Assembly (NCBI GenBank): GCA_949297775.1
Contig: CASFTM010000009.1
Span: forward strand, 1 to 64,000
Reading direction: 5' to 3'
Length of the DNA: 64,000 bases
From: an uncultured bacterium
GTDB lineage: Bacteria; Elusimicrobiota; Elusimicrobia; Elusimicrobiales; Elusimicrobiaceae
Below, in pieces: positions 1-64,000 of the stretch. The first letter of the stretch is position 1; each line of letters begins with the position of its first letter. Made by a program: the position numbers and the translations under genes. The notes beneath the pieces were generated by a model. It searched no databases, was not told the DNA's origin, and was given only the letters and a program-made list of their open reading frames with translations.

Positions 1-1069
1 AGGGCCGTCTTGCCTGCTTTAGTTGCGGCATTTACATTCGCCCCCGCAGCCAAAAGGAGTATAACTGTATCCGCAATTTTTCGCAGACAGTCGTACGACA
101 TAGGCGTCAAGCCATCTGTATCCGCAGCATTTACATTCGCCCCCGCCGCCAGCAGTATTTTTACAATTTCTATTTCTCCCTTCTCTACCGCCCACATCAG
201 GGCCGTCTTGCCTGCTTCATTTGCGGCATTTACATTCGCCCCCGCCGCCAACAGCAGTTTTACAATCTCTGTTTCTCCCTTCTTTACCGCCGACATCAGG
301 GCCGTCTTGCCTGCTTCAGTTGCCGCATTTACCTTCGCGCCCGCTGCCAAAAGCAGTTTTGCTATGTCCGCATTTTCTCCCCGACAGGCGTACGTCAAAG
401 GCATCCAGCCATCTGTATCCGCGGCATTTACATTTGCGCCTGCCGCCAAAAGCAGTTTTACTATGTCCGTATTTTCTCCCTCCGCCGCATACATCAGGGC
501 CGTTTCGCCATATTTAGTCGCAGCATTTACATTCGCCCCCGCCGCCAGCAGCAGTTTTACTATGTCCGCATTTTCTCCCCGACAGGCGTACGTCAAAGGC
601 GTCCAGCCATCTGTATCCGCGGCATTTACATTCGCCCCCGCCGCCAAAAGCCGTTTTGCAAGATCCGTTTCTCCCAGGGAAACCGCCCTCATCAAAGGGC
701 TCTTCCCATCTTTATTCACGCGATTGACGTCACATCCCTCACGCAACAATTGGTTAGCTATTTCCAGCTTTTTCTCGTACACCTCATGATAAAGATCTCC
801 CAGCGCGGCCACCAGTCCAACCCCTTTATCGGCGCCGCCCGCCAGCAAGGCCTGCATAGCTTGTAAATAGTTGTTTTCACTGGCCCAAAACACGCTTTCG
901 TCCAGATCCGCTCCCGCCGCTTTAAACGCTTTCACCATCTCTACCGCTGTTGGGAACTTGTCTGGCCCGCCCTCGGCATAATACGCCGCAAAACTGGCGG
1001 GGGTGGCGTCTATGGTTTTCCCGTCCGTAATTCTCCACAAATATGAACGGCTAAAATCTATGTTTTTTT
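1..1069 (-). CDS. Ankyrin-repeat protein, C-terminal part, cut by left edge
   Basis: The minus-strand frame is open from the A7 run at 1063-1069 to the window edge. After about 130 residues without clear similarity it contains seven full ankyrin repeats of 33 residues plus the start of an eighth. Each repeat carries variants of 'LLLAAGANVNAA' followed by 'G-TPL' or 'GKTAL'. Several repeats are nearly identical at DNA level, implying recent duplication. Ankyrin arrays bind proteins; the partner is unknown. There is no convincing start codon in this frame near its beginning. The upstream membrane ORF (1058-1588) ends in the -1-related frame exactly at the A7 run, so both are probably one gene broken or switched at that homopolymer. 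The C-terminus is missing. Confidence 0.85.
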
Positions 1070-1588
1070 CTGCAAGAGGTTTTGCAGCTCGGATACATTC
1101 CCCGTTCGTATGGCCTCTTGTATATGGGAGTGGCGGATATCGGTTCGCAAGCGACCGGGAACACCCTCTTGCATCCACAGCACAGATCCCCAAGTGCCCC
1201 ATACGACCAGAAAAATCCCCCACGACTGCGCCATTGACCGCCAAAAAGGCGCTTTAGACAGCAAGGCCGCCAACACTATCCACAGTAAGGCTAATATCGT
1301 TCCCAGCCATAAAAGGTAGGAATGAGGTTCCCAACTATAGGGATGCGACGAACGGGAGAGAGAAATATTACCTAATATTCCCGCCGGAATACTAAGGCAG
1401 GCCATAATCAATGAGATAATCACAAAAGGTTTGATAATGGAAAAAGGCAACGGCCCCCAACGTTTCGTCGCAAACCCATTGGCCGCTATCAAGAAAGCCA
1501 TAAAAACCACCCACACAATCAAAGACGGGATAGCATTGTTATCTATCCAAGAAAGCCCGAACCAATATTTTATTATTTGCGTAATCAT
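1058..1588 (-). CDS. Multi-pass membrane protein, N-terminal part of ankyrin gene
   Basis: About 176 residues starting at the ATG preceded by GGAG with 8-nt spacing (an alternative start lies at 1621). Four or so hydrophobic segments are visible, with one small basic loop. The C-terminal stretch 'IQEAIRTGNVSELQNLLQKK' looks like the first half of an ankyrin repeat. The frame then stops at TAG directly after an A7 run. Reading one base back across the run continues straight into the ankyrin array. The likely product is therefore a membrane-anchored ankyrin protein interrupted by a homopolymer frameshift (mutation, assembly error, slippage or phase variation). Function unknown. Confidence 0.65.
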   Translation of the reverse strand: MITQIIKYWFGLSWIDNNAIPSLIVWVVFMAFLIAANGFATKRWGPLPFSIIKPFVIISLIMACLSIPAGILGNISLSRSSHPYSWEPHSYLLWLGTILALLWIVLAALLSKAPFWRSMAQSWGIFLVVWGTWGSVLWMQEGVPGRLRTDIRHSHIQEAIRTGNVSELQNLLQKKT

Positions 1589-1620
1589 TCCTTTATCTCC
1601 CACTGCTAAAGTTTTTCCCA

Positions 1621-2865
1621 TTATAACAAATTTTGCCGATGTTCCATTTCCGCCAACAGCAGCTGCAAGGCTTTGACAGACGCCCGCCCGATGTTGCGCT
1701 CGCGCGTGCGGGAAAACACAAACTTTTGCGCTTTCGCGCCATTCGGCCCGGCTACGCCAATCCATACGGTGCCGACGGGTTTCTCAGGCGTGCCGCCGTC
1801 CGGCCCGGCTACGCCGGTAGTAGATACGGCCCACTGCGCTCCCGTCGCACGGAGCGCGCCTTGCGCCATTTGCACCGCTACCGGTTCGCTTACCGCGCCG
1901 TATTTTTCCAAATCGTCCGCGTGCACGCCTAATATACGTTTTTTGACGTCATTGGAATATGCCACCACGCCGCCCAAAAAGTAGGCCGACGCGCCGGGAA
2001 CCGACGTAATCAAATGCGCGATATTTCCCCCCGTGCAGCTTTCCGCACAGGCAACGGTTTGCTCCAATTGGCGCAGGCGGTGGGCGATTTCTTCTTCCGG
2101 CGTTTGGCCTTGCTGTTCCTCGTACGAAAGGCCGGCCAGCTCGCCCAGCAGTACTTCAAACCGCGCGTCCAGCTGTGCTACGGCCTCGTCTTTTGCCGTC
2201 AGCCGCAAACGCACAAACCCCACGGAAGGCAAATACGCCAACGAAAGATTTTTGGAAAGGGTTTTTTCAAATTCGGCAAGCTTCATGGCCAGTGCGGCTT
2301 CGGGGATATCGTACACCGTCACCATCCGGTACCGAAGCAGTAAATTGTGAAATTTTTCCTTCAGCCGCGGCAATACTTCCGCCGGGAACAGGTACTCCGT
2401 TTCAAACGGCACCCCGGGCAAAGACACCAACACTTTGCCGTCTTTTTCAAACCACATGCCGCTGGCGGTCCCCTTTAAGTTGCGCAGCGGCACGCACGCT
2501 TTGGGCAGCCACGCTTGGGATTTGTTGTAATCGTTAAAACGCTGGGGATTGGAGGCAAACATTTCCTCCAGCCACGCATAGACCTCGGCGTTCAGCGCCA
2601 GTTCCGTGCCGAAATAATCCGCCAACACTTTTTTGGTTAAATCATCTTTGGTAGGGCCCAATCCGCCCGTTACAAACACCGCGTCCGCCCGGCGCAGGGC
2701 TTCGTCCACCGCGTGCCAAATGGCGTCTTTTTCGTCGGCCACGGAGCGCATTTCTACCGTTTGCGCCCCCAAGGCAGCCAGCTCCCGCGCCATATAACGG
2801 GAATTCGTATCCAAGATCTGCCCCAGTAAAATTTCGTCCCCAATGGTAAGAATAACCGCTCTCAT
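1621..2865 (-). CDS. cinA: CinA family protein (competence/damage-inducible, NMN amidase)
   Basis: 414 residues, the usual CinA length. The N-terminal half (about 1-170) is a MoaB/Mog-like molybdopterin-binding fold starting 'MRAVILTIGDEILLGQ' and carrying 'VTGGLGPTKDD'. The C-terminal half (about 255-414) is the CinA amidase domain, with 'ACAESCTGGNIAHLITSVPG' and 'STTGVAGPDGGT'. In characterised relatives this domain deamidates nicotinamide mononucleotide to nicotinate mononucleotide in pyridine-nucleotide recycling. The start at 2865 is chosen over an upstream in-frame ATG because it begins the conserved domain and is preceded by GGAGGAAACA. It is divergent from the alcohol dehydrogenase gene. 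Confidence 0.95.
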   Translation of the reverse strand: MRAVILTIGDEILLGQILDTNSRYMARELAALGAQTVEMRSVADEKDAIWHAVDEALRRADAVFVTGGLGPTKDDLTKKVLADYFGTELALNAEVYAWLEEMFASNPQRFNDYNKSQAWLPKACVPLRNLKGTASGMWFEKDGKVLVSLPGVPFETEYLFPAEVLPRLKEKFHNLLLRYRMVTVYDIPEAALAMKLAEFEKTLSKNLSLAYLPSVGFVRLRLTAKDEAVAQLDARFEVLLGELAGLSYEEQQGQTPEEEIAHRLRQLEQTVACAESCTGGNIAHLITSVPGASAYFLGGVVAYSNDVKKRILGVHADDLEKYGAVSEPVAVQMAQGALRATGAQWAVSTTGVAGPDGGTPEKPVGTVWIGVAGPNGAKAQKFVFSRTRERNIGRASVKALQLLLAEMEHRQNLL

Positions 2866-2961
2866 TGTTTCCTCCGGCATACGTCCGGGCGGGCCGGGGC
2901 CCGTCCGAAGGCGTTGTAGGGATATTCTACCACTTTTCCCGCGGCCCGAAGCAACCCAAAG

Positions 2962-2970
2962 TGTTATAAT
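2962..2970 (+). promoter_or_regulatory. Extended -10 promoter for the alcohol dehydrogenase gene
   Basis: TGTTATAAT is a perfect extended -10 (TGn-TATAAT) lying 30 bases before the ATG at 3001. No good -35 is visible, as expected for extended -10 promoters. The ribosome site AGGAG sits in the short leader. Confidence 0.6.
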
Positions 2971-3000
2971 ATTTTTATCCACCCCTTAGGAGAAGCCAGT

Positions 3001-4185
3001 ATGAGAGATTTTACGTTTTACGCCCCTACCGAAATTATTTTTGGCGCACACGCCGAAGAGACCGCCGCAGAAGCCGTCAAAAAATACGGCGGCACGCGCG
3101 TATTGGTCATTTACGGCGGGCAAAGCGCCGTTAAAAGCGGGCTTTTAAAACGGGTGGAAAAATCCCTTTCCGCGGCGGGATTAACCGTCAAAACATTAGG
3201 CGGCGTACAGCCCAACCCCACGCTTTCGTTTGCGCGCAAAGGGGTGCTTTCGGCAATCGCCTCTCAAGCGGACTTTATACTGGCTGTAGGCGGAGGCAGC
3301 GTGATTGACACCGCCAAAGCCGTAGCCATCGGTGCGGCGGAACCGCACCGCGATATTTGGGATTATTGGCTGGGCAAGGCGCCCGTCCGGCAGGCGCTTC
3401 CCGTCGGGTGCGTGCTGACCATCTCCGCCGCCGGCAGCGAAACAAGCGACTCCGCCGTGCTGACCGACGACGCCCGCAAAGACAAACGCGGCATCAATAC
3501 GCCGTTTAACCGCCCGCGTTTTGCCCTGATGAACCCGGAACTTACGTTTACCCTTTCGCCCAAGCAAATTGCCTGCGGCGTAACCGATATTTTAATGCAT
3601 ACGCTGGACCGCTATTTTACCCCCATGCAAGGCAACGAACTAACGGACGCCCTGGCGGAAGCTTTGCTGCGCACCGTTATACACTATGGTCCGCTGGCAG
3701 TGCAAAAGCCTACGGATTACCACGCGCAAAGCGAACTGATGTGGGCGGGAAGCCTGTCGCACAACAACTTAACGGGCTTAGGTGCGGAAAAAGAATTCGC
3801 CGTCCACCAATTAGGGCACGAACTCAGCGGGCGGTTTGGCGTAGCACACGGGGAAAGTTTATCCGCCGTATGGAAAGCCTGGGCCTTGTATGTATACAAG
3901 GAGGACCCGGCCCGCTTTGCACGTTACGCGTGCAACGTCTGGCACGTGGAAACCATTACCGACGCCGATACCGCCGCACGAAAGGGCATAGAAAATACCG
4001 CGCAATTTTTCGCTTCCTTAGGAATGCCCACCAGCCTGCCGGAATTGTTGGGCCGCCCGCTAAGCTTTGAAGAACTCTACGAACTGGCGGATAAATGCAG
4101 CCGCGGCGGCAAACGGACCGTCAGCAAACTAAAACCGCTTGCCAAAGAAGACCTGCTGCGCATTTACACCGCCGCCAACCAATAA
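3001..4185 (+). CDS. Iron-containing alcohol dehydrogenase (YqhD/BdhA-type)
   Basis: 394 residues of the group III, butanol-dehydrogenase-like alcohol dehydrogenase family. These enzymes reduce aldehydes with NAD(P)H in fermentation or aldehyde detoxification. The cofactor loop 'GGGSVID' is at residues 97-103. The metal ligands expected from YqhD are present: Asp196 and His200 in 'DILMH', His269 in 'AVHQLGHE', and His283 in 'GVAHGES'. The gene has an extended -10 promoter and AGGAG ribosome site. Substrate range cannot be read from sequence. Confidence 0.93.
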   Translation: MRDFTFYAPTEIIFGAHAEETAAEAVKKYGGTRVLVIYGGQSAVKSGLLKRVEKSLSAAGLTVKTLGGVQPNPTLSFARKGVLSAIASQADFILAVGGGSVIDTAKAVAIGAAEPHRDIWDYWLGKAPVRQALPVGCVLTISAAGSETSDSAVLTDDARKDKRGINTPFNRPRFALMNPELTFTLSPKQIACGVTDILMHTLDRYFTPMQGNELTDALAEALLRTVIHYGPLAVQKPTDYHAQSELMWAGSLSHNNLTGLGAEKEFAVHQLGHELSGRFGVAHGESLSAVWKAWALYVYKEDPARFARYACNVWHVETITDADTAARKGIENTAQFFASLGMPTSLPELLGRPLSFEELYELADKCSRGGKRTVSKLKPLAKEDLLRIYTAANQ

Positions 4186-4260
4186 TTCTCCACCCGCAGG
4201 CCCGGAATATATCGCCCGCTGCTGCTCCGCGGCGGGAGGATACAACCCCCGGAAAATTTA

Positions 4261-4266
4261 TATAAT
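4261..4266 (+). promoter_or_regulatory. Candidate -10 element upstream of the antiporter gene
   Basis: TATAATATAAT occurs about 75 bases before the ATG at 4340 in an otherwise GC-rich intergenic region. No clear -35 is present. It would give a leader of about 70 nt. Confidence 0.4.
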
Positions 4267-4339
4267 ATAATTATCTTATTTGCGCCGTCCGCCGGCCCTA
4301 TAATCCCGGCGGATTTATTTTGCCCGGCACGGAAACCAT

Positions 4340-5656
4340 ATGAAACAGGAACCCATCTCTCCCAATCCACTGGCCCTTATTCCGCTGGCCGTATTTTTAG
4401 TGGCTTATTTAGCGGTTTCGCTGGCCGCCGGGAACTTTTACAAAATGCCCATTACCGTGGCCTTTGTGCTGTCCTCTATTGTAGCGGTTTGGATGAGCAA
4501 AGGCGGCAGTTTGCACAACCGCATTGAACTGTTCTGCAAGGGCGCGGCTAACTCCAACATTATGCTGATGGTGATGATTTTTATCTTAGCCGGGGCCTTT
4601 GCCCAAACCGCTAAAGCCATGGGCGCGGTGGACGCCACCGTCAACCTGACGCTTTCCATCCTGCCCGGCAATGTGCTGGCGGCGGGCGTATTTTTGGCGG
4701 CGTGCGTGATATCGGTTTCGGTCGGTACTTCGGTGGGAACCATCGTGGCGCTGACGCCGGTGGCAGCGGGGCTGGCGGCCCAAACGGGGCTTTCCCCCGC
4801 GCTGATGAGTGCGGTGGTCGTCAGCGGGGCGATGTTTGGGGACAATCTTTCTTTTATTTCCGACACTACTATTGTAGCCACCCGCACGCAGGGGTGCAAA
4901 ATGGCGGATAAATTCAAGACCAATTTCCATATTGTTATGCCCTTTGCCATTTTGACGACTATCCTGTATGTACTGTTGGGAAGCAACGCCCAAAACGCTT
5001 TTGCCGCGGGGGAATTTTCGTGGCTGAAAGTGTTGCCGTATTTTATTGTATTGGCGGCGGCGGTGATGGGCGTAAACGTGATGGTTGTATTATTAGGCGG
5101 CACGGTGCTGTGCGGCGTGATTGGGCTGTTAACCGGCGCGTTTGACATATGGGGCTGGACGACCTCTATGGGAACCGGCATCAACGGAATGGGAGAACTG
5201 ATTATTGTAACCATTTTAGCCGGCGGCATGCTGGAAATGATCCGCTACAACGGCGGCTTGGCGTGGATTATCCAAAAGATGACCGCCAAAATCCGCTCCC
5301 GCAAAGGGGCCGAACTGAGTATTGCAGGCGTAGTAAGCTTTGCCAACCTCTGCACCGCCAACAACACGATTGCTCTTATTATGGCGGGGCCGATTGCCAA
5401 AGAAATCGCCCAACGCTTTCACATTGCGCCCAACCGCTCCGCCAGTTTATTGGACATTTTCTCCTGCTTTGTACAGGGAATTATTCCCTACGGCGCCCAG
5501 CTTTTGATGGCGGCAAGTTTATCGGGCGTTTCCCCAGTACACATTATGAAATATCTGTACTATCCGTACTTGCTGGGCGTCGGGGCGCTCTTGGCCATTT
5601 GGCTGGGGTTCCCGCGCAAGTACGCCATGCAGTGCGATACGCCGATGGAAGCCTAG
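4340..5656 (+). CDS. NhaC/YuiF-type Na+/H+ antiporter family membrane protein
   Basis: 438 residues with 11-12 hydrophobic segments and few charged loops, matching the NhaC-like antiporter family. The conserved core includes 'GTSVGTIVALTPVA', 'MSAVVVSGAMFGDNLSFISDTTIVATRTQG' (split here only by naming) and 'CTANNTIALIMAGP', the two pseudo-repeats of the transport core. These proteins exchange Na+ for H+, or in some branches amino acids, across the inner membrane; the ion specificity is an inference. No partner gene is adjacent. Confidence 0.88.
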   Translation: MKQEPISPNPLALIPLAVFLVAYLAVSLAAGNFYKMPITVAFVLSSIVAVWMSKGGSLHNRIELFCKGAANSNIMLMVMIFILAGAFAQTAKAMGAVDATVNLTLSILPGNVLAAGVFLAACVISVSVGTSVGTIVALTPVAAGLAAQTGLSPALMSAVVVSGAMFGDNLSFISDTTIVATRTQGCKMADKFKTNFHIVMPFAILTTILYVLLGSNAQNAFAAGEFSWLKVLPYFIVLAAAVMGVNVMVVLLGGTVLCGVIGLLTGAFDIWGWTTSMGTGINGMGELIIVTILAGGMLEMIRYNGGLAWIIQKMTAKIRSRKGAELSIAGVVSFANLCTANNTIALIMAGPIAKEIAQRFHIAPNRSASLLDIFSCFVQGIIPYGAQLLMAASLSGVSPVHIMKYLYYPYLLGVGALLAIWLGFPRKYAMQCDTPMEA

Positions 5657-5702
5657 TTTTCTGCGGCGAATAATTTTGATAAAATAGAAGAAACAGTTTT
5701 GC

Positions 5703-5777
5703 GCGCTCGTAGTTCAATGGATAGAGCGTCAGCCTCCGAAGCTGGAAATGTGGGTTCGACTCCCGCCGAGCGCACCA
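5703..5777 (+). tRNA. tRNA-Arg (CCG anticodon)
   Basis: Cloverleaf with acceptor GCGCTCG/CGAGCGC, T-loop GGTTCGACTCC, anticodon loop CTCCGAA (anticodon CCG) and encoded CCA. An intrinsic terminator follows directly. Confidence 0.97.
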
Positions 5778-5780
5778 TTT

Positions 5781-5808
5781 AAAATCCCCGGTTTGCACCG
5801 GGGATTTT
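5781..5808. terminator. Bidirectional intrinsic terminator after tRNA-Arg
   Basis: AAAATCCCCGG / CCGGGGATTTT stem (11 bp) with a 6-nt loop. T-rich on both strands, it can end both the tRNA transcript and the minus-strand gene ending at 5829. Confidence 0.85.
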
Positions 5809-5828
5809 TATGTGTATGTTCCTGCTGT

Positions 5829-6578
5829 TTACAGATACAGCAATTTAAATCCTACCCCAAAGCTCCAGTCTTTGGTTTTCCAGTTTCCGGCGGCGTGCGT
5901 GCTGGCATTGGCGTAAAAGGCCGTTCCGTCATTTACCAGCGTGCCTATTTCCAGTTCCGGGATAAATTCCGCCATACCGCTGTTTTCGTAATCCATATAA
6001 TAATACAAGTTGGTCAGCACCCACCATTCATTGGGCGAGGTGTAGCCAATATTGGCGCGCAAGCGGCCCATATTAATATCGGCACGGGCGCGGTCCCCCA
6101 CCACGGACACATAATGCTTATATCCAACCGCCCCATAGAAGCCGCCCGGGAAAGCCAATAGCACGAAGGCCGACGGACTAAGCTGCAGCTGACCGGTACC
6201 CAGCAGTTTATCCGTGGCGGTAGGCAGGAAAAATTCCATTTTGGCGCCGAAGCCAAATAAATTTTCCGCCGGGAGCGTCCAAGTAATATTCGCCAAGATA
6301 TCACCCAGGCCGTTTACCGATTTAGTGGGCGACTCATAACGGGCCAGCGGGGCTTCAATTCCCCAGTTGAAGCGTTCATTAATCACGCGGTAAGTTTTTA
6401 AAGTTAACTGGGTGGAGGAAATCCCGGCACTGTCATCTATGGTAGTAATAGAAGGATTGACCTCAAACGTAGTGATGTTTTCCGTCGGCACTACGCCGTA
6501 ATGATATGTCCGCTGTATCTGCGCCTGCAGCGGTGCAACGGCAAACAGCAAACATCCCAACACAGTCCACTTTCGCAT
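5829..6578 (-). CDS. Putative outer-membrane beta-barrel protein
   Basis: 249 residues. The N-terminus is a signal peptide ending 'PLQAQ'. The rest alternates polar and hydrophobic residues in strands typical of a 10-14 strand barrel, ending in the aromatic/leucine C-terminal strand 'FGVGFKLLYL'. It resembles the transporter-like 'phenol MetA degradation' barrel family, but the cargo is unknown. The ribosome site GGGGAGAG precedes the ATG. It appears monocistronic, ending at the terminator near 5781-5808. Confidence 0.7.
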   Translation of the reverse strand: MRKWTVLGCLLFAVAPLQAQIQRTYHYGVVPTENITTFEVNPSITTIDDSAGISSTQLTLKTYRVINERFNWGIEAPLARYESPTKSVNGLGDILANITWTLPAENLFGFGAKMEFFLPTATDKLLGTGQLQLSPSAFVLLAFPGGFYGAVGYKHYVSVVGDRARADINMGRLRANIGYTSPNEWWVLTNLYYYMDYENSGMAEFIPELEIGTLVNDGTAFYANASTHAAGNWKTKDWSFGVGFKLLYL

Positions 6579-6652
6579 AATCTCTCCCCTGTGGCGGATA
6601 TATGGTTACTTTAATGGTATTTCCCTCAAAAATCAAGCCCGGCTGCAGGGAA

Positions 6653-7441
6653 CTACCTTTTTACCGGGCACACTTCACTGTCAGCCGGGCAGGAAAGCGG
6701 CATTTTACGCGCCACCGGGCGCGCGGTAAATAACAAAAACCGCCCGCCGGAAGAAAGGGTGGAAGTAAAAATTTTACCTCCGCAAATACGCAGCATGGAG
6801 TCTTTCCCACAGCAAATTTCCTCTTTTTCTCCCAAACATACTTTCCCGCCGAAAACATACACAAAAGAAGTATTTTCTTTCGGCACAGTATATTCAAACG
6901 AGCCTCCGGGCAGCAAGGTAACATCTAAAATGGTTGTTCCCAGCGGATGCTGGGCGATAATACCCTCGCGGTGTTGGTACTGCCCGCACAACACACGCAC
7001 TTCCGCACCGGAAGTACGCACTAGCGGCACTTGTTCGCTTTCAAATTCCCAGCGTTTGCCGCCGCCGTCCGTACCGGGAATAACGCGCATCCACAATTCC
7101 ATATTCAGCACATACACGCTCTGGGTGGGAGAGAGTTGCTTTAACCCCCCCAACACCGTCACCCAGCGCGAAGCGGTTGGCTGGCTCATTTGTTCATCTT
7201 CCAAATCCGGCGGGTCCACCAAGCCGGTTACCAAATAGTTCAGCGTTTCACGGTTGGGCTGCGGGGGCGGCGGGATAATGTCCGCCCGGTCAAATTCCGG
7301 ACTGCAATAACAGACCGCCAGCCAGGAAAACGGATCAAACGCCGTATGGTTATGGCGGTTGATAAGTCTTTTAAGCAACATACATGGCCCGGCGGCGGAA
7401 AGTTCCCACCACACGGAACGGCTTTCGTGTTTTTCTTCCAT
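6653..7441 (-). CDS. Pirin-like cupin protein lacking the usual metal ligands
   Basis: 262 residues. The second half (about 150-245) is a recognisable pirin C-terminal cupin: 'LDVTLLPGGSFEYTVPKENTSFVYVFGGKV' in two pieces, then a second strand set ending 'GRFLLFTARPV'. The first half aligns by position with the pirin N-terminal domain, but the metal motif HPHRGFET is replaced by 'PPQPNRET'. No second His-x-Glu motif is visible. Pirins with iron act as redox regulators or quercetinases; this one probably does neither and may have a binding role. AGGAG lies 7 nt before the ATG. Confidence 0.6.
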   Translation of the reverse strand: MEEKHESRSVWWELSAAGPCMLLKRLINRHNHTAFDPFSWLAVCYCSPEFDRADIIPPPPQPNRETLNYLVTGLVDPPDLEDEQMSQPTASRWVTVLGGLKQLSPTQSVYVLNMELWMRVIPGTDGGGKRWEFESEQVPLVRTSGAEVRVLCGQYQHREGIIAQHPLGTTILDVTLLPGGSFEYTVPKENTSFVYVFGGKVCLGEKEEICCGKDSMLRICGGKIFTSTLSSGGRFLLFTARPVARKMPLSCPADSEVCPVKR

Positions 7442-7589
7442 ATTTTGGCTCCTGCGCGGAGCGGAACAGAAACACCCAGCTCAGCAAGAACACACATTCC
7501 GCACACTATAGCGCTACTTTTATTGTACACGAACGGACGCTTTTACGTACAGCCGGAAAAGGATTAGTTTAGGAAACAACAGGGAATGA

Positions 7590-8015
7590 TTAGGAATTAT
7601 CTTTGCCCAGTTTATGGCGCAGGGTCTGGATTTGTTCTTGGAGATAGTTGGCGGCGTCTACAGACAGAGGGGAAGTTCTCCCTTGCATAATATGCAGGGA
7701 TAAAGCCCGTTCAAACCACAGGAGGGCTTTTTCTTCATTTTGGGGGGCTCCGTGTCCGGCGGCATACATTTCCGCCACCTGCAGCATAACGCCACAATCT
7801 TCGCCTTGGTTAGCTACCGCTACCCCCCATTTAAAAGCAAGCGGATAGTACTCCGGCCCTTCGCTGTAATAAAGCATCAGCAATCGGTAACGGGCATCTG
7901 GATCGCCATTGGAGGCCAATTCGTCCCACTTTTGGTAGCGAACACGGCGACGGGCTGCTAAGCTGAAAAAGTTTTTCACGCGGGTCCACCATTCGGCCCA
8001 ATGCGGGATAAGCAT
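7590..8015 (-). CDS. Small Sel1/TPR-like repeat protein
   Basis: 141 residues with helical repeats resembling Sel1-like (SEL1/TPR) units: 'GDPDARYRLLMLYYSEG', 'FKWGVAVANQGEDCGVMLQVAEMYAAGHGAPQN' (two pieces) and 'EEKALLWFERAL'. The start at 8015 is chosen because of a near-perfect AAGGAGG site 6 nt upstream. Sel1 repeats mediate protein-protein contacts; the partner is unknown. No signal peptide is present, so it is cytoplasmic. It is divergent from the radical SAM gene. Confidence 0.75.
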   Translation of the reverse strand: MLIPHWAEWWTRVKNFFSLAARRRVRYQKWDELASNGDPDARYRLLMLYYSEGPEYYPLAFKWGVAVANQGEDCGVMLQVAEMYAAGHGAPQNEEKALLWFERALSLHIMQGRTSPLSVDAANYLQEQIQTLRHKLGKDNS

Positions 8016-8078
8016 TTTGTCCTCCTTCTTGTAGATATTGTACACTATATGGATACATTTCGCCAGGGAGGCACCGTT

Positions 8079-8903
8079 ATGATCAACATTGCTACTGCAC
8101 CCGTTAAAACCTACCTGTCCAAATCCAAAATACCAGGGTTTGATTACGTAATTAATCCGTATATCGGCTGCCCGCACAAATGCGTGTACTGCTACGCCGA
8201 ATATATGCGCAAATTTACCGGCCACCCGGAAGAATGGGGCGACTTTTTAGACGTAAAACTTTGCGACGTTCCCCTCCGCCCCGCCAAATTATTCCGCACC
8301 CGCGTGATGTTAAGCTCCGTGACAGACCCGTATAACCCCTACGAAAAGCAATACGAATTAACCCGCCGCTTGCTCAAGCAACTGCTTTTTTGCCAAGCCC
8401 ATGTGTATATTTTGACGAAGTCTCCTTTGGTTCTGCGGGATATAGATTTGCTAAAACAATTTCCGCAATGCGAAGTTGCCTTTTCGTATTCGTCGGCGGA
8501 CGAAACATTCCGTCAGCTGGCTGAACCGTGCGCCGGAAGCATACAGGACAAAACCAACGCCTTAAAAACCCTCCACGAAGCCGGCATTAAAACCGCCGTT
8601 ATGGGGGCCCCGCTTTTCCCGGGAATCAGCGACTGGAAGTCGCTGATTGAACTCACCCGCTCCTATACGGACCGCTACGGATTTGACAGCTTAAATATGC
8701 GCCCGGCCTACCAGCGCAAAGTGCTTGGCTTTGTAGCCCAGCATTATCCGCAATGGGTGCCGCTTTACAGCGAAATTTACGTACAGGAAGAACCTTGTGA
8801 CTACTGGCAAAAACTGGGCGAAGAAATCCAAGCCTATTGCACGCAGGAAAATATCCGGGCGGAAATTTATTTTGGCTCGTCCCGTTCCTATTCCGGCGGT
8901 TGA
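8079..8903 (+). CDS. SPL-family radical SAM protein
   Basis: 274 residues. The radical SAM cluster motif is 'CPHKCVYC' (C-x3-C-x2-C) near residue 30. Then come 'SSVTDPYNPYE' and 'ILTKSPLVLRDID', typical of the spore-photoproduct-lyase-like radical SAM family found widely in non-sporulating bacteria. It should bind a 4Fe-4S cluster and cleave S-adenosylmethionine; the substrate is unknown. The ATG at 8079 follows AGGGAGG; an earlier in-frame ATG at 8049 has no such site. An intrinsic terminator follows. Confidence 0.85.
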   Translation: MINIATAPVKTYLSKSKIPGFDYVINPYIGCPHKCVYCYAEYMRKFTGHPEEWGDFLDVKLCDVPLRPAKLFRTRVMLSSVTDPYNPYEKQYELTRRLLKQLLFCQAHVYILTKSPLVLRDIDLLKQFPQCEVAFSYSSADETFRQLAEPCAGSIQDKTNALKTLHEAGIKTAVMGAPLFPGISDWKSLIELTRSYTDRYGFDSLNMRPAYQRKVLGFVAQHYPQWVPLYSEIYVQEEPCDYWQKLGEEIQAYCTQENIRAEIYFGSSRSYSGG

Positions 8904-8950
8904 TAAAAAGCCGCTGCGGAAACCCGCGAATTTATAAAACAGTATCCATA

Positions 8951-8979
8951 AAAAACCCCGCCTAAGAAGCGGGGTTTTT
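8951..8979. terminator. Intrinsic terminator between convergent genes
   Basis: AAAAACCCCGC / GCGGGGTTTTT stem (11 bp). Its arms give T-tracts on both strands, so it can serve the radical SAM gene (+) and the PTS gene (-). Confidence 0.85.
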
Positions 8980-8985
8980 AGCAAA

Positions 8986-10413
8986 TTAATTTTCTTCCTC
9001 GTTGGGCGGGTCGTCAAAACCCATTTTCCAGGTGATGGCAAACCCGGCAATAAGCGACACCAAAAACCCCACCCCGTAAAAAATGACGCTGTGCAAATTG
9101 GAAAGCGCCAAAAACAGCACCACGCCCGACACGCCAAACGGAATAGCCGACGTGACGTGAAACGCGGCAATCACCGCGCCGCCGCAAGCGGCCCCCAAAC
9201 ACGCGCCGATAAACGGTTTAAAAAGCGGCAGGGTTACGCCGTAAATCAGCGGTTCTCCCACGCCCAAAATGCCTACCGGCAGCGCATTTTTGACAATGGT
9301 TTTCAAGCGGCTGTTTTTGGTTTTCAAAAGCACCGCCACGCTGGCGCCCACTTGGCCGGCACCGGCCATACACAAAATAGGGAAAAGCGGATTGGCTCCC
9401 AGCGCGTCCACCAACTGCTGGTGAATGGGAACCAAGCTCTGGTGAATGCCCATCATCACCAACGGCAGGAATGTGCCGCCTAAGAGTGCCCCTGCAATTA
9501 CACCGCCATGTTTAAGCGCGTTTTGCGTTTGCAAGGCCAGCTGGTCCGACAGCCACCCCGCCACCGGCTGAATAAGCGCCAGAGAAACAATCCCCACCAC
9601 CAGCACAGTAAGCGTAGGCGTAACGAACATTTCCGCGCTTCCTTTCACGTGTGCACGCAGCCGTTTTTCCAGCCAGCTGCCCGCCCAACATACAAGCAGT
9701 ACGGCAATCACGCCGCCTTTGCCCGGCACCAAAGCTTGCCCAAACAGCGTAACATTCGCCAACGCAGGCATATTTAAAATACCGGCAAACGCCACCCCCA
9801 AAGCCGGCGTTCCGCCAAATTCTTTGTTGGCATTATAGCCGACGATGGCATTTAAATAAAAGAAAATGCCGTTGCCAAATACACCCAGCAATGCAATGGT
9901 GTTCGGGTCGCCCGCCAGCAAAGTTTTGGACAAAATATTGGTAATCCCCAAAATAAGCCCGCAGCCGATGTAGGCCGGAATTAACGGCAAGAAAATATTG
10001 CCTATCACCGCGCACGCACGGCTTATGCGGCTGGAATATTTTTTGCGAACGGCGGCTTTGTTAGCTTTTGCTTCTCCCACCGCCGGGCCTTCGGCGGACG
10101 CCGCGGCGTTCGGGGCCAGGGCGGGCGGCACATACACGCCCGACACATTCAGCGGCGCAAAAGGATGCCGCTCGTTGAAATACGCCGCCAGCTTGCCGGC
10201 GGTAGAGGGCCCCACAATCAGCTGGTGCTGGGTGCCGGAATAAAAATAGCCCGCCACATCTTTCACCCGGCGCAAAGCGTCCGGGGATACCAGCGCTTCG
10301 TCCTTTACCGTAAAGCGCAGGCGCGTCATACAGCAACCCAGCGTAGTGATATTGTCCACTCCGCCGCAGGCCGCCAAAATGCCTTCATACATTGCTTTTA
10401 AATCAGCCGGCAT
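8986..10413 (-). CDS. PTS sugar transporter subunit EIIBC
   Basis: 475 residues. The EIIB domain (about 1-85) has the phosphorylated cysteine in 'CMTRLRF' (Cys28). An Ala-rich linker leads to the EIIC membrane domain (about 120-470) with 'GCGLILGITNI' and 'GILGVGEPLIYGVTLP'. It belongs to the glucose/sucrose/MurNAc EIIBC superfamily, and its lack of a fused EIIA suggests use of a separate EIIA. The sugar cannot be assigned. The start at 10413 follows GGAGGACTA. The ATG overlaps the stop of the upstream carbonic anhydrase gene (TAATG), implying translational coupling. Confidence 0.9.
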   Translation of the reverse strand: MPADLKAMYEGILAACGGVDNITTLGCCMTRLRFTVKDEALVSPDALRRVKDVAGYFYSGTQHQLIVGPSTAGKLAAYFNERHPFAPLNVSGVYVPPALAPNAAASAEGPAVGEAKANKAAVRKKYSSRISRACAVIGNIFLPLIPAYIGCGLILGITNILSKTLLAGDPNTIALLGVFGNGIFFYLNAIVGYNANKEFGGTPALGVAFAGILNMPALANVTLFGQALVPGKGGVIAVLLVCWAGSWLEKRLRAHVKGSAEMFVTPTLTVLVVGIVSLALIQPVAGWLSDQLALQTQNALKHGGVIAGALLGGTFLPLVMMGIHQSLVPIHQQLVDALGANPLFPILCMAGAGQVGASVAVLLKTKNSRLKTIVKNALPVGILGVGEPLIYGVTLPLFKPFIGACLGAACGGAVIAAFHVTSAIPFGVSGVVLFLALSNLHSVIFYGVGFLVSLIAGFAITWKMGFDDPPNEEEN

Positions 10414-11033
10414 TAGTCCTCCGTTTCCACTTCTACAAAAGTCCACCGGTTTTGGGTTTTGTCATACCGCTCCAACCGGCCTGAATGAATATGAAACAAC
10501 ATCCCTTCCAAATTGAGCCGTCTTTCCCGCAACGCCTGCGCAACAAAATCCAAGGAACCCAACCGCGCCAGCTGAGCCAGTACATTGTTTTTGATGGCTT
10601 CTTCGTAAGAGTTCCCTCGGTATTGCGCACCGCATGCGCCGAGCCAGGCGGAAATCTCCGGCGGGAGATGCGCCAAGTCTTTCAATTTGGCTACGGCATT
10701 GCAATTGCTGTGCCCCAGCACCACAATATTTTGCACCTGCAAACTTTCCACCGCAAAGCGTAAGGAGGCCATCATAGAAGCATCCCGGGTATCCACCTGG
10801 TTCAGCATATTGCGGTGTACGCAAATATGCCCGTCGTTTGTAGCGAAAATCGCCTCCGGGCAGACGCGGCTGTCAAAACAGCTGATCACCATAGAATGCG
10901 GGTTTTGCGTATGGGCAATTTGCTCCGCGTGCAGGGCGCAAAAGCCTTTGCGCGGCGGATTACCCTGAAAAAAATGGCGGTATCCTTCCAGCAACTGGCG
11001 CAACCCGTCATTGGGATAAGTCGTTTCACTCAT
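10413..11033 (-). CDS. Beta-class carbonic anhydrase
   Basis: 206 residues. Zinc ligands and catalytic dyad of beta carbonic anhydrases are visible: Cys52, Asp54 and Arg56 in 'CFDSR', then His108 and Cys111 in 'GHSNC'. 'VHRNMLNQV' replaces the usual RNAGN segment. The enzyme interconverts CO2 and bicarbonate in the cytoplasm, for instance supplying bicarbonate to PEP carboxykinase chemistry. It is cotranscribed with the PTS gene through a one-base overlap. Confidence 0.93.
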   Translation of the reverse strand: MSETTYPNDGLRQLLEGYRHFFQGNPPRKGFCALHAEQIAHTQNPHSMVISCFDSRVCPEAIFATNDGHICVHRNMLNQVDTRDASMMASLRFAVESLQVQNIVVLGHSNCNAVAKLKDLAHLPPEISAWLGACGAQYRGNSYEEAIKNNVLAQLARLGSLDFVAQALRERRLNLEGMLFHIHSGRLERYDKTQNRWTFVEVETED

Positions 11034-11104
11034 AGTATTATTGTAGCAGTTTGTAGGGGTTGCGGTACACCGGGCGGCATATGAAGCGGTAAAGGAACAG
11101 CCAT

Positions 11105-11131
11105 AAAAAGGCCCCGAAGGGGTTCGGGGCC
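11105..11131 (-). terminator. Intrinsic terminator of the pilin-like gene
   Basis: GGCCCCGAA / TTCGGGGCC stem with a GGGG loop. On the minus strand it is followed by CTTTTTA, just after the pilin stop codon. Confidence 0.85.
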
Positions 11132-11138
11132 CTAAAAA

Positions 11139-11663
11139 TTATTGTTGGGCATTCATTATTTTGCAGAATTTTTGACCTAAGTCCGTACCTCCGCTGCAGG
11201 TTCTTTGCCCAGGCTTGCTAGAATTGTCCAGCCAAATTTGGTATGAAAAATCCGCACCGGCGGTTGTCCCGCCATCCACGTAACCATCGTGATAATATGC
11301 TAAGGATATAAACAATTTGCTCGGATCCGTTACAACCCCCGCCCCACTGATAATATCTACCCGGAAATATTTTTCACATTTTAACACGTCGTTTCCCGCA
11401 CAAACTCCTTTAAAATCAATGTCCAGTTTATTGGTATCGGCTTCATAATAGCCGTTGGCCATATAATAGGCTTCTTCCGCCCTTTTCAGGTTTTCTGCCA
11501 CCGTGCGGATAGCAGCAAAGCGGGATTTCACTACCGCCAGTTGATATTGCGGAAGCGCCACCGCCGCCAGGATACCAATAATTAAAACGACCACTAACAG
11601 TTCTATTAGCGTAAATCCGGCGTTTTTCCACGCCGGAAGGGTTTTTTGATAAATTTTGCTCAT
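11139..11663 (-). CDS. Type IV pilin-like protein (prepilin N-terminal domain)
   Basis: 174 residues. The class III prepilin signal is 'AWKNAG|FTLIELLVVV', with cleavage before Phe and the conserved Glu5, followed by 'IGILAAVALPQYQLAVVKSR'. A short globular domain follows with cysteine pairs near 'GVCAGNDVLKC' and the C-terminal 'CSGGTDLGQKFC'. Such pseudopilins are processed by prepilin peptidase and assembled by type IV pilus or type II secretion machines; no machine genes are nearby. There is no Shine-Dalgarno site: the ATG lies in the loop of a perfect 18-bp inverted repeat. Confidence 0.9.
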   Translation of the reverse strand: MSKIYQKTLPAWKNAGFTLIELLVVVLIIGILAAVALPQYQLAVVKSRFAAIRTVAENLKRAEEAYYMANGYYEADTNKLDIDFKGVCAGNDVLKCEKYFRVDIISGAGVVTDPSKLFISLAYYHDGYVDGGTTAGADFSYQIWLDNSSKPGQRTCSGGTDLGQKFCKIMNAQQ

Positions 11664-11683
11664 ACGCAAAATTTATCAAAAAA
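11642..11683. repeat. Perfect 18-bp inverted repeat over the pilin start codon
   Basis: Arms 11642-11659 and 11666-11683 are exact reverse complements (TTTTTTGATAAATTTTGC and its complement). The 6-nt loop holds the pilin ATG. In mRNA this hairpin would hide the initiation region; as DNA it could be a cruciform or protein-binding palindrome. Confidence 0.85.
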
Positions 11684-12173
11684 AAAAAACAAATCAAGGG
11701 GCGAGCCACCCCTCCCCTTTTCCTTGCCCGTTAACACGATTAATGGAGCCACACTGTTTTCCGAATGCCGCGCCCTTACTAAAACGTTTCCGCTTATGCC
11801 GTTGCCGTGCTTGTTGCCGTTGCCGTTGAACCGCCCCTTTAGAGCCGTCTACAAAAAGCCTTTCAAACGGATTAGAAATTTTATTGTCTGAGCGCGGGAA
11901 CCGCGCGAGTTGTAAAATTTCCCGTTTGAAAGTGATTTTTGTGGCTCCCTGGGGCGGGCGTTTTTTGATACTTTTTTGCGCCCAAAAAAGTACATATAAA
12001 ATGAGTGATTTTTGTGGCTCCCTGGCCCCCTTGCCGGGGGCAGGCATTCTGTCTCGGACAGATTTTTGCAAAATACGGTGCTAACGTAATGGGGCAAAAA
12101 AATCGTATATGCAACAACTCCAAGCCCGTGCGGCCACCCCGTTGCCCGCCTATACCCGCGCTATATGCAAAAA
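11684..12173. other. Non-coding, repeat-rich intergenic stretch
   Basis: No credible gene is seen. It contains a 22-bp direct repeat (11931-11952 and 12004-12025, AGTGATTTTTGTGGCTCCCTGG), a hairpin GCGCGG-GAA-CCGCGC at 11892-11906, a palindrome ACTTTTTTgcgcccAAAAAAGT at 11970-11991, and repeated GCCGTT motifs around 11800-11830. Open frames across it are low-complexity and unconvincing. It may be a dispersed intergenic repeat family. Confidence 0.5.
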
Positions 12174-12201
12174 CCCCGCCGAATTTTTCATCCGGCGGGG
12201 T
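12174..12201 (-). terminator. Intrinsic terminator of the SWIB gene
   Basis: CCCCGCCG / CGGCGGGG stem with a 10-nt loop. On the minus strand it is followed by TTTTTGC, 20 bases beyond the SWIB stop codon. Confidence 0.85.
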
Positions 12202-12223
12202 CTTATAAAACTTTCAGCACACC

Positions 12224-12481
12224 TTATTTGGAGAGGTGTTTGGAAAGGTATTTGCTCATATCAAACATGCTGATTTGTTTTTTGCCTTCAAAAATAGCGG
12301 CCAATTTGTCGTCAGCGTTAATCATGCGTTTGTTTTGGGCGTCCTGCAAGCCGTTTTTCTTGATGTAGTCCCACATCTTTTTGACGACTTCAGTGCGCGG
12401 CAGCGCGGCGGAACCAACGATTACCGCCAATTCAGCGCTGGGGGTTAAAGGGGCCATAAATTTTGCATTTGCTTTTGCCAT
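12224..12481 (-). CDS. SWIB/MDM2 domain protein
   Basis: 85 residues, almost entirely a SWIB fold: 'FMAPLTPSAELAVIVG', 'LPRTEVVKKMWDYIKKNGLQD', then 'MINADDKLAAIFEGKKQISMFDM' (in pieces), ending 'LSKHL'. In eukaryotes the domain is part of chromatin remodelling complexes. Stand-alone bacterial versions occur in Chlamydiae and some other phyla and are suspected nucleoid or topoisomerase-associated proteins; the role is unproven. AGGAG lies 10 nt before the ATG. A TATAAT on the minus strand at 12532-12537 suggests its own promoter. Confidence 0.92.
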   Translation of the reverse strand: MAKANAKFMAPLTPSAELAVIVGSAALPRTEVVKKMWDYIKKNGLQDAQNKRMINADDKLAAIFEGKKQISMFDMSKYLSKHLSK

Positions 12482-12603
12482 ATTACTTATTCTCCTGTTA
12501 CTAATACGAAAAATATCGTTACTTAGATTCTATTATATTTGGAGCCCTGTTGTAATGGTTTTGCACCCCAACGGGGCTCCGTTAAAATTGCGTCTGGCGG
12601 CGC

Positions 12604-14220
12604 TTATTTCACTTTCGGCGCGGCGGCCAGCACTTCCTTGGAACAGCCGTCTTCGTACTTTTTGAAGTTTTCAATAAACGACTTAGCCAAGGACTCATAT
12701 TTTACCATATATTCGTCTTTATTGGCCCAAGAGTTTATCGGGTTCAAAATTTCGGAAGGCACGCCTTCGCACTCCGTCGGGATTTGGAAGCCGAAAACTG
12801 GATCCGTGATAAAGTGCACTTTGGCCAGTTTTCCGTCCAAGGCGGCGTTTAAAAGCGCGCGGGTGTATTTAATGCTGATGCGGTGCCCCACGCCGTACGG
12901 CCCGCCGATCCAGCCGGTGTTGACCAGCCAGCAGTCCACATTATGCTCTTTGATTTTCTTTTTCAGCAGTTCGGCATATACGGACGGGTGCAGCGCCATA
13001 AACGGCCCGCCAAAGCAGGTAGAGAAGGTGCTGGTGGGTTCTTTTACGCCCTTTTCGGTGCCGGCTACTTTGGCGGTGTAACCGCTGATAAAGTGGTACA
13101 GGGCCTGGTCCGGCGTTAATTTAGAGATAGGCGGCATTACGCCGAAAGCATCGCACGTTAAAAAGATGATGTTTTTCGGGTGCGTAGCGCGTTTAGATTC
13201 CACCGCGTTTTCAATAAAGTTCAGCGGATAGCAAGCGCGGGTGTTTTCGGTCAAGGAATCGTCGTTCAAATCCAGTTTGCCGGTTTCCGGGTCAAACACG
13301 ACGTTTTCCAGCACGGTGCCGAAGCGGTGCGTGGTGGAATAGATTTGCGGTTCGGCTTCCTGGCTCAGTTTAATGACTTTAGCATAGCAGCCGCCTTCAA
13401 AGTTAAACACGCCGTCCTCGTCCCAGCCGTGTTCATCGTCGCCGATCAGCCCGCGGGTAATATCCGCCGACAAGGTGGTTTTGCCCGTACCGGAGAGGCC
13501 GAAGAAGATGGCGCTGTCCTGCTTGTCGCCCACGTTGGCGGAGCAGTGCATCGTCATAATACCTTTTTGCGGCAAGAGGAAGTTCATTACCGTAAAGAGG
13601 GCTTTTTTGTTTTCGCCGCCGTATTCGGAACCGATGACGAGAATCATCTTTTTCTCAAAGTTGATCAAGATAGCGGTTTCGCTGATAGTACCGTCGGTGG
13701 CGGGATCCACTTTCATTTTGGGCAGGCAGATTAAGGTAAATTCCGGCACGAACGATTTGAGCTCTTCCTGTTTGGGTTCAATGAACATATTTTTGACAAA
13801 CAGGTTCGTCCAGGCGCATTCGGTAATGGCGCGCACTTTGAGGCGGGAAGCCTCGCTGGAGCCGACGTACGCATCGCGCACAAAGAGGTCTTTGTCCTTT
13901 ACATATTCCTGCACTTTAGCAAAAATTTTGTCAAAGTATTCGGGTTTAATGCCTTTGTTGCTTTTATTGTAGAACAATTTTCCTTCAATATCTTTGGTTT
14001 CCACAAAATAGCGGTCGTTCGGGCTGCGTCCGGTATGTTTGCCGGTGCTCACGCACAGGGGGCCGCCATAGACGATATTGGCTTCGCCGCGGGAAAGCGA
14101 TTCCTGATACAAAGCCGGAGTGGAATAGTTCCAGTAAACGGTTTTGCCGGTGCTGATGCCGGCATTTTCAAGTCCGTAATCCGGTTTAAAAAAATCCGGT
14201 TTAGCATTCAATGTTTTCAT
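12604..14220 (-). CDS. pckA: Phosphoenolpyruvate carboxykinase (ATP)
   Basis: 538 residues, normal length for the ATP-dependent enzyme. P-loop 'GLSGTGKTTLSAD' and the second metal/phosphate motif 'DDEHGWDEDGVFNFEGGCY' are intact, as is the substrate motif 'HTGRSPNDRY'. It interconverts oxaloacetate plus ATP with PEP, CO2 and ADP. In fermenters with a nearby aspartate aminotransferase it often runs in the carboxylating direction or links amino-acid carbon to glycolysis. The ribosome site GAGGG lies inside the end of the upstream aminotransferase gene, so the two are coupled. Confidence 0.97.
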   Translation of the reverse strand: MKTLNAKPDFFKPDYGLENAGISTGKTVYWNYSTPALYQESLSRGEANIVYGGPLCVSTGKHTGRSPNDRYFVETKDIEGKLFYNKSNKGIKPEYFDKIFAKVQEYVKDKDLFVRDAYVGSSEASRLKVRAITECAWTNLFVKNMFIEPKQEELKSFVPEFTLICLPKMKVDPATDGTISETAILINFEKKMILVIGSEYGGENKKALFTVMNFLLPQKGIMTMHCSANVGDKQDSAIFFGLSGTGKTTLSADITRGLIGDDEHGWDEDGVFNFEGGCYAKVIKLSQEAEPQIYSTTHRFGTVLENVVFDPETGKLDLNDDSLTENTRACYPLNFIENAVESKRATHPKNIIFLTCDAFGVMPPISKLTPDQALYHFISGYTAKVAGTEKGVKEPTSTFSTCFGGPFMALHPSVYAELLKKKIKEHNVDCWLVNTGWIGGPYGVGHRISIKYTRALLNAALDGKLAKVHFITDPVFGFQIPTECEGVPSEILNPINSWANKDEYMVKYESLAKSFIENFKKYEDGCSKEVLAAAPKVK

Positions 14221-14221
14221 G

Positions 14222-15433
14222 TTAATCCCTCGTAACTAATTTATCCCCGATTTTTATTTCTTTCGGAGCGTTTTCATCAAGCGCCCAGCGGATGCGGCGC
14301 ATACCTTCCACAATGGAAGCCTGGTCCGCACAATAGCTGATGCGCAAGTACCCTTCCGCTCCGAAGGAGGCACCGGGCACAACGGCCACCAACGCTTTTT
14401 CCAACAAATACTGCGCCAAAGCGTTGGAATCGGCATTGTAGTGGCTAAAATCCATAAACGAATAGAAAGTCCCCGCGGGTTTCTCTACGTGCACGTAGGG
14501 AATTTGCGCGGCTTCTTTCAGCAGTACATCGCGGTTTTCCTGCAAAATACGGCACAAATCCTGCACGCAGCTTTGGTCGCCGTTTAAGGCGGCCGCCGCA
14601 GCGGCTTCGGACAAATCGCAATTGCACGACGTGCTTTGGGACTGTATGCGTCCCATGGCGGCAATCAGCTCTTTATGAGCACACACCGCCCAGCCGATGC
14701 GCAAGCCCGTCAGCCCGTACAATTTGGATACGCCGTTGATGATAACCAGGTTTTTCCCTTCTTTGGCGTAGGCACAGGCATTGGGCGTTTTTTGTCCGTC
14801 AAAAACAAGTTGGTGGTAAATATCGTCCATTACCAAAAAGATGTTTTCCTGTTCGGCAAATTCCACCACCGTTTTGATAAAATCTTCGCTGTAAATTTGC
14901 CCGGAGGGGTTGCAGGGGCTGTTAATTAAAATGGCTTTGGTGTTGGGTGTGACGGCTTTTAAAATCTGCTCCGCCGTTACCCCCAATTTTCCGTTTTCAC
15001 CACGCACAATAACGGGCGTCCCCCCGGCCATACGCACCATTTCCGGGTAGCTTACCCAATAAGGCGCAGGGAATACAACTTCATCGCCCGGGTCCACCGC
15101 CGCCAACAGGAAATTGCACAAAGCCTGTTTCGCGCCGGAAGAAATAATCACATTAGCCGGCTCATAGCGGCGGCCATAATGCTGCTGGGTATAATCCAAC
15201 ACAGCGGCTTTCAGTTCCGGCGTACCGGAAGAAGGCGTATATTTGATTTTACGGCTTTGCGCTTTTTGGATAATCGCCTCTACTGCGGCCTGCGGCGCGG
15301 GATAAGTGGGTTCCCCTCCGCCCAAATGGATGACGGGTTCCCCCGCCGCTTTGAGCGCGCGCGCTTTGGCGTTTATTTTTAAGGTCGGCGAATCGCCGAT
15401 TGCGTTAGCAAGCTTGCTTAAAGAAACAGACAT
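14222..15433 (-). CDS. Class I pyridoxal-phosphate aminotransferase (aspartate type)
   Basis: 403 residues. Fold-type I motifs are present: 'VIHLGGGEPTYPAP' near the N-terminus, 'NSPCNPSG' binding the cofactor, and the Schiff-base lysine in 'INGVSKLYGLTGLRIGW'. The C-terminal Arg in 'LRISYCA' contacts the substrate carboxylate. It most resembles AspC/AspB-like aminotransferases that make oxaloacetate from aspartate, which suits its coupling to pckA immediately downstream. The start is chosen at 'MSVSLSKL' after GGGGGA; an upstream in-frame ATG at 15511 is poorly supported. Confidence 0.92.
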   Translation of the reverse strand: MSVSLSKLANAIGDSPTLKINAKARALKAAGEPVIHLGGGEPTYPAPQAAVEAIIQKAQSRKIKYTPSSGTPELKAAVLDYTQQHYGRRYEPANVIISSGAKQALCNFLLAAVDPGDEVVFPAPYWVSYPEMVRMAGGTPVIVRGENGKLGVTAEQILKAVTPNTKAILINSPCNPSGQIYSEDFIKTVVEFAEQENIFLVMDDIYHQLVFDGQKTPNACAYAKEGKNLVIINGVSKLYGLTGLRIGWAVCAHKELIAAMGRIQSQSTSCNCDLSEAAAAAALNGDQSCVQDLCRILQENRDVLLKEAAQIPYVHVEKPAGTFYSFMDFSHYNADSNALAQYLLEKALVAVVPGASFGAEGYLRISYCADQASIVEGMRRIRWALDENAPKEIKIGDKLVTRD

Positions 15434-15535
15434 ATTTTCCCCCTTACGCACATTGTAACATTTAATTGTCCCCCCGCGGGATACAAATTCCGCCGCCGGC
15501 GCGCGTTCCATACGCCGCGCGGCCGGCGCGGGGGG

Positions 15536-16363
15536 TTACAAAGCGGCCAATTTATCCGCCAGCGGGGCGACGGCGTCCTCGCGCACAAACGCGATGCGTC
15601 CCTCATCCGCCGCGCGGGCCTCGGCGGGGTTTAGCGGCACGCGCATCACGGGGGAAATGTTAAATTCTTGGCCCATTTCTGCCGCGTGGCTTTTGCCAAA
15701 AAGTTCAATTTCTTTGCCGCAGTCCGGGCATTTTAAGTAGCTCATATTTTCCACCAGCCCCAGCACCGGCACCTTCATCATCTGTGCCATTTTGACGGCT
15801 TTGCCCACAATCATCTGCACCAGTTCCTGTGGGGAAGACACAATCACAATCCCGTCCACCGGCAGGCTTTGGAACACCGTCAGCGTCACGTCCCCGGTGC
15901 CGGGCGGCATATCAATAAACAAATAGTCCACGTCTTCCCAAACCACATCCGTCCAAAACTGGCGCACGGTGCCCGTAATCAGCGCGCCGCGCCAAATGAC
16001 AGGGTCGGTTTCTTTTTCCAGCAGTAAGTTTAGCGACATTACCTGTACGCCTTCTTGGCTTTTGACGGGATAAATGCCATCCTGGTCGCCGGTGGCGCGT
16101 TCGTGAATGCCGAACATTTTGGGAATGGACGGGCCGGTTATGTCCGCGTCCAGCACGCCGCAGGAATAACCGCGGCGGGTCATTTCCGACGCCAATAAAG
16201 CGGTAATAAAGGATTTTCCTACGCCGCCTTTGCCGCTTACCACGCCAATCACGTGTTTGATGCGGCTTCTCAAATGCGGTTTGTCTTTGGGCATTTCGCC
16301 CGGGTTGCGGCTGGAGCAGTTCGCGCTGCAGGAGCTGCAATCGTGGTTGCAATTTTCGCTCAT
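15536..16363 (-). CDS. Mrp/ApbC family iron-sulfur carrier ATPase
   Basis: 275 residues. It opens with a cysteine-rich tail 'CNHDCSSCSANCSSR', like the NBP35-type N-terminal cluster site. The deviant Walker A 'VSGKGGVGKS' follows, then 'VLDADITGPSIPKMFG', 'DMPPGTGDVTLT', and the bridging 'CPDC' pair. Members dimerise, bind 4Fe-4S clusters and pass them to apo-proteins. AGAGG lies 6 nt upstream. It starts 8 bases after the GDYXXLXY gene and is probably cotranscribed with it. Confidence 0.95.
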   Translation of the reverse strand: MSENCNHDCSSCSANCSSRNPGEMPKDKPHLRSRIKHVIGVVSGKGGVGKSFITALLASEMTRRGYSCGVLDADITGPSIPKMFGIHERATGDQDGIYPVKSQEGVQVMSLNLLLEKETDPVIWRGALITGTVRQFWTDVVWEDVDYLFIDMPPGTGDVTLTVFQSLPVDGIVIVSSPQELVQMIVGKAVKMAQMMKVPVLGLVENMSYLKCPDCGKEIELFGKSHAAEMGQEFNISPVMRVPLNPAEARAADEGRIAFVREDAVAPLADKLAAL

Positions 16364-16371
16364 AATAACCT

Positions 16372-16809
16372 CTAATTTATTTCGTTAAATTGTTCGTCCG
16401 TCAATGCTTCTATCAAAAAACGTCCGTCCGGCAGGCGGCGCATTTTGGCGTAAACGGCAGTTTCGTATTTTTTGCCGGTGCCTTCCTGAAAATAAAATTG
16501 GTGCGGCAATTTTAAACGCCGTCCGCGGTAAGCGATTTCTACCGGCTGGTCCGTTTGTTCCGTTTGCACCACGCCGTTTGGCAGTGCGTAGAACGTAACG
16601 GTTGCTTGTCCGTTTTCATGAAGCAGGCCTCTTTTCACATCGTAATTAAGTGCCATATAATCCCCGCTGAGCAAAGCGCGCGGGTCTGCGGGCGCAATTT
16701 TAAAATAAAACACGGGCGCGCTTTTCCGCGCCGCTTGAGTATAAGAGGCATACCCTCCCAATAAAACGGCAAGTCCCAAAACCACCCCTAAAAAGATTTT
16801 AGCGCGCAT
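16372..16809 (-). CDS. GDYXXLXY domain membrane-anchored protein
   Basis: 145 residues. One N-terminal membrane segment or signal anchor is followed by an extracytoplasmic domain containing the family motif 'GDYMALNY'. It is the third gene of the conserved DUF2157-DUF4401-GDYXXLXY cluster. Its start overlaps the end of the DUF4401 gene, and GGGGGAG lies before the ATG. The family has no established function; the constant gene cluster suggests one membrane complex. Confidence 0.9.
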   Translation of the reverse strand: MRAKIFLGVVLGLAVLLGGYASYTQAARKSAPVFYFKIAPADPRALLSGDYMALNYDVKRGLLHENGQATVTFYALPNGVVQTEQTDQPVEIAYRGRRLKLPHQFYFQEGTGKKYETAVYAKMRRLPDGRFLIEALTDEQFNEIN

Positions 16810-17710
16810 AACTCCCCCTCTTCTGCCAGGCATATACCGCCAGCAGTATAATTCCCGCCGCCCACAGATAGTAGGCTTTAACCAGCAGCGTCGTTTGCAT
16901 CTGGTAGTACAGCCACACCAGCGACAGCGCAAACACCGCCGCCCCGGTAATTTTTAGGCTCAGCCGGTTTTGGCTAAACGCCAACGCCAACAACGCTGCG
17001 CCCATTACCGTGCCGGAATTTGTCAAATAGGAAACCAACAAAATCAGCGCCGACACGCCGATATGGAATTTTTCCCGCGCGCGCCAAAAGTACACGCCGC
17101 ACAAACACAGCCCCAATATTAAGGAATTGAGCGGCAGGCTGGTTTCCGCTTCACCCAGCAACAACGCCACAAACGGCATCGCACACGCCGGCAATATCCC
17201 CCATGCAACCGGACGGACATTTTCGTTTGGCACGAAAAACAATACATAGGACAGTACAAACAGCAAAACAGCCGCCGTTTCCATATAGAGGGCGAGTGAC
17301 GAATGATCTTCAAACACCCAAAAGAACAACGCCATCGCACTGGCACAAACCATAAGGGCGCGGTCCATTTTTTGCGTAAAAATCGGATACCCCAGGGCCG
17401 TGATTCCCCACACCAGCCCGCAAATCTGCACCGCGTTTAACGACCACTTTTCAATCGCCCACGCAATCACCAGCCATTTGCCGCAGAGCGAAAACGCCAG
17501 CGCCGCCTGCGCCCAAAACGCACCGGCTACGCCGTCCATGCGCCGGGACAACTGCGTAAACACCACCGCCAGCACAACCGCCGCCACGCCCGTTCCAAGT
17601 GTATTTATCCACCCAATCAGTACCAGGGTAATCGCGCAGGCCAGCCAGGCCCCCACTGCCAGCAGGGCGGATACAATAAAAGGAGTTTTAGGTTCGGTAT
17701 TAACGGGCAT
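16799..17710 (-). CDS. DUF4401 multi-pass membrane protein
   Basis: 303 residues with about ten hydrophobic segments, matching DUF4401 in composition and position. It overlaps DUF2157 upstream by 11 bases and GDYXXLXY downstream by 11 bases. Function unknown; co-inheritance with the two neighbours suggests a shared membrane assembly. Confidence 0.85.
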   Translation of the reverse strand: MPVNTEPKTPFIVSALLAVGAWLACAITLVLIGWINTLGTGVAAVVLAVVFTQLSRRMDGVAGAFWAQAALAFSLCGKWLVIAWAIEKWSLNAVQICGLVWGITALGYPIFTQKMDRALMVCASAMALFFWVFEDHSSLALYMETAAVLLFVLSYVLFFVPNENVRPVAWGILPACAMPFVALLLGEAETSLPLNSLILGLCLCGVYFWRAREKFHIGVSALILLVSYLTNSGTVMGAALLALAFSQNRLSLKITGAAVFALSLVWLYYQMQTTLLVKAYYLWAAGIILLAVYAWQKRGSYAR

Positions 17711-18554
17711 TTGTTTTCTCCTCCCGGCTCAAAAAATACACCGCCGCCGCACTGCACACAAACAGCACAATCACCGCGGGACCTGCCAGCAGGGCTCTCA
17801 GCCCCTGGGATAAGGGTTCAACCATCCGGACCGCCAGCAAGATATCCAACGCAAGCGCACAAAACCCCAACTGCACCGCCCCGCGGCGAAACCGCCACGC
17901 ATACAGGCCCAAAAGAATTACCCATCCAGTATTCATCCAAAAGTAAACGCCCCACCCGTGGGAAAAGGCTTCCGCTAAACAACAGCCCAGCACCGCAGCC
18001 AAAAAGAACAGCGAAACCCAACCGCCTTTCCCGCCGGGACGCAGGGCCGCCCATTCGTTTACGGCAAAACAGCCCGCATTGAAAATGAGCAACACCAGCA
18101 TATCGGGCCAGCCGCTCCTGTACGAAATAAGATATCCGTTGCACACCGCCGCCCACAACACCCACAGCCAGCGGTTCCCCGCCAGCAGCGCAAGCGGCAG
18201 CAGACATACCGCCCAGACCAGGCAAAATTCATATACAAAAGAACCGGTCTGATATACCTGTCCGTACACTACCCAAAACAGCCCTACAAACAACCCGCAC
18301 GCAAACGAAAGCACCTGGCCCGTACTGCTTTCCAGTCCGAAGCGGTACGCCGCCGCCGCACAGGCCGCCAGCCCGGCAAGCGGCAAGGCAAATTTATAAA
18401 GCGTGCCCCACGCGGCCCAGTTGTATGCCACGAAGCACACCGTCCCCGCCAAAAACAGCGCCACACCCGTCAGGCCGCACAGCGGGCCCGCCCAGGCCGG
18501 GAGCGCGGATGAAAAACCAGCCAAAGAAGTTGTGAAAAGGTTTTTTTTGTACAT
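17700..18554 (-). CDS. DUF2157 multi-pass membrane protein
   Basis: 284 residues, eight or more hydrophobic segments. The N-terminal region 'GVALFLAGTVCFVAYNW' is characteristic of DUF2157. It is first in the DUF2157-DUF4401-GDYXXLXY-mrp run. The ATG at 18554 lies only 6 bases after a minus-strand TATAAT, so the transcript is probably leaderless and no ribosome site is seen. Function unknown. Confidence 0.87.
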   Translation of the reverse strand: MYKKNLFTTSLAGFSSALPAWAGPLCGLTGVALFLAGTVCFVAYNWAAWGTLYKFALPLAGLAACAAAAYRFGLESSTGQVLSFACGLFVGLFWVVYGQVYQTGSFVYEFCLVWAVCLLPLALLAGNRWLWVLWAAVCNGYLISYRSGWPDMLVLLIFNAGCFAVNEWAALRPGGKGGWVSLFFLAAVLGCCLAEAFSHGWGVYFWMNTGWVILLGLYAWRFRRGAVQLGFCALALDILLAVRMVEPLSQGLRALLAGPAVIVLFVCSAAAVYFLSREEKTNAR

Positions 18555-18560
18555 ACGCTT

Positions 18561-18566
18561 ATTATA
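18561..18566 (-). promoter_or_regulatory. -10 element for a leaderless DUF2157 transcript
   Basis: TATAAT on the minus strand, 6 bases upstream of the ATG at 18554. Transcription would start at or next to the A of the start codon. Confidence 0.6.
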
Positions 18567-18593
18567 CAAAATGCCTTCCGAGCGGGGAAAAGC

Positions 18594-18599
18594 TATAAT
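18594..18599 (+). promoter_or_regulatory. -10 element for a leaderless hydrolase transcript
   Basis: TATAAT 6 bases before the ATG at 18606, mirror image of the DUF2157 promoter. The two -10 boxes are 27 bp apart, so the -35 regions of the two promoters must overlap. Confidence 0.6.
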
Positions 18600-18605
18600 A
18601 TAAGT

Positions 18606-19427
18606 ATGATTTGGGTAACTCTTTTAGCCGTGTTGGCAGGCATCTGGTATGGGCTTTCCCTCTTGGGGGCGCATATCGTATTCCGCCCGCAAAAAAAGCG
18701 CTGGCCGCTTAAACTGCCGTTTGAAAACGCCGCCTTTGACGCGCCGGACGGCAAAAAAATTACAGGCGTGTATCTGCCGGCAAAACCCGCTCATCCGACA
18801 ATGTTGTTTTTCCACGGGCGGGGCGGGAATGTATCGCATTTTGAAAAATTCGCCGAAGCGTATGCTCCGCTGGGCTACGGTATTTTTATGTTTGATTACC
18901 GCGGTTTTGGGCTTTCCCGCGGGAACCCTTCGCAAAAAAACGTATTTGAAGATGCCCTCGCGGCGGCGCGCTACTTAATGAGCGTAAAAAAAATCCGCCC
19001 GCAGGACATTGTGCTTTACGGGCATTCGCTGGGCAACGGGCCGGCCTTGCACGTCGCCCACACCCTGGACAAATTTCCGTTTAAAGCGCTTATTTTGCAA
19101 AGCCCTTTTTTAAGTACGCCCGATATGGCGGTTTGCCTGTGGACGCACGCGTATGACCCCGCTTCCTGGTTTTACCGGGCTTCCGCCGCGTTTGTCACGC
19201 CGTTTTTGTATTTTAACCGCTTTGAAAACACGGCTCCGGCGCAACGCTTAAAACTGCCGGTGCTGGCCTGCATGAGCCGCACCGACGCTACTATCCCCTG
19301 GCGTATGAGCGCGCGCCTGGCGGATTACATTCCCCACGCCAAACGTTTTTTGGCCCCTTCCGGCGGGCACGACGAGTTTGCCTGGCCCGCCCAAGCGGTG
19401 GATAAATTTATAAAAAATCTTCCTTAA
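18606..19427 (+). CDS. Alpha/beta hydrolase (membrane-anchored, S33-like)
   Basis: 273 residues. An N-terminal membrane segment (about 3-22) is followed by an alpha/beta hydrolase. The oxyanion motif is 'FFHGRGGN', then 'FDYRGFGLS', and nucleophile Ser141 in 'GHSLG'. Catalytic Asp lies in 'SRTDATIPW' and His in 'GGHDEFAW'. The triad is complete, so it should hydrolyse an ester, amide or thioester; the substrate is unknown. No Shine-Dalgarno site is present and transcription is probably leaderless. A degenerate paralogue follows directly. Confidence 0.88.
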   Translation: MIWVTLLAVLAGIWYGLSLLGAHIVFRPQKKRWPLKLPFENAAFDAPDGKKITGVYLPAKPAHPTMLFFHGRGGNVSHFEKFAEAYAPLGYGIFMFDYRGFGLSRGNPSQKNVFEDALAAARYLMSVKKIRPQDIVLYGHSLGNGPALHVAHTLDKFPFKALILQSPFLSTPDMAVCLWTHAYDPASWFYRASAAFVTPFLYFNRFENTAPAQRLKLPVLACMSRTDATIPWRMSARLADYIPHAKRFLAPSGGHDEFAWPAQAVDKFIKNLP

Positions 19428-19470
19428 TTTTTGTTTTTATGCTAGGATAAACCAAAGGGCTCTTTTGTTT

Positions 19471-20352
19471 ATGCGCAAATATATCCCCATTTTCATTTTA
19501 TTTATCCTGCTTTCCTGCTGGGCGGTGTTTTTTGACCGTGCAACGGATTATTTTATCTTTGAACCGTCCCGCCAGCAGTATTCCATTCAGCTCCCGTTTA
19601 CAGAACTTTCTTTTTCTACCGAAGATGAAAAAAATTTGCATGCGCTCTATCTGCCCGCCAAAGACAACCTGCCTACTCTGCTTTTTTTCCACGGCAGCCG
19701 GTACAATATATACAGCTTTCAGGACTTTGTGCTCCCTTACGCCAAACGGGGATACGGTATTTTTCTGTTTGATTACCGCGGCTATGGCAAAAGCGAAGGG
19801 AAGCCTTCGCAAAAAAACATCTATGCAGACGCCAAAACAGCCCTGTTTGAACTTATGAACAGGCAGCATATCATGCCCAAAAATATTGTATTGTGGGGCT
19901 TTGCGCTGGGATGCTCTCCGGCGCTGTATATAGCGTCCACATACAATAAACTGCCGTTTAAAGCCGTCATTTTACAAAGCCCGTTTACCAATATGGCGGA
20001 TATGGGGTTTTATATGTTGGCTAAAAAATACGATGGTACCTGGGGAGCCGCCGTACTGCCGTTATTTTTAAAACCACTTTTGTGGAATAAAAACTTTGAT
20101 AACATGGATTTGATTAAACAAGTCCGCGCGCCTATGCTGATTGGATTTTCCCGTCTGGACCGTACCATTCCCTGGGCCATGAGCCGCGCCCTAGCGGCAC
20201 AAGCTCCGGAAGGAACGCAGCAATTCTTTTCCCCCACGGGGGTGCATTACAGCCCCGAATGGTTTGAACCCGCCGCTTTGGAATTTTTAAACTCACTGGA
20301 GCAGGCTAATTCCTCCCCCTCCAAAAAGGCTCCCGCTCCGGCAGGAAAATAA
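19471..20352 (+). CDS. Alpha/beta hydrolase paralogue without catalytic serine
   Basis: 293 residues, a tandem duplicate of the preceding hydrolase sharing 'FFHGS', 'FDYRGYGKSEG', 'PSQKN', 'LPFKAVILQSPF' and 'TIPW'. The nucleophile elbow reads 'GFALG': residue 145 is Ala (codon GCG) where Ser is expected. Asp in 'SRLDRTIPW' and His in 'TGVHYSPEW' remain. It has an N-terminal membrane anchor and a Ser/Pro/Ala-rich tail. It is probably a pseudoenzyme or uses another nucleophile. The start is taken at ATG 19471; there is no good ribosome site. Confidence 0.82.
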   Translation: MRKYIPIFILFILLSCWAVFFDRATDYFIFEPSRQQYSIQLPFTELSFSTEDEKNLHALYLPAKDNLPTLLFFHGSRYNIYSFQDFVLPYAKRGYGIFLFDYRGYGKSEGKPSQKNIYADAKTALFELMNRQHIMPKNIVLWGFALGCSPALYIASTYNKLPFKAVILQSPFTNMADMGFYMLAKKYDGTWGAAVLPLFLKPLLWNKNFDNMDLIKQVRAPMLIGFSRLDRTIPWAMSRALAAQAPEGTQQFFSPTGVHYSPEWFEPAALEFLNSLEQANSSPSKKAPAPAGK

Positions 20353-20452
20353 TTTCTCCGCCGGCAGAAGTTCTCTCCTCCGACATATACCCCGAAAGTT
20401 TGGTATAATAAGAACAGATGCCTGATGCCAGCCACTCGGCGACGGCGTAATT

Positions 20453-20541
<89 letters not shown>

Positions 20542-20552
20542 CGTCTTAAAAC

Positions 20553-20579
20553 AAATTCCCCGCCGTAAGCGGGGAATTT
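20553..20579 (+). terminator. Intrinsic terminator after tRNA-Ser
   Basis: AAATTCCCCGC / GCGGGGAATTT stem, CGTAA loop, followed by T-rich sequence. It lies on the phage side of attL. Confidence 0.8.
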
Positions 20580-20653
20580 TATTGTCTTTATCGTCGTAAA
20601 ATTGTTATTAAAGTAGTAAAGAAAATTAAAGAGAATTAAGAAAAATTAAAGAT

Positions 20654-20727
20654 AAAGTGGGGGCAAAAGTGGGTGCAAAATGGCTCAAAATAAAGTGGGG
20701 GACACTCGGCCAAAAGTGGGGGACACT
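20654..20727. repeat. Candidate integrase arm-type sites (left end)
   Basis: Four copies of AAAGTGGGKG: around 20654, 20667, 20692 and 20713. The last two extend to identical 15-mers AAAGTGGGGGACACT (20692-20706, 20713-20727). Matching AGTGGGGG copies occur just inside the right end at 60721 and 60731. This placement fits arm-type binding of a tyrosine recombinase. Confidence 0.5.
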
Positions 20728-21901
20728 ATTTTTGTACCATTTTGGGTAGCATAGACACAAACTTTTTCATGCGCGCCAAGTGCTCCAAGCGCGCCTTTGC
20801 GTCTGCCTTGCGTAACATTTCTTTATCAATGTAGTGGCGTTCGGTTGTTTTTACTTCCGCGTGCGACACGTACTTTGAAACATCCTCTTTGGCCGCCCCG
20901 GCTTGTAGCATATACGTGGTGTGTGTTTTACGTAATGACTTGTATGTGCATAGGATTTTATGGCCGTCCGGCTCCCGGCGCAAAATCATATCATTTACAC
21001 GTTTGAGGTTTTTATTCCAATGCTTAGAAAAAGTGTTATCGTTTAGCGGTTTGCCGTCCTCGTTTGTGATTAGGTATGTTTTCGCGCCGAGTGAGAGAAT
21101 ATCTTTTATGGTGCCGGGTGTAAAATATACCGGGCGTTCTTTATCACGCTTTACAGTCCAAAAACGAATACCGCGCTTTTTATCCTCATCGTTATGAGTT
21201 ACCCAACCGATACCCGTTTTCGGGTCTATCTTTTCTATTAAGAAGTTATACATTTCCTCCGGCCGCAAATTACCTTCTAACCCCATGCGTGTAGCAACCC
21301 GCATTTGCGGGGAACTATACTTAAACAACATAGACAACTCCCACGGAGTTAGCACGCGCACAATAGGCGCACTTGTCTTTTTAGGCGTGTTACGTACCGG
21401 GGTAAGGTCTATGTATGGGATATAGCCCTCTACCATTCCCCAATCAAGCGCGCGCAAAAGACAACCTATGTCTTTATTTACGCCGTAATTATCATCCCCC
21501 TTACTTTGCGCCTCCTCTACCCGTGTGCGCCGAAATAAGGCCACGTGCTCAAAGGTTAAATCCTTTACATAATGAGGATGTGCTACTCTTTCAAAATGTG
21601 CAAGTGCATAGCCGTACTCGGCTACGGTGCGGTTGCGCCATATCGGCCGCCCGGTTTTTGCATCTTTTTCCGATCGCATACTACGCAAAAAAGCACTAAC
21701 AAAAAACGACCATGTTTTTGAACCGTCAATTTTGCGGGAGCGGTTTTGTTGCTCCAACTGTTCTACCCATAATTTATAATCATGCTCGCGCTGTTCTTTG
21801 TTGCCGGACAAAAAAATTTCGTACCGTCTGCCATTTATTTGCTTTCGGTATCGGTGGCCGTTTCTTCCTTTGCGTTTGAAACTTGAAATTTTATCAGCCA
21901 T
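20726..21901 (-). CDS. Tyrosine-recombinase integrase
   Basis: 391 residues. An N-terminal arm-binding region with lysine/arginine-rich start precedes a core-binding SAM-like domain (about 60-165) and a catalytic domain (about 180-375). Catalytic residues: Arg213 in 'NLRPEE', Lys321 in place of the usual His of HxxR with Arg324 in 'KSLRKTH', His347 in 'VSHAEV', and nucleophile Tyr357 in 'ERHYI'. It is placed next to attL and transcribed toward it, as usual for tRNA-integrating phages. The start overlaps the upstream membrane gene by 8 bases. Confidence 0.95.
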   Translation of the reverse strand: MADKISSFKRKGRNGHRYRKQINGRRYEIFLSGNKEQREHDYKLWVEQLEQQNRSRKIDGSKTWSFFVSAFLRSMRSEKDAKTGRPIWRNRTVAEYGYALAHFERVAHPHYVKDLTFEHVALFRRTRVEEAQSKGDDNYGVNKDIGCLLRALDWGMVEGYIPYIDLTPVRNTPKKTSAPIVRVLTPWELSMLFKYSSPQMRVATRMGLEGNLRPEEMYNFLIEKIDPKTGIGWVTHNDEDKKRGIRFWTVKRDKERPVYFTPGTIKDILSLGAKTYLITNEDGKPLNDNTFSKHWNKNLKRVNDMILRREPDGHKILCTYKSLRKTHTTYMLQAGAAKEDVSKYVSHAEVKTTERHYIDKEMLRKADAKARLEHLARMKKFVSMLPKMVQK

Positions 21902-22526
21902 TTGTTTTTATCCACTCGGTCATTTCCTTGCGCCTTTGCGCGAAGTCCTCGGCCGGGAAGTATTTATATTGTTCTAACTTTTCTAATAGATATTTCCAAA
22001 GAGCGTACATATCCTCGCCTTGCATATTTAGCATACCGCGGTGGACGTACCATTCCCCGGATTTTAATTGTTCTGTAACTTGAAAAAACAAAAGAACATA
22101 AGACATATTTTCGGCCGAAACGCCTTTTGTTTTGGCCGCCGCTGTGAGCGCGTCTTGTTTGTTTTTTACTTCTTTGCGCAACCACTTAAAAGCATCATTA
22201 AAATAATTTTCTAACAAAGGAAATTTAGCCCGTAATTCTTGTTCTATTTTTAGGGGCTTTACTTTTGCTTTTTTTGTTTTGTTTTTTAAGTAGGAAATAA
22301 ATTTAACTATCAGTATTGGAATCGTAAAAATCAACGCCCATATAAATAAAATTTGTATCAGCCGCCCGGCGGTGCTTTGTGGCTCATATATAAATGGCCA
22401 AGCGATAGCGTATGCAATATGGCCTAGTATTGTGCCAAAATTCCACGCCCACGGGCCCGATAGGCACGCGGCCAAAATAATGATAAAAATAAAAAGCCCG
22501 CCAACGCCTAATAAAAATTTTTTCAT
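21894..22526 (-). CDS. Prophage membrane protein of unknown function
   Basis: 210 residues. Two hydrophobic segments (about 4-24 and 58-85) precede a charged cytoplasmic helical domain containing 'FNDAFKWLRKEVKNKQDAL'. It lies between repressor and integrase on the lysogeny strand. This position is typical of superinfection-exclusion or other lysogen-expressed genes, but no family was recognised. Confidence 0.7.
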   Translation of the reverse strand: MKKFLLGVGGLFIFIIILAACLSGPWAWNFGTILGHIAYAIAWPFIYEPQSTAGRLIQILFIWALIFTIPILIVKFISYLKNKTKKAKVKPLKIEQELRAKFPLLENYFNDAFKWLRKEVKNKQDALTAAAKTKGVSAENMSYVLLFFQVTEQLKSGEWYVHRGMLNMQGEDMYALWKYLLEKLEQYKYFPAEDFAQRRKEMTEWIKTNG

Positions 22527-22529
22527 AAA

Positions 22530-22901
22530 TTATTTTCCTTTTTTGAGCAACTTAATTTCCGCCTCAATGAGTTTTATTTTGGCCGACAATAACTCTACTT
22601 GCGTGGATAATAATTTAATATCTTTTTCCGTCGCGGAGGAAGTTTTGTTGTTATTGCCTACCACGTTATTATTTCCTTTTACGTCGGTGGAATTGTCAAA
22701 AAAATAATTCACGGGCCGCTTTGTAAGAGCGGCGATTTTCTCTAAATTTGCCATTGTGATAGCGGAATTTCCGTTAAGCATTTTGTTAATAGCACTATGC
22801 GTTTTTCCCATTTTTTCGGCTAACGAAACTTGATTAAAGCCGCTTTCTATCATGGCTATTTTGATTTTTTTAATCACATCTTTTTCTTGTTTTCTCGTCA
22901 C
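22530..22901 (-). CDS. XRE-family phage repressor (CI-like)
   Basis: 123 residues from GTG with AGGTG 5 nt upstream. The N-terminal helix-turn-helix covers 'ESGFNQVSLAEKMGKTHSAI' and 'NKMLNGNSAITMANLEKIAAL'. An Asn-rich linker leads to a C-terminal heptad coiled coil that likely oligomerises. No LexA-like autoprotease domain is present, so induction is not by simple RecA-stimulated self-cleavage. It faces the early promoter with paired half-sites and probably represses it. An upstream TTG is a possible alternative start. Confidence 0.85.
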   Translation of the reverse strand: MTRKQEKDVIKKIKIAMIESGFNQVSLAEKMGKTHSAINKMLNGNSAITMANLEKIAALTKRPVNYFFDNSTDVKGNNNVVGNNNKTSSATEKDIKLLSTQVELLSAKIKLIEAEIKLLKKGK

Positions 22902-22928
22902 AAAAACACCTGTTTCCAAAAAAAGGGC

Positions 22929-22957
22929 TTGACAAATGTTCCTATTATTCCTAAAAT
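22929..22957 (+). promoter_or_regulatory. Rightward early promoter
   Basis: Consensus TTGACA, 17-bp spacer, TAAAAT. It drives the early operon away from the repressor gene. Confidence 0.8.
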
Positions 22958-22983
22958 GTGAGTGTTAGGAACAATAAAGGAAC
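22938..22983. promoter_or_regulatory. Repressor operator half-sites
   Basis: Four half-sites: GTTCCTA (22938-22944), TTCCTAA (22948-22954), TTAGGAAC (22965-22972), AAGGAAC (22977-22983). The first pair is the inverted copy of the second, centred near 22960. They overlap the spacer and -10 of the early promoter. Confidence 0.6.
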
Positions 22984-23005
22984 TAACAACCCCTTGGGAT
23001 AGGGT

Positions 23006-23083
23006 TTTTTGGTTACAATAAAACGCGAAAACAATTTGAGTAGCATTTGCAACAAAAGGGAACGCGCCCTTTTGTAACCAAAA
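23006..23083 (+). promoter_or_regulatory. Early-operon leader element (copy 1 of 2)
   Basis: Blocks TTTTTGGTTACAA (23006-23018), AATTTGAGTAGCATTT (23033-23048) and CCTTTTGT (23068-23075) recur in the same order before the late operon. A 13-bp inverted repeat (TTTTTGGTTACAA with TTGTAACCAAAAA) closes the element, and an inner CAAAAGGG/CCCTTTTG hairpin is present. It begins about 42 nt after the predicted start of transcription. Confidence 0.55.
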
Positions 23084-23120
23084 ACCGTACAAACTTTACC
23101 AGAGGTGTGTACGGTTTTAT
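23081..23120 (+). terminator. Terminator-like hairpin in the early leader
   Basis: AAAACCGTACA / TGTACGGTTTT stem (11 bp, 16-nt loop) followed by ATTTTA, between the early promoter and the first early gene. It makes sense only with readthrough or antitermination. Confidence 0.55.
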
Positions 23121-23175
23121 TTTACCATATCTAACCCTAAAAAAGGGGTGTAGCGCAAAGATTTATAGGTGGGTT

Positions 23176-23442
23176 ATGAATAACGAAAAAATGGCGTACA
23201 AAAAATTAGACGTACGGATTTTCAAAAATACGTCTAAGAATAAAGAAATTATCACCGACTTGGCGGGCAATACGTTTTTGACCCGGCAAGCCGTGGCCCG
23301 GTTGTTTGGATGTTCTTTGCCGACATTGGGCACTACCTATAAGCGCAAAGGGCTACGGCCGCTTGACCGTTATGTTAAGGGCTACAAGGTCTATTTGCTG
23401 GACGACGTGGAGCAGATGTATAATCGCCGCGCCGCATATTAA
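23176..23442 (+). CDS. Small helix-turn-helix protein, first early gene
   Basis: 88 residues; the ATG at 23176 follows AGGTGGG. 'FLTRQAVARLFGCSLPTL' reads as a helix-turn-helix, followed by 'YVKGYKVYLLDDVEQMY', the wing-like pattern of excisionase/MerR-type proteins that bind DNA. As first gene of the early operon it may be a Cro-like regulator or excisionase; the sequence does not decide. Confidence 0.7.
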   Translation: MNNEKMAYKKLDVRIFKNTSKNKEIITDLAGNTFLTRQAVARLFGCSLPTLGTTYKRKGLRPLDRYVKGYKVYLLDDVEQMYNRRAAY

Positions 23443-23460
23443 ATAAAAGGAAATGGGATT

Positions 23461-23685
23461 ATGAAATTAAGACAAGCAATAAAAATCGCAAAATCAGTAT
23501 GCGCAAAGGAATGGTGGAATAGGGGTTATGATGATGTGGTAAAACCGTCATCCTTTGCTTTATCTTACAACCGCTATCAAACTGCCCGCGCTAATGCCCG
23601 GCTAAGCAAACGCCGCCGCGGCTGGGTTTATTATAACGAAAACCGCGCGCTTAATAAAGTTTTGCGGGAAGAAATGGGGGTCTAA
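23461..23685 (+). CDS. Early phage protein, unknown
   Basis: 74 residues, strongly basic and aromatic ('KRRRGWVYYNENR'). AAGGAAATGGG precedes the ATG. Tight spacing with neighbours supports it as a real early gene; no family recognised. Confidence 0.6.
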   Translation: MKLRQAIKIAKSVCAKEWWNRGYDDVVKPSSFALSYNRYQTARANARLSKRRRGWVYYNENRALNKVLREEMGV

Positions 23686-23686
23686 T

Positions 23687-24214
23687 ATGATAGAGGGAAA
23701 TTTCAATAAAAGAAAAGTGTATGTGCATAAAGAGTGCATAGTCGGCCGTCTGTTATTTGCCGGATGGCCTGTGCATATTTGGGCCGACGAAATACCCGTA
23801 GAAATTGTTTCGTCAAAAGAGGACTATGGCTATTGGTATTACTTTGTTTGGTTTCCTATCCCGGCCGAAATGCGCGCACCGGGAAACGTGTTAGGGAAAA
23901 TTTTGTTAGAACTGCCCGGATGGAATTTGTTTGAAAGCGTGCAAGCGGCCGTTGCGGATCGCTTAACTGCTAAACAACGCCGCGCGCTTTACAAGTACGC
24001 ACAATGCTACCACCACACGAAAGCGAAAAAGCCGCTTTTTCTCGGCCGCCGCAACCCCGGCAAGTGGTGGGCTGATTTATTAAAGGGATTCTATTTAGAC
24101 AATTTGCTGGCGAAAAAACACCAGCCGGGCGCACCTAATCCCATGCGCGACGAGAGCAAACAGGGCGGGGATCAGACCCTCCCCGCCCCCATTTCCACCG
24201 GGAGGGCATTATGA
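23687..24214 (+). CDS. Early phage protein, unknown
   Basis: 175 residues, rich in Trp and Tyr near the middle ('GYWYYFVWFPIPAEM') with a Pro/Gly-rich C-terminal tail. It overlaps the next gene by ATGA. No domain recognised. Confidence 0.65.
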   Translation: MIEGNFNKRKVYVHKECIVGRLLFAGWPVHIWADEIPVEIVSSKEDYGYWYYFVWFPIPAEMRAPGNVLGKILLELPGWNLFESVQAAVADRLTAKQRRALYKYAQCYHHTKAKKPLFLGRRNPGKWWADLLKGFYLDNLLAKKHQPGAPNPMRDESKQGGDQTLPAPISTGRAL

Positions 24215-24441
24215 AAAAAGAATTTACTATCAAAATAACTTTTGAGGAGGACGGTAAAAACGTCGCCGTGATAGACCTTAAAACGCAACCGGGGAAAATA
24301 GGTGCTACTGACTTTGATGTTTCACTTTCCCGTAAAGGTGAGTGTCTTGCTACAAAAATGGCATTTACGTTTTTTAACCTAATATCGGAAAGAATAAAGT
24401 ACGCCATTCGTGCGGATAAACAACCATCCGCACGGGCTTAG
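24211..24441 (+). CDS. Early phage protein, unknown
   Basis: 76 residues, beta-strand-rich start ('MKKEFTIKITFEEDGKN'), GGGAGG ribosome site and ATGA overlap with the upstream gene. No family recognised. Confidence 0.6.
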   Translation: MKKEFTIKITFEEDGKNVAVIDLKTQPGKIGATDFDVSLSRKGECLATKMAFTFFNLISERIKYAIRADKQPSARA

Positions 24442-24451
24442 GGAGGAAAAC

Positions 24452-24565
24452 ATGAGCGACTTTTGCCCTCACTGTAAAAAATTATTAAAGCCCGGACTTG
24501 AAACACATATCGGCTTATGCCGTAAGTGCCGGGAGGCGCAAAACCAAAAGGAGCAAGGTAAATGA
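24452..24565 (+). CDS. 37-residue zinc-ribbon miniprotein
   Basis: GGGAGGAAAAC precedes the ATG. The product has two CxxC pairs ('CPHC' and 'CRKC') about 18 residues apart, a minimal zinc ribbon. It overlaps the next gene by ATGA, supporting coupled translation. Confidence 0.65.
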   Translation: MSDFCPHCKKLLKPGLETHIGLCRKCREAQNQKEQGK

Positions 24566-25047
24566 CACAAGAGCAACAAGTACCTACCGCGGCTGTACTG
24601 TTAGATATGGACGGCGTTTTGTGTGAGAACACTTTTCGCCGGGAGTTTGGGGATGATAGGGATTATGCGCTTTTTGGCCGCCGCTGTGGGAACGCGGCCC
24701 CAAATATGGATTTTATTTGTTTTGCCCGTTCGTTAAAACTTGACAACATTTTCCTATTCGTCCTAACGGCCCGTAGCGAAAAACTACGGACTATTACAAT
24801 GAACTGGCTAAACCATTACGGCGTAAGCATAAATGAGTTATTTATGCGCCCGCTTGGTAACCGTATGCCGGATCACTTGTTAAAGCAAAAAATGCTCGCG
24901 GCAATAAAGCGCAAACACGCGCTCGGCCGGGAGGGCGGGCTACTCCCGCTCTTGGCGGTGGACGATGACGAAAACGTAGTGCGGATGTATAAGGATGAAA
25001 ATATACCCGCGTGCCTACCGGGTAATGTGCCGGAGGTAATGATATGA
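24562..25047 (+). CDS. HAD-superfamily phosphatase-like protein
   Basis: 161 residues. HAD motif I is 'LLDMDGVL' with nucleophile Asp and general acid Asp. Motif II is 'VLTARSEKLR', and motif IV is 'LLAVDDDENVVRMY'. The overall pattern resembles the 3'-phosphatase half of phage polynucleotide kinases, which trim 3' phosphates on RNA or DNA ends, but nucleotide phosphatase activity is also possible. No kinase domain is attached. Confidence 0.82.
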   Translation: MTQEQQVPTAAVLLDMDGVLCENTFRREFGDDRDYALFGRRCGNAAPNMDFICFARSLKLDNIFLFVLTARSEKLRTITMNWLNHYGVSINELFMRPLGNRMPDHLLKQKMLAAIKRKHALGREGGLLPLLAVDDDENVVRMYKDENIPACLPGNVPEVMI

Positions 25048-25268
25048 GCCCTAGAAAGGTAAAACAGACACAAGAAATTGACACGTACGCCATCGGCCCG
25101 TCGGTTTGTAAGAACTTTACAAATAAAGACCTGTGCCATTATTGCGTAGCAAAGGGGATGTATAGTAATTCTATTTGCTTTGCGCGGCCCACCGGGAGCA
25201 TTAACACGGTGAAAGACGATGAAAAAGCGCGGACACTTGCCAAAGTTATCGGCGGAGGAACTACGTAA
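25044..25268 (+). CDS. Early phage protein with cysteine pairs
   Basis: 74 residues overlapping the HAD gene by 4 bases. 'CKNFTNKDLCHYCVAKGMYSNSIC' (here as one motif region with four Cys) suggests a metal site. Its last 50 bases overlap the next gene in another frame. Confidence 0.55.
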   Translation: MSPRKVKQTQEIDTYAIGPSVCKNFTNKDLCHYCVAKGMYSNSICFARPTGSINTVKDDEKARTLAKVIGGGTT

Positions 25269-25473
25269 AAGACAACGGGAATACTGGCGGAGGTGGAAAG
25301 AAAAACACGCTCCTAAAAGTATTTCCCATGCCGGATGGCACGCTGATTTTACGCGTGCTTGGAACGGGTGGTATTGGAAAGCCCGGCAAGAAACAAACGG
25401 GGCACTATTGAAAAACGGCCCTTTTGAAAGTTTAAGTAAAGCGAAACAAGATTTTTACGAGGCGATAGAGTGA
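25219..25473 (+). CDS. Early phage protein, basic and Trp-rich
   Basis: 84 residues, 'QREYWRRWKEKH' and 'AWNGWYWKARQE'. It overlaps the previous gene by 50 bp and ends within the next start (GTGA). No family recognised. Confidence 0.55.
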   Translation: MKKRGHLPKLSAEELRKRQREYWRRWKEKHAPKSISHAGWHADFTRAWNGWYWKARQETNGALLKNGPFESLSKAKQDFYEAIE

Positions 25474-25730
25474 ATAAAAAACAACAAAAATTTAGGTTAG
25501 GAGATTTAGTTTATTATGTAGCCCTTGACGAAAATATGCGTTGGACGGTGTACGGCTCAACCATTACGGCGGCTTTTTATGTGCTTGGCGAATGGAAGTA
25601 TGTTGTCAAACACCAGCCCGTTAATTTAGTACGCCCCGGACAATGTTTGCACCGTGATATAGGTTGGGCTCTTGAAAAAGCCAAGGAACTGAATAAAAAG
25701 GAGTTAAAAAGTGAAAGTAAAAACATTTAA
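25470..25730 (+). CDS. Early phage protein, GTG start
   Basis: 86 residues from GTG overlapping the upstream stop. The compact 'FRLGDLVYYV' start and 'VVKHQPVNLVRPG' suggest a small beta-barrel, SH3-like fold. Unknown function. Confidence 0.55.
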   Translation: MNKKQQKFRLGDLVYYVALDENMRWTVYGSTITAAFYVLGEWKYVVKHQPVNLVRPGQCLHRDIGWALEKAKELNKKELKSESKNI

Positions 25731-25935
25731 CGAAATAATACAGGCAACGAAACACGCCGAGGAAAAGCACCCGTTCTTTGCGGAAAATCCCGCGCAAGCG
25801 GTGAGCGTGGCCACAGAGGAACTAGGCGAAATGGCAAAGGCCGTTAATGACGGTGATTTTAAGCAAGCAAAGGCCGAGGCCTTAGATACTATTGCCGTGC
25901 TGGTACGGTTTATTTATTTATTAGACGACTTGTAG
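25711..25935 (+). CDS. MazG-like nucleotide pyrophosphohydrolase fragment-sized protein
   Basis: 74 residues from GTG with AAGGAG 7 nt upstream. Helix 'VATEELGEMAKAVNDGD' supplies the EExxE-type metal motif, and 'KAEALDTIAVLVRFI' supplies the second acidic helix (ExxD) of all-alpha NTP pyrophosphatases. Such phage proteins clean (d)NTP pools. It is short but holds the core four-helix half-site; dimerisation would be needed. Confidence 0.72.
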   Translation: MKVKTFNEIIQATKHAEEKHPFFAENPAQAVSVATEELGEMAKAVNDGDFKQAKAEALDTIAVLVRFIYLLDDL

Positions 25936-25952
25936 GATTAAGGGAGGACGAA

Positions 25953-26573
25953 ATGACCTATGCCGTTACAGAGAGAGAGAGAGAGAGAGAGAGCACGGCG
26001 AAAAAGTATCAAATTATCTACGCCGATCCGCCATGGAGTTATAAGGACGCGGGTTGTGCCGGAGCCGCGGCGGCTCAGTACCCAACTATGACAACGAAAG
26101 ATATTTGCGCACTGCCTATAAAAGAGTTAGCCGATAAAAATTGCGTACTCTTTATGTGGGCGACTTACCCGAAGTTACAAGAGGCGTTAGACGTAATAAA
26201 GGCATGGGGGTTTGAGTATAAGACGATCGCCTTTCAATGGGTAAAGACGTACAAAAGCGGATTTGGTGAGTTTTTGGGCCTCGGCCGCTGGACGCGCGGA
26301 AACACGGAGCCGTGTTTGTTAGCCACCAAAGGGAGCCCGCGCCGGATAAACGCCGGGATTAGCCAACTGATTTTTAGCCCTCTGCGTAAGCATAGCCAAA
26401 AGCCGCCGGAGGCACGGGTAAAGATTAAAAAGTTAATGGGCGAATTGCCCGCTATTGAACTGTTTGCCCGCGAAAAAACACCCGGCTGGGATGTGTGGGG
26501 CAACGAAGTAGAAAGCGATATTGTGATTAAGGAGGCAGTAAATGACGGAAGTACATTTGAAACAGGACGGTAG
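25953..26573 (+). CDS. MT-A70 family DNA adenine methyltransferase
   Basis: 206 residues. The catalytic motif is 'DPPW' at 25-28, preceded by 'IIYA'. The downstream part carries 'VLFMWATYPKLQEAL', 'WVKTYKSGFGEFLGLG', 'TEPCLLATKG' and 'RKHSQKPPEAR', all typical of phage MT-A70 N6-adenine methylases. AGGGAGGACGAA precedes the ATG. Residues 7-13 are encoded by a 23-nt (GA)n tract, and changes of one repeat unit cause early stops, so expression may be switchable. Confidence 0.92.
   Translation: MTYAVTERERERESTAKKYQIIYADPPWSYKDAGCAGAAAAQYPTMTTKDICALPIKELADKNCVLFMWATYPKLQEALDVIKAWGFEYKTIAFQWVKTYKSGFGEFLGLGRWTRGNTEPCLLATKGSPRRINAGISQLIFSPLRKHSQKPPEARVKIKKLMGELPAIELFAREKTPGWDVWGNEVESDIVIKEAVNDGSTFETGR
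25971..25993. repeat. (GA)11.5 microsatellite in the methylase coding start
   Basis: 23 nt of uninterrupted GA, starting at codon 7. Losing one unit leads to TAA about 30 codons in; gaining one leads to TGA a little later. Confidence 0.9.
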
Positions 26574-26679
26574 TACCAATTATATTATTCCGGCCGGATA
26601 TATGAATCGGGCCGCAAGGCGCAAATGGAAAAAGATTATGCGCCAAGATAGAAAACACAAAGGCGTACGTATTTATTAG
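26542..26679 (+). CDS. 45-residue basic phage protein
   Basis: Starts inside the 3' end of the methylase gene with GGAGG before the ATG. Lys/Arg-rich second half ('RAARRKWKKIMRQDRKHK') suggests nucleic-acid contact. No family recognised. Confidence 0.5.
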   Translation: MTEVHLKQDGSTNYIIPAGYMNRAARRKWKKIMRQDRKHKGVRIY

Positions 26680-26687
26680 GGGGCAAA

Positions 26688-26846
26688 ATGATAACCACTC
26701 AACAATTATCAAAATGGAAAGCCGATATAATATGCACCATGGAAAACGCCGCTATTGAGGCCGACCACTGGAAAAGCAACGCCGTATTACACGCGTATTA
26801 TGCTCACGTTTTACAAACGGCCGATGCGCAACTTGCGCTTATTTAA
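26688..26846 (+). CDS. 52-residue phage protein, unknown
   Basis: Predicted all-helical; follows the preceding gene by 8 bases with GGGGGC before the ATG. Coding status rests on position and open frame only. Confidence 0.45.
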   Translation: MITTQQLSKWKADIICTMENAAIEADHWKSNAVLHAYYAHVLQTADAQLALI

Positions 26847-26884
26847 CGGTTACTTATTGAAAGCGCGGCCGGGGAGGTATCAAA

Positions 26885-27010
26885 ATGAAATGTGATTTTT
26901 GTGGCCGGGAAAATATACGGCTTATTTTTGAGGGCGTAAATACGGACGTACAAATTTATCAGTGCGCTTGCGGCCACAAAAAGACCGTTCGCGGTGAGGT
27001 GGAAAAATGA
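26885..27010 (+). CDS. 41-residue zinc-ribbon miniprotein
   Basis: 'CDFCG' and 'CACG' pairs form a small ribbon. GGGGAGG precedes the ATG and the stop overlaps the next start (ATGA). Confidence 0.6.
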   Translation: MKCDFCGRENIRLIFEGVNTDVQIYQCACGHKKTVRGEVEK

Positions 27011-27375
27011 GTGTAAAAATTGAAATGGATATGCCTACAACTTGCGCCACGTGCAAATTGAGCCAGTTTATCTACAAAGGCGACAATTCAAAATGGTATT
27101 GCACTATTAAAGAAAAACACAGCCGTTTATTTCCAACCAAACGGCCTACTTGGTGCCCGTTAAAGGAGTGTGAAAAAATGAGCGTAGATAATAGGGCTAG
27201 TATGACAGAGGTATGGGAAACTGTGAAATATCTGCACCCACGAACGGTGGAAATTCTAACTACAAAATTTAGTTTGCAAGCCCGCCAAGAGTTCTTATTT
27301 GACGTTATAGACGCTTATAAAAGAGCATATCCCCGGCCGATGTTAAAAATTAAACGAGAGGAAAATAAAAAATGA
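27007..27375 (+). CDS. Early phage protein with N-terminal cysteine cluster
   Basis: 122 residues. 'CATCKLSQF', 'WYC' and 'WCPLKEC' in the first 55 residues look like a zinc site; the C-terminal half is helical. Overlaps neighbours on both sides. Unknown function. Confidence 0.6.
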   Translation: MSVKIEMDMPTTCATCKLSQFIYKGDNSKWYCTIKEKHSRLFPTKRPTWCPLKECEKMSVDNRASMTEVWETVKYLHPRTVEILTTKFSLQARQEFLFDVIDAYKRAYPRPMLKIKREENKK

Positions 27376-27740
27376 ATGACGTATTGCGATTTAGAGCGTG
27401 GCATAAACCCACAAAAAGAATGTTTGACGTTTATTGCTTTACGGATAAACACGTTTTTGAAAACACATTAGACGGTGTTGGAACTTCCCCTACCAACCCG
27501 GCAAATATAGAGGATTGCATACTTGAACAATGCACCGGGCTTAAAGATAAGACCGGGCGGCTTATTTATGAGGGTGATATTGTTAGATTTAAGATTTCTA
27601 GTGTTAAATGCGTAGGCGTTGTCCGCCGGGATGAAAACACGGGCGGCTGGTCAAAAGACAATACTGGCCAACCGCTCCATACATACATTAAAACAGTGGA
27701 AGTTATTGGCACTGTCCACAATAAAAAAACATTAGAGTAA
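27372..27740 (+). CDS. YopX family phage protein
   Basis: 122 residues. Typical YopX pattern: N-terminal 'LRFRAWHKPTKRMFDV', central 'QCTGLKDKTGRLIYEGDIV', and C-terminal 'VEVIGTVHNK'. The family is common in phages of Firmicutes and others and has a YopX beta fold; the role is unknown. Confidence 0.9.
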   Translation: MNDVLRFRAWHKPTKRMFDVYCFTDKHVFENTLDGVGTSPTNPANIEDCILEQCTGLKDKTGRLIYEGDIVRFKISSVKCVGVVRRDENTGGWSKDNTGQPLHTYIKTVEVIGTVHNKKTLE

Positions 27741-27743
27741 AAA

Positions 27744-28115
27744 ATGAAAAAAGAAAAGTTTATACGAACAAAAGAGGACGTCCGGCAAAATAACAGAGTT
27801 TTGAAAATTGCCAACAGCACCAACCGCGTTTTTGTTGTTTTTACGAGCCGGGAATTTAATCATCCGTTTAGGGGGCAAGGTGGCGTTATGTTTGTCAAAA
27901 GAGGACGCGAATATAACCCCGCTTTTGATTGTGATTTTTGGCCGGAAAGGCCTTTGTCATCCCATTCCCGCAAGCCGGAATATGGGAAAACCTTACAAAG
28001 TTATATTGATGAGGGATTTAATTTGCGTTTTGCGGGCTATCCCGGCGACCGAAAGGATGCTTTTTGGAATCAAAGTACAGATTTAGTAGTTATAAGCAGA
28101 TTAAAAGAGAGGTAA
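27744..28115 (+). CDS. Early phage protein, unknown
   Basis: 123 residues, mixed alpha/beta, positively charged. No domain recognised. Sits 3 bases after the YopX gene. Confidence 0.6.
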   Translation: MKKEKFIRTKEDVRQNNRVLKIANSTNRVFVVFTSREFNHPFRGQGGVMFVKRGREYNPAFDCDFWPERPLSSHSRKPEYGKTLQSYIDEGFNLRFAGYPGDRKDAFWNQSTDLVVISRLKER

Positions 28116-28119
28116 ATAA

Positions 28120-28311
28120 ATGAAAAGTTTTTTGTATGGGTTTTGTAATGTGATGGGTACGCGCTTAGAACTGCCTTATTTGGGCGAATCCGGCAAGTAC
28201 CTTTTGGGCGGATTTGTGGCCGCTTGTGTGGTTGCGGCCGTACTTTGCTTTGCCTGTTTTTCCGTCGGCCAACTGATAGCCGATATAATGCTTGGAAAAT
28301 TTGTGATGTAA
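28120..28311 (+). CDS. Small single-pass membrane protein
   Basis: 63 residues with one strong membrane segment (about 28-52, 'YLLGGFVAACVVAAVLCFAC'). GAGAGG precedes the ATG. Function unknown. Confidence 0.6.
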   Translation: MKSFLYGFCNVMGTRLELPYLGESGKYLLGGFVAACVVAAVLCFACFSVGQLIADIMLGKFVM

Positions 28312-28336
28312 AAATTAAATAATGAGAGGTAAAATT

Positions 28337-28675
28337 ATGCCGGAACAAAACGAAGTAGAAACAAAACAAGAAGTAGGAGAGTGCTGTGTGCCGGAGCCGT
28401 GCAACTGCGCCGCTTGCGATGCTCCCGTAAAAGCCGCTGACGGCGGTTTGTCGTCTATTCCATCGTGGCAAATCCGCATGATAGATGAGTGGTACGAGTT
28501 AAAAGTGCGCCACGCTAAACTGCACAAAATGCTTGTGAAGTGGGAAGCCGGAACGTTGGACTTTACGCCGAAATGCTCCAAGGAACTACTCAAAGACCAG
28601 TGTAAAGTCATGCGCGCTTATCTAACCATTTTAGAAATCCGCGCGGAAATTGAGGGCGTATCTTTGCCGCAATAA
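28337..28675 (+). CDS. Conserved-looking phage protein, crAss-like helical type
   Basis: 112 residues from ATG 28337 (AGAGG 7 nt upstream; an ATG 15 bases earlier is less likely). The N-terminus is cysteine-rich ('CCVPEPCNCAAC'). The rest, 'WQIRMIDEWYELKVRHAKL' and 'LLKDQCKVMRAYLTILEIRA', recalls small helical proteins seen in many phages. Function unknown. Confidence 0.6.
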   Translation: MPEQNEVETKQEVGECCVPEPCNCAACDAPVKAADGGLSSIPSWQIRMIDEWYELKVRHAKLHKMLVKWEAGTLDFTPKCSKELLKDQCKVMRAYLTILEIRAEIEGVSLPQ

Positions 28676-28683
28676 GCACATAT

Positions 28684-28703
28684 CCCCGGCCTCCGGGCCG
28701 GGG
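28684..28703 (+). other. GC-rich hairpin without T-tract
   Basis: CCCCGGCC / GGCCGGGG stem with a 4-nt loop, between two early genes. With no T-run it is more likely an mRNA processing or stability hairpin than a terminator. Confidence 0.45.
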
Positions 28704-28744
28704 TACCATGGAGGACGTATGATTTTTTTGAGGCGGCTTTTAAT

Positions 28745-28957
28745 ATGGCACTTACCATGTGCACGATCGCTTTGTTTGTTTTGCCTTTTGTGTTGTATGT
28801 TTTGACATTTTATTCAATATCGGGTGAGGAAAGTTTTTTTAAGTTTTTAGGGTTGTTTATACTGGCCCATATTGCCGTTTTACTTTTTTGTTTTTTGTTT
28901 TTTTTCGTCGTGTATTTGGTATCTTGTTTAATCTGTTTTTGTTTTGGGATTTATTAA
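28745..28957 (+). CDS. Small phage membrane protein
   Basis: 70 residues, two very hydrophobic segments. A second start at 28719 with a better GGAGG site opens a different 28-codon frame overlapping it, so coding assignment here is uncertain. Confidence 0.45.
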   Translation: MALTMCTIALFVLPFVLYVLTFYSISGEESFFKFLGLFILAHIAVLLFCFLFFFVVYLVSCLICFCFGIY

Positions 28958-28975
28958 CTAAAAGGAAGTGGGATT

Positions 28976-30100
28976 ATGGGTACAAACAAAGGATATATCA
29001 AACTGTACCGAAGTGAGGCGGATATTACTAAACTGTGGGAAAATAACGCCTTATTTGCGGTATATCAAAAACTCAAAATAGTGGCGTTGTGGCCGGAGGG
29101 TACCATCAACCGCCCGAGCCGCGTTTTGGCCAAACAACTGGCCATAAGCCGCAACACGCTACGCAAGGCCTTAGAGGGTTTGCAAGAGTTAGGCCTCGTG
29201 TGGGCGGATATTACCGATAAAAATACTTTATTCTTGCGGGTTGTTTATGCCGAACAAGACCCGTGGGATAAAATAAACGCGCCGGAAAACGGCCCAAAAC
29301 CCGCGCGCGGGGTCAACCTACTAAACCAACCCAAACAACAAACTGAGCCCGTTTTAGGCCCAACCGCGCCCGCTTTTACGGATAATGCCGCGGCCGATTA
29401 TCCCACCCCGGCACCGGGTGGCGTTGGGTCAAAAAATGAGCCACCCGCTACGTTGGGTCAAAATTTGAGCCAACTTGGGTCAAAATTTGAGCCAAAAGTG
29501 GGTCAAAATTTGAGCCACCTTACCTTATATAGAAATAATAAGATAGAATCTAATAATACAAACCCCCATTATCCCCCTACCCAACTAACTGATAACGGCT
29601 TTACTACGTTTTGGGATGCCTATCCTAACAAAAAAGGCAAACAACCCGCTTTTAAGAAATGGCAAAGCGGACAGTACGATTTATCCGTAATTTTACCCGT
29701 GCTTGAAAAGCAAAAAAAACTCCGTAGATGGGTAAAAGATAACGGGCAATATATCCCTCATGCAAAAACATACCTCCACCAAAAACGGTATGAGGACGTT
29801 TTGCCAACAGGCGAGGAGCATTACATTTTAGATTTCAAAGAGCCAAAAACAGAGCGGGAAATCGTTTTGCGTGTTTGGCTGGAAAAAACAAACCCGGAAC
29901 TCTTAGAAAACGACAATCAAAAAATAAACAGCACGCTGGAAACCGAAAGAGCGTTGTTTGAGCAACTCATCGTAAAATGCAAAGGCGACGTGGAAAAGGC
30001 CTACGGCGTAATGCGCCACGGGTGGAAAATGGGTTGTACTACCTTGCGCGGTATCTTAGAGCGTGCCGGATCGTATCTTACGGATTTAGAGGATAAATAA
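28976..30100 (+). CDS. Phage replication initiator-like protein
   Basis: 374 residues. The N-terminal winged helix (about 20-95) includes 'PSRVLAKQLAISRNTLRKAL'. A low-complexity linker (about 100-200) is encoded partly by four near-identical 19-21-bp DNA repeats. The C-terminal region ('FWDAYPNKKGKQPAFKKWQ', 'YIPHAKTYLHQKRYEDV') is common in phage and plasmid replisome organisers. With iterons inside the gene it parallels lambda O: the protein probably binds its own coding sequence as origin and recruits host helicase. Confidence 0.78.
   Translation: MGTNKGYIKLYRSEADITKLWENNALFAVYQKLKIVALWPEGTINRPSRVLAKQLAISRNTLRKALEGLQELGLVWADITDKNTLFLRVVYAEQDPWDKINAPENGPKPARGVNLLNQPKQQTEPVLGPTAPAFTDNAAADYPTPAPGGVGSKNEPPATLGQNLSQLGSKFEPKVGQNLSHLTLYRNNKIESNNTNPHYPPTQLTDNGFTTFWDAYPNKKGKQPAFKKWQSGQYDLSVILPVLEKQKKLRRWVKDNGQYIPHAKTYLHQKRYEDVLPTGEEHYILDFKEPKTEREIVLRVWLEKTNPELLENDNQKINSTLETERALFEQLIVKCKGDVEKAYGVMRHGWKMGCTTLRGILERAGSYLTDLEDK
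29424..29517. repeat. Iteron array, candidate replication origin
   Basis: Four copies of an imperfect palindrome TTGGGTCAAAATTTGAGCCAA at 29424, 29453, 29475 and 29498, spaced 29, 22 and about 24 bp. They lie inside the replication gene. Confidence 0.65.
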
Positions 30101-30101
30101 A

Positions 30102-30533
30102 ATGAACTTTAACTACACAAGACGTTACGGCCGGAAGAAAAAAACAACCTCACCCACCCCGGCTTGCCAATACTGCCACGAGCACACCGTGTGCGCTGTG
30201 CCCGTGTTTATCCGCGCCACGCCGGAAAGCGAAACGCGGGTAGTATGTTATAAAAACTATTGCATTTCGTGCGGCAAAATACAGGCGTTTAATGCCTTTG
30301 ACAAAGACGGAAACCCCTACCGCACGTATGCGTTTTGGCTGGGCGTTGGCCGCCGCGCGCGTGATTTTTTCTTGCCGCCGGAAATGTACGAGGTGGACGG
30401 TAAGCCGGATGTGGGCCTCAAAATACGCCTCGTGCGGGCTTTACTGCGCTTGCAAGTTAAGCGGCCCACCGAAAAAATGTTTTACGGTTATGAGGTGCAA
30501 GAGGAGTTAGAAAATGACCCGGCCGAAAAATAA
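30102..30533 (+). CDS. Phage zinc-binding protein
   Basis: 143 residues. 'CQYCHEH' and 'CISCGK' (with another Cys between) form a zinc site in the N-terminal half. The C-terminal half is helical and basic. It follows the replication gene by one base and may act in replication, but no family was recognised. Confidence 0.6.
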   Translation: MNFNYTRRYGRKKKTTSPTPACQYCHEHTVCAVPVFIRATPESETRVVCYKNYCISCGKIQAFNAFDKDGNPYRTYAFWLGVGRRARDFFLPPEMYEVDGKPDVGLKIRLVRALLRLQVKRPTEKMFYGYEVQEELENDPAEK

Positions 30534-30702
30534 ATGCGTGTACTTTTTGGACGGCCTAAGAATCCGCCGCGGTGCGGCGTTATCGGTTTGCCGCGGCATT
30601 TGGCGCGTGCGTTGCGGCCGGGAAATTATAAATGTGTGGGAGGATGACATTTTTGCGGATGTTTGCGCCGCGCAACAGGCCGTAAATTTAATACTAAACT
30701 AA
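30514..30702 (+). CDS. Small phage protein, last early gene
   Basis: 62 residues, basic, with three Cys. Overlaps the previous gene by 20 bases. Unknown. Confidence 0.5.
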   Translation: MTRPKNKCVYFLDGLRIRRGAALSVCRGIWRVRCGREIINVWEDDIFADVCAAQQAVNLILN

Positions 30703-30767
30703 CCGCAAAATCACGTCGTAAAATAAAAGTGCTTAAAAAATAAGTATAAAATTTTTTCAAAAAACAC

Positions 30768-30795
30768 TTGACTTTTTACAAAAAAGTTTTATATT
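30768..30795 (+). promoter_or_regulatory. Late-operon promoter
   Basis: TTGACT, 16-bp spacer, TATATT, preceded by an A/T-rich stretch like an UP element. Host sigma-70-type, consistent with no phage RNA polymerase. Confidence 0.75.
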
Positions 30796-30838
30796 CTTTT
30801 TCCTATCTGGTACGCGCCCCGCGCGATTTGTTGTAAAA

Positions 30839-30890
30839 TTTTTGGTTACAAAAGAAATTTGAGTCGTATTTAGGCCGCGTTGCCTTTTGT
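30839..30890 (+). promoter_or_regulatory. Late-operon leader element (copy 2 of 2)
   Basis: Same three blocks in the same order as in the early leader: TTTTTGGTTACAA (30839-30851, exact), AATTTGAGTCGTATTT (30856-30871, 14 of 16 identical), CCTTTTGT (30883-30890, exact). It begins about 37 nt after the predicted transcription start. Confidence 0.6.
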
Positions 30891-30918
30891 GAAATCACAA
30901 GAGGAGCGCGGTTTTTTT
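30875..30918 (+). terminator. Terminator-like hairpin abutting the small terminase ATG
   Basis: Outer stem CCGCG/CGCGG and inner stem CTTTTGTG/CACAAGAG, then T7 directly before the ATG. It also encloses the ribosome site GAGGAG. Confidence 0.6.
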
Positions 30919-31539
30919 ATGGCCAAAAAGGGGCAACCAGTTAGCGAGGCCGTTTTTGAGAAAATAGAGCAAGAAACTAAAAACTTGCTCGCTCAGGCCG
31001 TGCCTACGCCTGATAAGCAACTTTGCTTATTTGAGGGCTGGGCCGATTGGAACGCTGAGCAAGAGGCAAAACGCGCCAAAAACCCCCGAAACTCCGCCGG
31101 GCTGACCTTAGCCCAAGAGATTTTTGCTAACCTCGTGGCCGGAGGATATACCAAAACCGAGGCCTACCGCGCCGCCTACCCCGGTTGTAAAACGGACAAC
31201 TTAAATACCATTTATCCTAAGGCCTCCCGTCTTGCAAAAGAGGGCAAGATACGGGCAAGGATAGAGGCCTTGCAAAAGCAAGTAGCCGAGAAAGCCCTCA
31301 TGTCGCCGACGGAGTTTTTCCAACGGCTTACCAATATCGCCCGCGGTACGGGCAAGGATGCCTTAGACGCACTCAAACAAATAGGACAAATTCACGGACT
31401 TTTCAAACCCGAAAAAGAAACGAGCGTGAATATAGGCCCGGCCTTAGTCGTCCAAACGGTGGACTATGCTAACGCCGAGGCCTCCTCCACGGGTGAAAAA
31501 GTAACTGGTACACCGCAAACCGGGGAGGTAGCAAAATGA
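30919..31539 (+). CDS. Terminase small subunit
   Basis: 206 residues. The central helix-turn-helix ('LVAGGYTKTEAYRAAYPG') and following helices match the small-terminase DNA-recognition fold. It selects the packaging site and hands DNA to the large subunit. It overlaps the large terminase gene by 4 bases. A TTG at 30880 could extend it by 13 residues. Its ribosome site lies within a terminator-like hairpin. Confidence 0.85.
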   Translation: MAKKGQPVSEAVFEKIEQETKNLLAQAVPTPDKQLCLFEGWADWNAEQEAKRAKNPRNSAGLTLAQEIFANLVAGGYTKTEAYRAAYPGCKTDNLNTIYPKASRLAKEGKIRARIEALQKQVAEKALMSPTEFFQRLTNIARGTGKDALDALKQIGQIHGLFKPEKETSVNIGPALVVQTVDYANAEASSTGEKVTGTPQTGEVAK

Positions 31540-32903
31540 CCTCCGTTCTAATTCCAAACAACTGGAAACCGCGGCCGTACCAGTTACCCTTTTTCCGTTA
31601 CTTTGCACGAGGCGGAAAACGCGCCGTACTCATGTGGCCCCGCCGCCACGGCAAAGACGACGCTTGTCTGCACCAAACCGCCATCCAACTAATGAAAATT
31701 CCCGGTACGTACTGGTTTATGCTCCCGCAATACGGACAGGCCCGTAAAGCCATTTGGGATGCCGTCAACAAACACACCGGGTTACGCCGTATTGACGAGG
31801 CATTTCCCAAAGAAATCCGCGCACGCGTCAACGAAAGCGAAATGAAAATTGTTTTTAAGAACGGCTCTGTGTGGCAAGTGTGCGGAAGTGATAACTATAA
31901 CGCGCTTGTCGGCTCTAACCCGGCCGGGATTGTGTTTAGCGAATACGCGCTAAGCGACCCGCAAGCGTGGGATTATTTAAGCCCTATCCTAGACGAAAAT
32001 AACGGATGGGCGATTTTCAATTCCACCGTGCGCGGACAAAACCATTTTACCCAACTGGCCCACATCGCAAAAGCCGATCCGAATTGGTTTTATTCCAACG
32101 TGCGCGCAAGCGAGGCGGGCGTATTTACGGCCGAACAGTTAGAGCAAATCAAACAAGAATATATCCGCCGCCGCGGCTACGATATGGGGCTGGGTATGTT
32201 TTTGCAAGAGTACGAGAACGACGAAAACGCCTTTGTTAGCACGTACAACTCCGTCTTTGCCCGCGGAGCGGGTGAGAAAATGCGTCAACCCGCCCCGACA
32301 AACATACCCACCGTGGCACGTGTGGCCGGAATTGACCTCGCGCGTTTCGGCGGGGATAACAACGTGGTATTTATTGCCGACCGTTTAGAGGACGGCTCAC
32401 TTACCGAGGTATGCGTGGAATCGTGGGCCGGAATGGACGCGGTTTTTACACAAGGAAAGATAGCAGACGTACTCACCCGCAACAAAGTAAATCAATGCAT
32501 CATGGACGGCGACGGCGTAGGCGGGCCGATTATTGACAATGTACGCGCCCAATGCGACGGACGGGGCATTGTGTTTGAGGAATACCACAATACCGCTACC
32601 CCCGGCTCTTACGGGAATATGACTACGCAAGGATATTTTGACCTTGCGCGCGAGGCCGAGGCCGGAAAAGTGTTTTTACGCGATGAGCGGGTTATCGGCG
32701 AACTTGGCGCGCGGCTTTATGAGTTTAACCACAAAGGGCAACTGGTGCTCCAAAACAAAAAAGAGTGGCGCAAAGAATCCGGCACGAGCCCGGACTTTGC
32801 CGATGCGGCCGTAATGGCCTCTATGATTTTGCCACTACCGAAAGATTTTCACGGCAAACGCGGACAACCCGCTTTTGCCCGTACAGATTATGACGTTATT
32901 TAA
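31536..32903 (+). CDS. Terminase large subunit
   Basis: 455 residues. ATPase: Walker A-like 'WPRRHGKDD' (Lys40) and Walker B 'GIVFSEYA' with catalytic Glu136. RNase H-like nuclease: 'GIDLARFGGDN' (Asp267), 'MDGDGVGG', and C-terminal 'SPDFADAAVM'. It powers DNA translocation into the prohead and cuts the concatemer. All motifs are intact. Confidence 0.95.
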   Translation: MTSVLIPNNWKPRPYQLPFFRYFARGGKRAVLMWPRRHGKDDACLHQTAIQLMKIPGTYWFMLPQYGQARKAIWDAVNKHTGLRRIDEAFPKEIRARVNESEMKIVFKNGSVWQVCGSDNYNALVGSNPAGIVFSEYALSDPQAWDYLSPILDENNGWAIFNSTVRGQNHFTQLAHIAKADPNWFYSNVRASEAGVFTAEQLEQIKQEYIRRRGYDMGLGMFLQEYENDENAFVSTYNSVFARGAGEKMRQPAPTNIPTVARVAGIDLARFGGDNNVVFIADRLEDGSLTEVCVESWAGMDAVFTQGKIADVLTRNKVNQCIMDGDGVGGPIIDNVRAQCDGRGIVFEEYHNTATPGSYGNMTTQGYFDLAREAEAGKVFLRDERVIGELGARLYEFNHKGQLVLQNKKEWRKESGTSPDFADAAVMASMILPLPKDFHGKRGQPAFARTDYDVI

Positions 32904-32918
32904 CAGGAGGACGTAAAA

Positions 32919-33251
32919 ATGTGCGACCCAGTATCAGCCGTAGTAGGAATTGTAACCGCCGCCGCTAGTATCGGTATGAGTGCCAAAAACGCCCATGACC
33001 AACGCAAGGCGGCACGTGAGCAACAAGAAGTACAAGAACAAACCGAGCGCAAGCAAAAAGCACTTGCAGAGGCCAAGGGTGCGGCACAAACCACCCGTAC
33101 CGACACCGCCGCCGCGGACGAGGAACGAAAACGCCGCACGGCCGTGGCCAATAATACCGTGCTCACCAGCCGCACGGGCGCACTTGGAACGCCCAACACG
33201 GCCGGAACTTCACTTAATAATCAGGCCGCAAGCCGTACGACATTGGGGTAA
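32919..33251 (+). CDS. Small head/virion-associated protein
   Basis: 110 residues. N-terminal 'CDPVSAVVGIVTAAASIGMS' is a hydrophobic helix like the start of podovirus internal or tail-associated proteins. The middle is a charged coiled coil (Gln/Glu/Arg/Lys-rich). It lies between terminase and portal, where BPP-1/T7-like phages carry a small structural gene. GGAGG precedes the ATG. Confidence 0.6.
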   Translation: MCDPVSAVVGIVTAAASIGMSAKNAHDQRKAAREQQEVQEQTERKQKALAEAKGAAQTTRTDTAAADEERKRRTAVANNTVLTSRTGALGTPNTAGTSLNNQAASRTTLG

Positions 33252-33253
33252 TT

Positions 33254-34921
33254 ATGAAAATAAGCGACGCAAATAACATTTTTTGCCAACTCAAAAGCGA
33301 ATACGATTTATGGGTAAATGCGTGGAAAGAACTCGCGCGTTTTTTGGCTCCTACCTCCGGCAGTTTTGACGATGATGCTAAAAGCAAACGGGGCCAAAAA
33401 ATTGACCACAAAACTATTTTAGACAGTACGGCCGCCCGTGCCGTGGCTATTTTGTCGGCCGGGATGATGAGCGGATTAACGTCGCCCTCGCGCTCTTGGT
33501 TTGAACTGACCATTGACGGCCCGCAACAAGAACAAACAAACGCCGTAAAACGCTGGCTTGCGGATGTGAAACAAGTGATTGAGCGTGTGTTTGCTAAGTC
33601 CAACCTTTACGCGTGCCTACGTAATTTCTATGAGGAAATTGCCGTATTTTGCACCGGGGCGTTTGTGGTAGAGGAGGACTACGAAACTGTTATACACTGC
33701 CGCCCGCTTACTATTGGCGAGTTTATGCTTGCACACGATAGCCGCGGCCGCATTGATACCTACGGCCGGGAGTTTTACATGACCGTGGCGCAACTGGTCG
33801 GGGAGTTTGGAATTGAAAACGTACCGCCCGCCATACGTCAACAGTACAACGATAAAAAATACGCTAACCAGTACAAAGTAAGACATCTCATTATGCCTAA
33901 CCGGGAACGTGAGCCCGGAGCCATCGGCAATAAAAATATGCCCTTTGTGTCGGTGTATTGGATGGACGGACAGGAACGCTTTTTACGTGAGTCGGGTTAT
34001 GAGGATTTCCCGGTGATTGCAAGCCGATGGGAAGTAAAACGCCCCAACGATACTTACGGCCGCGGGCCGGGCTGGACGGTACTGGGCGACGTGAAAATGC
34101 TCCAAAAAATGCAAAAGAAAAAGTTAGAGGCCTTAGATAAGAGCATTGACCCGCCGCTGATGGTATCTAACAAAGTGCAAGGCGAAATTAACCTTATGCC
34201 CGGCGGGCTTACACGCCATAGCGACACAACCGATGCCGCCGTGCGCCCCGTGTATCAAGTACAACCCGACCTCAAAAGTTTGGAATACTCCATAGAGCAA
34301 ACCCGCCAACGTATCAGCGAGCAGTTTTTCGCCGATATGTTTTTAATGATTTCCAACATTGACGCCGGGAAAATGACCGCTACCGAAGTGGCCGAACGTA
34401 CGCAAGAAAAAATGATGATGTTAGGGCCAGTTTTGGAACGCCTTAAAAACGAACTACTAGACCCGCTTATTGAGCGTACGTTTAATATCTGCAACCGCGC
34501 CGGGATTTTACCGCCTCCGCCGGAGGAAATACAGGGCCGCAATATCAACGTGTCTTATATTTCCATGATTGCACAAGCACAAAAAGCAACCGCGCTTAAC
34601 TCTATCCGGCAAGGTGCTCAGTTTGCCGCCGAACTGGCGCAAGTGCAAGCCGCCAACGCGCAAGCCGAAGTGTTGGACGTGGTGGACTTTGACGGGGCTT
34701 TGCGTGAGGGATTAGAGGCCATCGGCGCAACGCCCAAAATGGTGCGCCCGGATGAGGAGGTACAGGCCTCCCGCCAAGCACGGGCCGAACAACAACAGGC
34801 CCTCGCCCAGCAAGCACAAATTGCCGAGGCCGTAAAGAGTGCTAAAACCTTGGCCGATACCCCGCTTAACACGGGCTCAGCATTAGACGTTGTGGCACAA
34901 CAAGGAGGCGTAAATGAGTAA
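33254..34921 (+). CDS. Portal (head-tail connector), T7 gp8 family
   Basis: 555 residues, the usual connector length. The start 'YDLWVNAWKELARFLAPTSG', 'DSTAARAVAILSAGMMSGLT' and 'FYEEIAVFCTGAFVVEED' are hallmarks of the head-tail connector family, as is 'KMTATEVAERTQEKMMMLGP'. A dodecamer forms the DNA entry channel. The C-terminus is Gln/Ala-rich. Confidence 0.95.
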   Translation: MKISDANNIFCQLKSEYDLWVNAWKELARFLAPTSGSFDDDAKSKRGQKIDHKTILDSTAARAVAILSAGMMSGLTSPSRSWFELTIDGPQQEQTNAVKRWLADVKQVIERVFAKSNLYACLRNFYEEIAVFCTGAFVVEEDYETVIHCRPLTIGEFMLAHDSRGRIDTYGREFYMTVAQLVGEFGIENVPPAIRQQYNDKKYANQYKVRHLIMPNREREPGAIGNKNMPFVSVYWMDGQERFLRESGYEDFPVIASRWEVKRPNDTYGRGPGWTVLGDVKMLQKMQKKKLEALDKSIDPPLMVSNKVQGEINLMPGGLTRHSDTTDAAVRPVYQVQPDLKSLEYSIEQTRQRISEQFFADMFLMISNIDAGKMTATEVAERTQEKMMMLGPVLERLKNELLDPLIERTFNICNRAGILPPPPEEIQGRNINVSYISMIAQAQKATALNSIRQGAQFAAELAQVQAANAQAEVLDVVDFDGALREGLEAIGATPKMVRPDEEVQASRQARAEQQQALAQQAQIAEAVKSAKTLADTPLNTGSALDVVAQQGGVNE

Positions 34922-35234
34922 AGCAGAATTTCAACAAAAGCGCACGCGCGATATTGAAAAGCGCACGATTAACGATTGGCGGCGCGTACTGAATTTAGTA
35001 GAGGGCCGCCGGGTGATTTATTCGCTTTTCTTGGCCACCAATCACCGCCAAAACGCTTTTGTTCCGGGTGATACCCACGCCACGGCGTACAACTGCGCCA
35101 TGCGCGCCTTGGGTAACTGGATAGAGGATTTTGTGCGTAAGGCCGATTCCGCCGCTTACGAACAAATGAAACAAGAATACGAGGCGGAAATTAAGCAGTT
35201 AGCAACAGACCTAAAAAACGTGGAGGATGACTAA
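34914..35234 (+). CDS. Bbp19-like phage protein
   Basis: 106 residues. 'RVLNLVEGRRVIYSLFLATNH' and 'YNCAMRALGNWI' match the pattern of the small Bbp19 family found between portal and scaffold in BPP-1-like phages. Overlaps the portal by 8 bases. The role is unproven. Confidence 0.7.
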   Translation: MSKAEFQQKRTRDIEKRTINDWRRVLNLVEGRRVIYSLFLATNHRQNAFVPGDTHATAYNCAMRALGNWIEDFVRKADSAAYEQMKQEYEAEIKQLATDLKNVEDD

Positions 35235-35235
35235 A

Positions 35236-36018
35236 ATGAACAGACACAAACTTATCCGTATGCTGATGGCACAGGCCGGAGGCCCGGCCGATGTGGGTGG
35301 AGCCGGAACGGACACCCCGCCCGCCGATAACAACCCGGACAAAGGTACCGACACCCCGCCAGCCGGAGGGCAAGGCGCGAGCGGTACTGATACCCCGCCC
35401 GCCGATAACAACCCGGACAAGGGCACAGACACCCCGCCCGCCGGAAAGGACGGCAAGGCGGATGAAAAACACTCTTTGCTTGGGGGAGCCAAAACAGACG
35501 ACGGCAAAAAGCCCGGTACTGATGGCTCCGCTGACACCAACCCGGACGGCGGCAAAAAACCCGGCGACGGACAAGACACCCCGCAAGACCCGTACAAGGA
35601 TTTATCCTTGCCCGGAGGCGCGGCGGTGGATGCACAAGAACTGGCCAAATACAAAGAATTGGCCAAAACCATCAACTTAAAGCCCGAAGACGCCCAGCGC
35701 ATTTTGGACTTTGAGGCAGAACGCTTATCTGCCGGAGCGGCCGCGGCCGCGGCGGCTTGGCAAGAGCAAGTAAAACAGGAACACGGCGACAAATTGCCTA
35801 TCGTAATGGCCACGTGCGCACGGGCGATAGATAAATTTGGCGGCGATGAACTGCGCACGCTCTTAGACCAAACGGGCTTGGGAAACCATCCCCTTATGGT
35901 TAAAGCGTTCTTTCAAGCGGGATCACTGCTTAAAGAGGACAAGCAAGTGAACTCTAACGGAGCCGCCAAGGGTAATGTTACGTTTACACAAGCCCTTTAC
36001 GGGAAACGTTCAAACTAA
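35236..36018 (+). CDS. Capsid scaffolding-like protein
   Basis: 260 residues. The first half is a disordered Asp/Pro/Gly/Thr-rich region with tandem 'GTDTPPADNNPDKGTDTPPA' units, the second is helical ('AKTINLKPEDAQRILDFEAE'). Composition and position just before the major capsid gene indicate a scaffold. ATG 35236 is chosen over 35227 because GGAGG sits 9 nt upstream. Confidence 0.78.
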   Translation: MNRHKLIRMLMAQAGGPADVGGAGTDTPPADNNPDKGTDTPPAGGQGASGTDTPPADNNPDKGTDTPPAGKDGKADEKHSLLGGAKTDDGKKPGTDGSADTNPDGGKKPGDGQDTPQDPYKDLSLPGGAAVDAQELAKYKELAKTINLKPEDAQRILDFEAERLSAGAAAAAAAWQEQVKQEHGDKLPIVMATCARAIDKFGGDELRTLLDQTGLGNHPLMVKAFFQAGSLLKEDKQVNSNGAAKGNVTFTQALYGKRSN

Positions 36019-36035
36019 AAACGAGGTAAAACAAC

Positions 36036-37025
36036 ATGGCAATTATTGCTGACCAGATGTATAACCTCCGCGATGCCGCCGCTCAATTTGCCCCCGATGG
36101 GCAAGAGTTAGCCGTCGCCGAGGTACTGAGCCAAACCAATGACATCATTGGGGATATGCTCATGAAAGAAAGTAACCTAGACAGCGGCCACGAATACGCG
36201 GTACGCACTGGGATTCCCGCCGGAACTTGGCGGCGTGCCTATCAAGGCGTAGATGCGGAAAAAGCCACTCAAAAAGTGGTCTTGGCCCGCCCCGGCACGT
36301 TGGGTGCTTATTCCGTGGTAGATAAACTCATCGCGGAAAAAGGCGGCCACGTGGATGCGGTACGCGCCGGACAATCCAAAGGCATTATCGCGGGTATGAG
36401 CGACACTGTCGCCTCTGCCTTAATCTACGGCGGTAAAAAGGAATTGGAAAAATGTGTCGGTTTAGCCGAATACTACAATACCACCAAATCGTCCGTAGAT
36501 ACTTCCCGCAACGTAGTCAACGCGGGCGGCACTGCCGGAAACGACAAAACCTCCATTTACTTGGTGGTTTGGGATAGCGATAAAGTGTTCGGCTTTTGGC
36601 CCAAAGGGTCTAAGGCGGGTATTTCTCGCGAGGACTTCGGCCTTGTCAACCACTTAGACACCAACACCAACAAAGAATATCCCGCTTACAAGGAATACTT
36701 TGAATGGCAAATCGGCTTAGCGGTACAGGATTGGCGTTATGCGGCCCGTGTCGCTAACATCAATACGGGCGACTTGGCCAACGTGGACTTGTACGGCCTT
36801 ATCCAAGACGCTGAGGAAAGAATCCAAAAAATCGGTGTCGGTAAAGCCGTGCTTTACATGAACAGAACTGTCCGCGCCGCTCTGCGTAAACAGTTAGGTA
36901 AAAAAGCCAACGTCAACTATGCCCCCGATCAACCGGGCGCAAAGCCGATCTTAACCGTGGACGACATCCCGGTGCATATCTGCGACGCGATTATCAACAC
37001 GGAATCGCTCGTTAGCAACAGTTAA
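36036..37025 (+). CDS. Major capsid protein (BPP-1-like)
   Basis: 329 residues. HK97-like signs: 'GIPAGTWRRAYQGV' in the N-terminal arm region and 'KAVLYMNRTVRAALRKQ' as spine helix, then a C-terminal P-domain 'DDIPVHICDAIINTE'. It follows the scaffold directly and has a strong ribosome site (GAGGTAAAA). The pattern matches the capsid of Bordetella BPP-1-type podoviruses. Confidence 0.85.
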   Translation: MAIIADQMYNLRDAAAQFAPDGQELAVAEVLSQTNDIIGDMLMKESNLDSGHEYAVRTGIPAGTWRRAYQGVDAEKATQKVVLARPGTLGAYSVVDKLIAEKGGHVDAVRAGQSKGIIAGMSDTVASALIYGGKKELEKCVGLAEYYNTTKSSVDTSRNVVNAGGTAGNDKTSIYLVVWDSDKVFGFWPKGSKAGISREDFGLVNHLDTNTNKEYPAYKEYFEWQIGLAVQDWRYAARVANINTGDLANVDLYGLIQDAEERIQKIGVGKAVLYMNRTVRAALRKQLGKKANVNYAPDQPGAKPILTVDDIPVHICDAIINTESLVSNS

Positions 37026-37038
37026 GGAGGTACGGAAA

Positions 37039-37419
37039 ATGATTGATAATTCCTTAGTATTTTCCGATAAGCAAGTCGTAACTACTACGGCTGCCAGCAC
37101 AAACGTCGTTAAAACAAACGGCGGTGATGTGCCTAACCGCTTGTTCTTGGTAGTGCGTGTAGATACCGCCTTTGCCGGGTGCACGAGCGTAACCCCCTCG
37201 GTGGAAACCGACGACGCTTCCGCGTTCTCGTCTGCCGAAACGGTGGCAACGTTCCCTACCTATCCCGTGGCCTCTTTGACCGCCGGGATGTTAGGGATTA
37301 TCCCTCTGCCGCTGGGGCTCAAGGACTACTTACGTATGAAATATACCGTAGTAGGTACCGCCACTGCCGGGAAAATCAGCGCGTTTATTACTGATAACCC
37401 GAACATTGGCATTGACTAA
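37039..37419 (+). CDS. Capsid cement/decoration protein (Bbp16-like)
   Basis: 126 residues, beta-rich, Thr/Ala-rich: 'NRLFLVVRVDTAFAG', 'LGIIPLPLGLKDYLRMKY'. Position immediately after the capsid gene and pattern match Bbp16-type cement proteins that bind the outside of the shell. Confidence 0.78.
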   Translation: MIDNSLVFSDKQVVTTTAASTNVVKTNGGDVPNRLFLVVRVDTAFAGCTSVTPSVETDDASAFSSAETVATFPTYPVASLTAGMLGIIPLPLGLKDYLRMKYTVVGTATAGKISAFITDNPNIGID

Positions 37420-37429
37420 GAGTGAAACC

Positions 37430-37460
37430 AACCCGCCGGGCTATTCTCCCCCGGCGGGTT
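37430..37460 (+). other. GC-rich intergenic hairpin between head and tail genes
   Basis: AACCCGCCGGG / CCCGGCGGGTT perfect 11-bp stem with a 9-nt loop and no T-run. It may protect the abundant capsid mRNA or attenuate tail gene expression. Confidence 0.55.
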
Positions 37461-37472
37461 ACAAGGGGAATT

Positions 37473-38072
37473 ATGGCAAACGATATTTCTAAAACTTCTA
37501 TTATCAATTTGGCCTTGGCTAACCTTGGCCAAAAACTTGTTTCATCGGCAGACGAAAACACGCAAACCGCGCGTACTGCCAAATTGATGTATGACTTTGT
37601 GCGTCGTACTTTACTGCGCGCGCACGATTGGGCTTTTTCTTTACGCTGGGCCGACTTAGCGGCCAGCACTACCGAGAGCCCGTCGGTAAATTTGCCGTAT
37701 GTGTTTGCGGTGCCAAGCAACAGTTTATTTATTAAAAAAATCGCTTACGAGGGTGTACCCTTGCACCACCAACTCCCCTACAATCTTTTTAACGATAACC
37801 AAGGCAACAAACTGGTAGCGTGCCCGTATGAAAACGCAAAGGCCCTTTATGTAGCCGACGAGGAAAACACCGTTTTATTTGACCCCGCTTTTGTGGCGTG
37901 TTTTGCCTTGCTATTGGCCGCCGAACTGGCCGTACCACTTGCCGGGGATAGTGAACTGGCTAAACTTATGCTTTCAAAGTACCAAAGCAAATTAGACGAG
38001 GCACGGCAAGCGAACAAAATTGAACAGTTTGAAGTGCCGGAAAAAACAAGTGCATTTTTGGAGGCGCGCTAA
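37473..38072 (+). CDS. Tail tubular protein A-like (T7 gp11)
   Basis: 199 residues from ATG 37473 (GGGG upstream). 'IINLALANLGQKLVSSADEN' and 'LRAHDWAFSLRWADLA' are characteristic of gp11-like adaptor proteins that ring the portal. It ends one base into the next gene. Confidence 0.87.
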   Translation: MANDISKTSIINLALANLGQKLVSSADENTQTARTAKLMYDFVRRTLLRAHDWAFSLRWADLAASTTESPSVNLPYVFAVPSNSLFIKKIAYEGVPLHHQLPYNLFNDNQGNKLVACPYENAKALYVADEENTVLFDPAFVACFALLLAAELAVPLAGDSELAKLMLSKYQSKLDEARQANKIEQFEVPEKTSAFLEAR

Positions 38073-41000
38073 TGCCCGTACATTTATTACAACCCTCTCT
38101 CAATGGTGGCGTTTCTGCCCCCGGATTATGGCACCGCATAGACCAGCAAAAATTTTCTACGTGGCTACGCGAGTGTATCAATTACTATGTGCTCCCGCAA
38201 GGCGGCGTTGCTAACCGCCCCGGTACGCTCATGCTGGCCCCGGTAAAGAAATTTGCTTACACCTACGAGGAGGAAATACCGCTTTATGCGTGGGGCATAC
38301 CCGGATATGAGAGCCGGACACTTTACACCGAAACCCCCACGCCGTCGGTAGGTGATACGGTTTATTTGACTACCGCAACAACCCCGTCCACTACCGTGAG
38401 TATCACGGGCGTAGATTTGAACAGCAACCCGCCCACCATTGACTACGCTAACTCGGCTATTCCCTCAACGGGTACGCTACTTAGGCAAACCTCATGGGAT
38501 ACCACCCGCACCGTAACAAAAACCGGGTACCGCTCTAAAAAAGCGCGGCTTTTGCCGTTTGTGTTTAGCAAGACACAGGCCTACGCCTTAGAGGTGGGCG
38601 CGGGGTATGTGCGCTTTTATAATTCAAACGGGCAACTGTTAGACGAACATGATTTAGTGTATGAAGTGGAAACCGATTTAGACGAGGGCGAACTGCAAGA
38701 TTTATATTACTGCCAATCGGCCGATGTAATGTATTTTGCGCGCAACGGACACCGCCCTAAACAACTGGAACGCTACGGGCACACCGATTGGAAATTTACT
38801 GACTATGTTTTTATGTACGGCCCGCTTAACCGGGAAAACAAAGATGAGTCGCTTAAAATTTCCGCTTGCTATAACAGCACGGACGGAAAATTTTATTTGA
38901 CGTGCGAAAACGATTTATTCAATGCGGGCGACGTAGGCGCGTGGTGGAAAATCAAACACCGCCTTAAAGCCGTGAACTTTTCCCCGCAATATACGGCACA
39001 GAGCAACGTAACCTCGGATGCTATGCTAATGACCGGGGAAATGGTAGTACAAACGACAGGCACGTGGGGCGGCAAAGTGGAAATACAATACTCCGCTGAC
39101 CCAAATGATGCAAACTCGTGGATGACTTTACACACCGTAAGTAGCATTATGTACCACGACCAAGCCGCCGACCAAGACGTAAATAGTTTTAATGCTAATG
39201 ACGTGGTATCTATCCCGGCCGGATTGTGGTGGATAAGAGTAAAACCGACCGTAACAAACGGTCGTTGCTACTTGCGCCTTGATTGCGAGGAACAGGAAGT
39301 AGGTATTTTTTACAAAATTACGGAGTACGTGAGCCCGCTTAAAGTAGCCGCTACACTGGTAAATGATACCAAGAATTTGGAAACCTACTTTTCTACGGGC
39401 CGGGAATACAAGTCGTGCATACCTACCTTTACGAGCGGCACGGCACCGTCCGGCACGTACTCGTCTTTGGAGGCCGACTTTTGGAAAGTGCTTGACGGAA
39501 AGAACGATACTGTATTTTCTATGGTGAACAACACCGACCAAGACCATGGCGGCTTTTCTTACACGTTCCCGGCGGCGGTGGTGATTACCTCTATTGCTAT
39601 TTTGGGCCACAACATTGAGGGCGCACTCGGCAATAGTACCGCCAACGATAACATTATTTTAAGACCGAACACGAGCGCGGGCGCGTTTAATGTGCGTAGT
39701 GTCCAGCGCGGCAAAGAGGTAACATTCACCGCCGGAGGACAAACCTATAAGGAAACATGGCGTATTTTTAACGTGGCCCCGGTAGTGGCTAGTGAAATAA
39801 ACTTTTACGTGTCGGCCGATTCCGCCTCCTCCAACACGTCGCCTAAACACTTAGTACAAATACAAGTGCGCGGTTATGACTACGTGGCCGGGCAAGAAAT
39901 TACTATTAACGCTACGGATAAATGGAGCGAGGGAGCATGGAGCGAAAAAAATGGCTGGCCCTCTTGTGTAGCGCAACACGGCGGCCGTTTGACATGGGGG
40001 CAATTAGATAGTGTGCAAGGTACGCAAATTGGCGGTAGCCATTCGTTTGCCACTTCTACCCCGTTAGAGGATAGCGACGGATTTTCTACCACCTTGCGCG
40101 ATGATGGTATTAACGCTATCAATGCGCTAGTAAGTATGAAAAACTTAGTGGCTTTTACAGCCGGCGGCACGTTTGCCTCTGATTCGGCCGTAATGACCCC
40201 CGCCGATTGCGGTATGCCTAAACAGACCGCTGACGGCGGATCTAATGTGCGCCCGGTAGTGATTGGGAGCCGTGCTATTTATGCCATGCCGAAAGGAACA
40301 AAAGTGCGTGATGCCGCTTATGATTATAGCGCAGATGTGGTACACGGTGATAATTTGTGTTGGATAGCCGCCCACCTTTTTGACAACGAACAAGTTATTG
40401 AGATGGCTTACCAGCAAGAGCCCGACGGGCTTTTGTGGGTGCTACTGGCCAGCGGAAAGTTATTGTGCCTTACCTACGTGCACGCCGAAAATGTACTCGC
40501 GTGGACGGAAATGGAAACCGACGGGTTGGTAGAAAGTATTTGTTGTATTCCCGGCCAAAGCCGCGACGAACTTTTCTTAATCGTCAACCGCGACGGTACG
40601 CGTTATGTGGAAAAAATGGCCGACCGTTTGGCCAGTAAAGACCCCAAAGAGCAGTTTTTCGTAGATTGCGGACGAACGTATAGAGGCCCGGCCGCAACCG
40701 TAATTACCGGGCTTGATTATTTAGAGGGCAAAGAAGTGGCTATTTTGGCCGATGGCCAAGTATGCCAACGACAAACCGTAACAAACGGGCAAATTACACT
40801 CACCGCACCCGCCAGCGTGGTACATGTGGGTTTGCCTTATACGGCGCATTTACGCACGTTAAGCGGTGATTTGAATACCGATAGCGGCTCCGTTATGGCC
40901 AAAAAGAAACGCTTTGTCGGCGCGCTTGTGTGTTTTGTGGATAGCCGAAACGCGCGTGTGGGAGCCGATGCCGACCTCATGGAAACGTGGAGCCCGGAAT

Positions 41001-41164
41001 ACCCGATTACGCTAAACGAGGGAAAGGGGCTTGTTACCGAGGATGTACGCTTTACGTTTGGGGCCAGTTACGAACAAATGCCAAGCGTGATAGTGGAGCA
41101 ACAAGACCCGCTCCCGCTTTTAGTTACGGCCATTGTGCCTTGCGCCTCAGTGGGGAACGTATGA
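38072..41164 (+). CDS. Tail tubular protein B-like nozzle (T7 gp12)
   Basis: 1030 residues. The start 'LLQPSLNGGVSAPGLWHRID' followed by 'NYYVLPQGGVANRPGT' is typical of podovirus nozzle proteins that cap the tail tube. The rest is beta-rich with repeated platforms. Overlaps both neighbours by 1-4 bases. Confidence 0.87.
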   Translation: MPVHLLQPSLNGGVSAPGLWHRIDQQKFSTWLRECINYYVLPQGGVANRPGTLMLAPVKKFAYTYEEEIPLYAWGIPGYESRTLYTETPTPSVGDTVYLTTATTPSTTVSITGVDLNSNPPTIDYANSAIPSTGTLLRQTSWDTTRTVTKTGYRSKKARLLPFVFSKTQAYALEVGAGYVRFYNSNGQLLDEHDLVYEVETDLDEGELQDLYYCQSADVMYFARNGHRPKQLERYGHTDWKFTDYVFMYGPLNRENKDESLKISACYNSTDGKFYLTCENDLFNAGDVGAWWKIKHRLKAVNFSPQYTAQSNVTSDAMLMTGEMVVQTTGTWGGKVEIQYSADPNDANSWMTLHTVSSIMYHDQAADQDVNSFNANDVVSIPAGLWWIRVKPTVTNGRCYLRLDCEEQEVGIFYKITEYVSPLKVAATLVNDTKNLETYFSTGREYKSCIPTFTSGTAPSGTYSSLEADFWKVLDGKNDTVFSMVNNTDQDHGGFSYTFPAAVVITSIAILGHNIEGALGNSTANDNIILRPNTSAGAFNVRSVQRGKEVTFTAGGQTYKETWRIFNVAPVVASEINFYVSADSASSNTSPKHLVQIQVRGYDYVAGQEITINATDKWSEGAWSEKNGWPSCVAQHGGRLTWGQLDSVQGTQIGGSHSFATSTPLEDSDGFSTTLRDDGINAINALVSMKNLVAFTAGGTFASDSAVMTPADCGMPKQTADGGSNVRPVVIGSRAIYAMPKGTKVRDAAYDYSADVVHGDNLCWIAAHLFDNEQVIEMAYQQEPDGLLWVLLASGKLLCLTYVHAENVLAWTEMETDGLVESICCIPGQSRDELFLIVNRDGTRYVEKMADRLASKDPKEQFFVDCGRTYRGPAATVITGLDYLEGKEVAILADGQVCQRQTVTNGQITLTAPASVVHVGLPYTAHLRTLSGDLNTDSGSVMAKKKRFVGALVCFVDSRNARVGADADLMETWSPEYPITLNEGKGLVTEDVRFTFGASYEQMPSVIVEQQDPLPLLVTAIVPCASVGNV

Positions 41165-41619
41165 TACATATTGCGCGTACTACGCCGGAACATACAGAAT
41201 ATGTAGCCGCCCACTTGCGGCCCGGCGATATTGACGAATTAAAACACGCCGGGCGTACCGACTACGCGCAAGCCGTGCGCGAAAGCGTGGAGGTAAGCAC
41301 GTTTGCTTTTACGGCTTTACATGACGGCGTGCCGATGTGTTTATTTGGGCTTAGGCCGGACGGTATTTTATCACCGCGCGCCCGTGTGTGGCTATTGGGT
41401 ACGCCGGAAATTAACACCACTAAAAAAGGATTTATAAAAACGTGCCGGATGGTGGTGGATGGATTACTTGATATTTACCCGGTGCTTTACAACGCGGTGG
41501 ATGCGCAATACCCGCAAGCCCACCGTTTGCTTTGTTTTTTGAAAGCGGATTTTGTGAAAAAGGTTACTTCCCCAAACGGGAGCCCTTTTATTCTATTTGA
41601 AATACGGAGGAAAAAATAA
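41161..41619 (+). CDS. T7 gp13-like / GNAT-fold virion protein
   Basis: 152 residues. 'VSTFAFTALHDGVPMCLFGL' and 'ARVWLLGTPEINTTKKGFI' match the gp13-like phage family, which has an acetyltransferase-like fold and is needed for virion assembly in T7. The true start is ATGA overlapping the nozzle stop; a longer upstream extension lies entirely inside the nozzle gene. Confidence 0.82.
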   Translation: MIHIARTTPEHTEYVAAHLRPGDIDELKHAGRTDYAQAVRESVEVSTFAFTALHDGVPMCLFGLRPDGILSPRARVWLLGTPEINTTKKGFIKTCRMVVDGLLDIYPVLYNAVDAQYPQAHRLLCFLKADFVKKVTSPNGSPFILFEIRRKK

Positions 41620-42227
41620 TGTGTACTGCTAACAATTCCGCCGCCAATGGGGCGGCCGCCACGCAAACAAAAACAGCGTTTTATAAAAACCCGCAATTTT
41701 GGCGCGGGGCCGGAACGGGCCTTGCGATCGGTAGCGGGATTATGAGCGCGTCTAGCGCGATTACCTCCGGCCGCGCCGAACAGGCCAACCTTACCGCGCA
41801 AGCCCGCGCGGTAGAAACGCAAGCCGCCTTAGACGAACTGAGCACTAACCGACAAATTAAATACGACTTACAAAACGCCGCTTTTCAAGTAAGACAGGCC
41901 CGCCGTGCCGGGCGGCAAAACTACGGCAAACAATTAGTAGCCGCGGCCGCCAACGGAACGGATTTGAGTAGCGTTTCCTTTGAGGATGTAGTGCTTGATA
42001 GTTTGCGCGCCGAGCAAGAGGATATAGATTTTATCAAACGCACGGCCTCCGCGCGTGCGGGTGAAATGCAACTGCAAGCCGAACTTAACAAAGTAGGCGC
42101 GCATGGCCAAGCCGAACAAATGCGTATTGCCGGAAAGTACGCAAAGAAAGCCGGACGTATTAACGCCTATTCGTCTATCTTATCCTCTGCCGCCATGGTG
42201 GCCGGGATGTGGGGAGGTGCCAAATGA
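41619..42227 (+). CDS. Internal virion protein (T7 gp14-like)
   Basis: 202 residues. A Gly/Ala-rich hydrophobic N-terminal stretch ('GTGLAIGSGIMSASSAITSG') precedes a long helix with 'RQARRAGRQNYGKQLVAAAA' and 'DVVLDSLRAEQEDIDFI'. This matches gp14-type ejection proteins that form a channel in the outer membrane. Confidence 0.8.
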   Translation: MCTANNSAANGAAATQTKTAFYKNPQFWRGAGTGLAIGSGIMSASSAITSGRAEQANLTAQARAVETQAALDELSTNRQIKYDLQNAAFQVRQARRAGRQNYGKQLVAAAANGTDLSSVSFEDVVLDSLRAEQEDIDFIKRTASARAGEMQLQAELNKVGAHGQAEQMRIAGKYAKKAGRINAYSSILSSAAMVAGMWGGAK

Positions 42228-44191
42228 AAGTACCGCAATTAGAAAACCAAGTAGCCCCCGGACAAATTAGCGTGGCCCGGCCGCAAGTAACCGCTCCTGT
42301 GAGCGGTGCGTTTGGCGAAAAACTGGCGCAAGCCGGGGCTAATATGGCCCACGGGTTAGCCGCCATGGCCAAAGAAAACGAGGCCTCCGCCCGGCGGTTT
42401 GAAGTGCGCAATCGCAATTTGCGCCTAACGTCAGCCCAGTTAAACTGGCAAAAAGATAATGACGAGATTTTGAACGGCAAAATCAGCCCGGACGGAAAGC
42501 GCATTGATGGCGGACTTTTGGCTAAGCAATACAACGACGCGGAGGGTATAGCAACGGATTATTCCAGCCGCAAAAAAGAACTGATGGATAAACACCTTTC
42601 TACGGCCGCCACGCCGGAGGAATACGAGGAACTGCGCTTATATTTTGAAAAAGATTTTCAAAACAATTATGACCGCGTCGCCCAACACCAACTTAAAGAG
42701 CAACGCGCCACGGACGACCTCTTAACAAAAGCATTTACCGAGGACGCTATGCAACGTGTGTCCGCCAACCCGGAAACATTAAACGAGCAACTCGGCCTAA
42801 TGACCGAAAAAGCAAAAGCCAACTGGACGCAAAACGGACTACCGCCCGAGGTGCAAGAGGCCAACCAATACGCGCTTAACGGCCAAGCCGTAAGCGTAGC
42901 CGTTGGTACACTTTTGGAACGAAACCAACCCACACAAGCCGCCGAGGTTTTGAAAGAAAACCGCGACAAAATAGACGTAAAGACAGGCCGTGCACTTGCT
43001 AAACAAGTTAAAACCGCCGTCGTCAACAACCTTAAAACAGAACTGTGGGCCGAGGCGGGTAAGGTACGCACCGCCACGGGCGAGGTAGATTTGAACTACG
43101 CTAAGCGCGTGATCGCCGCCACCGGGTACGAACAGAGTGTACAGGACGATTTACTCAAAGACCTAGAAGCGCGTATGAGCGACGAAAAGCGTTTTAAGGA
43201 ACAACGCAACCGCACGCGCGATGAAAACTTTTACAGCGAGGCCGACAAACTGGTAAATAACGGCGGCTCTTTGGAACAAGGCCTCAAACTGGCCGGGCAA
43301 TTTGCTAATGATAGCAAAGATAAATTTACCAAAGAGAAATTTATTGAATCGCTTTTCAAAGAGTATCAAAACCGCGGGCGCGCTACCCATAGCGACCCGG
43401 AGGAATACTTGCGCTTGTGGAAAGGGATAACCGACGGAACGGTTACGGAGGATGACGTAAAGGCCTCCTTTGAAAATAGCCGCCTTAATGCAAGCGACTA
43501 CCGCGGCCTTATTAAAGAGTGCTACAAAAGCACCGACGAAAAACAGGGTACCTCGTTTGTGCTTAAACAAATTGAGGCCGACGCAAAAAAGAAAATCGCC
43601 GACCCGGCCGACCGTGCTATGTTTATGCTGGAAGTCAAACGGCAAAGCCAAGGTAAAAAGCCGGAGGAAATGGTAAGCATCGCCAACAGTTTATTACAAA
43701 AAACAGGCGGCTGGTTTAGCAAAGAAAGATACCTTGCCTCCTCCTCTTTGAATATGGAGCAACAGCGCGTAATGGGCGACTATATGCGCGCTTATCCTAA
43801 TGGCGGAAACTATGCAAAACTAATTTCCCAAGCCGTGCGCCAAGAGAAAGCAGACCCTAGTTATGAATGGAGCGAGGCCGACTTAGAGGATTGGACGAAA
43901 CGCTACGGCGGGCAAAAACTCTTTACTGAGGGCACGCCGGAAAACGACGCTATTAACTGGATGCTTGAAAATAAAGTAGTACCTACCACGGAGGATATGG
44001 ACTACGCCGTAGATTATTTTTATTCCACCCGTGGCGAAAAGAGCCCGCGCACCTTGCGCGAAAGCGTCAAACAACAAAAAGAGGCCCGCGCCGCGGCCGA
44101 AAAATTGGCCGCCCAAAAAATGATAATGCAAGGGGTCAACTTATTTATTAACCCCAGTGAATACGAGGAGAATAATAATGACATTATCTAA
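42224..44191 (+). CDS. Internal virion protein (T7 gp15-like)
   Basis: 655 residues from ATG 42224 with GGGGAGG upstream. Long, soluble and helical; 'APVSGAFGEKLAQAGANMAHGL' (across the N-terminal 25-50) and many charged helices are typical of the second ejection protein in T7-like virions. Overlaps the giant gene by 14 bases. Confidence 0.75.
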   Translation: MKVPQLENQVAPGQISVARPQVTAPVSGAFGEKLAQAGANMAHGLAAMAKENEASARRFEVRNRNLRLTSAQLNWQKDNDEILNGKISPDGKRIDGGLLAKQYNDAEGIATDYSSRKKELMDKHLSTAATPEEYEELRLYFEKDFQNNYDRVAQHQLKEQRATDDLLTKAFTEDAMQRVSANPETLNEQLGLMTEKAKANWTQNGLPPEVQEANQYALNGQAVSVAVGTLLERNQPTQAAEVLKENRDKIDVKTGRALAKQVKTAVVNNLKTELWAEAGKVRTATGEVDLNYAKRVIAATGYEQSVQDDLLKDLEARMSDEKRFKEQRNRTRDENFYSEADKLVNNGGSLEQGLKLAGQFANDSKDKFTKEKFIESLFKEYQNRGRATHSDPEEYLRLWKGITDGTVTEDDVKASFENSRLNASDYRGLIKECYKSTDEKQGTSFVLKQIEADAKKKIADPADRAMFMLEVKRQSQGKKPEEMVSIANSLLQKTGGWFSKERYLASSSLNMEQQRVMGDYMRAYPNGGNYAKLISQAVRQEKADPSYEWSEADLEDWTKRYGGQKLFTEGTPENDAINWMLENKVVPTTEDMDYAVDYFYSTRGEKSPRTLRESVKQQKEARAAAEKLAAQKMIMQGVNLFINPSEYEENNNDII

Positions 44192-47100
44192 AAATGATTT
44201 ACCGAGTGCACAACAGCCGCAAACCAACTTTGACACGGAGGCAACCGGGGCTCCTACATACGGCCGCCTCTTAGTGGATAATTTGCCCTCGCGCCGCCAT
44301 GCAAGCGTTACGGATAACTTAGAAACCGCAAGCCAAATAAACCCCGACCGGGAGGCCACTGTACAACGCCTTAGCAAACAAACCGGGTACGCGCCGGAGT
44401 TTATTAACGCTAATTTTGAGGACTTCCAAAAACGCCAAGCACTTCCCGGCAATAAAGAACTGGACGAACTGCGCGCTACTGCGCCGGAAACGTACTCGCT
44501 CCTTAACAACAAAGAAACCGTGCCGCTTATCCAAGATGAATATAAGAAAATGGGATTTTTTGAGCGCAATTTCAAAATGGTACTCAATGCTTTTAAGAAG
44601 TCATGGAAACAGGACACGCTGGCCGATTTGCGCATTAAACAGCGCGAAAACGATTTGCAAACCAAAACCTACGGCACGGAGTATGACGACGAAATTACCT
44701 TATTACAACGTGAAATAGAGGAACTTGCGGCCCCTACCGGGAGCGTATTTGCACGCGCCCCGTATCACGCGACGGAATTTGCTACGCAAATTTTACTTAG
44801 TCAACCCGATGCTATTTCCGGCGCGGCCGGAGGCGCGGCGGTAGGTGCCGGGGTGGGAGCCGCGGCCGGAGCGGCCGGATTAGGTGCCGGAGCCGTGCCG
44901 GGTGCTATTACCGGGGCTACGTGGGGCGCGCGGGGCGGATATATTGCCGGGATGGCCAAGTATGCTAACGACATGGAGGGTGGTCTTGCTTATGGTGATT
45001 TGCGCAATTTGCGCGACGCAAACGGCAACCCGGTACCCGTGGAACTGGCCGACAAAGCAAGCCGTACGGTTGGCTATATTAACGCGGCCTTAGAAACGGC
45101 CGGGGATTTAATCTTTATTGGAGGCGTATTAAAACCCGCCGGGAAACTGGCCGGGAAAGTAGGAAGTAAATTTGTAGGTAAATCCTTGTCCGGCGCGCTT
45201 GGAAAAACGCTTGCTAAGGTGCCGGGAGCCGAGGGGCTTATTAAAATCATTGAGGGAAACCCCGCCGCCTTTGAGGGGTTGACCTTACGCCAAACTTTTG
45301 CCAAAGCCGCTAAGCAGTGGGCTATTACTACCGCGAGCGAAACCTCTACCGAGTATATGCAAAACGTAGTACAACTTACCGCCGAGGAGGCCGCCAAAGC
45401 CGCGAGCGAACAACCTTTTGAACGTCGCACGTTTGGTGGTGTAATGGGCGAAAGTTTAGAGGGTATGGATGAGGTAGCCGTCGGCTCCGGCGCGTTGGGG
45501 CTTATTGGTTTTGGGGGCAACTTTCACCAACACATGAGAGCCACACAAGAGGCCGCCCGTGTAGGCCAGTTATACAAACAACTGGGCGAGGGTGTAAAGG
45601 AGTTAAAACTTACTGAACGTGCCCCGGATAAGGCGATCGCTTTTTTAGCGAGCCAAACCAACGGCACACCGATAGAAAACGTATATATTCCTATTACGGC
45701 CATTGACCGCGTAGCCGAGGAAAACAACATAGACCCGCGCGAATTTTTACAGGCCATCGGCCCGGAGGCCGCCGGACAATATGACGAGGCAAAAGCCACG
45801 GGCGGCGATATTGAAATCAAAACCGCCTCATGGGCCGTACAAAGCCAGTTATATAGCAAACTGACCGGGAAACCTATGTATGAGGCCTTAGAGCGGGATA
45901 TTAAAATTAGCCCGGAGGGCCGCACGCAAAACGAACTTGCCGCCGAGGAACAGGAAGTAGCAAAAATCGTCAACGAGCAAGCCGAACAAATGCTCAAAGA
46001 GGGGCAGATAAAACAAGACGAATTAGATACCGCCACGCAAACTTGGACTAATGTTTTGGCCCAGTCCGTTCCCCCGGCCGGAATTGAGGCCGACGAGTGG
46101 CAAAAGCAAGTAGAGGCAAACGCGCAACTGATGGCGCGTATGTCGGTGGTGGAGGCAAAAAAACGCGGCCAAGATTTTGCCGAATTTGCCGAACACTTGA
46201 ACTTGCCGACCGTGCAAACAAAACTTACGCCGGAACAAAAACAGGCCTTTGACCAAGCCAAAGAAGTGTACGCTAAAATCAAAGACGCACTCACTCAAAA
46301 CGAGGAAACTTTAACCGCTCAAGAAAAAGGCGGTGCTACGCCGATTATTGACTATTTGCTCAAACGCGGCGGTGTAGCAACGGAAAATACCGATTGGGCC
46401 GGGGAAACGGAAAATTGGCGGCGCAAAGAAAGCAACATTTACGGGCTTGTGAATAACAAAAACGGGATGAAACTTTACGAGGCCGCGCTTGCCGTACAGG
46501 AATACTTAGAGGAAAACGGCTACGGCTCACTTATTGACTTAGGCGACGTAGGGGCCACTACGGCCGACGTGCCGGATTTAATCGCGGCCGTAAATGAGGA
46601 AATGGGTAAATACATTCCTCTTACTAAACGCGACCGCTACAATAAACGGCTTAATGAAATTTTGAATGTCAACAGCGGACAATTTAAGACACTTTTTGAA
46701 AAAGAGTTTGGCGAAAAACTACCCGACCGCGGTACCCGCGCGCTTAAAAACTTGCATTACTTTTTACTGCGTGAGGCCGTCAAAGACGGTATGATGCCGA
46801 GCGAAACCGTGCTTGCCGAGCATAACATTAACGCCGAGGCACTCTCGGCCGGAAGTTTTGATTTGGCCTCCGCAGATGGAAACGCGCTTTTCCAGCAAGC
46901 CCCGGAACGTGATTTATTCGCCGCGCATAATATGAGTTTGGCCGGAGCGTTGCAAGCCGTTAAAATGGGCGGCCTTGCCATGCCTAGTATGGCCGTGCGG
47001 CGCACTTCCACTAACGATATAGGCGAATTTGGCGAAGTGTCTTTTGTTGCCGATGAACGTTTGGCCGCGCCATCGCGTAGCACCGAAGTATATGATCGCG

Positions 47101-50100
47101 ACGCGTGGACGCCGTCTATTTACGACAATGTTAAATACAGTTTAAGTACAACCTCTAAAAAGCGTATTGCGCAGATACTTAAAAAAACCGGGGAAGAAAA
47201 AAAACTTTCCATGTATGTGTATAACATTGAGGAAAGTTTAGCAGACGGAACACGTAACGAACTGGCCCTAGATTTATTTTTGAAAGAAAAAGGTTTGCCG
47301 GAAAGTAAGCGGTACGATTATTACAATAACCCGGAATACCATAATTGGTATAACGAAACTTTTTTTAATGATGCTACCCCCTACTTATTTACCGAAAACG
47401 ACGACAATACGGATATGGTAATGCGTAAATTTACGCTAGGTAACATTATGAAAGTATTGCGCCGCAAAGAACGCAACGCCGGAGGGTATATCGGCGAGCA
47501 TATTTTTAGCGTGCAAGAGTTAGTTAAATTTTTCCCGCAAAAATTTAGAAACTTAAAACATTTGCGCGGTAAAAAAGAAAACCTAACCGACCGAGATAAA
47601 ATTTACAAAAAAATAGAAAAACTGGATAAAGATTTTAACAACTTGGCCGCCTCTTTGCGTACCGAGGGAAAAGAAAAAGAATATGGCAAAGATCGTTATG
47701 CGTTAGGGGTTGCCATTGTAAATAGCGGTAAGCGCGAAAACCAACTGCACTTTTTGCAAAGTGCTGGCTTGCGCACGGATGATAAAGCAATAGCCGCTAT
47801 TGATAAGTTTGCCGAACGGCTGAAAAACGAAATACCTACCGACTACTTTGAGGCCAAGCCCCGCCGGGTGGTAAAGTTTAACGAGTTTTCCGGCGTGATT
47901 ATGCCAAACACACAAGAGTATGACACGCTGGCCAACATATTAGAAAGCCAGTACAATTTGCCCGTTTTCCGTATTGAAAAAAGAAATGCGGAACAGTATA
48001 AAGCGGCTCTAAATAAATTACAAGAAATGCGCCCTACGACGTTTTTTCAAGCCGCGTATCATGGCTCGCCGCACCTATTTGACGAATTTGTATTGTCTGC
48101 TATTGGCACAGGTGAGGGCGCGCAGGCTCATGGCTGGGGGTTGTATTTTGCCGGAAACAGACAAACCGCTGAAAAATACCGTGAGAAACTTTCCCGCGGT
48201 ATTCCCCGGCCGGATGATGTTTTAATTTATGATGGAAAAGAATACTTGCCCGGTGATAAAAGCGTTATGCGCGAGGCGTTGGATTATATCCATGACCGCG
48301 GTAGCAAAGATAAGGCTGTCCGGGTGTTAAAAACACTGAAAGACGATAGCGAATTTTACGCTAAGTTTTGGAAAGATAGTAAAGAATACGAAGCAGAAAA
48401 TAGGAAATCTGCTGAGCATTATGCGGAACTCTTACGCATAGTAGAAGGACTAGACCCCCAAAAATTTACTTTCAAAAAAGGCAAACTTTACAAGGTGGAA
48501 ATCCCAGAGAGCGATGTGCTTTTGGATGAACAAAAATCGTTTGATAAACAGCCGCAAAAGGTACAAACCGCGCTTAAACGGTTAGCCAAAGACCGTGCCG
48601 AACTTTTACGCGACTATTCCTTACAGGAGGCCATAGATGAAAATAACACGGGCGGCAGTATGTATGATTTGCTGGTTTTACGCCTAAAAGACCAGTGGCA
48701 ACAACTGGGCGATAAAAGCGGAGCCAACCCGCAAGAATTTATTTCAAAAGAATTAAACCAATACGGCATTAAAGGTATTACCTATAACGGTCAACAAGAC
48801 GGGCGGTGTTTTGTTATCTTTGACGACAAGGCCATAGATATATTGGATAAATACTACCAACGTGCCGCCGGACGTGCACGTGGTATGTTTAACAAAACCA
48901 CAAACACAATTACCATTATGCCGGATGCTAATGCCTCCACGCTTACGCACGAACTGGCGCACTATTGGCTTAATGAACGGTGGCAATTTCTAAACAGCGG
49001 GCTTGCGAGTGATGAGTATAAAAAGGACTTCGCGCCGCTTGCTAAGTACCTTGAAATTGCGGACGACCAAAAAGAACTTACCCGCGCGCAACATGAGAAA
49101 TTTGCGAAAAGTTTTGAGGCCTATTTGCGTGAGGGCAAGTCGCCTAGTTTGGAAATGGAGCGGCTTTTTGGCCGCTTGCGCCGCTGGATGCTCCGTGTGT
49201 ATAAGGACGTTAAAAAGCAACTTGGCGTAGAACTTAACGACGACATCCGCCGCGTATTTGACCGCATGCTGGCAACCGAGGAGGAAATTGTCGCCGCGGA
49301 GCGCGAACGCACCTACGAGCCATTTACCAAAACACCCGGACTTTCTGCCGAGGACGTAGCCCGTTTGGAACGTCTGCGCGAGGACGCGCACAATAAGGCC
49401 GTTATGCAAATTATGAAAGAGGAGGCCGACGAGTGGGAATATACGAATAAACAAAAGGAACTTTACGCTTATGAGCGGGAATATGAAACCGTAGAAAAAG
49501 AACTCGCCGCCCGGAGCGATTACCAACTGGCCAACATAGTAGAGTCGCACTTTATAGATAGCCAATACGCCAAAGACCACAACAAAACGGACGCTAACAA
49601 TTTGACCTCCGCTAAGGAATTGGCGCACGCTTTTCACGCTAACTTACTGAGCGAGGCGGATCGCACTTTATGGACGGTGCTTGCCGAAAGCAACGGAAAA
49701 ACGGCCGCGCAAATGGCCGAGGAACTGGTAACCTTAAAACCGTTTAGAGAGGCCGTAGATGATGAAACCGACCGCCGGATGGAAAAATACAAACTCAATA
49801 AGGATATGCGCGATTTGCGCCGTGCGCAAGCCGAGGCCTTATCAAACGACCGCGCGCTTGATGTGCTGGCCTTAGAGCGTGATTTGTTCTTAAATTTCAA
49901 ACGCACGGCCAGCGTCCAACGCGCACAGGAAACTAAGGCCTTGGCCAAAAAGGCCGCCCGTGAGTGGTTGCACTCTAAACCCGCCCGGATAGCCGCCCGT
50001 TTCTCGCCTTATTACACGGCACAAAAACGCGCCGCCACACGCGCCGCGCGTGCCTTAGCGCGACAGGATTACGAGGCCGCCGCACAAGCAAAAATGGAGG

Positions 50101-52682
50101 AACTTTTTAACGCCGCCGCGGCCGCCGAAAGCGTGCGTATTAGTAAGCGACTGCGCCGCTTGCAAGAAAGTATGAAATACTTTCAACGCAAAAAAATACA
50201 ACTGCTTAAAAAACAGGAGCATTACTTGCAAATGGCCGACTTGCTTTTTCGCCTCGGCTACGCCCGCAACGATTATGAGCCGTCTATGAAAATGGAAAGT
50301 TTGGCCGAGTGGTCTAAACGCTACAAAGAATTGGGTTATGACGGTGTAATGATACCCGATTGGATTACAAACGAGAGCCGTAATTTAGATTGGCGGCGGT
50401 TGCCTATTGACAGTTTGCAACAAGTGGTAGATGCAATTAAAAACATTAACCACACGGCCAACTTTGAAAACCGCTTATTTAGTATGCACCGCCGTAAAAC
50501 GATTAGCGATTTGGCTTTTATGGTGGCGCAACATCTCAGCAAAACCGTTTCGCAAAAAACACGCGAAAAATTCAAAGACCAAGTGGAGCCGGAAAAAGAC
50601 AATTTTGGTAGCGGCGTGGCAAAATACTTTTACTCCATGACCAAGTTAGACACGCTTCTACATAAAGCCGACGGATTTCACGATTTCGGTTTTATGTGGG
50701 ATTTATTCGGCCAACCGACAAAAGACGCGGCCGATAAAGAAAGCGTGCATATCCGTACGTTTAAGGACGCTTATAAAAAACTCATTAACGAGCATTATAC
50801 GCAAGACGAGTTACAGGAAATTTTTAACACAAAAAAATATCACCCGGAACTTGGCGATGAGTGTACCAAGGAACGCTTACTTGCTATGGCCCTAAACATG
50901 GGAAACGAACAAAACCGCAAACGCTTATTTGATAATCCACCCGTCGGCCATAGATACATTAAAAACCCGGACGGCACCACAAACGAGTGGACGCAAGAAA
51001 GCGTAGAGCGTTTATTGCGTAACAATCTCACCGTAAAGGATTGGGATTTTGTGCAAGGCGTGTGGGATTTAATCAATGAGCCATGGGGAGCCGTGAGCGA
51101 AATGCACCAACGCTTAACGGGTTTTACGCCCGGAAAAGTGGAGGCCTTATCGTTTGCTATTGCAACCGCCGACGGCAAAACGGCGCAACTGCGCGGCGGG
51201 TATTACCCGATTAAATACGATTGGCGCGGTAGCCGCTGGGCCGAGCGTGAGGAGTATTTAGCCCAACCGCTCTATACGGAAAGCAACCAAGCATGGGCGG
51301 CCACTACTAAGCAAGGACACACAAAGGCCCGCGCTAAGGAAGTGCGCCAACCCTTAGCCCTTAACCTCAACCTAGTAGAGCGGCACATGACCGAAGTTAT
51401 ACACGACTTGTATTTCCGCCCGGTAGTGGTGGATTTGCGCCGCTTGTTAGATAACGATTATATGCGCGAAACGCTTATTAAAAACCTCGGCCGCAACAGG
51501 TACGGCTTACTCAAAGCGCACCTTAACATGATAGCAACGGGCGGCCAAGAAACAAGCGGTATCGGCGTGATTAACAAAACAGTAGAGTGGTTACGCAAAC
51601 ATACCACTATTGCCGTGCTGGCCGGGAAGTCAAGCGTAATTATTGAAAACTTGGCCAACCCATGGCTATTTACTAATGCCGTGGAGGGATTTACGGGTAA
51701 AGACGTGCTTAAAGGCGTAGCCCTTGCGCTAAGCGAATACGGCCCGCAAAGTTTATTAGGGATGGAAAAGGCCAAACAACTGCAAGAATACGTGTTTAGT
51801 AAATCCTCCTTAATGAAAGACAAAAGTGAAAACTACGATGTTACTATGCGCCAACTGCGCAAGGCAAACATTTTCGGCGAGGATAGTATGCTTTTGGAAT
51901 TTACCAACGCCGCCATGGTGGCAACGGATGATTTCTTTGCTATTCCTATGTGGGTAACGGCCTATAATAAATGGTTTGACCTTGCTATTAAAGAGGGCAA
52001 AAAAGATAAAGAGGCCGACCGTATCGCCATTGACCGCGCGGATATGCTGATTAACCGCGTGCTTGGCTCCGGCCGCCGCTACGATGCGGCCGAGATTATG
52101 CGCAACCGTAACGCTATTGTGCGTTGTCTTACGATGTTCGCTACGTTTATGAACAACGAATTTAACCGTTGGAGCCGCGAAACGGGCCTACTGTTGGAGG
52201 AACACGACGCTATCCGCTACGCCGGATTTGTGGGCGGTCGCTTGTTAGTGTGGTACACCATGAGCCAACTGCTTGCCGGAAAATGGCCGGACGATTTAAG
52301 CCCGGATGAACTCCTCAAATGGTGGTTTAGCGGCCTTGTGGATAACGTGAGCGGTATGTTTGTTGGTGTGCGTGATATTTTGCCCGTACTACTAGCCAAA
52401 GTAATGGGATGGCAAACTTTCGGCTATCGGCCGACACCGATTTCCGGCACGTTAGAGGAAATGATTTTGCGCCCGGCCGAGGCCGTGAGCGGCTACGTGC
52501 GCGGTAAGAAGTCCGGCCAAGACACAAGCGAAACGTTGGCCAAGGCGGCCAGTTATTTGGCACCTTACCCCAACCAATTAAATACGTGGTTTTTCAATGC
52601 GTATGACTACGTTTTCAATGGGAGCACGCCGCGCCCGCGTGATTTGTATAGACGGCGGCCTAAGAAAGAGAGAGGTAATTAA
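44178..52682 (+). CDS. Giant polyvalent internal virion protein
   Basis: 2834 residues in the slot of T7 gp16. Visible regions: a Gly/Ala-rich membrane-active segment near 213-261; an ADP-ribosyltransferase-like segment beginning 'YHGSPHLFDEF' (about 1293) with 'GWGLYFAGNRQTAEKYR'; a metalloprotease-like 'HELAH' (about 1591); long charged coiled coils; and a hydrophobic C-terminal part (about 2480-2800) with 'LLVWYTMSQLLAGKWPDD', resembling large polyvalent-protein-associated domains. Such proteins are ejected with the genome and can modify host targets. Catalysis is not proven from sequence. GGAG precedes ATG 44178. Confidence 0.85.
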   Translation: MTLSKNDLPSAQQPQTNFDTEATGAPTYGRLLVDNLPSRRHASVTDNLETASQINPDREATVQRLSKQTGYAPEFINANFEDFQKRQALPGNKELDELRATAPETYSLLNNKETVPLIQDEYKKMGFFERNFKMVLNAFKKSWKQDTLADLRIKQRENDLQTKTYGTEYDDEITLLQREIEELAAPTGSVFARAPYHATEFATQILLSQPDAISGAAGGAAVGAGVGAAAGAAGLGAGAVPGAITGATWGARGGYIAGMAKYANDMEGGLAYGDLRNLRDANGNPVPVELADKASRTVGYINAALETAGDLIFIGGVLKPAGKLAGKVGSKFVGKSLSGALGKTLAKVPGAEGLIKIIEGNPAAFEGLTLRQTFAKAAKQWAITTASETSTEYMQNVVQLTAEEAAKAASEQPFERRTFGGVMGESLEGMDEVAVGSGALGLIGFGGNFHQHMRATQEAARVGQLYKQLGEGVKELKLTERAPDKAIAFLASQTNGTPIENVYIPITAIDRVAEENNIDPREFLQAIGPEAAGQYDEAKATGGDIEIKTASWAVQSQLYSKLTGKPMYEALERDIKISPEGRTQNELAAEEQEVAKIVNEQAEQMLKEGQIKQDELDTATQTWTNVLAQSVPPAGIEADEWQKQVEANAQLMARMSVVEAKKRGQDFAEFAEHLNLPTVQTKLTPEQKQAFDQAKEVYAKIKDALTQNEETLTAQEKGGATPIIDYLLKRGGVATENTDWAGETENWRRKESNIYGLVNNKNGMKLYEAALAVQEYLEENGYGSLIDLGDVGATTADVPDLIAAVNEEMGKYIPLTKRDRYNKRLNEILNVNSGQFKTLFEKEFGEKLPDRGTRALKNLHYFLLREAVKDGMMPSETVLAEHNINAEALSAGSFDLASADGNALFQQAPERDLFAAHNMSLAGALQAVKMGGLAMPSMAVRRTSTNDIGEFGEVSFVADERLAAPSRSTEVYDRDAWTPSIYDNVKYSLSTTSKKRIAQILKKTGEEKKLSMYVYNIEESLADGTRNELALDLFLKEKGLPESKRYDYYNNPEYHNWYNETFFNDATPYLFTENDDNTDMVMRKFTLGNIMKVLRRKERNAGGYIGEHIFSVQELVKFFPQKFRNLKHLRGKKENLTDRDKIYKKIEKLDKDFNNLAASLRTEGKEKEYGKDRYALGVAIVNSGKRENQLHFLQSAGLRTDDKAIAAIDKFAERLKNEIPTDYFEAKPRRVVKFNEFSGVIMPNTQEYDTLANILESQYNLPVFRIEKRNAEQYKAALNKLQEMRPTTFFQAAYHGSPHLFDEFVLSAIGTGEGAQAHGWGLYFAGNRQTAEKYREKLSRGIPRPDDVLIYDGKEYLPGDKSVMREALDYIHDRGSKDKAVRVLKTLKDDSEFYAKFWKDSKEYEAENRKSAEHYAELLRIVEGLDPQKFTFKKGKLYKVEIPESDVLLDEQKSFDKQPQKVQTALKRLAKDRAELLRDYSLQEAIDENNTGGSMYDLLVLRLKDQWQQLGDKSGANPQEFISKELNQYGIKGITYNGQQDGRCFVIFDDKAIDILDKYYQRAAGRARGMFNKTTNTITIMPDANASTLTHELAHYWLNERWQFLNSGLASDEYKKDFAPLAKYLEIADDQKELTRAQHEKFAKSFEAYLREGKSPSLEMERLFGRLRRWMLRVYKDVKKQLGVELNDDIRRVFDRMLATEEEIVAAERERTYEPFTKTPGLSAEDVARLERLREDAHNKAVMQIMKEEADEWEYTNKQKELYAYEREYETVEKELAARSDYQLANIVESHFIDSQYAKDHNKTDANNLTSAKELAHAFHANLLSEADRTLWTVLAESNGKTAAQMAEELVTLKPFREAVDDETDRRMEKYKLNKDMRDLRRAQAEALSNDRALDVLALERDLFLNFKRTASVQRAQETKALAKKAAREWLHSKPARIAARFSPYYTAQKRAATRAARALARQDYEAAAQAKMEELFNAAAAAESVRISKRLRRLQESMKYFQRKKIQLLKKQEHYLQMADLLFRLGYARNDYEPSMKMESLAEWSKRYKELGYDGVMIPDWITNESRNLDWRRLPIDSLQQVVDAIKNINHTANFENRLFSMHRRKTISDLAFMVAQHLSKTVSQKTREKFKDQVEPEKDNFGSGVAKYFYSMTKLDTLLHKADGFHDFGFMWDLFGQPTKDAADKESVHIRTFKDAYKKLINEHYTQDELQEIFNTKKYHPELGDECTKERLLAMALNMGNEQNRKRLFDNPPVGHRYIKNPDGTTNEWTQESVERLLRNNLTVKDWDFVQGVWDLINEPWGAVSEMHQRLTGFTPGKVEALSFAIATADGKTAQLRGGYYPIKYDWRGSRWAEREEYLAQPLYTESNQAWAATTKQGHTKARAKEVRQPLALNLNLVERHMTEVIHDLYFRPVVVDLRRLLDNDYMRETLIKNLGRNRYGLLKAHLNMIATGGQETSGIGVINKTVEWLRKHTTIAVLAGKSSVIIENLANPWLFTNAVEGFTGKDVLKGVALALSEYGPQSLLGMEKAKQLQEYVFSKSSLMKDKSENYDVTMRQLRKANIFGEDSMLLEFTNAAMVATDDFFAIPMWVTAYNKWFDLAIKEGKKDKEADRIAIDRADMLINRVLGSGRRYDAAEIMRNRNAIVRCLTMFATFMNNEFNRWSRETGLLLEEHDAIRYAGFVGGRLLVWYTMSQLLAGKWPDDLSPDELLKWWFSGLVDNVSGMFVGVRDILPVLLAKVMGWQTFGYRPTPISGTLEEMILRPAEAVSGYVRGKKSGQDTSETLAKAASYLAPYPNQLNTWFFNAYDYVFNGSTPRPRDLYRRRPKKERGN

Positions 52683-52684
52683 CC

Positions 52685-52840
52685 ATGACAGTATCAAACA
52701 CAAACACAAAATTGACGTACACCGGGAACGGCTCCACCCGTACTTTTGGGATCACGTTTCCTTTGTTGTCGGCCGCACATCTGCGTATTATTGTAACGGA
52801 TGACGACGGAACGGAAAGCGAAGTTACAAACCGCCCATGA
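52685..52840 (+). CDS. Tail-fibre N-terminal virion-binding fragment
   Basis: 51 residues, 'TYTGNGSTRTFGITFPLLSA', the start of T7-gp17-like fibre attachment domains. The usual domain runs about 30 residues further before 'PLTQEIDLQSG'-type sequence. Here a stop overlaps the next ATG (ATGA), and that gene starts with 'MTQEIDLQSGHTLDAAELEG'. An internal deletion probably split one fibre gene into two coupled ORFs. Confidence 0.7.
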   Translation: MTVSNTNTKLTYTGNGSTRTFGITFPLLSAAHLRIIVTDDDGTESEVTNRP

Positions 52841-54207
52841 CCCAAGAAATTGACTTGCAAAGCGGTCATACGTTAGATGCAGCCGAATTAGAGGGCGGCT
52901 ACGACAAACTAACCTACTTGTTACAAGAAATTAAAGAGCAAGTGGCCCGGTGTATTAAATACGCCGTAGCCCAAACCGATATTGCTACGGCCGAAAAGTT
53001 TTTAAGCGATATTATAACCGCCAGTGAGGCGGCGCAAACATCCGCTACGTCCGCCGCCTCATCTGCGACAAGGGCCAGTAATAAAGCAAGCGAGGCCTCT
53101 ACTAGCCAAGTATTAGCGGCCGGATATGCTACTGACGCCTCCAACTATGCCGCGTCCGCAAGCGAGAGCGCGGCGGCGGCTCTTGCCAGTAAAAACGCCG
53201 CTAATACTGCGGCTTTTAATGCGGAACAGGCCGCAACCGCGGCCGAGAGTGCCAAAGAGGACGCGGAAGCCGCCAAGGATGTAGTGGACGGCTACAAAGA
53301 TGATGCGGCCGGGTATGCCAGCGAGGCCAGTATTTCGGCTGACAACGCGGCCACTTCCGCAACCGCGGCCAATGATGCAAAGGCCTCCGCGCTTGCCGCC
53401 AAAGGCGCGGCAGAAACCGCGCAAGGAAAAGCAGAAACGGCCGAAAGCAACGCGCAAACCGCGGCCGAAACGGCGCAAGCCGCCGCGGCCGAACTTGCCG
53501 CGCATAATACCGACACGACGGCGCACGCTGATATGCGCACACTTATTGCCGGAAAACAGGAAAAATTACCAGACGGCGCGGCCGGGCTTTACTTAAAAAA
53601 GACGGAAAACGGGGTTACGTGGGGCCAGCCCTCCGGCGGAGGTGGTGGCGGTGGATCTGTGGATTGGGGAAGTATTGGCGGCACGTTGGCAGACCAAACC
53701 GATTTAATGAATATATTAAATAACAAACAAGCCGCCGGGAATTATGCGGCCGCCAGCCACACGCACAATAAAACCGATATTACGGGTATGCCTACTAAAC
53801 TAAGCGACCTTATAAACGATAGCGATTTTATTACGGCCGCGGATTTGCCTACCAAGGTGAGCGAATTGGAAAACGACAGCGGTTTTTTGACGAGCGTTTC
53901 ATGGGGCGATATAGACGATAAGCCAAGCACTTTTACGCCGTCTAGCCATACGCATACCAAAAACCAAGTTACGGATATGCCTACGAAGTTAAGCGACTTT
54001 ACGGACGATTTAGGAACTAACCCCACGCACACCCATAGCCAGTATTTGACAAGCGTGCCCGTGGCCTCCACTACCGTCGCCGGGAAAGTAAAGCCGGACG
54101 GAACAACTATTACATCCGCCGCTGATGGCACTATTTCCGCCGTGGGCGGTGGCGGCAGTATCACGGCCACTTATGATAGTGCCAACAAAATTTTGACGTT
54201 AGAGTAA
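52837..54207 (+). CDS. Tail fibre protein, coiled-coil type
   Basis: 456 residues. Begins with the 'TQEIDLQSG' end of a fibre attachment domain. Residues 60-230 are an Ala/Ser/Thr-rich trimeric coiled coil with repeated 'AA-TSA' units. Then come 'SHTHNKTDITGMPTKLSDL'-type repeats, and 'TTVAGKVKPDGTTITSAADG' near the end as in many fibre shafts. It is likely the shaft that carries the receptor-binding proteins downstream. Confidence 0.8.
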   Translation: MTQEIDLQSGHTLDAAELEGGYDKLTYLLQEIKEQVARCIKYAVAQTDIATAEKFLSDIITASEAAQTSATSAASSATRASNKASEASTSQVLAAGYATDASNYAASASESAAAALASKNAANTAAFNAEQAATAAESAKEDAEAAKDVVDGYKDDAAGYASEASISADNAATSATAANDAKASALAAKGAAETAQGKAETAESNAQTAAETAQAAAAELAAHNTDTTAHADMRTLIAGKQEKLPDGAAGLYLKKTENGVTWGQPSGGGGGGGSVDWGSIGGTLADQTDLMNILNNKQAAGNYAAASHTHNKTDITGMPTKLSDLINDSDFITAADLPTKVSELENDSGFLTSVSWGDIDDKPSTFTPSSHTHTKNQVTDMPTKLSDFTDDLGTNPTHTHSQYLTSVPVASTTVAGKVKPDGTTITSAADGTISAVGGGGSITATYDSANKILTLE

Positions 54208-54219
54208 AGGAGCGAAAAT

Positions 54220-54975
54220 ATGGCAAACGAACTTTTATATGTACCCGGCGTAGGCACGCGCTATTATTATAATCCTACCACGGCCGGAACGGTAACCATG
54301 ACCGAAATAGGATCTGGCACGCTGACTAGCGCGCTTGAAAACGGCCGCCCGGTTATGACTTTTGGCGGCAAGGCGTTAAAGTTTTCTATTGGTAACGGTA
54401 TGCAAAATAGCCGCACAATAGAGTATTGGATGACGTTAAGCGGGTGGAACAACGCGGGTACGTCGCACCAGTGGGGCTATTTGGGGAGCCGTTCGGTTGG
54501 ATTTGTGAAATGGTTACCTAAACCCGTAACAGGCACAAACAATGTAAATTTTCAACTTGATTTTGGCGACGGCGACCCCGAGGACACAGTAGTAACATTA
54601 CCCGACCAATCCTCACCCGTGCACGTGGCCCAAGTGTTTGATACGAGCGATAGCAACTACCAATTAAAACTTTATGTCAACGGAACAAAAGTCAAAGAGC
54701 ATTATTATCACAACCCGTGGACGAATGTAATACTTATTGGCGGCTCTATTGCCGAAACAAACGACACCACGCTGACGGACGCCTTTACCGGGAAAATTAG
54801 CGATTTCTTAGTAACCGACAGCGCGAAATACACGGCCAACTTTACGCCCGCCCGGCCAAACGTAAATTTGAAAAGTTTATCAAAGGGCGGAAACCCTATA
54901 CAAGGTTTTACCGCCCCGGAAATGAACTATTTGGAAATTGATGGCATACCGTACAAAATTGCGGTGGCACAATAA
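54220..54975 (+). CDS. LamG/concanavalin-like tail protein
   Basis: 251 residues. A jelly-roll sequence with 'TIEYWMTLSGWNNAGTSHQW', 'YQLKLYVNGTKVKEHYYHN' and 'AFTGKISDFLVTDSAKYTANF' is typical of LamG-like carbohydrate-binding domains on phage tails. It ends with a short separate beta module. Strong AAGGAG site; first of three closely spaced genes leading into the DGR target. Confidence 0.72.
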   Translation: MANELLYVPGVGTRYYYNPTTAGTVTMTEIGSGTLTSALENGRPVMTFGGKALKFSIGNGMQNSRTIEYWMTLSGWNNAGTSHQWGYLGSRSVGFVKWLPKPVTGTNNVNFQLDFGDGDPEDTVVTLPDQSSPVHVAQVFDTSDSNYQLKLYVNGTKVKEHYYHNPWTNVILIGGSIAETNDTTLTDAFTGKISDFLVTDSAKYTANFTPARPNVNLKSLSKGGNPIQGFTAPEMNYLEIDGIPYKIAVAQ

Positions 54976-54986
54976 GGAGGGAAACA

Positions 54987-55286
54987 ATGGAAGTAGCAAA
55001 AGTAGTCGTAACAGACGAGTGGAAAAAATTGGATGAACTCGTAGCGCAAGCCAAACCCGGCTTTGCGTTTGATAGCGGCAAGACGTACCAACTGCAAGCC
55101 GAGGGTGAGTACGGTGTGCGGTTGTGTGTGTCTGCTGACACCCCCGGCGAAAAAGACGGGGTACGCATTGTAGGCACTCAAACCGCACATTTCAAAGTAG
55201 AAAGCGGTAAAGACCTCTATGTTAAATCGGTGGGCGGATTATCCAGCGCGGCCCCGCTTTTGGATGTTTCCACCATCGGGGAGTAA
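54987..55286 (+). CDS. Small tail-associated protein before the DGR target
   Basis: 99 residues, beta-rich ('YGVRLCVSADTPGEKDGVRI'). AGGAGG precedes the ATG and the target gene starts 5 bases after its stop. It may be a chaperone or linker for the variable protein; no family recognised. Confidence 0.6.
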   Translation: MEVAKVVVTDEWKKLDELVAQAKPGFAFDSGKTYQLQAEGEYGVRLCVSADTPGEKDGVRIVGTQTAHFKVESGKDLYVKSVGGLSSAAPLLDVSTIGE

Positions 55287-55291
55287 GCACT

Positions 55292-56884
55292 ATGTTAGAA
55301 CAGCAAGCAGGTAGCATTGTATATTGTGGAACGGCCGCCCCGGCAAGCGGTACGGCCTCCGGCGGCGGGCTTGCCCCGCAAGCCATCTCTAACCGCAAAA
55401 TCGTAAAAAGCGGCACTGCGTACTCTTTGACGTGGACGGATCCGGCCGACACGACCGTGAACGGGCAAGTGTTATGTGCATGGGGCGGTACGAAAATTGT
55501 ACGTAAAGAGGGTTCTTTCCCGCAAAGCCCTACCGACGGCGTGGTAGTGTTAGACAACAAAGTACGCAACCAATACGCCTTAGAGCCATTTGTAGATACG
55601 GTGGACGATGCGGATAAGGTTTATAAATACCGCGCGTTTCCGTATTCCGTCAACGGCGTGTATGGTATGCAAACGCAAAATATGTTTGACAGATGGGTTT
55701 TTACGTTTAAGGAACTCATTACCGAAAGCGCGCCGGATTATCGTATTACTTACGACGACGACAACGCCAACTATACACCCGGCCACATGGATTTTACCAC
55801 CGGGAAATTTGACTTTGGCGATTGGGCCAACTGTCCGCTTATTGCGTGGGAAAACCTCCGGCCGTGTATGGTTTATAATACTGACGCCGGAAACGACAAA
55901 AACGGAACTGTTGCCTATTATTTAGACCCGAACGACCACTCTAAAAAATACGGTAGCGATGAGGCCAGTGATGTAAGCAACCCGGATTTCCCCGGTAACG
56001 CTATGGTAGAAGTGCGCCGCGTTTTCAAAAAAGTAGTCGTGGACGGAAACTATATTATTAAGTCCTTTTCCAATGAGAAATTGGATGACGGCTACGAATG
56101 CTACCCGTGTAAAAAAGCCGATGGTACGTATGCCGATTTCTTCTACGCGCCTATGTTTATGGCCTCTTTGATTGACGGGAAATTCCGCTCTCTTGCCGGG
56201 CAAACGCTCAATAAGAGCAAAACGGCCGCGCAAGAAAGAACATACGCACAAGCAAACGGCGACGGTTGGGATGTAGAAACGTGGGCCGACGACCAGTATT
56301 TTGAGGATTTAACAAAACTCATTATTGGTAGCACAAACGCGCAAGCCAAAATCGGCGAGGGCGTTACGTCCGGCGGTGAATCGGCTTTACTTTCCACGGG
56401 TACCACGTTGGATAAAGGTATGATGTACGGCTCTAATACCACCACCGTGGCCGTAAAAGCGTTTTACCGCGAAAACCCATGGGGTAGCCAATGGCGGCGT
56501 ATGGTAGGTATGTTGCTTGTCAACGGCGTGTGGAAAGTGAAAATGACCAAGTCCACCGTGGACGGCTCTACTGCGTCGGATTACAACCATACCGGGGAGG
56601 GTTACATTACGTTGGAAGTGGCCACTCCGTCCGGCACTTCCGGCGGTTATATTTCCACTATTGAACAAGCCGGACAGTATGGTTGTTTCCCTACTGTAAT
56701 GAGTGGCACGGAAAGCACGTACGAATGTGATGGCTGTTGGTTTAACAACAGCATTACGGCAGTCCCGCAGCGCGGCGGGGCCGCGTACTCTGGCCGTGTC
56801 TGCGGCCCGTCGTGCTTGTCTGTGGCCTCCACGGCGACGTATGCGCTCTGGTACGTCTCGGCGGCTCTTTCTTATCACCAATAA
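55292..56884 (+). CDS. DGR target: variable C-type-lectin-like tail protein
   Basis: 530 residues. Residues about 25-120 look like a fibronectin-III module ('AYSLTWTDPADTTVNGQVL'). The C-terminal 200 or so form a formylglycine/C-type-lectin-like fold as in known DGR targets ('NPWGSQWRRMVGMLLVNGVW', 'GCFPTVMSG'). The variable repeat encodes residues 490-527, ending 3 codons before the stop. Relative to the template, 13 amino acids differ, at 497, 499, 500, 503, 508, 510, 512, 513, 517, 519, 521, 522 and 526. Ten of these are template Asn codons. It is likely the receptor-binding tip of the phage, diversified to track host surface changes. Confidence 0.92.
   Translation: MLEQQAGSIVYCGTAAPASGTASGGGLAPQAISNRKIVKSGTAYSLTWTDPADTTVNGQVLCAWGGTKIVRKEGSFPQSPTDGVVVLDNKVRNQYALEPFVDTVDDADKVYKYRAFPYSVNGVYGMQTQNMFDRWVFTFKELITESAPDYRITYDDDNANYTPGHMDFTTGKFDFGDWANCPLIAWENLRPCMVYNTDAGNDKNGTVAYYLDPNDHSKKYGSDEASDVSNPDFPGNAMVEVRRVFKKVVVDGNYIIKSFSNEKLDDGYECYPCKKADGTYADFFYAPMFMASLIDGKFRSLAGQTLNKSKTAAQERTYAQANGDGWDVETWADDQYFEDLTKLIIGSTNAQAKIGEGVTSGGESALLSTGTTLDKGMMYGSNTTTVAVKAFYRENPWGSQWRRMVGMLLVNGVWKVKMTKSTVDGSTASDYNHTGEGYITLEVATPSGTSGGYISTIEQAGQYGCFPTVMSGTESTYECDGCWFNNSITAVPQRGGAAYSGRVCGPSCLSVASTATYALWYVSAALSYHQ
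56761..56873 (+). repeat. DGR variable repeat (VR)
   Basis: 113 bp ending 11 bases before the stop codon. It differs from the template at 23 positions, every one an A in the template. The 3' part includes a conserved G/C-rich TCTCGGCGGCT run that fits the initiation-of-homing region. Confidence 0.95.
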
Positions 56885-56896
56885 GGGAGGGGGTAA

Positions 56897-56917
56897 AGGG
56901 GGGATAACCTCCCCCCT
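56897..56917 (+). other. Hairpin just downstream of VR
   Basis: AGGGGGG / CCCCCCT stem, 7-nt loop, 24 bp after the VR end. DGRs often need a hairpin or cruciform just past VR for efficient homing; it could also act as a weak terminator of target mRNA. Confidence 0.5.
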
Positions 56918-56973
56918 ACCGCCCATAGTTTTAAGGAGCAAATAACTGGATACGGGGATAAAAGTATAAGCCG

Positions 56974-57086
56974 AGTCCCGCAACGCGGCGGGAACGCGAA
57001 CAATGGCCGTAAATGCGGCCCGTCGTACTTGAATGTGAACAACACGGCGACGAATGCGAACTGGAACATCTCGGCGGCTAATTCTT
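56974..57086 (+). repeat. DGR template repeat (TR)
   Basis: 113 bp, same strand and length as VR. Contains 30 adenines, mostly in AAC/AAT codons when read in the target frame. 23 of them differ in VR, while all 83 non-adenine positions are identical. Confidence 0.95.
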
Positions 57087-57106
57087 GTGAAAAAGAGGTT
57101 TTATCA

Positions 57107-57205
57107 ATGTATTTTTATTTCCGCGCCCCTAGGCGAAAATTACCGCTAAGGAACGGGTTAGTAAGAAGTTTTGAAAGCCCGTTAGGGAAACAAGAAAGAT
57201 TATGA
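57107..57205 (+). CDS. 32-codon leader ORF coupled to the reverse transcriptase
   Basis: ATG 8 nt after AGAGG; the product is short and basic ('YFYFRAPRRKLPLRNG'). Its TGA overlaps the reverse transcriptase ATG (ATGA). The transcriptase lacks a good ribosome site of its own, so this ORF may supply translational coupling. The same frame is open back through the whole TR. Confidence 0.45.
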   Translation: MYFYFRAPRRKLPLRNGLVRSFESPLGKQERL

Positions 57206-58341
57206 AAACATATAAGCATTTGTTTGAACAACTTGTTTCAACCGAAAATATATCACGCGCGATATGGCGCGCCTCACACGGCAAACAAAAGCGGCGTGAT
57301 GTGCGCTACGTGTTAGAAAACAGAATCTATTACGTGCGTGCTATTCAGTATTTACTCCGTAAGCAACTATGGCACCCGCGCGTCCATGGCGCGGTAGAAA
57401 TAAATGACGGCGTGCTACTTAAAAAAAGGATTATTGTAAAGCCGGATTTTATCTATGAGCAGATAATCCATCACGCCCTTGTGCAAGTATTAAAGCCGTT
57501 GTTTATGAACTCTATGTATGCGCTCTCGTGCGGGAGCGTACCTAAACGCGGCGGCGTGTACGGAAAGAAACATTTAAGTAAATGGATAAAGCGGCACCCC
57601 GCCTATGCTAAATACGCCGCTAAGGGTGATATACGGCATTTCTTTCAAAGCATCCCTATGGAGCGCGTGAAAGAAAAACTAGCGGCCAAGATAAAAGATA
57701 AACGCTTTTTGTGGGTATTATTTGCGGCCATAGGTAACTGTTACGCCTACTATAACGGCGAACTTATCTATATGGGGTTGTGTATCGGTTATTATACGAG
57801 CCAATGGATCGCCAACTGGTACTTGCAAGAAATGGATTATTTTGTCAAACAAACTTTACATATACGTTGCTATTTGCGCTATGTGGATGACTTTGTGCTG
57901 GTAGATAACAATAAGCGTAAGTTACACCGGGCCGTACGTGCCATAAAAGCATGGCTTATCAAACGCGGGCTCACTCTAAAAGCAAATTGGCAAGTGTTTA
58001 AGTTAGCCGTATTGCGCGAAAAAGAAAACGGTAAAAATTTACCGCGTATCGGCCGCGCTATTGATTTTATGGGATTTGTATTTTTTAGAAACAAAACGAT
58101 TTTACGGCGCAATATCTTTTACCGTGCGTGTAATAAAGCCCGGCGTATTACCCGTAACTTGCCTAACTGGTACACGGCTCAACAGTTACTTTGTTATATG
58201 GGCTGGTTTAAGCATAGCGATACGTTTAATGCATTTAAGCGTTTTGTTACGGATTTGGTGGATGTGGCCGGACTCAAAAAGATGGTATCGGCCCACCAAT
58301 TAAAACTCAATAGGAGGCAAAAGCAGTATGTTAAAAATTGA
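57202..58341 (+). CDS. DGR reverse transcriptase
   Basis: 379 residues. Reverse-transcriptase motifs: 'KGDIRHFFQSI' with first catalytic Asp143; 'IGYYTSQ' at 195-201, the I/V/L-GxxxSQ variant diagnostic of DGR enzymes (others have QGxxxSP); 'YVDDFVLV' with Asp229-Asp230; and 'DFMGFVFFRN' as the following motif. A basic thumb region ends the protein. It copies TR RNA with adenine-specific errors and delivers cDNA to VR. No separate accessory (Avd-type) gene is adjacent. Its 3' end overlaps the next gene, whose AGGAGG lies inside it. Confidence 0.97.
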   Translation: MKTYKHLFEQLVSTENISRAIWRASHGKQKRRDVRYVLENRIYYVRAIQYLLRKQLWHPRVHGAVEINDGVLLKKRIIVKPDFIYEQIIHHALVQVLKPLFMNSMYALSCGSVPKRGGVYGKKHLSKWIKRHPAYAKYAAKGDIRHFFQSIPMERVKEKLAAKIKDKRFLWVLFAAIGNCYAYYNGELIYMGLCIGYYTSQWIANWYLQEMDYFVKQTLHIRCYLRYVDDFVLVDNNKRKLHRAVRAIKAWLIKRGLTLKANWQVFKLAVLREKENGKNLPRIGRAIDFMGFVFFRNKTILRRNIFYRACNKARRITRNLPNWYTAQQLLCYMGWFKHSDTFNAFKRFVTDLVDVAGLKKMVSAHQLKLNRRQKQYVKN

Positions 58342-58576
58342 ATGGAAAGAAAGCGAAAGTATGGAACGCCCGGCCGAAGTGGACGAAACCTCGTCGGCTC
58401 ACGTGGCATATCTACGTAAAGAAATTACCGAGGTGGAAACCCCGGCCACGGATAACCAACCCGCCAGCACGAAGTACGTTTATAAAGAGGCCGTACTCAC
58501 CAAGGCTGATTATGAATTGTACGTCATGGCCAAACAAGTAGCGGCCGAGGTACTGGCGCAAGCGCAAGGAGCGTAG
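58328..58576 (+). CDS. Small acidic phage protein after the RT
   Basis: 82 residues, acidic, with a C-terminal helix ('YELYVMAKQVAAEVLAQAQ'). It overlaps the RT by 14 bases. It is too short and sequence-unlike for a standard Avd accessory barrel. Possibly the last tail or first lysis gene. Confidence 0.55.
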   Translation: MLKIEWKESESMERPAEVDETSSAHVAYLRKEITEVETPATDNQPASTKYVYKEAVLTKADYELYVMAKQVAAEVLAQAQGA

Positions 58577-58577
58577 T

Positions 58578-58838
58578 ATGAGCGCATCTGTAATTATTGC
58601 GCTTGTTGGGCTCGTGCTTACTGTTGGTACAACCGTGTTTGCCATCGGTAAAATCATCGGCGCATTTACGGCCAAAATTGCCGCCGAACTGGAAGCGTTA
58701 AAGCAGATAGTAGTTTTTCGTCTTGAAAACTTGGAAAAAAAGCAAGACAAATATAACCATCTGCAAGAGCGCGTAATCGGGTTAGAACGGGATAATAAAA
58801 CCCTATTCAACCTAATCAAAGGGGCTAACAATGGATGA
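58578..58838 (+). CDS. Membrane-anchored coiled-coil lysis-module protein
   Basis: 86 residues: one N-terminal membrane segment ('ALVGLVLTVGTTVFAIG') then a heptad-rich coiled coil. This resembles small XhlA-like or accessory holin proteins. Overlaps the lysozyme start by 8 bases. Confidence 0.65.
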   Translation: MSASVIIALVGLVLTVGTTVFAIGKIIGAFTAKIAAELEALKQIVVFRLENLEKKQDKYNHLQERVIGLERDNKTLFNLIKGANNG

Positions 58839-59262
58839 GGAATTAAAGCAAAAAATCCGGGAGCGTACAAAACGCTTTGAGGGTTTGTCGCTTGTGCCTT
58901 ATAAGTGCCCGGTAGGTGAGGACACTATTGGCTACGGGCATCTTATTAAAAACGGTATTACGCAAGCCGGAGCCGAGGTACTATTAGAGGAGGATTTGAA
59001 AGCCGCATATCGTGCCGCCCGTGGTAATTTTGCGTGGTTTTCAAAACTCAACGGCCCGCGCCAAGCGGTGATTATAGATATGATTTTTAACATCGGTCTA
59101 ACACGCTTGTACGGGTTTAAGAAAATGCGCGCCGCTATTGAGGCGGGCGACTTTGAAACGGCCGCTAAGGAAATGCTGGATAGTAAATACGCCCGGCAAG
59201 TAGCATACCGCGCCCGGCTTAACGCCGAGATACTTAAAACAGGAGAGTGGAACAATGCCTAA
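58831..59262 (+). CDS. Phage lysozyme (T4/P1-type GH24 endolysin)
   Basis: 143 residues. 'RFEGLSLVPYKCPVGEDTIGYGH' contains catalytic Glu17 and Thr32; Cys25 stands at the position of Asp20 in T4 lysozyme, a common natural variant. It cleaves peptidoglycan MurNAc-GlcNAc bonds. No signal peptide, so holin is needed for release. (Motif quoted with 23 residues split: RFEGLSLVPYK, CPVGEDTIGYGH.). Confidence 0.92.
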   Translation: MDEELKQKIRERTKRFEGLSLVPYKCPVGEDTIGYGHLIKNGITQAGAEVLLEEDLKAAYRAARGNFAWFSKLNGPRQAVIIDMIFNIGLTRLYGFKKMRAAIEAGDFETAAKEMLDSKYARQVAYRARLNAEILKTGEWNNA

Positions 59263-59425
59263 GGTAACTTTCACGGAGGAACAACCCGACGGAAAAACAA
59301 AAGAGTGGACGGTTATTCATTCTTTTAACTGCACTTATCCCATTAAAAAAGGGGCTAAGTGCTATATCTGCAAAAGTGGCAAGGATTATACCCTTATCAC
59401 CGAGGCGGGTAAAACAAAAAAGTGA
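59255..59425 (+). CDS. 56-residue phage protein with CxxC
   Basis: Starts inside the lysozyme 3' end with AGGAG upstream. 'CYICKSG' suggests a small metal site. Unknown. Confidence 0.5.
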   Translation: MPKVTFTEEQPDGKTKEWTVIHSFNCTYPIKKGAKCYICKSGKDYTLITEAGKTKK

Positions 59426-59434
59426 GGTGTAAAA

Positions 59435-59737
59435 ATGGAAATGCTGTACTTGTGTCTTGCCGCGGTTGCGGTGGTAGGTTTGATTGAATGGCTCAAAAAT
59501 TTTTTGAAAGAATTTTTGGCTATTCCCGGATGGGCGTGGTCTTTGGTAGTATTGGCCGCCTCTTTCCTATGCGGCGCGCTGGTTGTTTTTGGCGCAAACG
59601 TCGGCCCGAAAACGCCGCTTATGGCGGTGCTTGCGGGGTTGGTGGTATTGGCCTTTGCGCAAATTGGATATGACAGCATTGTAAAGGCGATTGCCAAAAA
59701 AGCCGAGCACGTGCTACCCGATGAAAAAACTAATTAA
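59435..59737 (+). CDS. Putative holin
   Basis: 100 residues, three hydrophobic segments (about 4-20, 34-53, 62-79) and a charged tail. Size, topology and position beside lysozyme fit a class I holin that permeabilises the inner membrane. GAGG precedes the ATG. Confidence 0.7.
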   Translation: MEMLYLCLAAVAVVGLIEWLKNFLKEFLAIPGWAWSLVVLAASFLCGALVVFGANVGPKTPLMAVLAGLVVLAFAQIGYDSIVKAIAKKAEHVLPDEKTN

Positions 59738-60242
59738 CATACTGCTTGCTGTTGTGGTGGGAGCGTTGCTTTTAGGAAACTGCCAAAAAGGCCGTAAGAT
59801 AGACCGCTTGACGGAAACCGCGGCTACGCTCCCGGATAACCAACAAGCCGCCGTTGTGGTGGCGGATGGAAAAGTTACATCCACTATCCGCCACGACAAT
59901 GGAACGGTAACGGCGCACGTGCAATATGTGCCGCCGGAGGGCTCTGTGCAAGTGGTGCAACCCACGAACGGCACGGCCGCAACGGTCAAAGTAAAGCGCG
60001 CGGGTTTTACGTTTCGCCCGGCCGCGCAAGGTTTAGCCGGAAAGGAACTTAAAATCGGCCTAGGCGCACGTTTGGTGTATTTTAATAGGTATGGCGGGGG
60101 TATCGGTATTGCGCACGATATGGAGCCGTATTTGTTCGCCGATAGGCGAATAGACGATTTTGTAGGAATTTTCAAAAATACAACCATCGGTGTGTATGGA
60201 GGCCCGCGTACGGCCGGGGTAATGATAGGAGTGTATTTTTAA
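59721..60242 (+). CDS. Membrane-anchored phage protein, possible spanin-like
   Basis: 173 residues from ATG 59721. One N-terminal hydrophobic segment ('INILLAVVVGALLLGNC'), a Cys right after it but without a standard lipobox, then a periplasmic-like domain ending 'YGGPRTAGVMIGVYF'. Position after the holin suggests an envelope-disruption role; not a recognised Rz family. Confidence 0.55.
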   Translation: MKKLINILLAVVVGALLLGNCQKGRKIDRLTETAATLPDNQQAAVVVADGKVTSTIRHDNGTVTAHVQYVPPEGSVQVVQPTNGTAATVKVKRAGFTFRPAAQGLAGKELKIGLGARLVYFNRYGGGIGIAHDMEPYLFADRRIDDFVGIFKNTTIGVYGGPRTAGVMIGVYF

Positions 60243-60370
60243 TGATTACGTGCAAGTGTATGGACGGCGACGAGTGCCGCAAGTATGGAATGGCTTGGCG
60301 TGTTTGTTGTCCTACTTGCCATGAGCCGGAATACGAAACTAACCCGGCCAAATGGAGGAGTGATTTATGA
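60242..60370 (+). CDS. 42-residue Cys-rich miniprotein
   Basis: 'CKC', 'CRK' and 'CCPTC' clusters indicate metal binding. Overlaps the previous stop (TAATG) and the next start (ATGA). Confidence 0.55.
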   Translation: MITCKCMDGDECRKYGMAWRVCCPTCHEPEYETNPAKWRSDL

Positions 60371-60546
60371 AATGCGTCAACGCGGAATTTAATAGTTTTT
60401 TCGGTGAAAGTTTTTGTGCTGTATGTGCAAAGCCGCTCCGGCTTGTTTCTTGCCGGATGTGTCCTTGCGCTATTGCGGCCAAAATAAATTATGTTATAAT
60501 GAGAGGTGCAATATGGCTAACAAAGAAATTTTACAAAAACAAATAA
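60367..60546 (+). CDS. Small Cys-rich protein at the right end of the prophage
   Basis: 59 residues. 'CAVCAKPLRLVSCRMCPC' resembles a zinc ribbon. Its 3' third overlaps the promoter and start of the next gene, so it may be truncated or non-functional. Confidence 0.5.
   Translation: MKCVNAEFNSFFGESFCAVCAKPLRLVSCRMCPCAIAAKINYVIMRGAIWLTKKFYKNK
60473..60500 (+). promoter_or_regulatory. Independent promoter at the right end
   Basis: TTGCGG, 16-bp spacer, TGTTATAAT (extended -10). It begins 40 bases before the glycyl-radical-like gene, allowing expression in the lysogen. Confidence 0.65.
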
Positions 60547-60722
60547 AAGAAATTAAGGAGCAAATGAAAGACGTACATGGCTCTAAGTGTGAGGTTTATT
60601 CCCGGGTGGTGGGTTACTTGCGCCCGGTGCAAGCATGGAATAAAGGCAAGAAAGAGGAGTACGCCATGCGAAAAACAATGCACATAGAAAACCCAATAAG
60701 ACCCTGTGGAACGTGCGATTAG
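60513..60722 (+). CDS. Stand-alone NrdD-like glycyl-radical domain
   Basis: 69 residues; GAGAGG precedes the ATG. After a charged N-terminal helix comes 'CEVYSRVVGYLRPVQAWNKG' followed by KKEEYAMRKT. This reads like the C-terminal radical loop of class III anaerobic ribonucleotide reductase ('EVYSR-GYLRPV-WN-GK-E'), whose Gly in RVxGYL carries the radical. The preceding zinc-finger of NrdD is absent; a CxxC ('CGTC') occurs at the extreme C-terminus. By analogy with YfiD/GrcA, a spare glycyl-radical domain for pyruvate formate-lyase, it could rescue oxygen-cleaved host NrdD. This function is inference. Confidence 0.7.
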   Translation: MANKEILQKQIKEIKEQMKDVHGSKCEVYSRVVGYLRPVQAWNKGKKEEYAMRKTMHIENPIRPCGTCD

Positions 60723-60762
60723 TGGGGGTCAAAGTGGGGGCGGTACGACGTAAGTACAACGG

Positions 60763-60777
60763 CCTCCCTCTCCGCCA
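60763..60777 (+). other. attR core
   Basis: 15 bp identical to the tRNA-Ser 3' end at 20526-20540; chromosome-like repeat DNA begins immediately after. Confidence 0.75.
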
Positions 60778-60974
60778 GTTAAAAAGCACCCGCAAGGGTG
60801 CTTTTTTATGGGCGGCTGGAGCGGCATAAACTGCTTTATGCCGCGTAGGGATTTGAAAGGCGCAGCGATGTTTTGGTTTGCGCCTGCCAGGCGCAAGGCC
60901 AAAACCGCGAGCCCGGCCTGCAGGAAAATTCCGTCAGGAATTTTACCGGAAGGCAAATCCCTCCCTCTCCGCCA
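60778..60974 (+). repeat. 197-bp tandem repeat, unit A
   Basis: Begins with a terminator hairpin (AAAAAGCACCC-GCAA-GGGTGCTTTTT, 60781-60806) and ends in 21 bp identical to the tRNA-Ser tail (60954-60974). About 95 percent identical to unit B. No gene is seen in it. Confidence 0.85.
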
Positions 60975-61171
60975 GTTAAAAAGCACCCGCAAGGGTGCTT
61001 TTTTATGGGTGGTTGGAGCGGCATAAACTGCTTTATGCCGCGTAGGGATTTGAAAGGCGCAGCGATGTTTTTGTTTGCGCCCGCCAGGCGCAAGGCCAAA
61101 ACCGCGAGCCCGGCCTGCAGGAAAATTCCGTCAGGAATTTTACCGGAAGGCAAATTCCTCTCTCTCCGTGG
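60975..61171 (+). repeat. 197-bp tandem repeat, unit B
   Basis: Same layout as unit A with about nine differences, half of them in the decayed tRNA-like tail at 61151-61171. Contains the same terminator hairpin at 60978-61003. Confidence 0.85.
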
Positions 61172-61182
61172 AAATTTAAAGT

Positions 61183-61203
61183 CCCGCTTTGGCGGGGTTT
61201 TTA
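61183..61203 (+). terminator. Intrinsic terminator after the tandem repeats
   Basis: CCCGC / GCGGG stem followed by GTTTTTATT. A following GCCTGGAGCAGTGCAAACT is a diverged match to the segment after the terminators of units A and B, hinting at a third decayed unit. Confidence 0.65.
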
Positions 61204-61238
61204 TTTGCACGCCTGGAGCAGTGCAAACTACTTTGCTC

Positions 61239-61529
61239 TTATTTGTTTTTGCGGTTAGGGTTTGCCGGGAACCACCCCTTTTTCACGCGTTGTTCTTGCT
61301 CAAACAATTCCAAAATACTCCACCAACACGTAAAACCCGTCACGCTAAGCGCACTGGAAACAATCCGTCCGGGTACCAGCAGCGCCTCCCACAAACATAA
61401 AATCCCCGCTGCCAAAAATACCGGCCATACTTTTTTGGAAAAATAATACTCCGCCTTAATTACAATGGGATGAAACAATCCAATAATCAAAAACGCCAAC
61501 GCCCCCACGGCCAGACTTTGCCAATTCAT
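61239..61529 (-). CDS. DUF4491 family membrane protein
   Basis: 96 residues with three hydrophobic segments. 'FLIIGLFHPIVIKAEYYF' and 'ELFEQEQRVKKGWFPANP' are the family signature. Inner-membrane protein of unknown function. GGGGGCGT before the ATG. Confidence 0.88.
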   Translation of the reverse strand: MNWQSLAVGALAFLIIGLFHPIVIKAEYYFSKKVWPVFLAAGILCLWEALLVPGRIVSSALSVTGFTCWWSILELFEQEQRVKKGWFPANPNRKNK

Positions 61530-61576
61530 ACGCCCCCTTTTTCCTCGGTTATTTAAATTTGTTAATATTATAGTAT

Positions 61577-62530
61577 ATGGCTAAACTCAAAACGATATTT
61601 TTCGGAACGCCGGCTTTGTCCGTTCCCTATTTAGATTTGCTCCACCAATTAACCGATGTGCAGTTGGTCGTTACCCAGGCCGATAAACCGCGCGGACGCG
61701 GAATGGAAGTATCCCCCTGCCCGGTCAAACAGCGCGCGCGGGAACTTCATTTGCCCGTTTTATCCCCCGAAAAACTTAAAGACGATTTTGACAAAATTGC
61801 CGCCGTCCCGTTTGATTTGGGCGTAGCGGTGGCTTACGGTAAAATTTTCCGTCCTAATTTTTTGGCCCTTCCCAAACTGGGAATTTTGAACGTTCATTTT
61901 TCCCTCTTGCCGCACCTGCGCGGCGCGGCCCCCGTGCAGCAGGCGCTTATCCAAGGCTATACGCAAACGGGCATATCCGTTTTTTGGATCCGCCCCAGTA
62001 TGGACGACGGCCCGCTTTTTCTGCAAAAAGAGGCCCCCATTCTGCCGCAGGACAACGCTCAAACCCTGTTTGAAAAACTCATCCCGCTGGGACTGGAAGG
62101 GCTAAAAGAAACTTTGAGCCAAATAGAGGCCGGGCGGCTCATCCAAACGCCACAGCCGGGCGAACCGACCCTGGCGCCAATGCTTCAAAAAGAAGACGCC
62201 CTGCTGCGCCCGACGGAATTAACCTCCGCCGAACTGCACAACCGCGTGCGCGGGCTGGCCTGCGGCCCAAAACCCAAAGTGCCGTTTACCCACGCCGGCA
62301 AAACCGAATGGCTGCAAGTGGTGCGGACCGCACCCGCCGATACCGATACGCCAACCGCCGTACCGGGCACGGTGCTTTGCATTGAAAGGAACCGGGGAAT
62401 TTTAGTAAAATGTAAAGAAGGAAGCCTCTGGTTAAATGAGGTCCATCCCGCCGGCAAAAAAGCCATGCCCGCTGAAGCCTTTGCCAACGGACGCGGCTTA
62501 AAACCGGGCGACGGAGCGTTTAGAGAATAA
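61577..62530 (+). CDS. fmt: Methionyl-tRNA formyltransferase
   Basis: 317 residues. The 10-formyltetrahydrofolate site is 'NVHFSLLPHLRGAAPVQQA' (Asn, His and the SLLP signature), with 'VTQADKPRGRG' near the N-terminus. It formylates initiator Met-tRNA for translation start. The C-terminal OB-like domain is present. No ribosome site is seen; TATTAT 5 bases before the ATG suggests a leaderless transcript. Its stop overlaps the PASTA gene start (TAATG). Confidence 0.96.
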   Translation: MAKLKTIFFGTPALSVPYLDLLHQLTDVQLVVTQADKPRGRGMEVSPCPVKQRARELHLPVLSPEKLKDDFDKIAAVPFDLGVAVAYGKIFRPNFLALPKLGILNVHFSLLPHLRGAAPVQQALIQGYTQTGISVFWIRPSMDDGPLFLQKEAPILPQDNAQTLFEKLIPLGLEGLKETLSQIEAGRLIQTPQPGEPTLAPMLQKEDALLRPTELTSAELHNRVRGLACGPKPKVPFTHAGKTEWLQVVRTAPADTDTPTAVPGTVLCIERNRGILVKCKEGSLWLNEVHPAGKKAMPAEAFANGRGLKPGDGAFRE

Positions 62531-63531
62531 TGCCTTTTAACAACGACCAAAGTTTTGAAGATTTCTTAAACAAAGCCAAATCGCACGCCAACAACAAATG
62601 GGTAATGATTGGGCTTATTGTGTTATTTTTCGCCGCACTCATTTTAGTATCTATAGATTGGGTGTTCGGCGCTTTGGTGCATACCCGCAAAGAAGTTACC
62701 GTCCCGGATATCACCAAAAAATCCGTTACCCAAGCGCTGGATATGCTGGCTGCAAACAATTTGGCTATCAAACAGGCGGGGGTGGAGTTTGCCCAAGATG
62801 TGCCTTCCGGCTCCGTACTGCGCCAAATTCCGTCCGCCGGGTCCACCGTGCGTGAAGGGCGCGTCATCCGGGTGTGGATCAGCCAAGGGGACGAAATGGT
62901 ATTTGTCCCCAACACCATCGGGTCCGATTTACGAAGCGCCCAACTGGCGGTCCGCCAGGCGGGGTTATTGGTGGACAAAGTAGACAATGCCTACTCTCTC
63001 ACCTACGAAAAAGGCCTTATTGTGGCCCAAAACCCCAAACCGGACAGCATGGTACAAAAAGGTGAAAAAGTTTCGCTCGTACTGTCCAACGGCGCGCCGC
63101 CGGCCAGCGTGGTGCTGGTGCCCAACTTTAAGAGCAAAAAGCTGGCGGAAGCCACCCTGTGGGCCAGTGCACAGAATATCAATTTAATCATTAAAGAAGA
63201 TGCCGGCTCCGTGTTCCCCAATGGAACCATCGCCGAGCAACGCCCGGCGGCGGACAGCCAAATCGCCCCCGGCACCAACCTGGAAGTCATCGTCAGCCGG
63301 CGTGAATCTTCCGAAGACGAAAAGAGCTACCACCTGCATTACGAAATGCCGCAGGGCAAAAACGCCAGCCGCGTGCGCGTAGTGCTGGAAGACGACACCG
63401 GGGAAACCGAAATTTTAAACGAAACCAAACAGCCCGGCTCCAAGATTGACCTGGAAGTTCCGTATATGGGCCGCGCCGCGGTGCGTGTGTTTGTAGACGG
63501 TATTTTAGTGCGCGAGAGAGAAATTGAATAA
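62530..63531 (+). CDS. Membrane-anchored PASTA-domain protein
   Basis: 333 residues. One membrane segment (about 24-46) and then three PASTA repeats (about 55-120, 122-190, 195-258) with signatures 'VTVPDITKKSVTQALDML', 'VFVPNTIGSDLRSAQLAV' and 'VLVPNFKSKKLAEATLWA'. The last 70 residues form a small beta domain. No kinase or penicillin-binding domain is attached. PASTA repeats bind muropeptides or lipid II, so it may be a cell-wall sensor or scaffold. Coupled on both sides by one-base overlaps. Confidence 0.88.
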   Translation: MPFNNDQSFEDFLNKAKSHANNKWVMIGLIVLFFAALILVSIDWVFGALVHTRKEVTVPDITKKSVTQALDMLAANNLAIKQAGVEFAQDVPSGSVLRQIPSAGSTVREGRVIRVWISQGDEMVFVPNTIGSDLRSAQLAVRQAGLLVDKVDNAYSLTYEKGLIVAQNPKPDSMVQKGEKVSLVLSNGAPPASVVLVPNFKSKKLAEATLWASAQNINLIIKEDAGSVFPNGTIAEQRPAADSQIAPGTNLEVIVSRRESSEDEKSYHLHYEMPQGKNASRVRVVLEDDTGETEILNETKQPGSKIDLEVPYMGRAAVRVFVDGILVREREIE

Positions 63532-64000
63532 TGACCCCTTCCAAAATGCCTGCCGCAAATGGTAAAATATGTGTTGCGCCTTCCATTTTGTCGGCTGATT
63601 TATGGCGTTTGGGAGAAGAAGTAAAAGCCGTGGAACAGGCCGGTGCGGATTGGCTGCACGTGGACGTGATGGACGGGCACTTTGTGCCGAATTTAAGTTT
63701 TGGTCCGTCTGTCGTAAGTTCTTTGAACGGAAAAACCGATTTACCTTTAGACGTACACTTGATGGTGGAAAAGCCGTTGCTGTTTATAGAGTCTTTCGCC
63801 CGCGCGGGAGCGGACCTGCTGACCGTGCATATAGAAGCAAAGGACGATGTAGCTGAAACGCTTAGCCAAATTAAACGGCTGGGCGTCAAGACCGGCGTTT
63901 CCATCAAGCCCGACACGGACCCGGAAGTTCTCCGGCCGCTGGCGGATGAACTGGATTTAATATTAGTGATGAGCGTGTACCCGGGCTTTGGCGGGCAGGC
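63531..64000 (+). CDS. rpe: Ribulose-phosphate 3-epimerase, 5' part
   Basis: The visible 156 codons contain 'APSILSADLWRLGEEV', 'LHVDVMDGHFVPNLSFGP', 'PLDVHLMVEKP' and 'LVMSVYPGFGGQ', all diagnostic of the TIM-barrel epimerase. It interconverts ribulose-5-P and xylulose-5-P in the pentose phosphate pathway, with a metal held by the His/Asp residues of these motifs. The start overlaps the PASTA stop (TAATG). The gene is truncated by the window edge. Confidence 0.95.
   Translation, partial: MTPSKMPAANGKICVAPSILSADLWRLGEEVKAVEQAGADWLHVDVMDGHFVPNLSFGPSVVSSLNGKTDLPLDVHLMVEKPLLFIESFARAGADLLTVHIEAKDDVAETLSQIKRLGVKTGVSIKPDTDPEVLRPLADELDLILVMSVYPGFGGQ

Follow-up and report, generated by a model that had tools for sequence, protein, structure and literature searches.

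The window, by which we mean the whole analysed stretch of 64,000 nucleotides, contains a complete diversity-generating retroelement (DGR) within a prophage. All parts of this DGR lie on the forward strand. The target gene (55292-56884) encodes a tail protein of 530 amino acids (phrog_5302 tail protein, 2e-82) and carries the variable repeat (VR, 56761-56873) at its C-terminal end. It is followed by the template repeat (TR, 56974-57086), a covarying structured RNA of the Rfam family RT-18 (RF03021; 57119-57201, core 57124-57197), a DGR-type reverse transcriptase (RT) of 379 amino acids (57202-58341) and a small ORF of 82 amino acids (58328-58576; phrog_20201), which overlaps the end of the RT gene. 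A preliminary description of this DNA had recognised that a prophage carries a complete DGR with past activity, and both the anatomy of the locus and the adenine-only differences between its repeats bear this out. Four features go beyond that description, namely the structured RNA that separates TR from the RT gene, the absence of Avd, the exchange of the cassette and the linked small ORF.

The prophage measures 40.4 kb (20520-60974; no strand assigned) and is bounded by an exact 21-bp att repeat, one copy of which (20520-20540) is the 3' end of a tRNA-Ser gene, while the other is found at 60954-60974; an integrase gene (20726-21901) lies near the left end. The MCP matches the model MCP_gp7_epsi_15 (NF045672, 1e-69), and the portal, protease, MCP and tail genes are homologous to those of epsilon15/BPP-1-like podoviruses and occur in the same order, with 41% (portal) and 35% (MCP) identity to BPP-1. 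Judged by this gene content, the prophage is a temperate epsilon15/BPP-1-like podovirus. It also encodes a phage protein of 2841 amino acids (44157-52682; phrog_9880), which is a distant relative of bbp10 from BPP-1 (26% identity over 1261 amino acids). Just inside the right prophage end there is an ORF of 102 amino acids (60414-60722) matching the C-terminus of anaerobic ribonucleotide reductase (PF13597, 3e-9), which is perhaps a small glycyl-radical accessory gene.

The host genus is represented by 66 species with genomes of mostly 1.1-1.8 Mb. Of these 66 species, 62 possess another head-tail cluster of the epsilon15 type, which consists of terminase, portal, protease, MCP and tail genes and nearly always has one MCP copy, for instance at G000:C19:1325-21921 (L062/L063), G014:C2 (L064-L066) and G044:C1 (L067-L069). 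In two species it lies in the same chromosomal neighbourhood, the MCP being 97% identical and the neighbours approximately 42-95%, and its terminase is only 26% identical to that of the window prophage. This second cluster is a candidate for a domesticated phage or a gene-transfer-agent-like element. In the genome from which the window derives (G000), eleven consecutive ORFs of approximately 360-500 amino acids are located between its terminase and portal genes (L062:2784-17572, contig C19), and three of the four that were tested gave weak, sub-threshold matches to the Tiki/ChaN haem-binding model.

A repeat search that is blind to base type returned one single family of 113-nt direct repeats, namely VR and TR, which are 80% identical and spaced by 213 nt. 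By direct count they differ at 23 of 113 positions; all 23 are adenines in TR, which offers 30 of them, and none of the 83 other positions differs. Coordinates and counts of the preliminary description hold in both analyses. In VR, the TR adenines are replaced by T, C and G in nine, eight and six cases, respectively, and the changed share (77%) is near the 75% expected if every TR adenine is randomised. Since 14 codons vary, one of them silently (CAA/CAG), the recount also yields the 13 amino acid changes described before (N497A, N499Y, N500S, K503V, Y508C, N510S, N512A, N513S, N517Y, N519L, N521Y, I522V and N526L). Two adjacent repeats of this kind might also have arisen by simple tandem duplication and then have diverged through ordinary mutations. 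This is excluded by the base specificity, as 23 random differences would all fall on the 30 TR adenines with a probability of 3.5e-18; moreover, a DGR-type RT is adjacent and the adenine-only pattern is repeated in natural pairs of phages (see below), which leaves the duplication with a negligible probability.

No further copies of TR, VR or RT were found in the 1.69-Mb host genome. A third, 28-nt match to TR on contig C4 was considered as a second VR, but it is located inside the recN gene and was taken as chance. The region 23 nt 3' of VR contains a GC-rich inverted repeat (56897-56917, forward strand) with an 8-bp stem and a 5-nt loop (TAACC), which is a candidate target-site hairpin or cruciform. 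The hairpins of the BPP-1 type are GC-rich as well, with a stem of 7-10 bp, a distance of 4-34 nt behind VR and a 4-nt GRNA loop (Guo et al. 2011, PMC3240598). Stem and distance of the inverted repeat fit this consensus, whereas its loop does not.

The preliminary description had proposed a C-type-lectin-like tip and suggested modelling of the target. A model of residues 124-530, built from 62 homologues, reached a mean pLDDT of 95.8. The only solved structures matching it below 0.001 are chains of the DGR variable protein TaqVP (5vf4; best E-value 1e-11), followed by variants of BPP-1 Mtd (1yu4 and others) with weaker E-values, and among the predicted viral structures that match there are many named tail collar fibre proteins. 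A sequence-profile search of the PDB with the target gave no match. With approximately 14% identity and a TM-score of approximately 0.45 to TaqVP, and weaker values for Mtd, the target is to be regarded as a distant relative of the TaqVP/Mtd fold. VR, at the 3' end of the target gene, belongs to a protein with a predicted C-type-lectin-type DGR variable-protein fold, in line with the earlier proposal. Position and fold together suggest that the target binds a receptor and that its variation affects the host range.

The RT has both an intact IGYYTSQ motif (residue 195), as reported in the preliminary description, and an intact YVDD motif (residue 227), and it matches RVT_1 (2e-14) and the phrog_1423 reverse transcriptase profile (2e-81). 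In a phylogenetic tree it grouped with DGR RTs, and its position among those from viral contigs and from Firmicutes phages (Arawn, LBR48 and a Pseudobutyrivibrio prophage) has starred support. The RTs of the genomes G090, G057, G085 and G073 form a clade of their own (support 100/100), and a second RT of G085 clusters with that of BPP-1. The tree requires at least three changes, which indicates several separate DGR histories within the host family. Some DGR RTs of this family possess LGNVVSS or LGNYTSG in place of IGxxxSQ (L072:6058-7140 and L073:11206-12258, both on the reverse strand; L074:8579-9682 and L076:5251-6444, both on the forward strand), and the RT of G057 has YADE in place of YxDD. 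The TR/VR pairs belonging to the RTs with LGNVVSS or LGNYTSG nevertheless differ at adenines only.

The structured RNA between TR and RT matches RT-18 over the full length of the model (57124-57197, model positions 1-84) with 60.2 bits at a gathering threshold of 41.3. A covariance model, which we built from ten loci and searched against both strands of 74 sources (727 kb), gave 61 matches, one per source, corresponding to approximately 60 loci, as the G057 locus had been entered twice. In 39 loci with a mapped TR the element starts 24-86 nt behind TR. All 11 base pairs show changes on both sides, and 96.7% of the cells pair versus 35-39% with a slid partner, in an alignment that is fitted to the model and therefore favours pairing somewhat. 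The search gave no match in BPP-1, phage Epona, an archaeal virus, the Mtd-type locus of G085, the loci L019 and L166 and six target loci that lack an RT. One locus (L145:5380-5900) has a target, TR and the RNA element but lacks an RT between TR and the small ORF. Since TR and RNA persist there without an adjacent RT, the RNA element belongs to TR. The locus itself is an RT-less DGR that may depend on an RT encoded elsewhere.

In BPP-1, the spacer between TR and RT folds, recruits the RT-Avd complex and primes cDNA synthesis (PMC12875486). By analogy in position and structure, the RT-18 RNA most likely plays the same part in RT recruitment and cDNA priming, and it may in this way make Avd unnecessary. 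It could also serve as a leader of the RT mRNA. Our literature search found no paper that assigns a function to Rfam RT-17 or RT-18.

Using the Pfam model for bAvd (PF22296), no Avd was detected in the whole host genome, in G090, G057, G073 and G085 or in the complete genome of phage Arawn. The same model matched BPP-1 as positive control with 2e-37; it was used instead of PF05635, which is uninformative as a probe since it gave no match even in the controls. It could be that a gene which is very divergent or escaped detection provides Avd. The DGR of the window may function without Avd, and a visibly active clade lacking this protein is notable but not unheard of.

The small ORF might be seen as a new accessory protein that replaces Avd, since all eight Lachnospiraceae matches to its profile and all five matches in named phages are located directly behind a DGR RT. 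However, it is also found directly behind target genes of loci without an RT (L096, L098 and L120, as well as L145, where TR and RNA remain), i.e. it follows the tail protein. For this reason the small ORF is better understood as a partner of the tail protein than as a DGR component, and an accessory role in place of Avd seems very unlikely to us.

The search for sister phages led, with the capsid protein, to one 4-kb contig and, with the portal protein, to the sibling phage in G090, which has the same backbone as the window prophage (portal 92% identical); G057 contains a related tail region. At the left, nucleotide homology to G090 ends at 55356, 22 codons into the target gene and within a Gly-rich linker, so that these approximately 22 N-terminal codons are an anchor common to the sibling phages. 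At the right, the sequences become homologous again shortly after the small ORF, at 58576 in the case of G057 and at about 58715-58831 in that of G090. The block between the junctions (55357-58576, forward strand) comprises target body, VR, TR, RNA element, RT and small ORF, and it has no nucleotide homology to G090 or G057 except for a patch of 63 nt in the RT gene that matches G057. The two siblings are colinear with each other across this block, and both contain the genes of the window on either flank. They share with the window the flanking phage genes, the genomic slot and the RNA element, but have a different target body and an RT that is only about 30% identical, shows LGNVVSS for IGxxxSQ and falls into the separate RT clade. 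These breaks in homology demonstrate, at the level of the nucleotide comparison, that a whole cassette was exchanged at a fixed slot, where the sibling phages hold a different DGR. Intragenic recombination of DGR targets has been proposed before from the modularity of the targets (Roux et al. 2021, PMC8144416); compared with this proposal, both exchange junctions can be located in the window prophage.

The preliminary description had also spoken of likely ongoing receptor-tropism switching. Variation of VR is seen in relatives of the RT and target family. Over the first 7.3 kb of the stretch that was compared, the near-identical Butyrivibrio phages Arawn and Idris show 13 differences within VR and two elsewhere; all 13 coincide with TR adenines, and the TRs are identical. 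The same was observed for three pairs of viral contigs, L168/L169 (18 of 18 VR differences at TR adenines, 97.8% overall identity), L113/L114 (18 of 18, 97.7%) and L100/L102 (14 of 14, 96.4%). In all of these natural pairs the VR differences are confined to TR adenines, which shows that VR is turned over in an adenine-directed manner and that these relatives are active. A tally of TR and VR over 45 relatives, in which non-adenine differences are zero by construction of the scan, was for that reason not used as evidence. On one viral contig (IMGVR_UViG_3300028454_000105; L118 and L144), a second target gene lies at a distance of approximately 15 kb; it agrees with the L118 TR at 81 of 81 non-adenine positions and has 19 of 26 adenines changed, as a remote second VR of the same DGR.

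For the copy in the window, we infer present activity from these relatives. A search of the viral contigs with a degenerate TR/VR pattern found no variant of its exact locus. It is conceivable that VR was diversified in the past and that the system is now silent, since prophages decay and only one copy of the locus is known. Against such a fossil speak the intact RT, TR, RNA element and target, the active relatives and the identity of VR and TR at all 83 non-adenine positions, which implies a transfer that is recent relative to mutation. We therefore regard a silent DGR as rather unlikely.

Taken together, we are highly confident that the locus is best explained as a complete DGR of a temperate epsilon15/BPP-1-like podovirus, with no detectable Avd. 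The RT would use an RNA comprising TR and the downstream RT-18 element as template for a cDNA that contains errors opposite the template adenines; the RT-18 part would most likely act as the equivalent of the BPP-1 spacer in RT recruitment and cDNA priming, and it may dispense with Avd. The cDNA would then take the place of VR in the neighbouring target gene, which would randomise 13-14 residues close to the C-terminus of the tail protein and leave its remainder constant. The whole cassette has either replaced, or been replaced relative to, the different DGR at the same place in the sibling phages.

DGRs acting on receptor-binding proteins of phages are well known, and in kind the DGR of the window is an ordinary phage DGR. 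Its interest lies elsewhere. The junction between TR and RT in phage DGRs can be connected with the Rfam families RT-17 and RT-18, the covariation being strong. A compact DGR without detectable Avd, the relatives of which are visibly active, makes it directly testable whether Avd can be replaced by an RNA, and it also suggests a smaller tool for targeted mutagenesis. Moreover, the tail protein of one phage lineage evolves at two layers, by randomisation of residues and by replacement of whole cassettes. One could go further and assume that the cassette stands for a large clade of DGRs that work without Avd. In this clade a conserved structured RNA of the RT-17/RT-18 type, linked to TR, would recruit the RT and prime the mutagenic cDNA, and unrelated phages would swap whole cassettes of target body and DGR at a fixed slot after their tail genes. 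We put this forward as a tentative generalisation, which has somewhat less than an even chance of being correct.

Among the known systems, the DGR of BPP-1 (mtd/avd/TR/brt, NC_005357) resembles that of the window in the order of target with VR, TR and RT; it follows the tail genes in a related podovirus, the structural genes of which are colinear at 25-41% identity, and in both the transfer is adenine-only. As the BPP-1 DGR occupies the corresponding position after the tail genes, the slot is common to both phages although the cassettes differ. Where the window has the RT-18 RNA, BPP-1 has its spacer RNA between TR and RT (PMC12875486), in which our RNA model finds no match. In contrast to BPP-1, the window lacks a detectable Avd, its RT is only 23% identical and placed elsewhere in the RT tree, and sequence comparison does not recognise its target as Mtd. 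With regard to host range, it has been described that Bacteroides phages differing mainly in VR infect different hosts (PMC8143477). The closest named relatives are the Butyrivibrio phages Arawn, Idris and Closwp03 (RT 40%, target 32% identical), the DGRs of which resemble that of the window in gene order, in the small ORF behind the RT, in the presence of the RNA element and in the absence of Avd. These phages, however, have a siphovirus-type backbone with a tape measure gene and occur in Firmicutes, whereas the DGR of the window resides in a podovirus of another host lineage.
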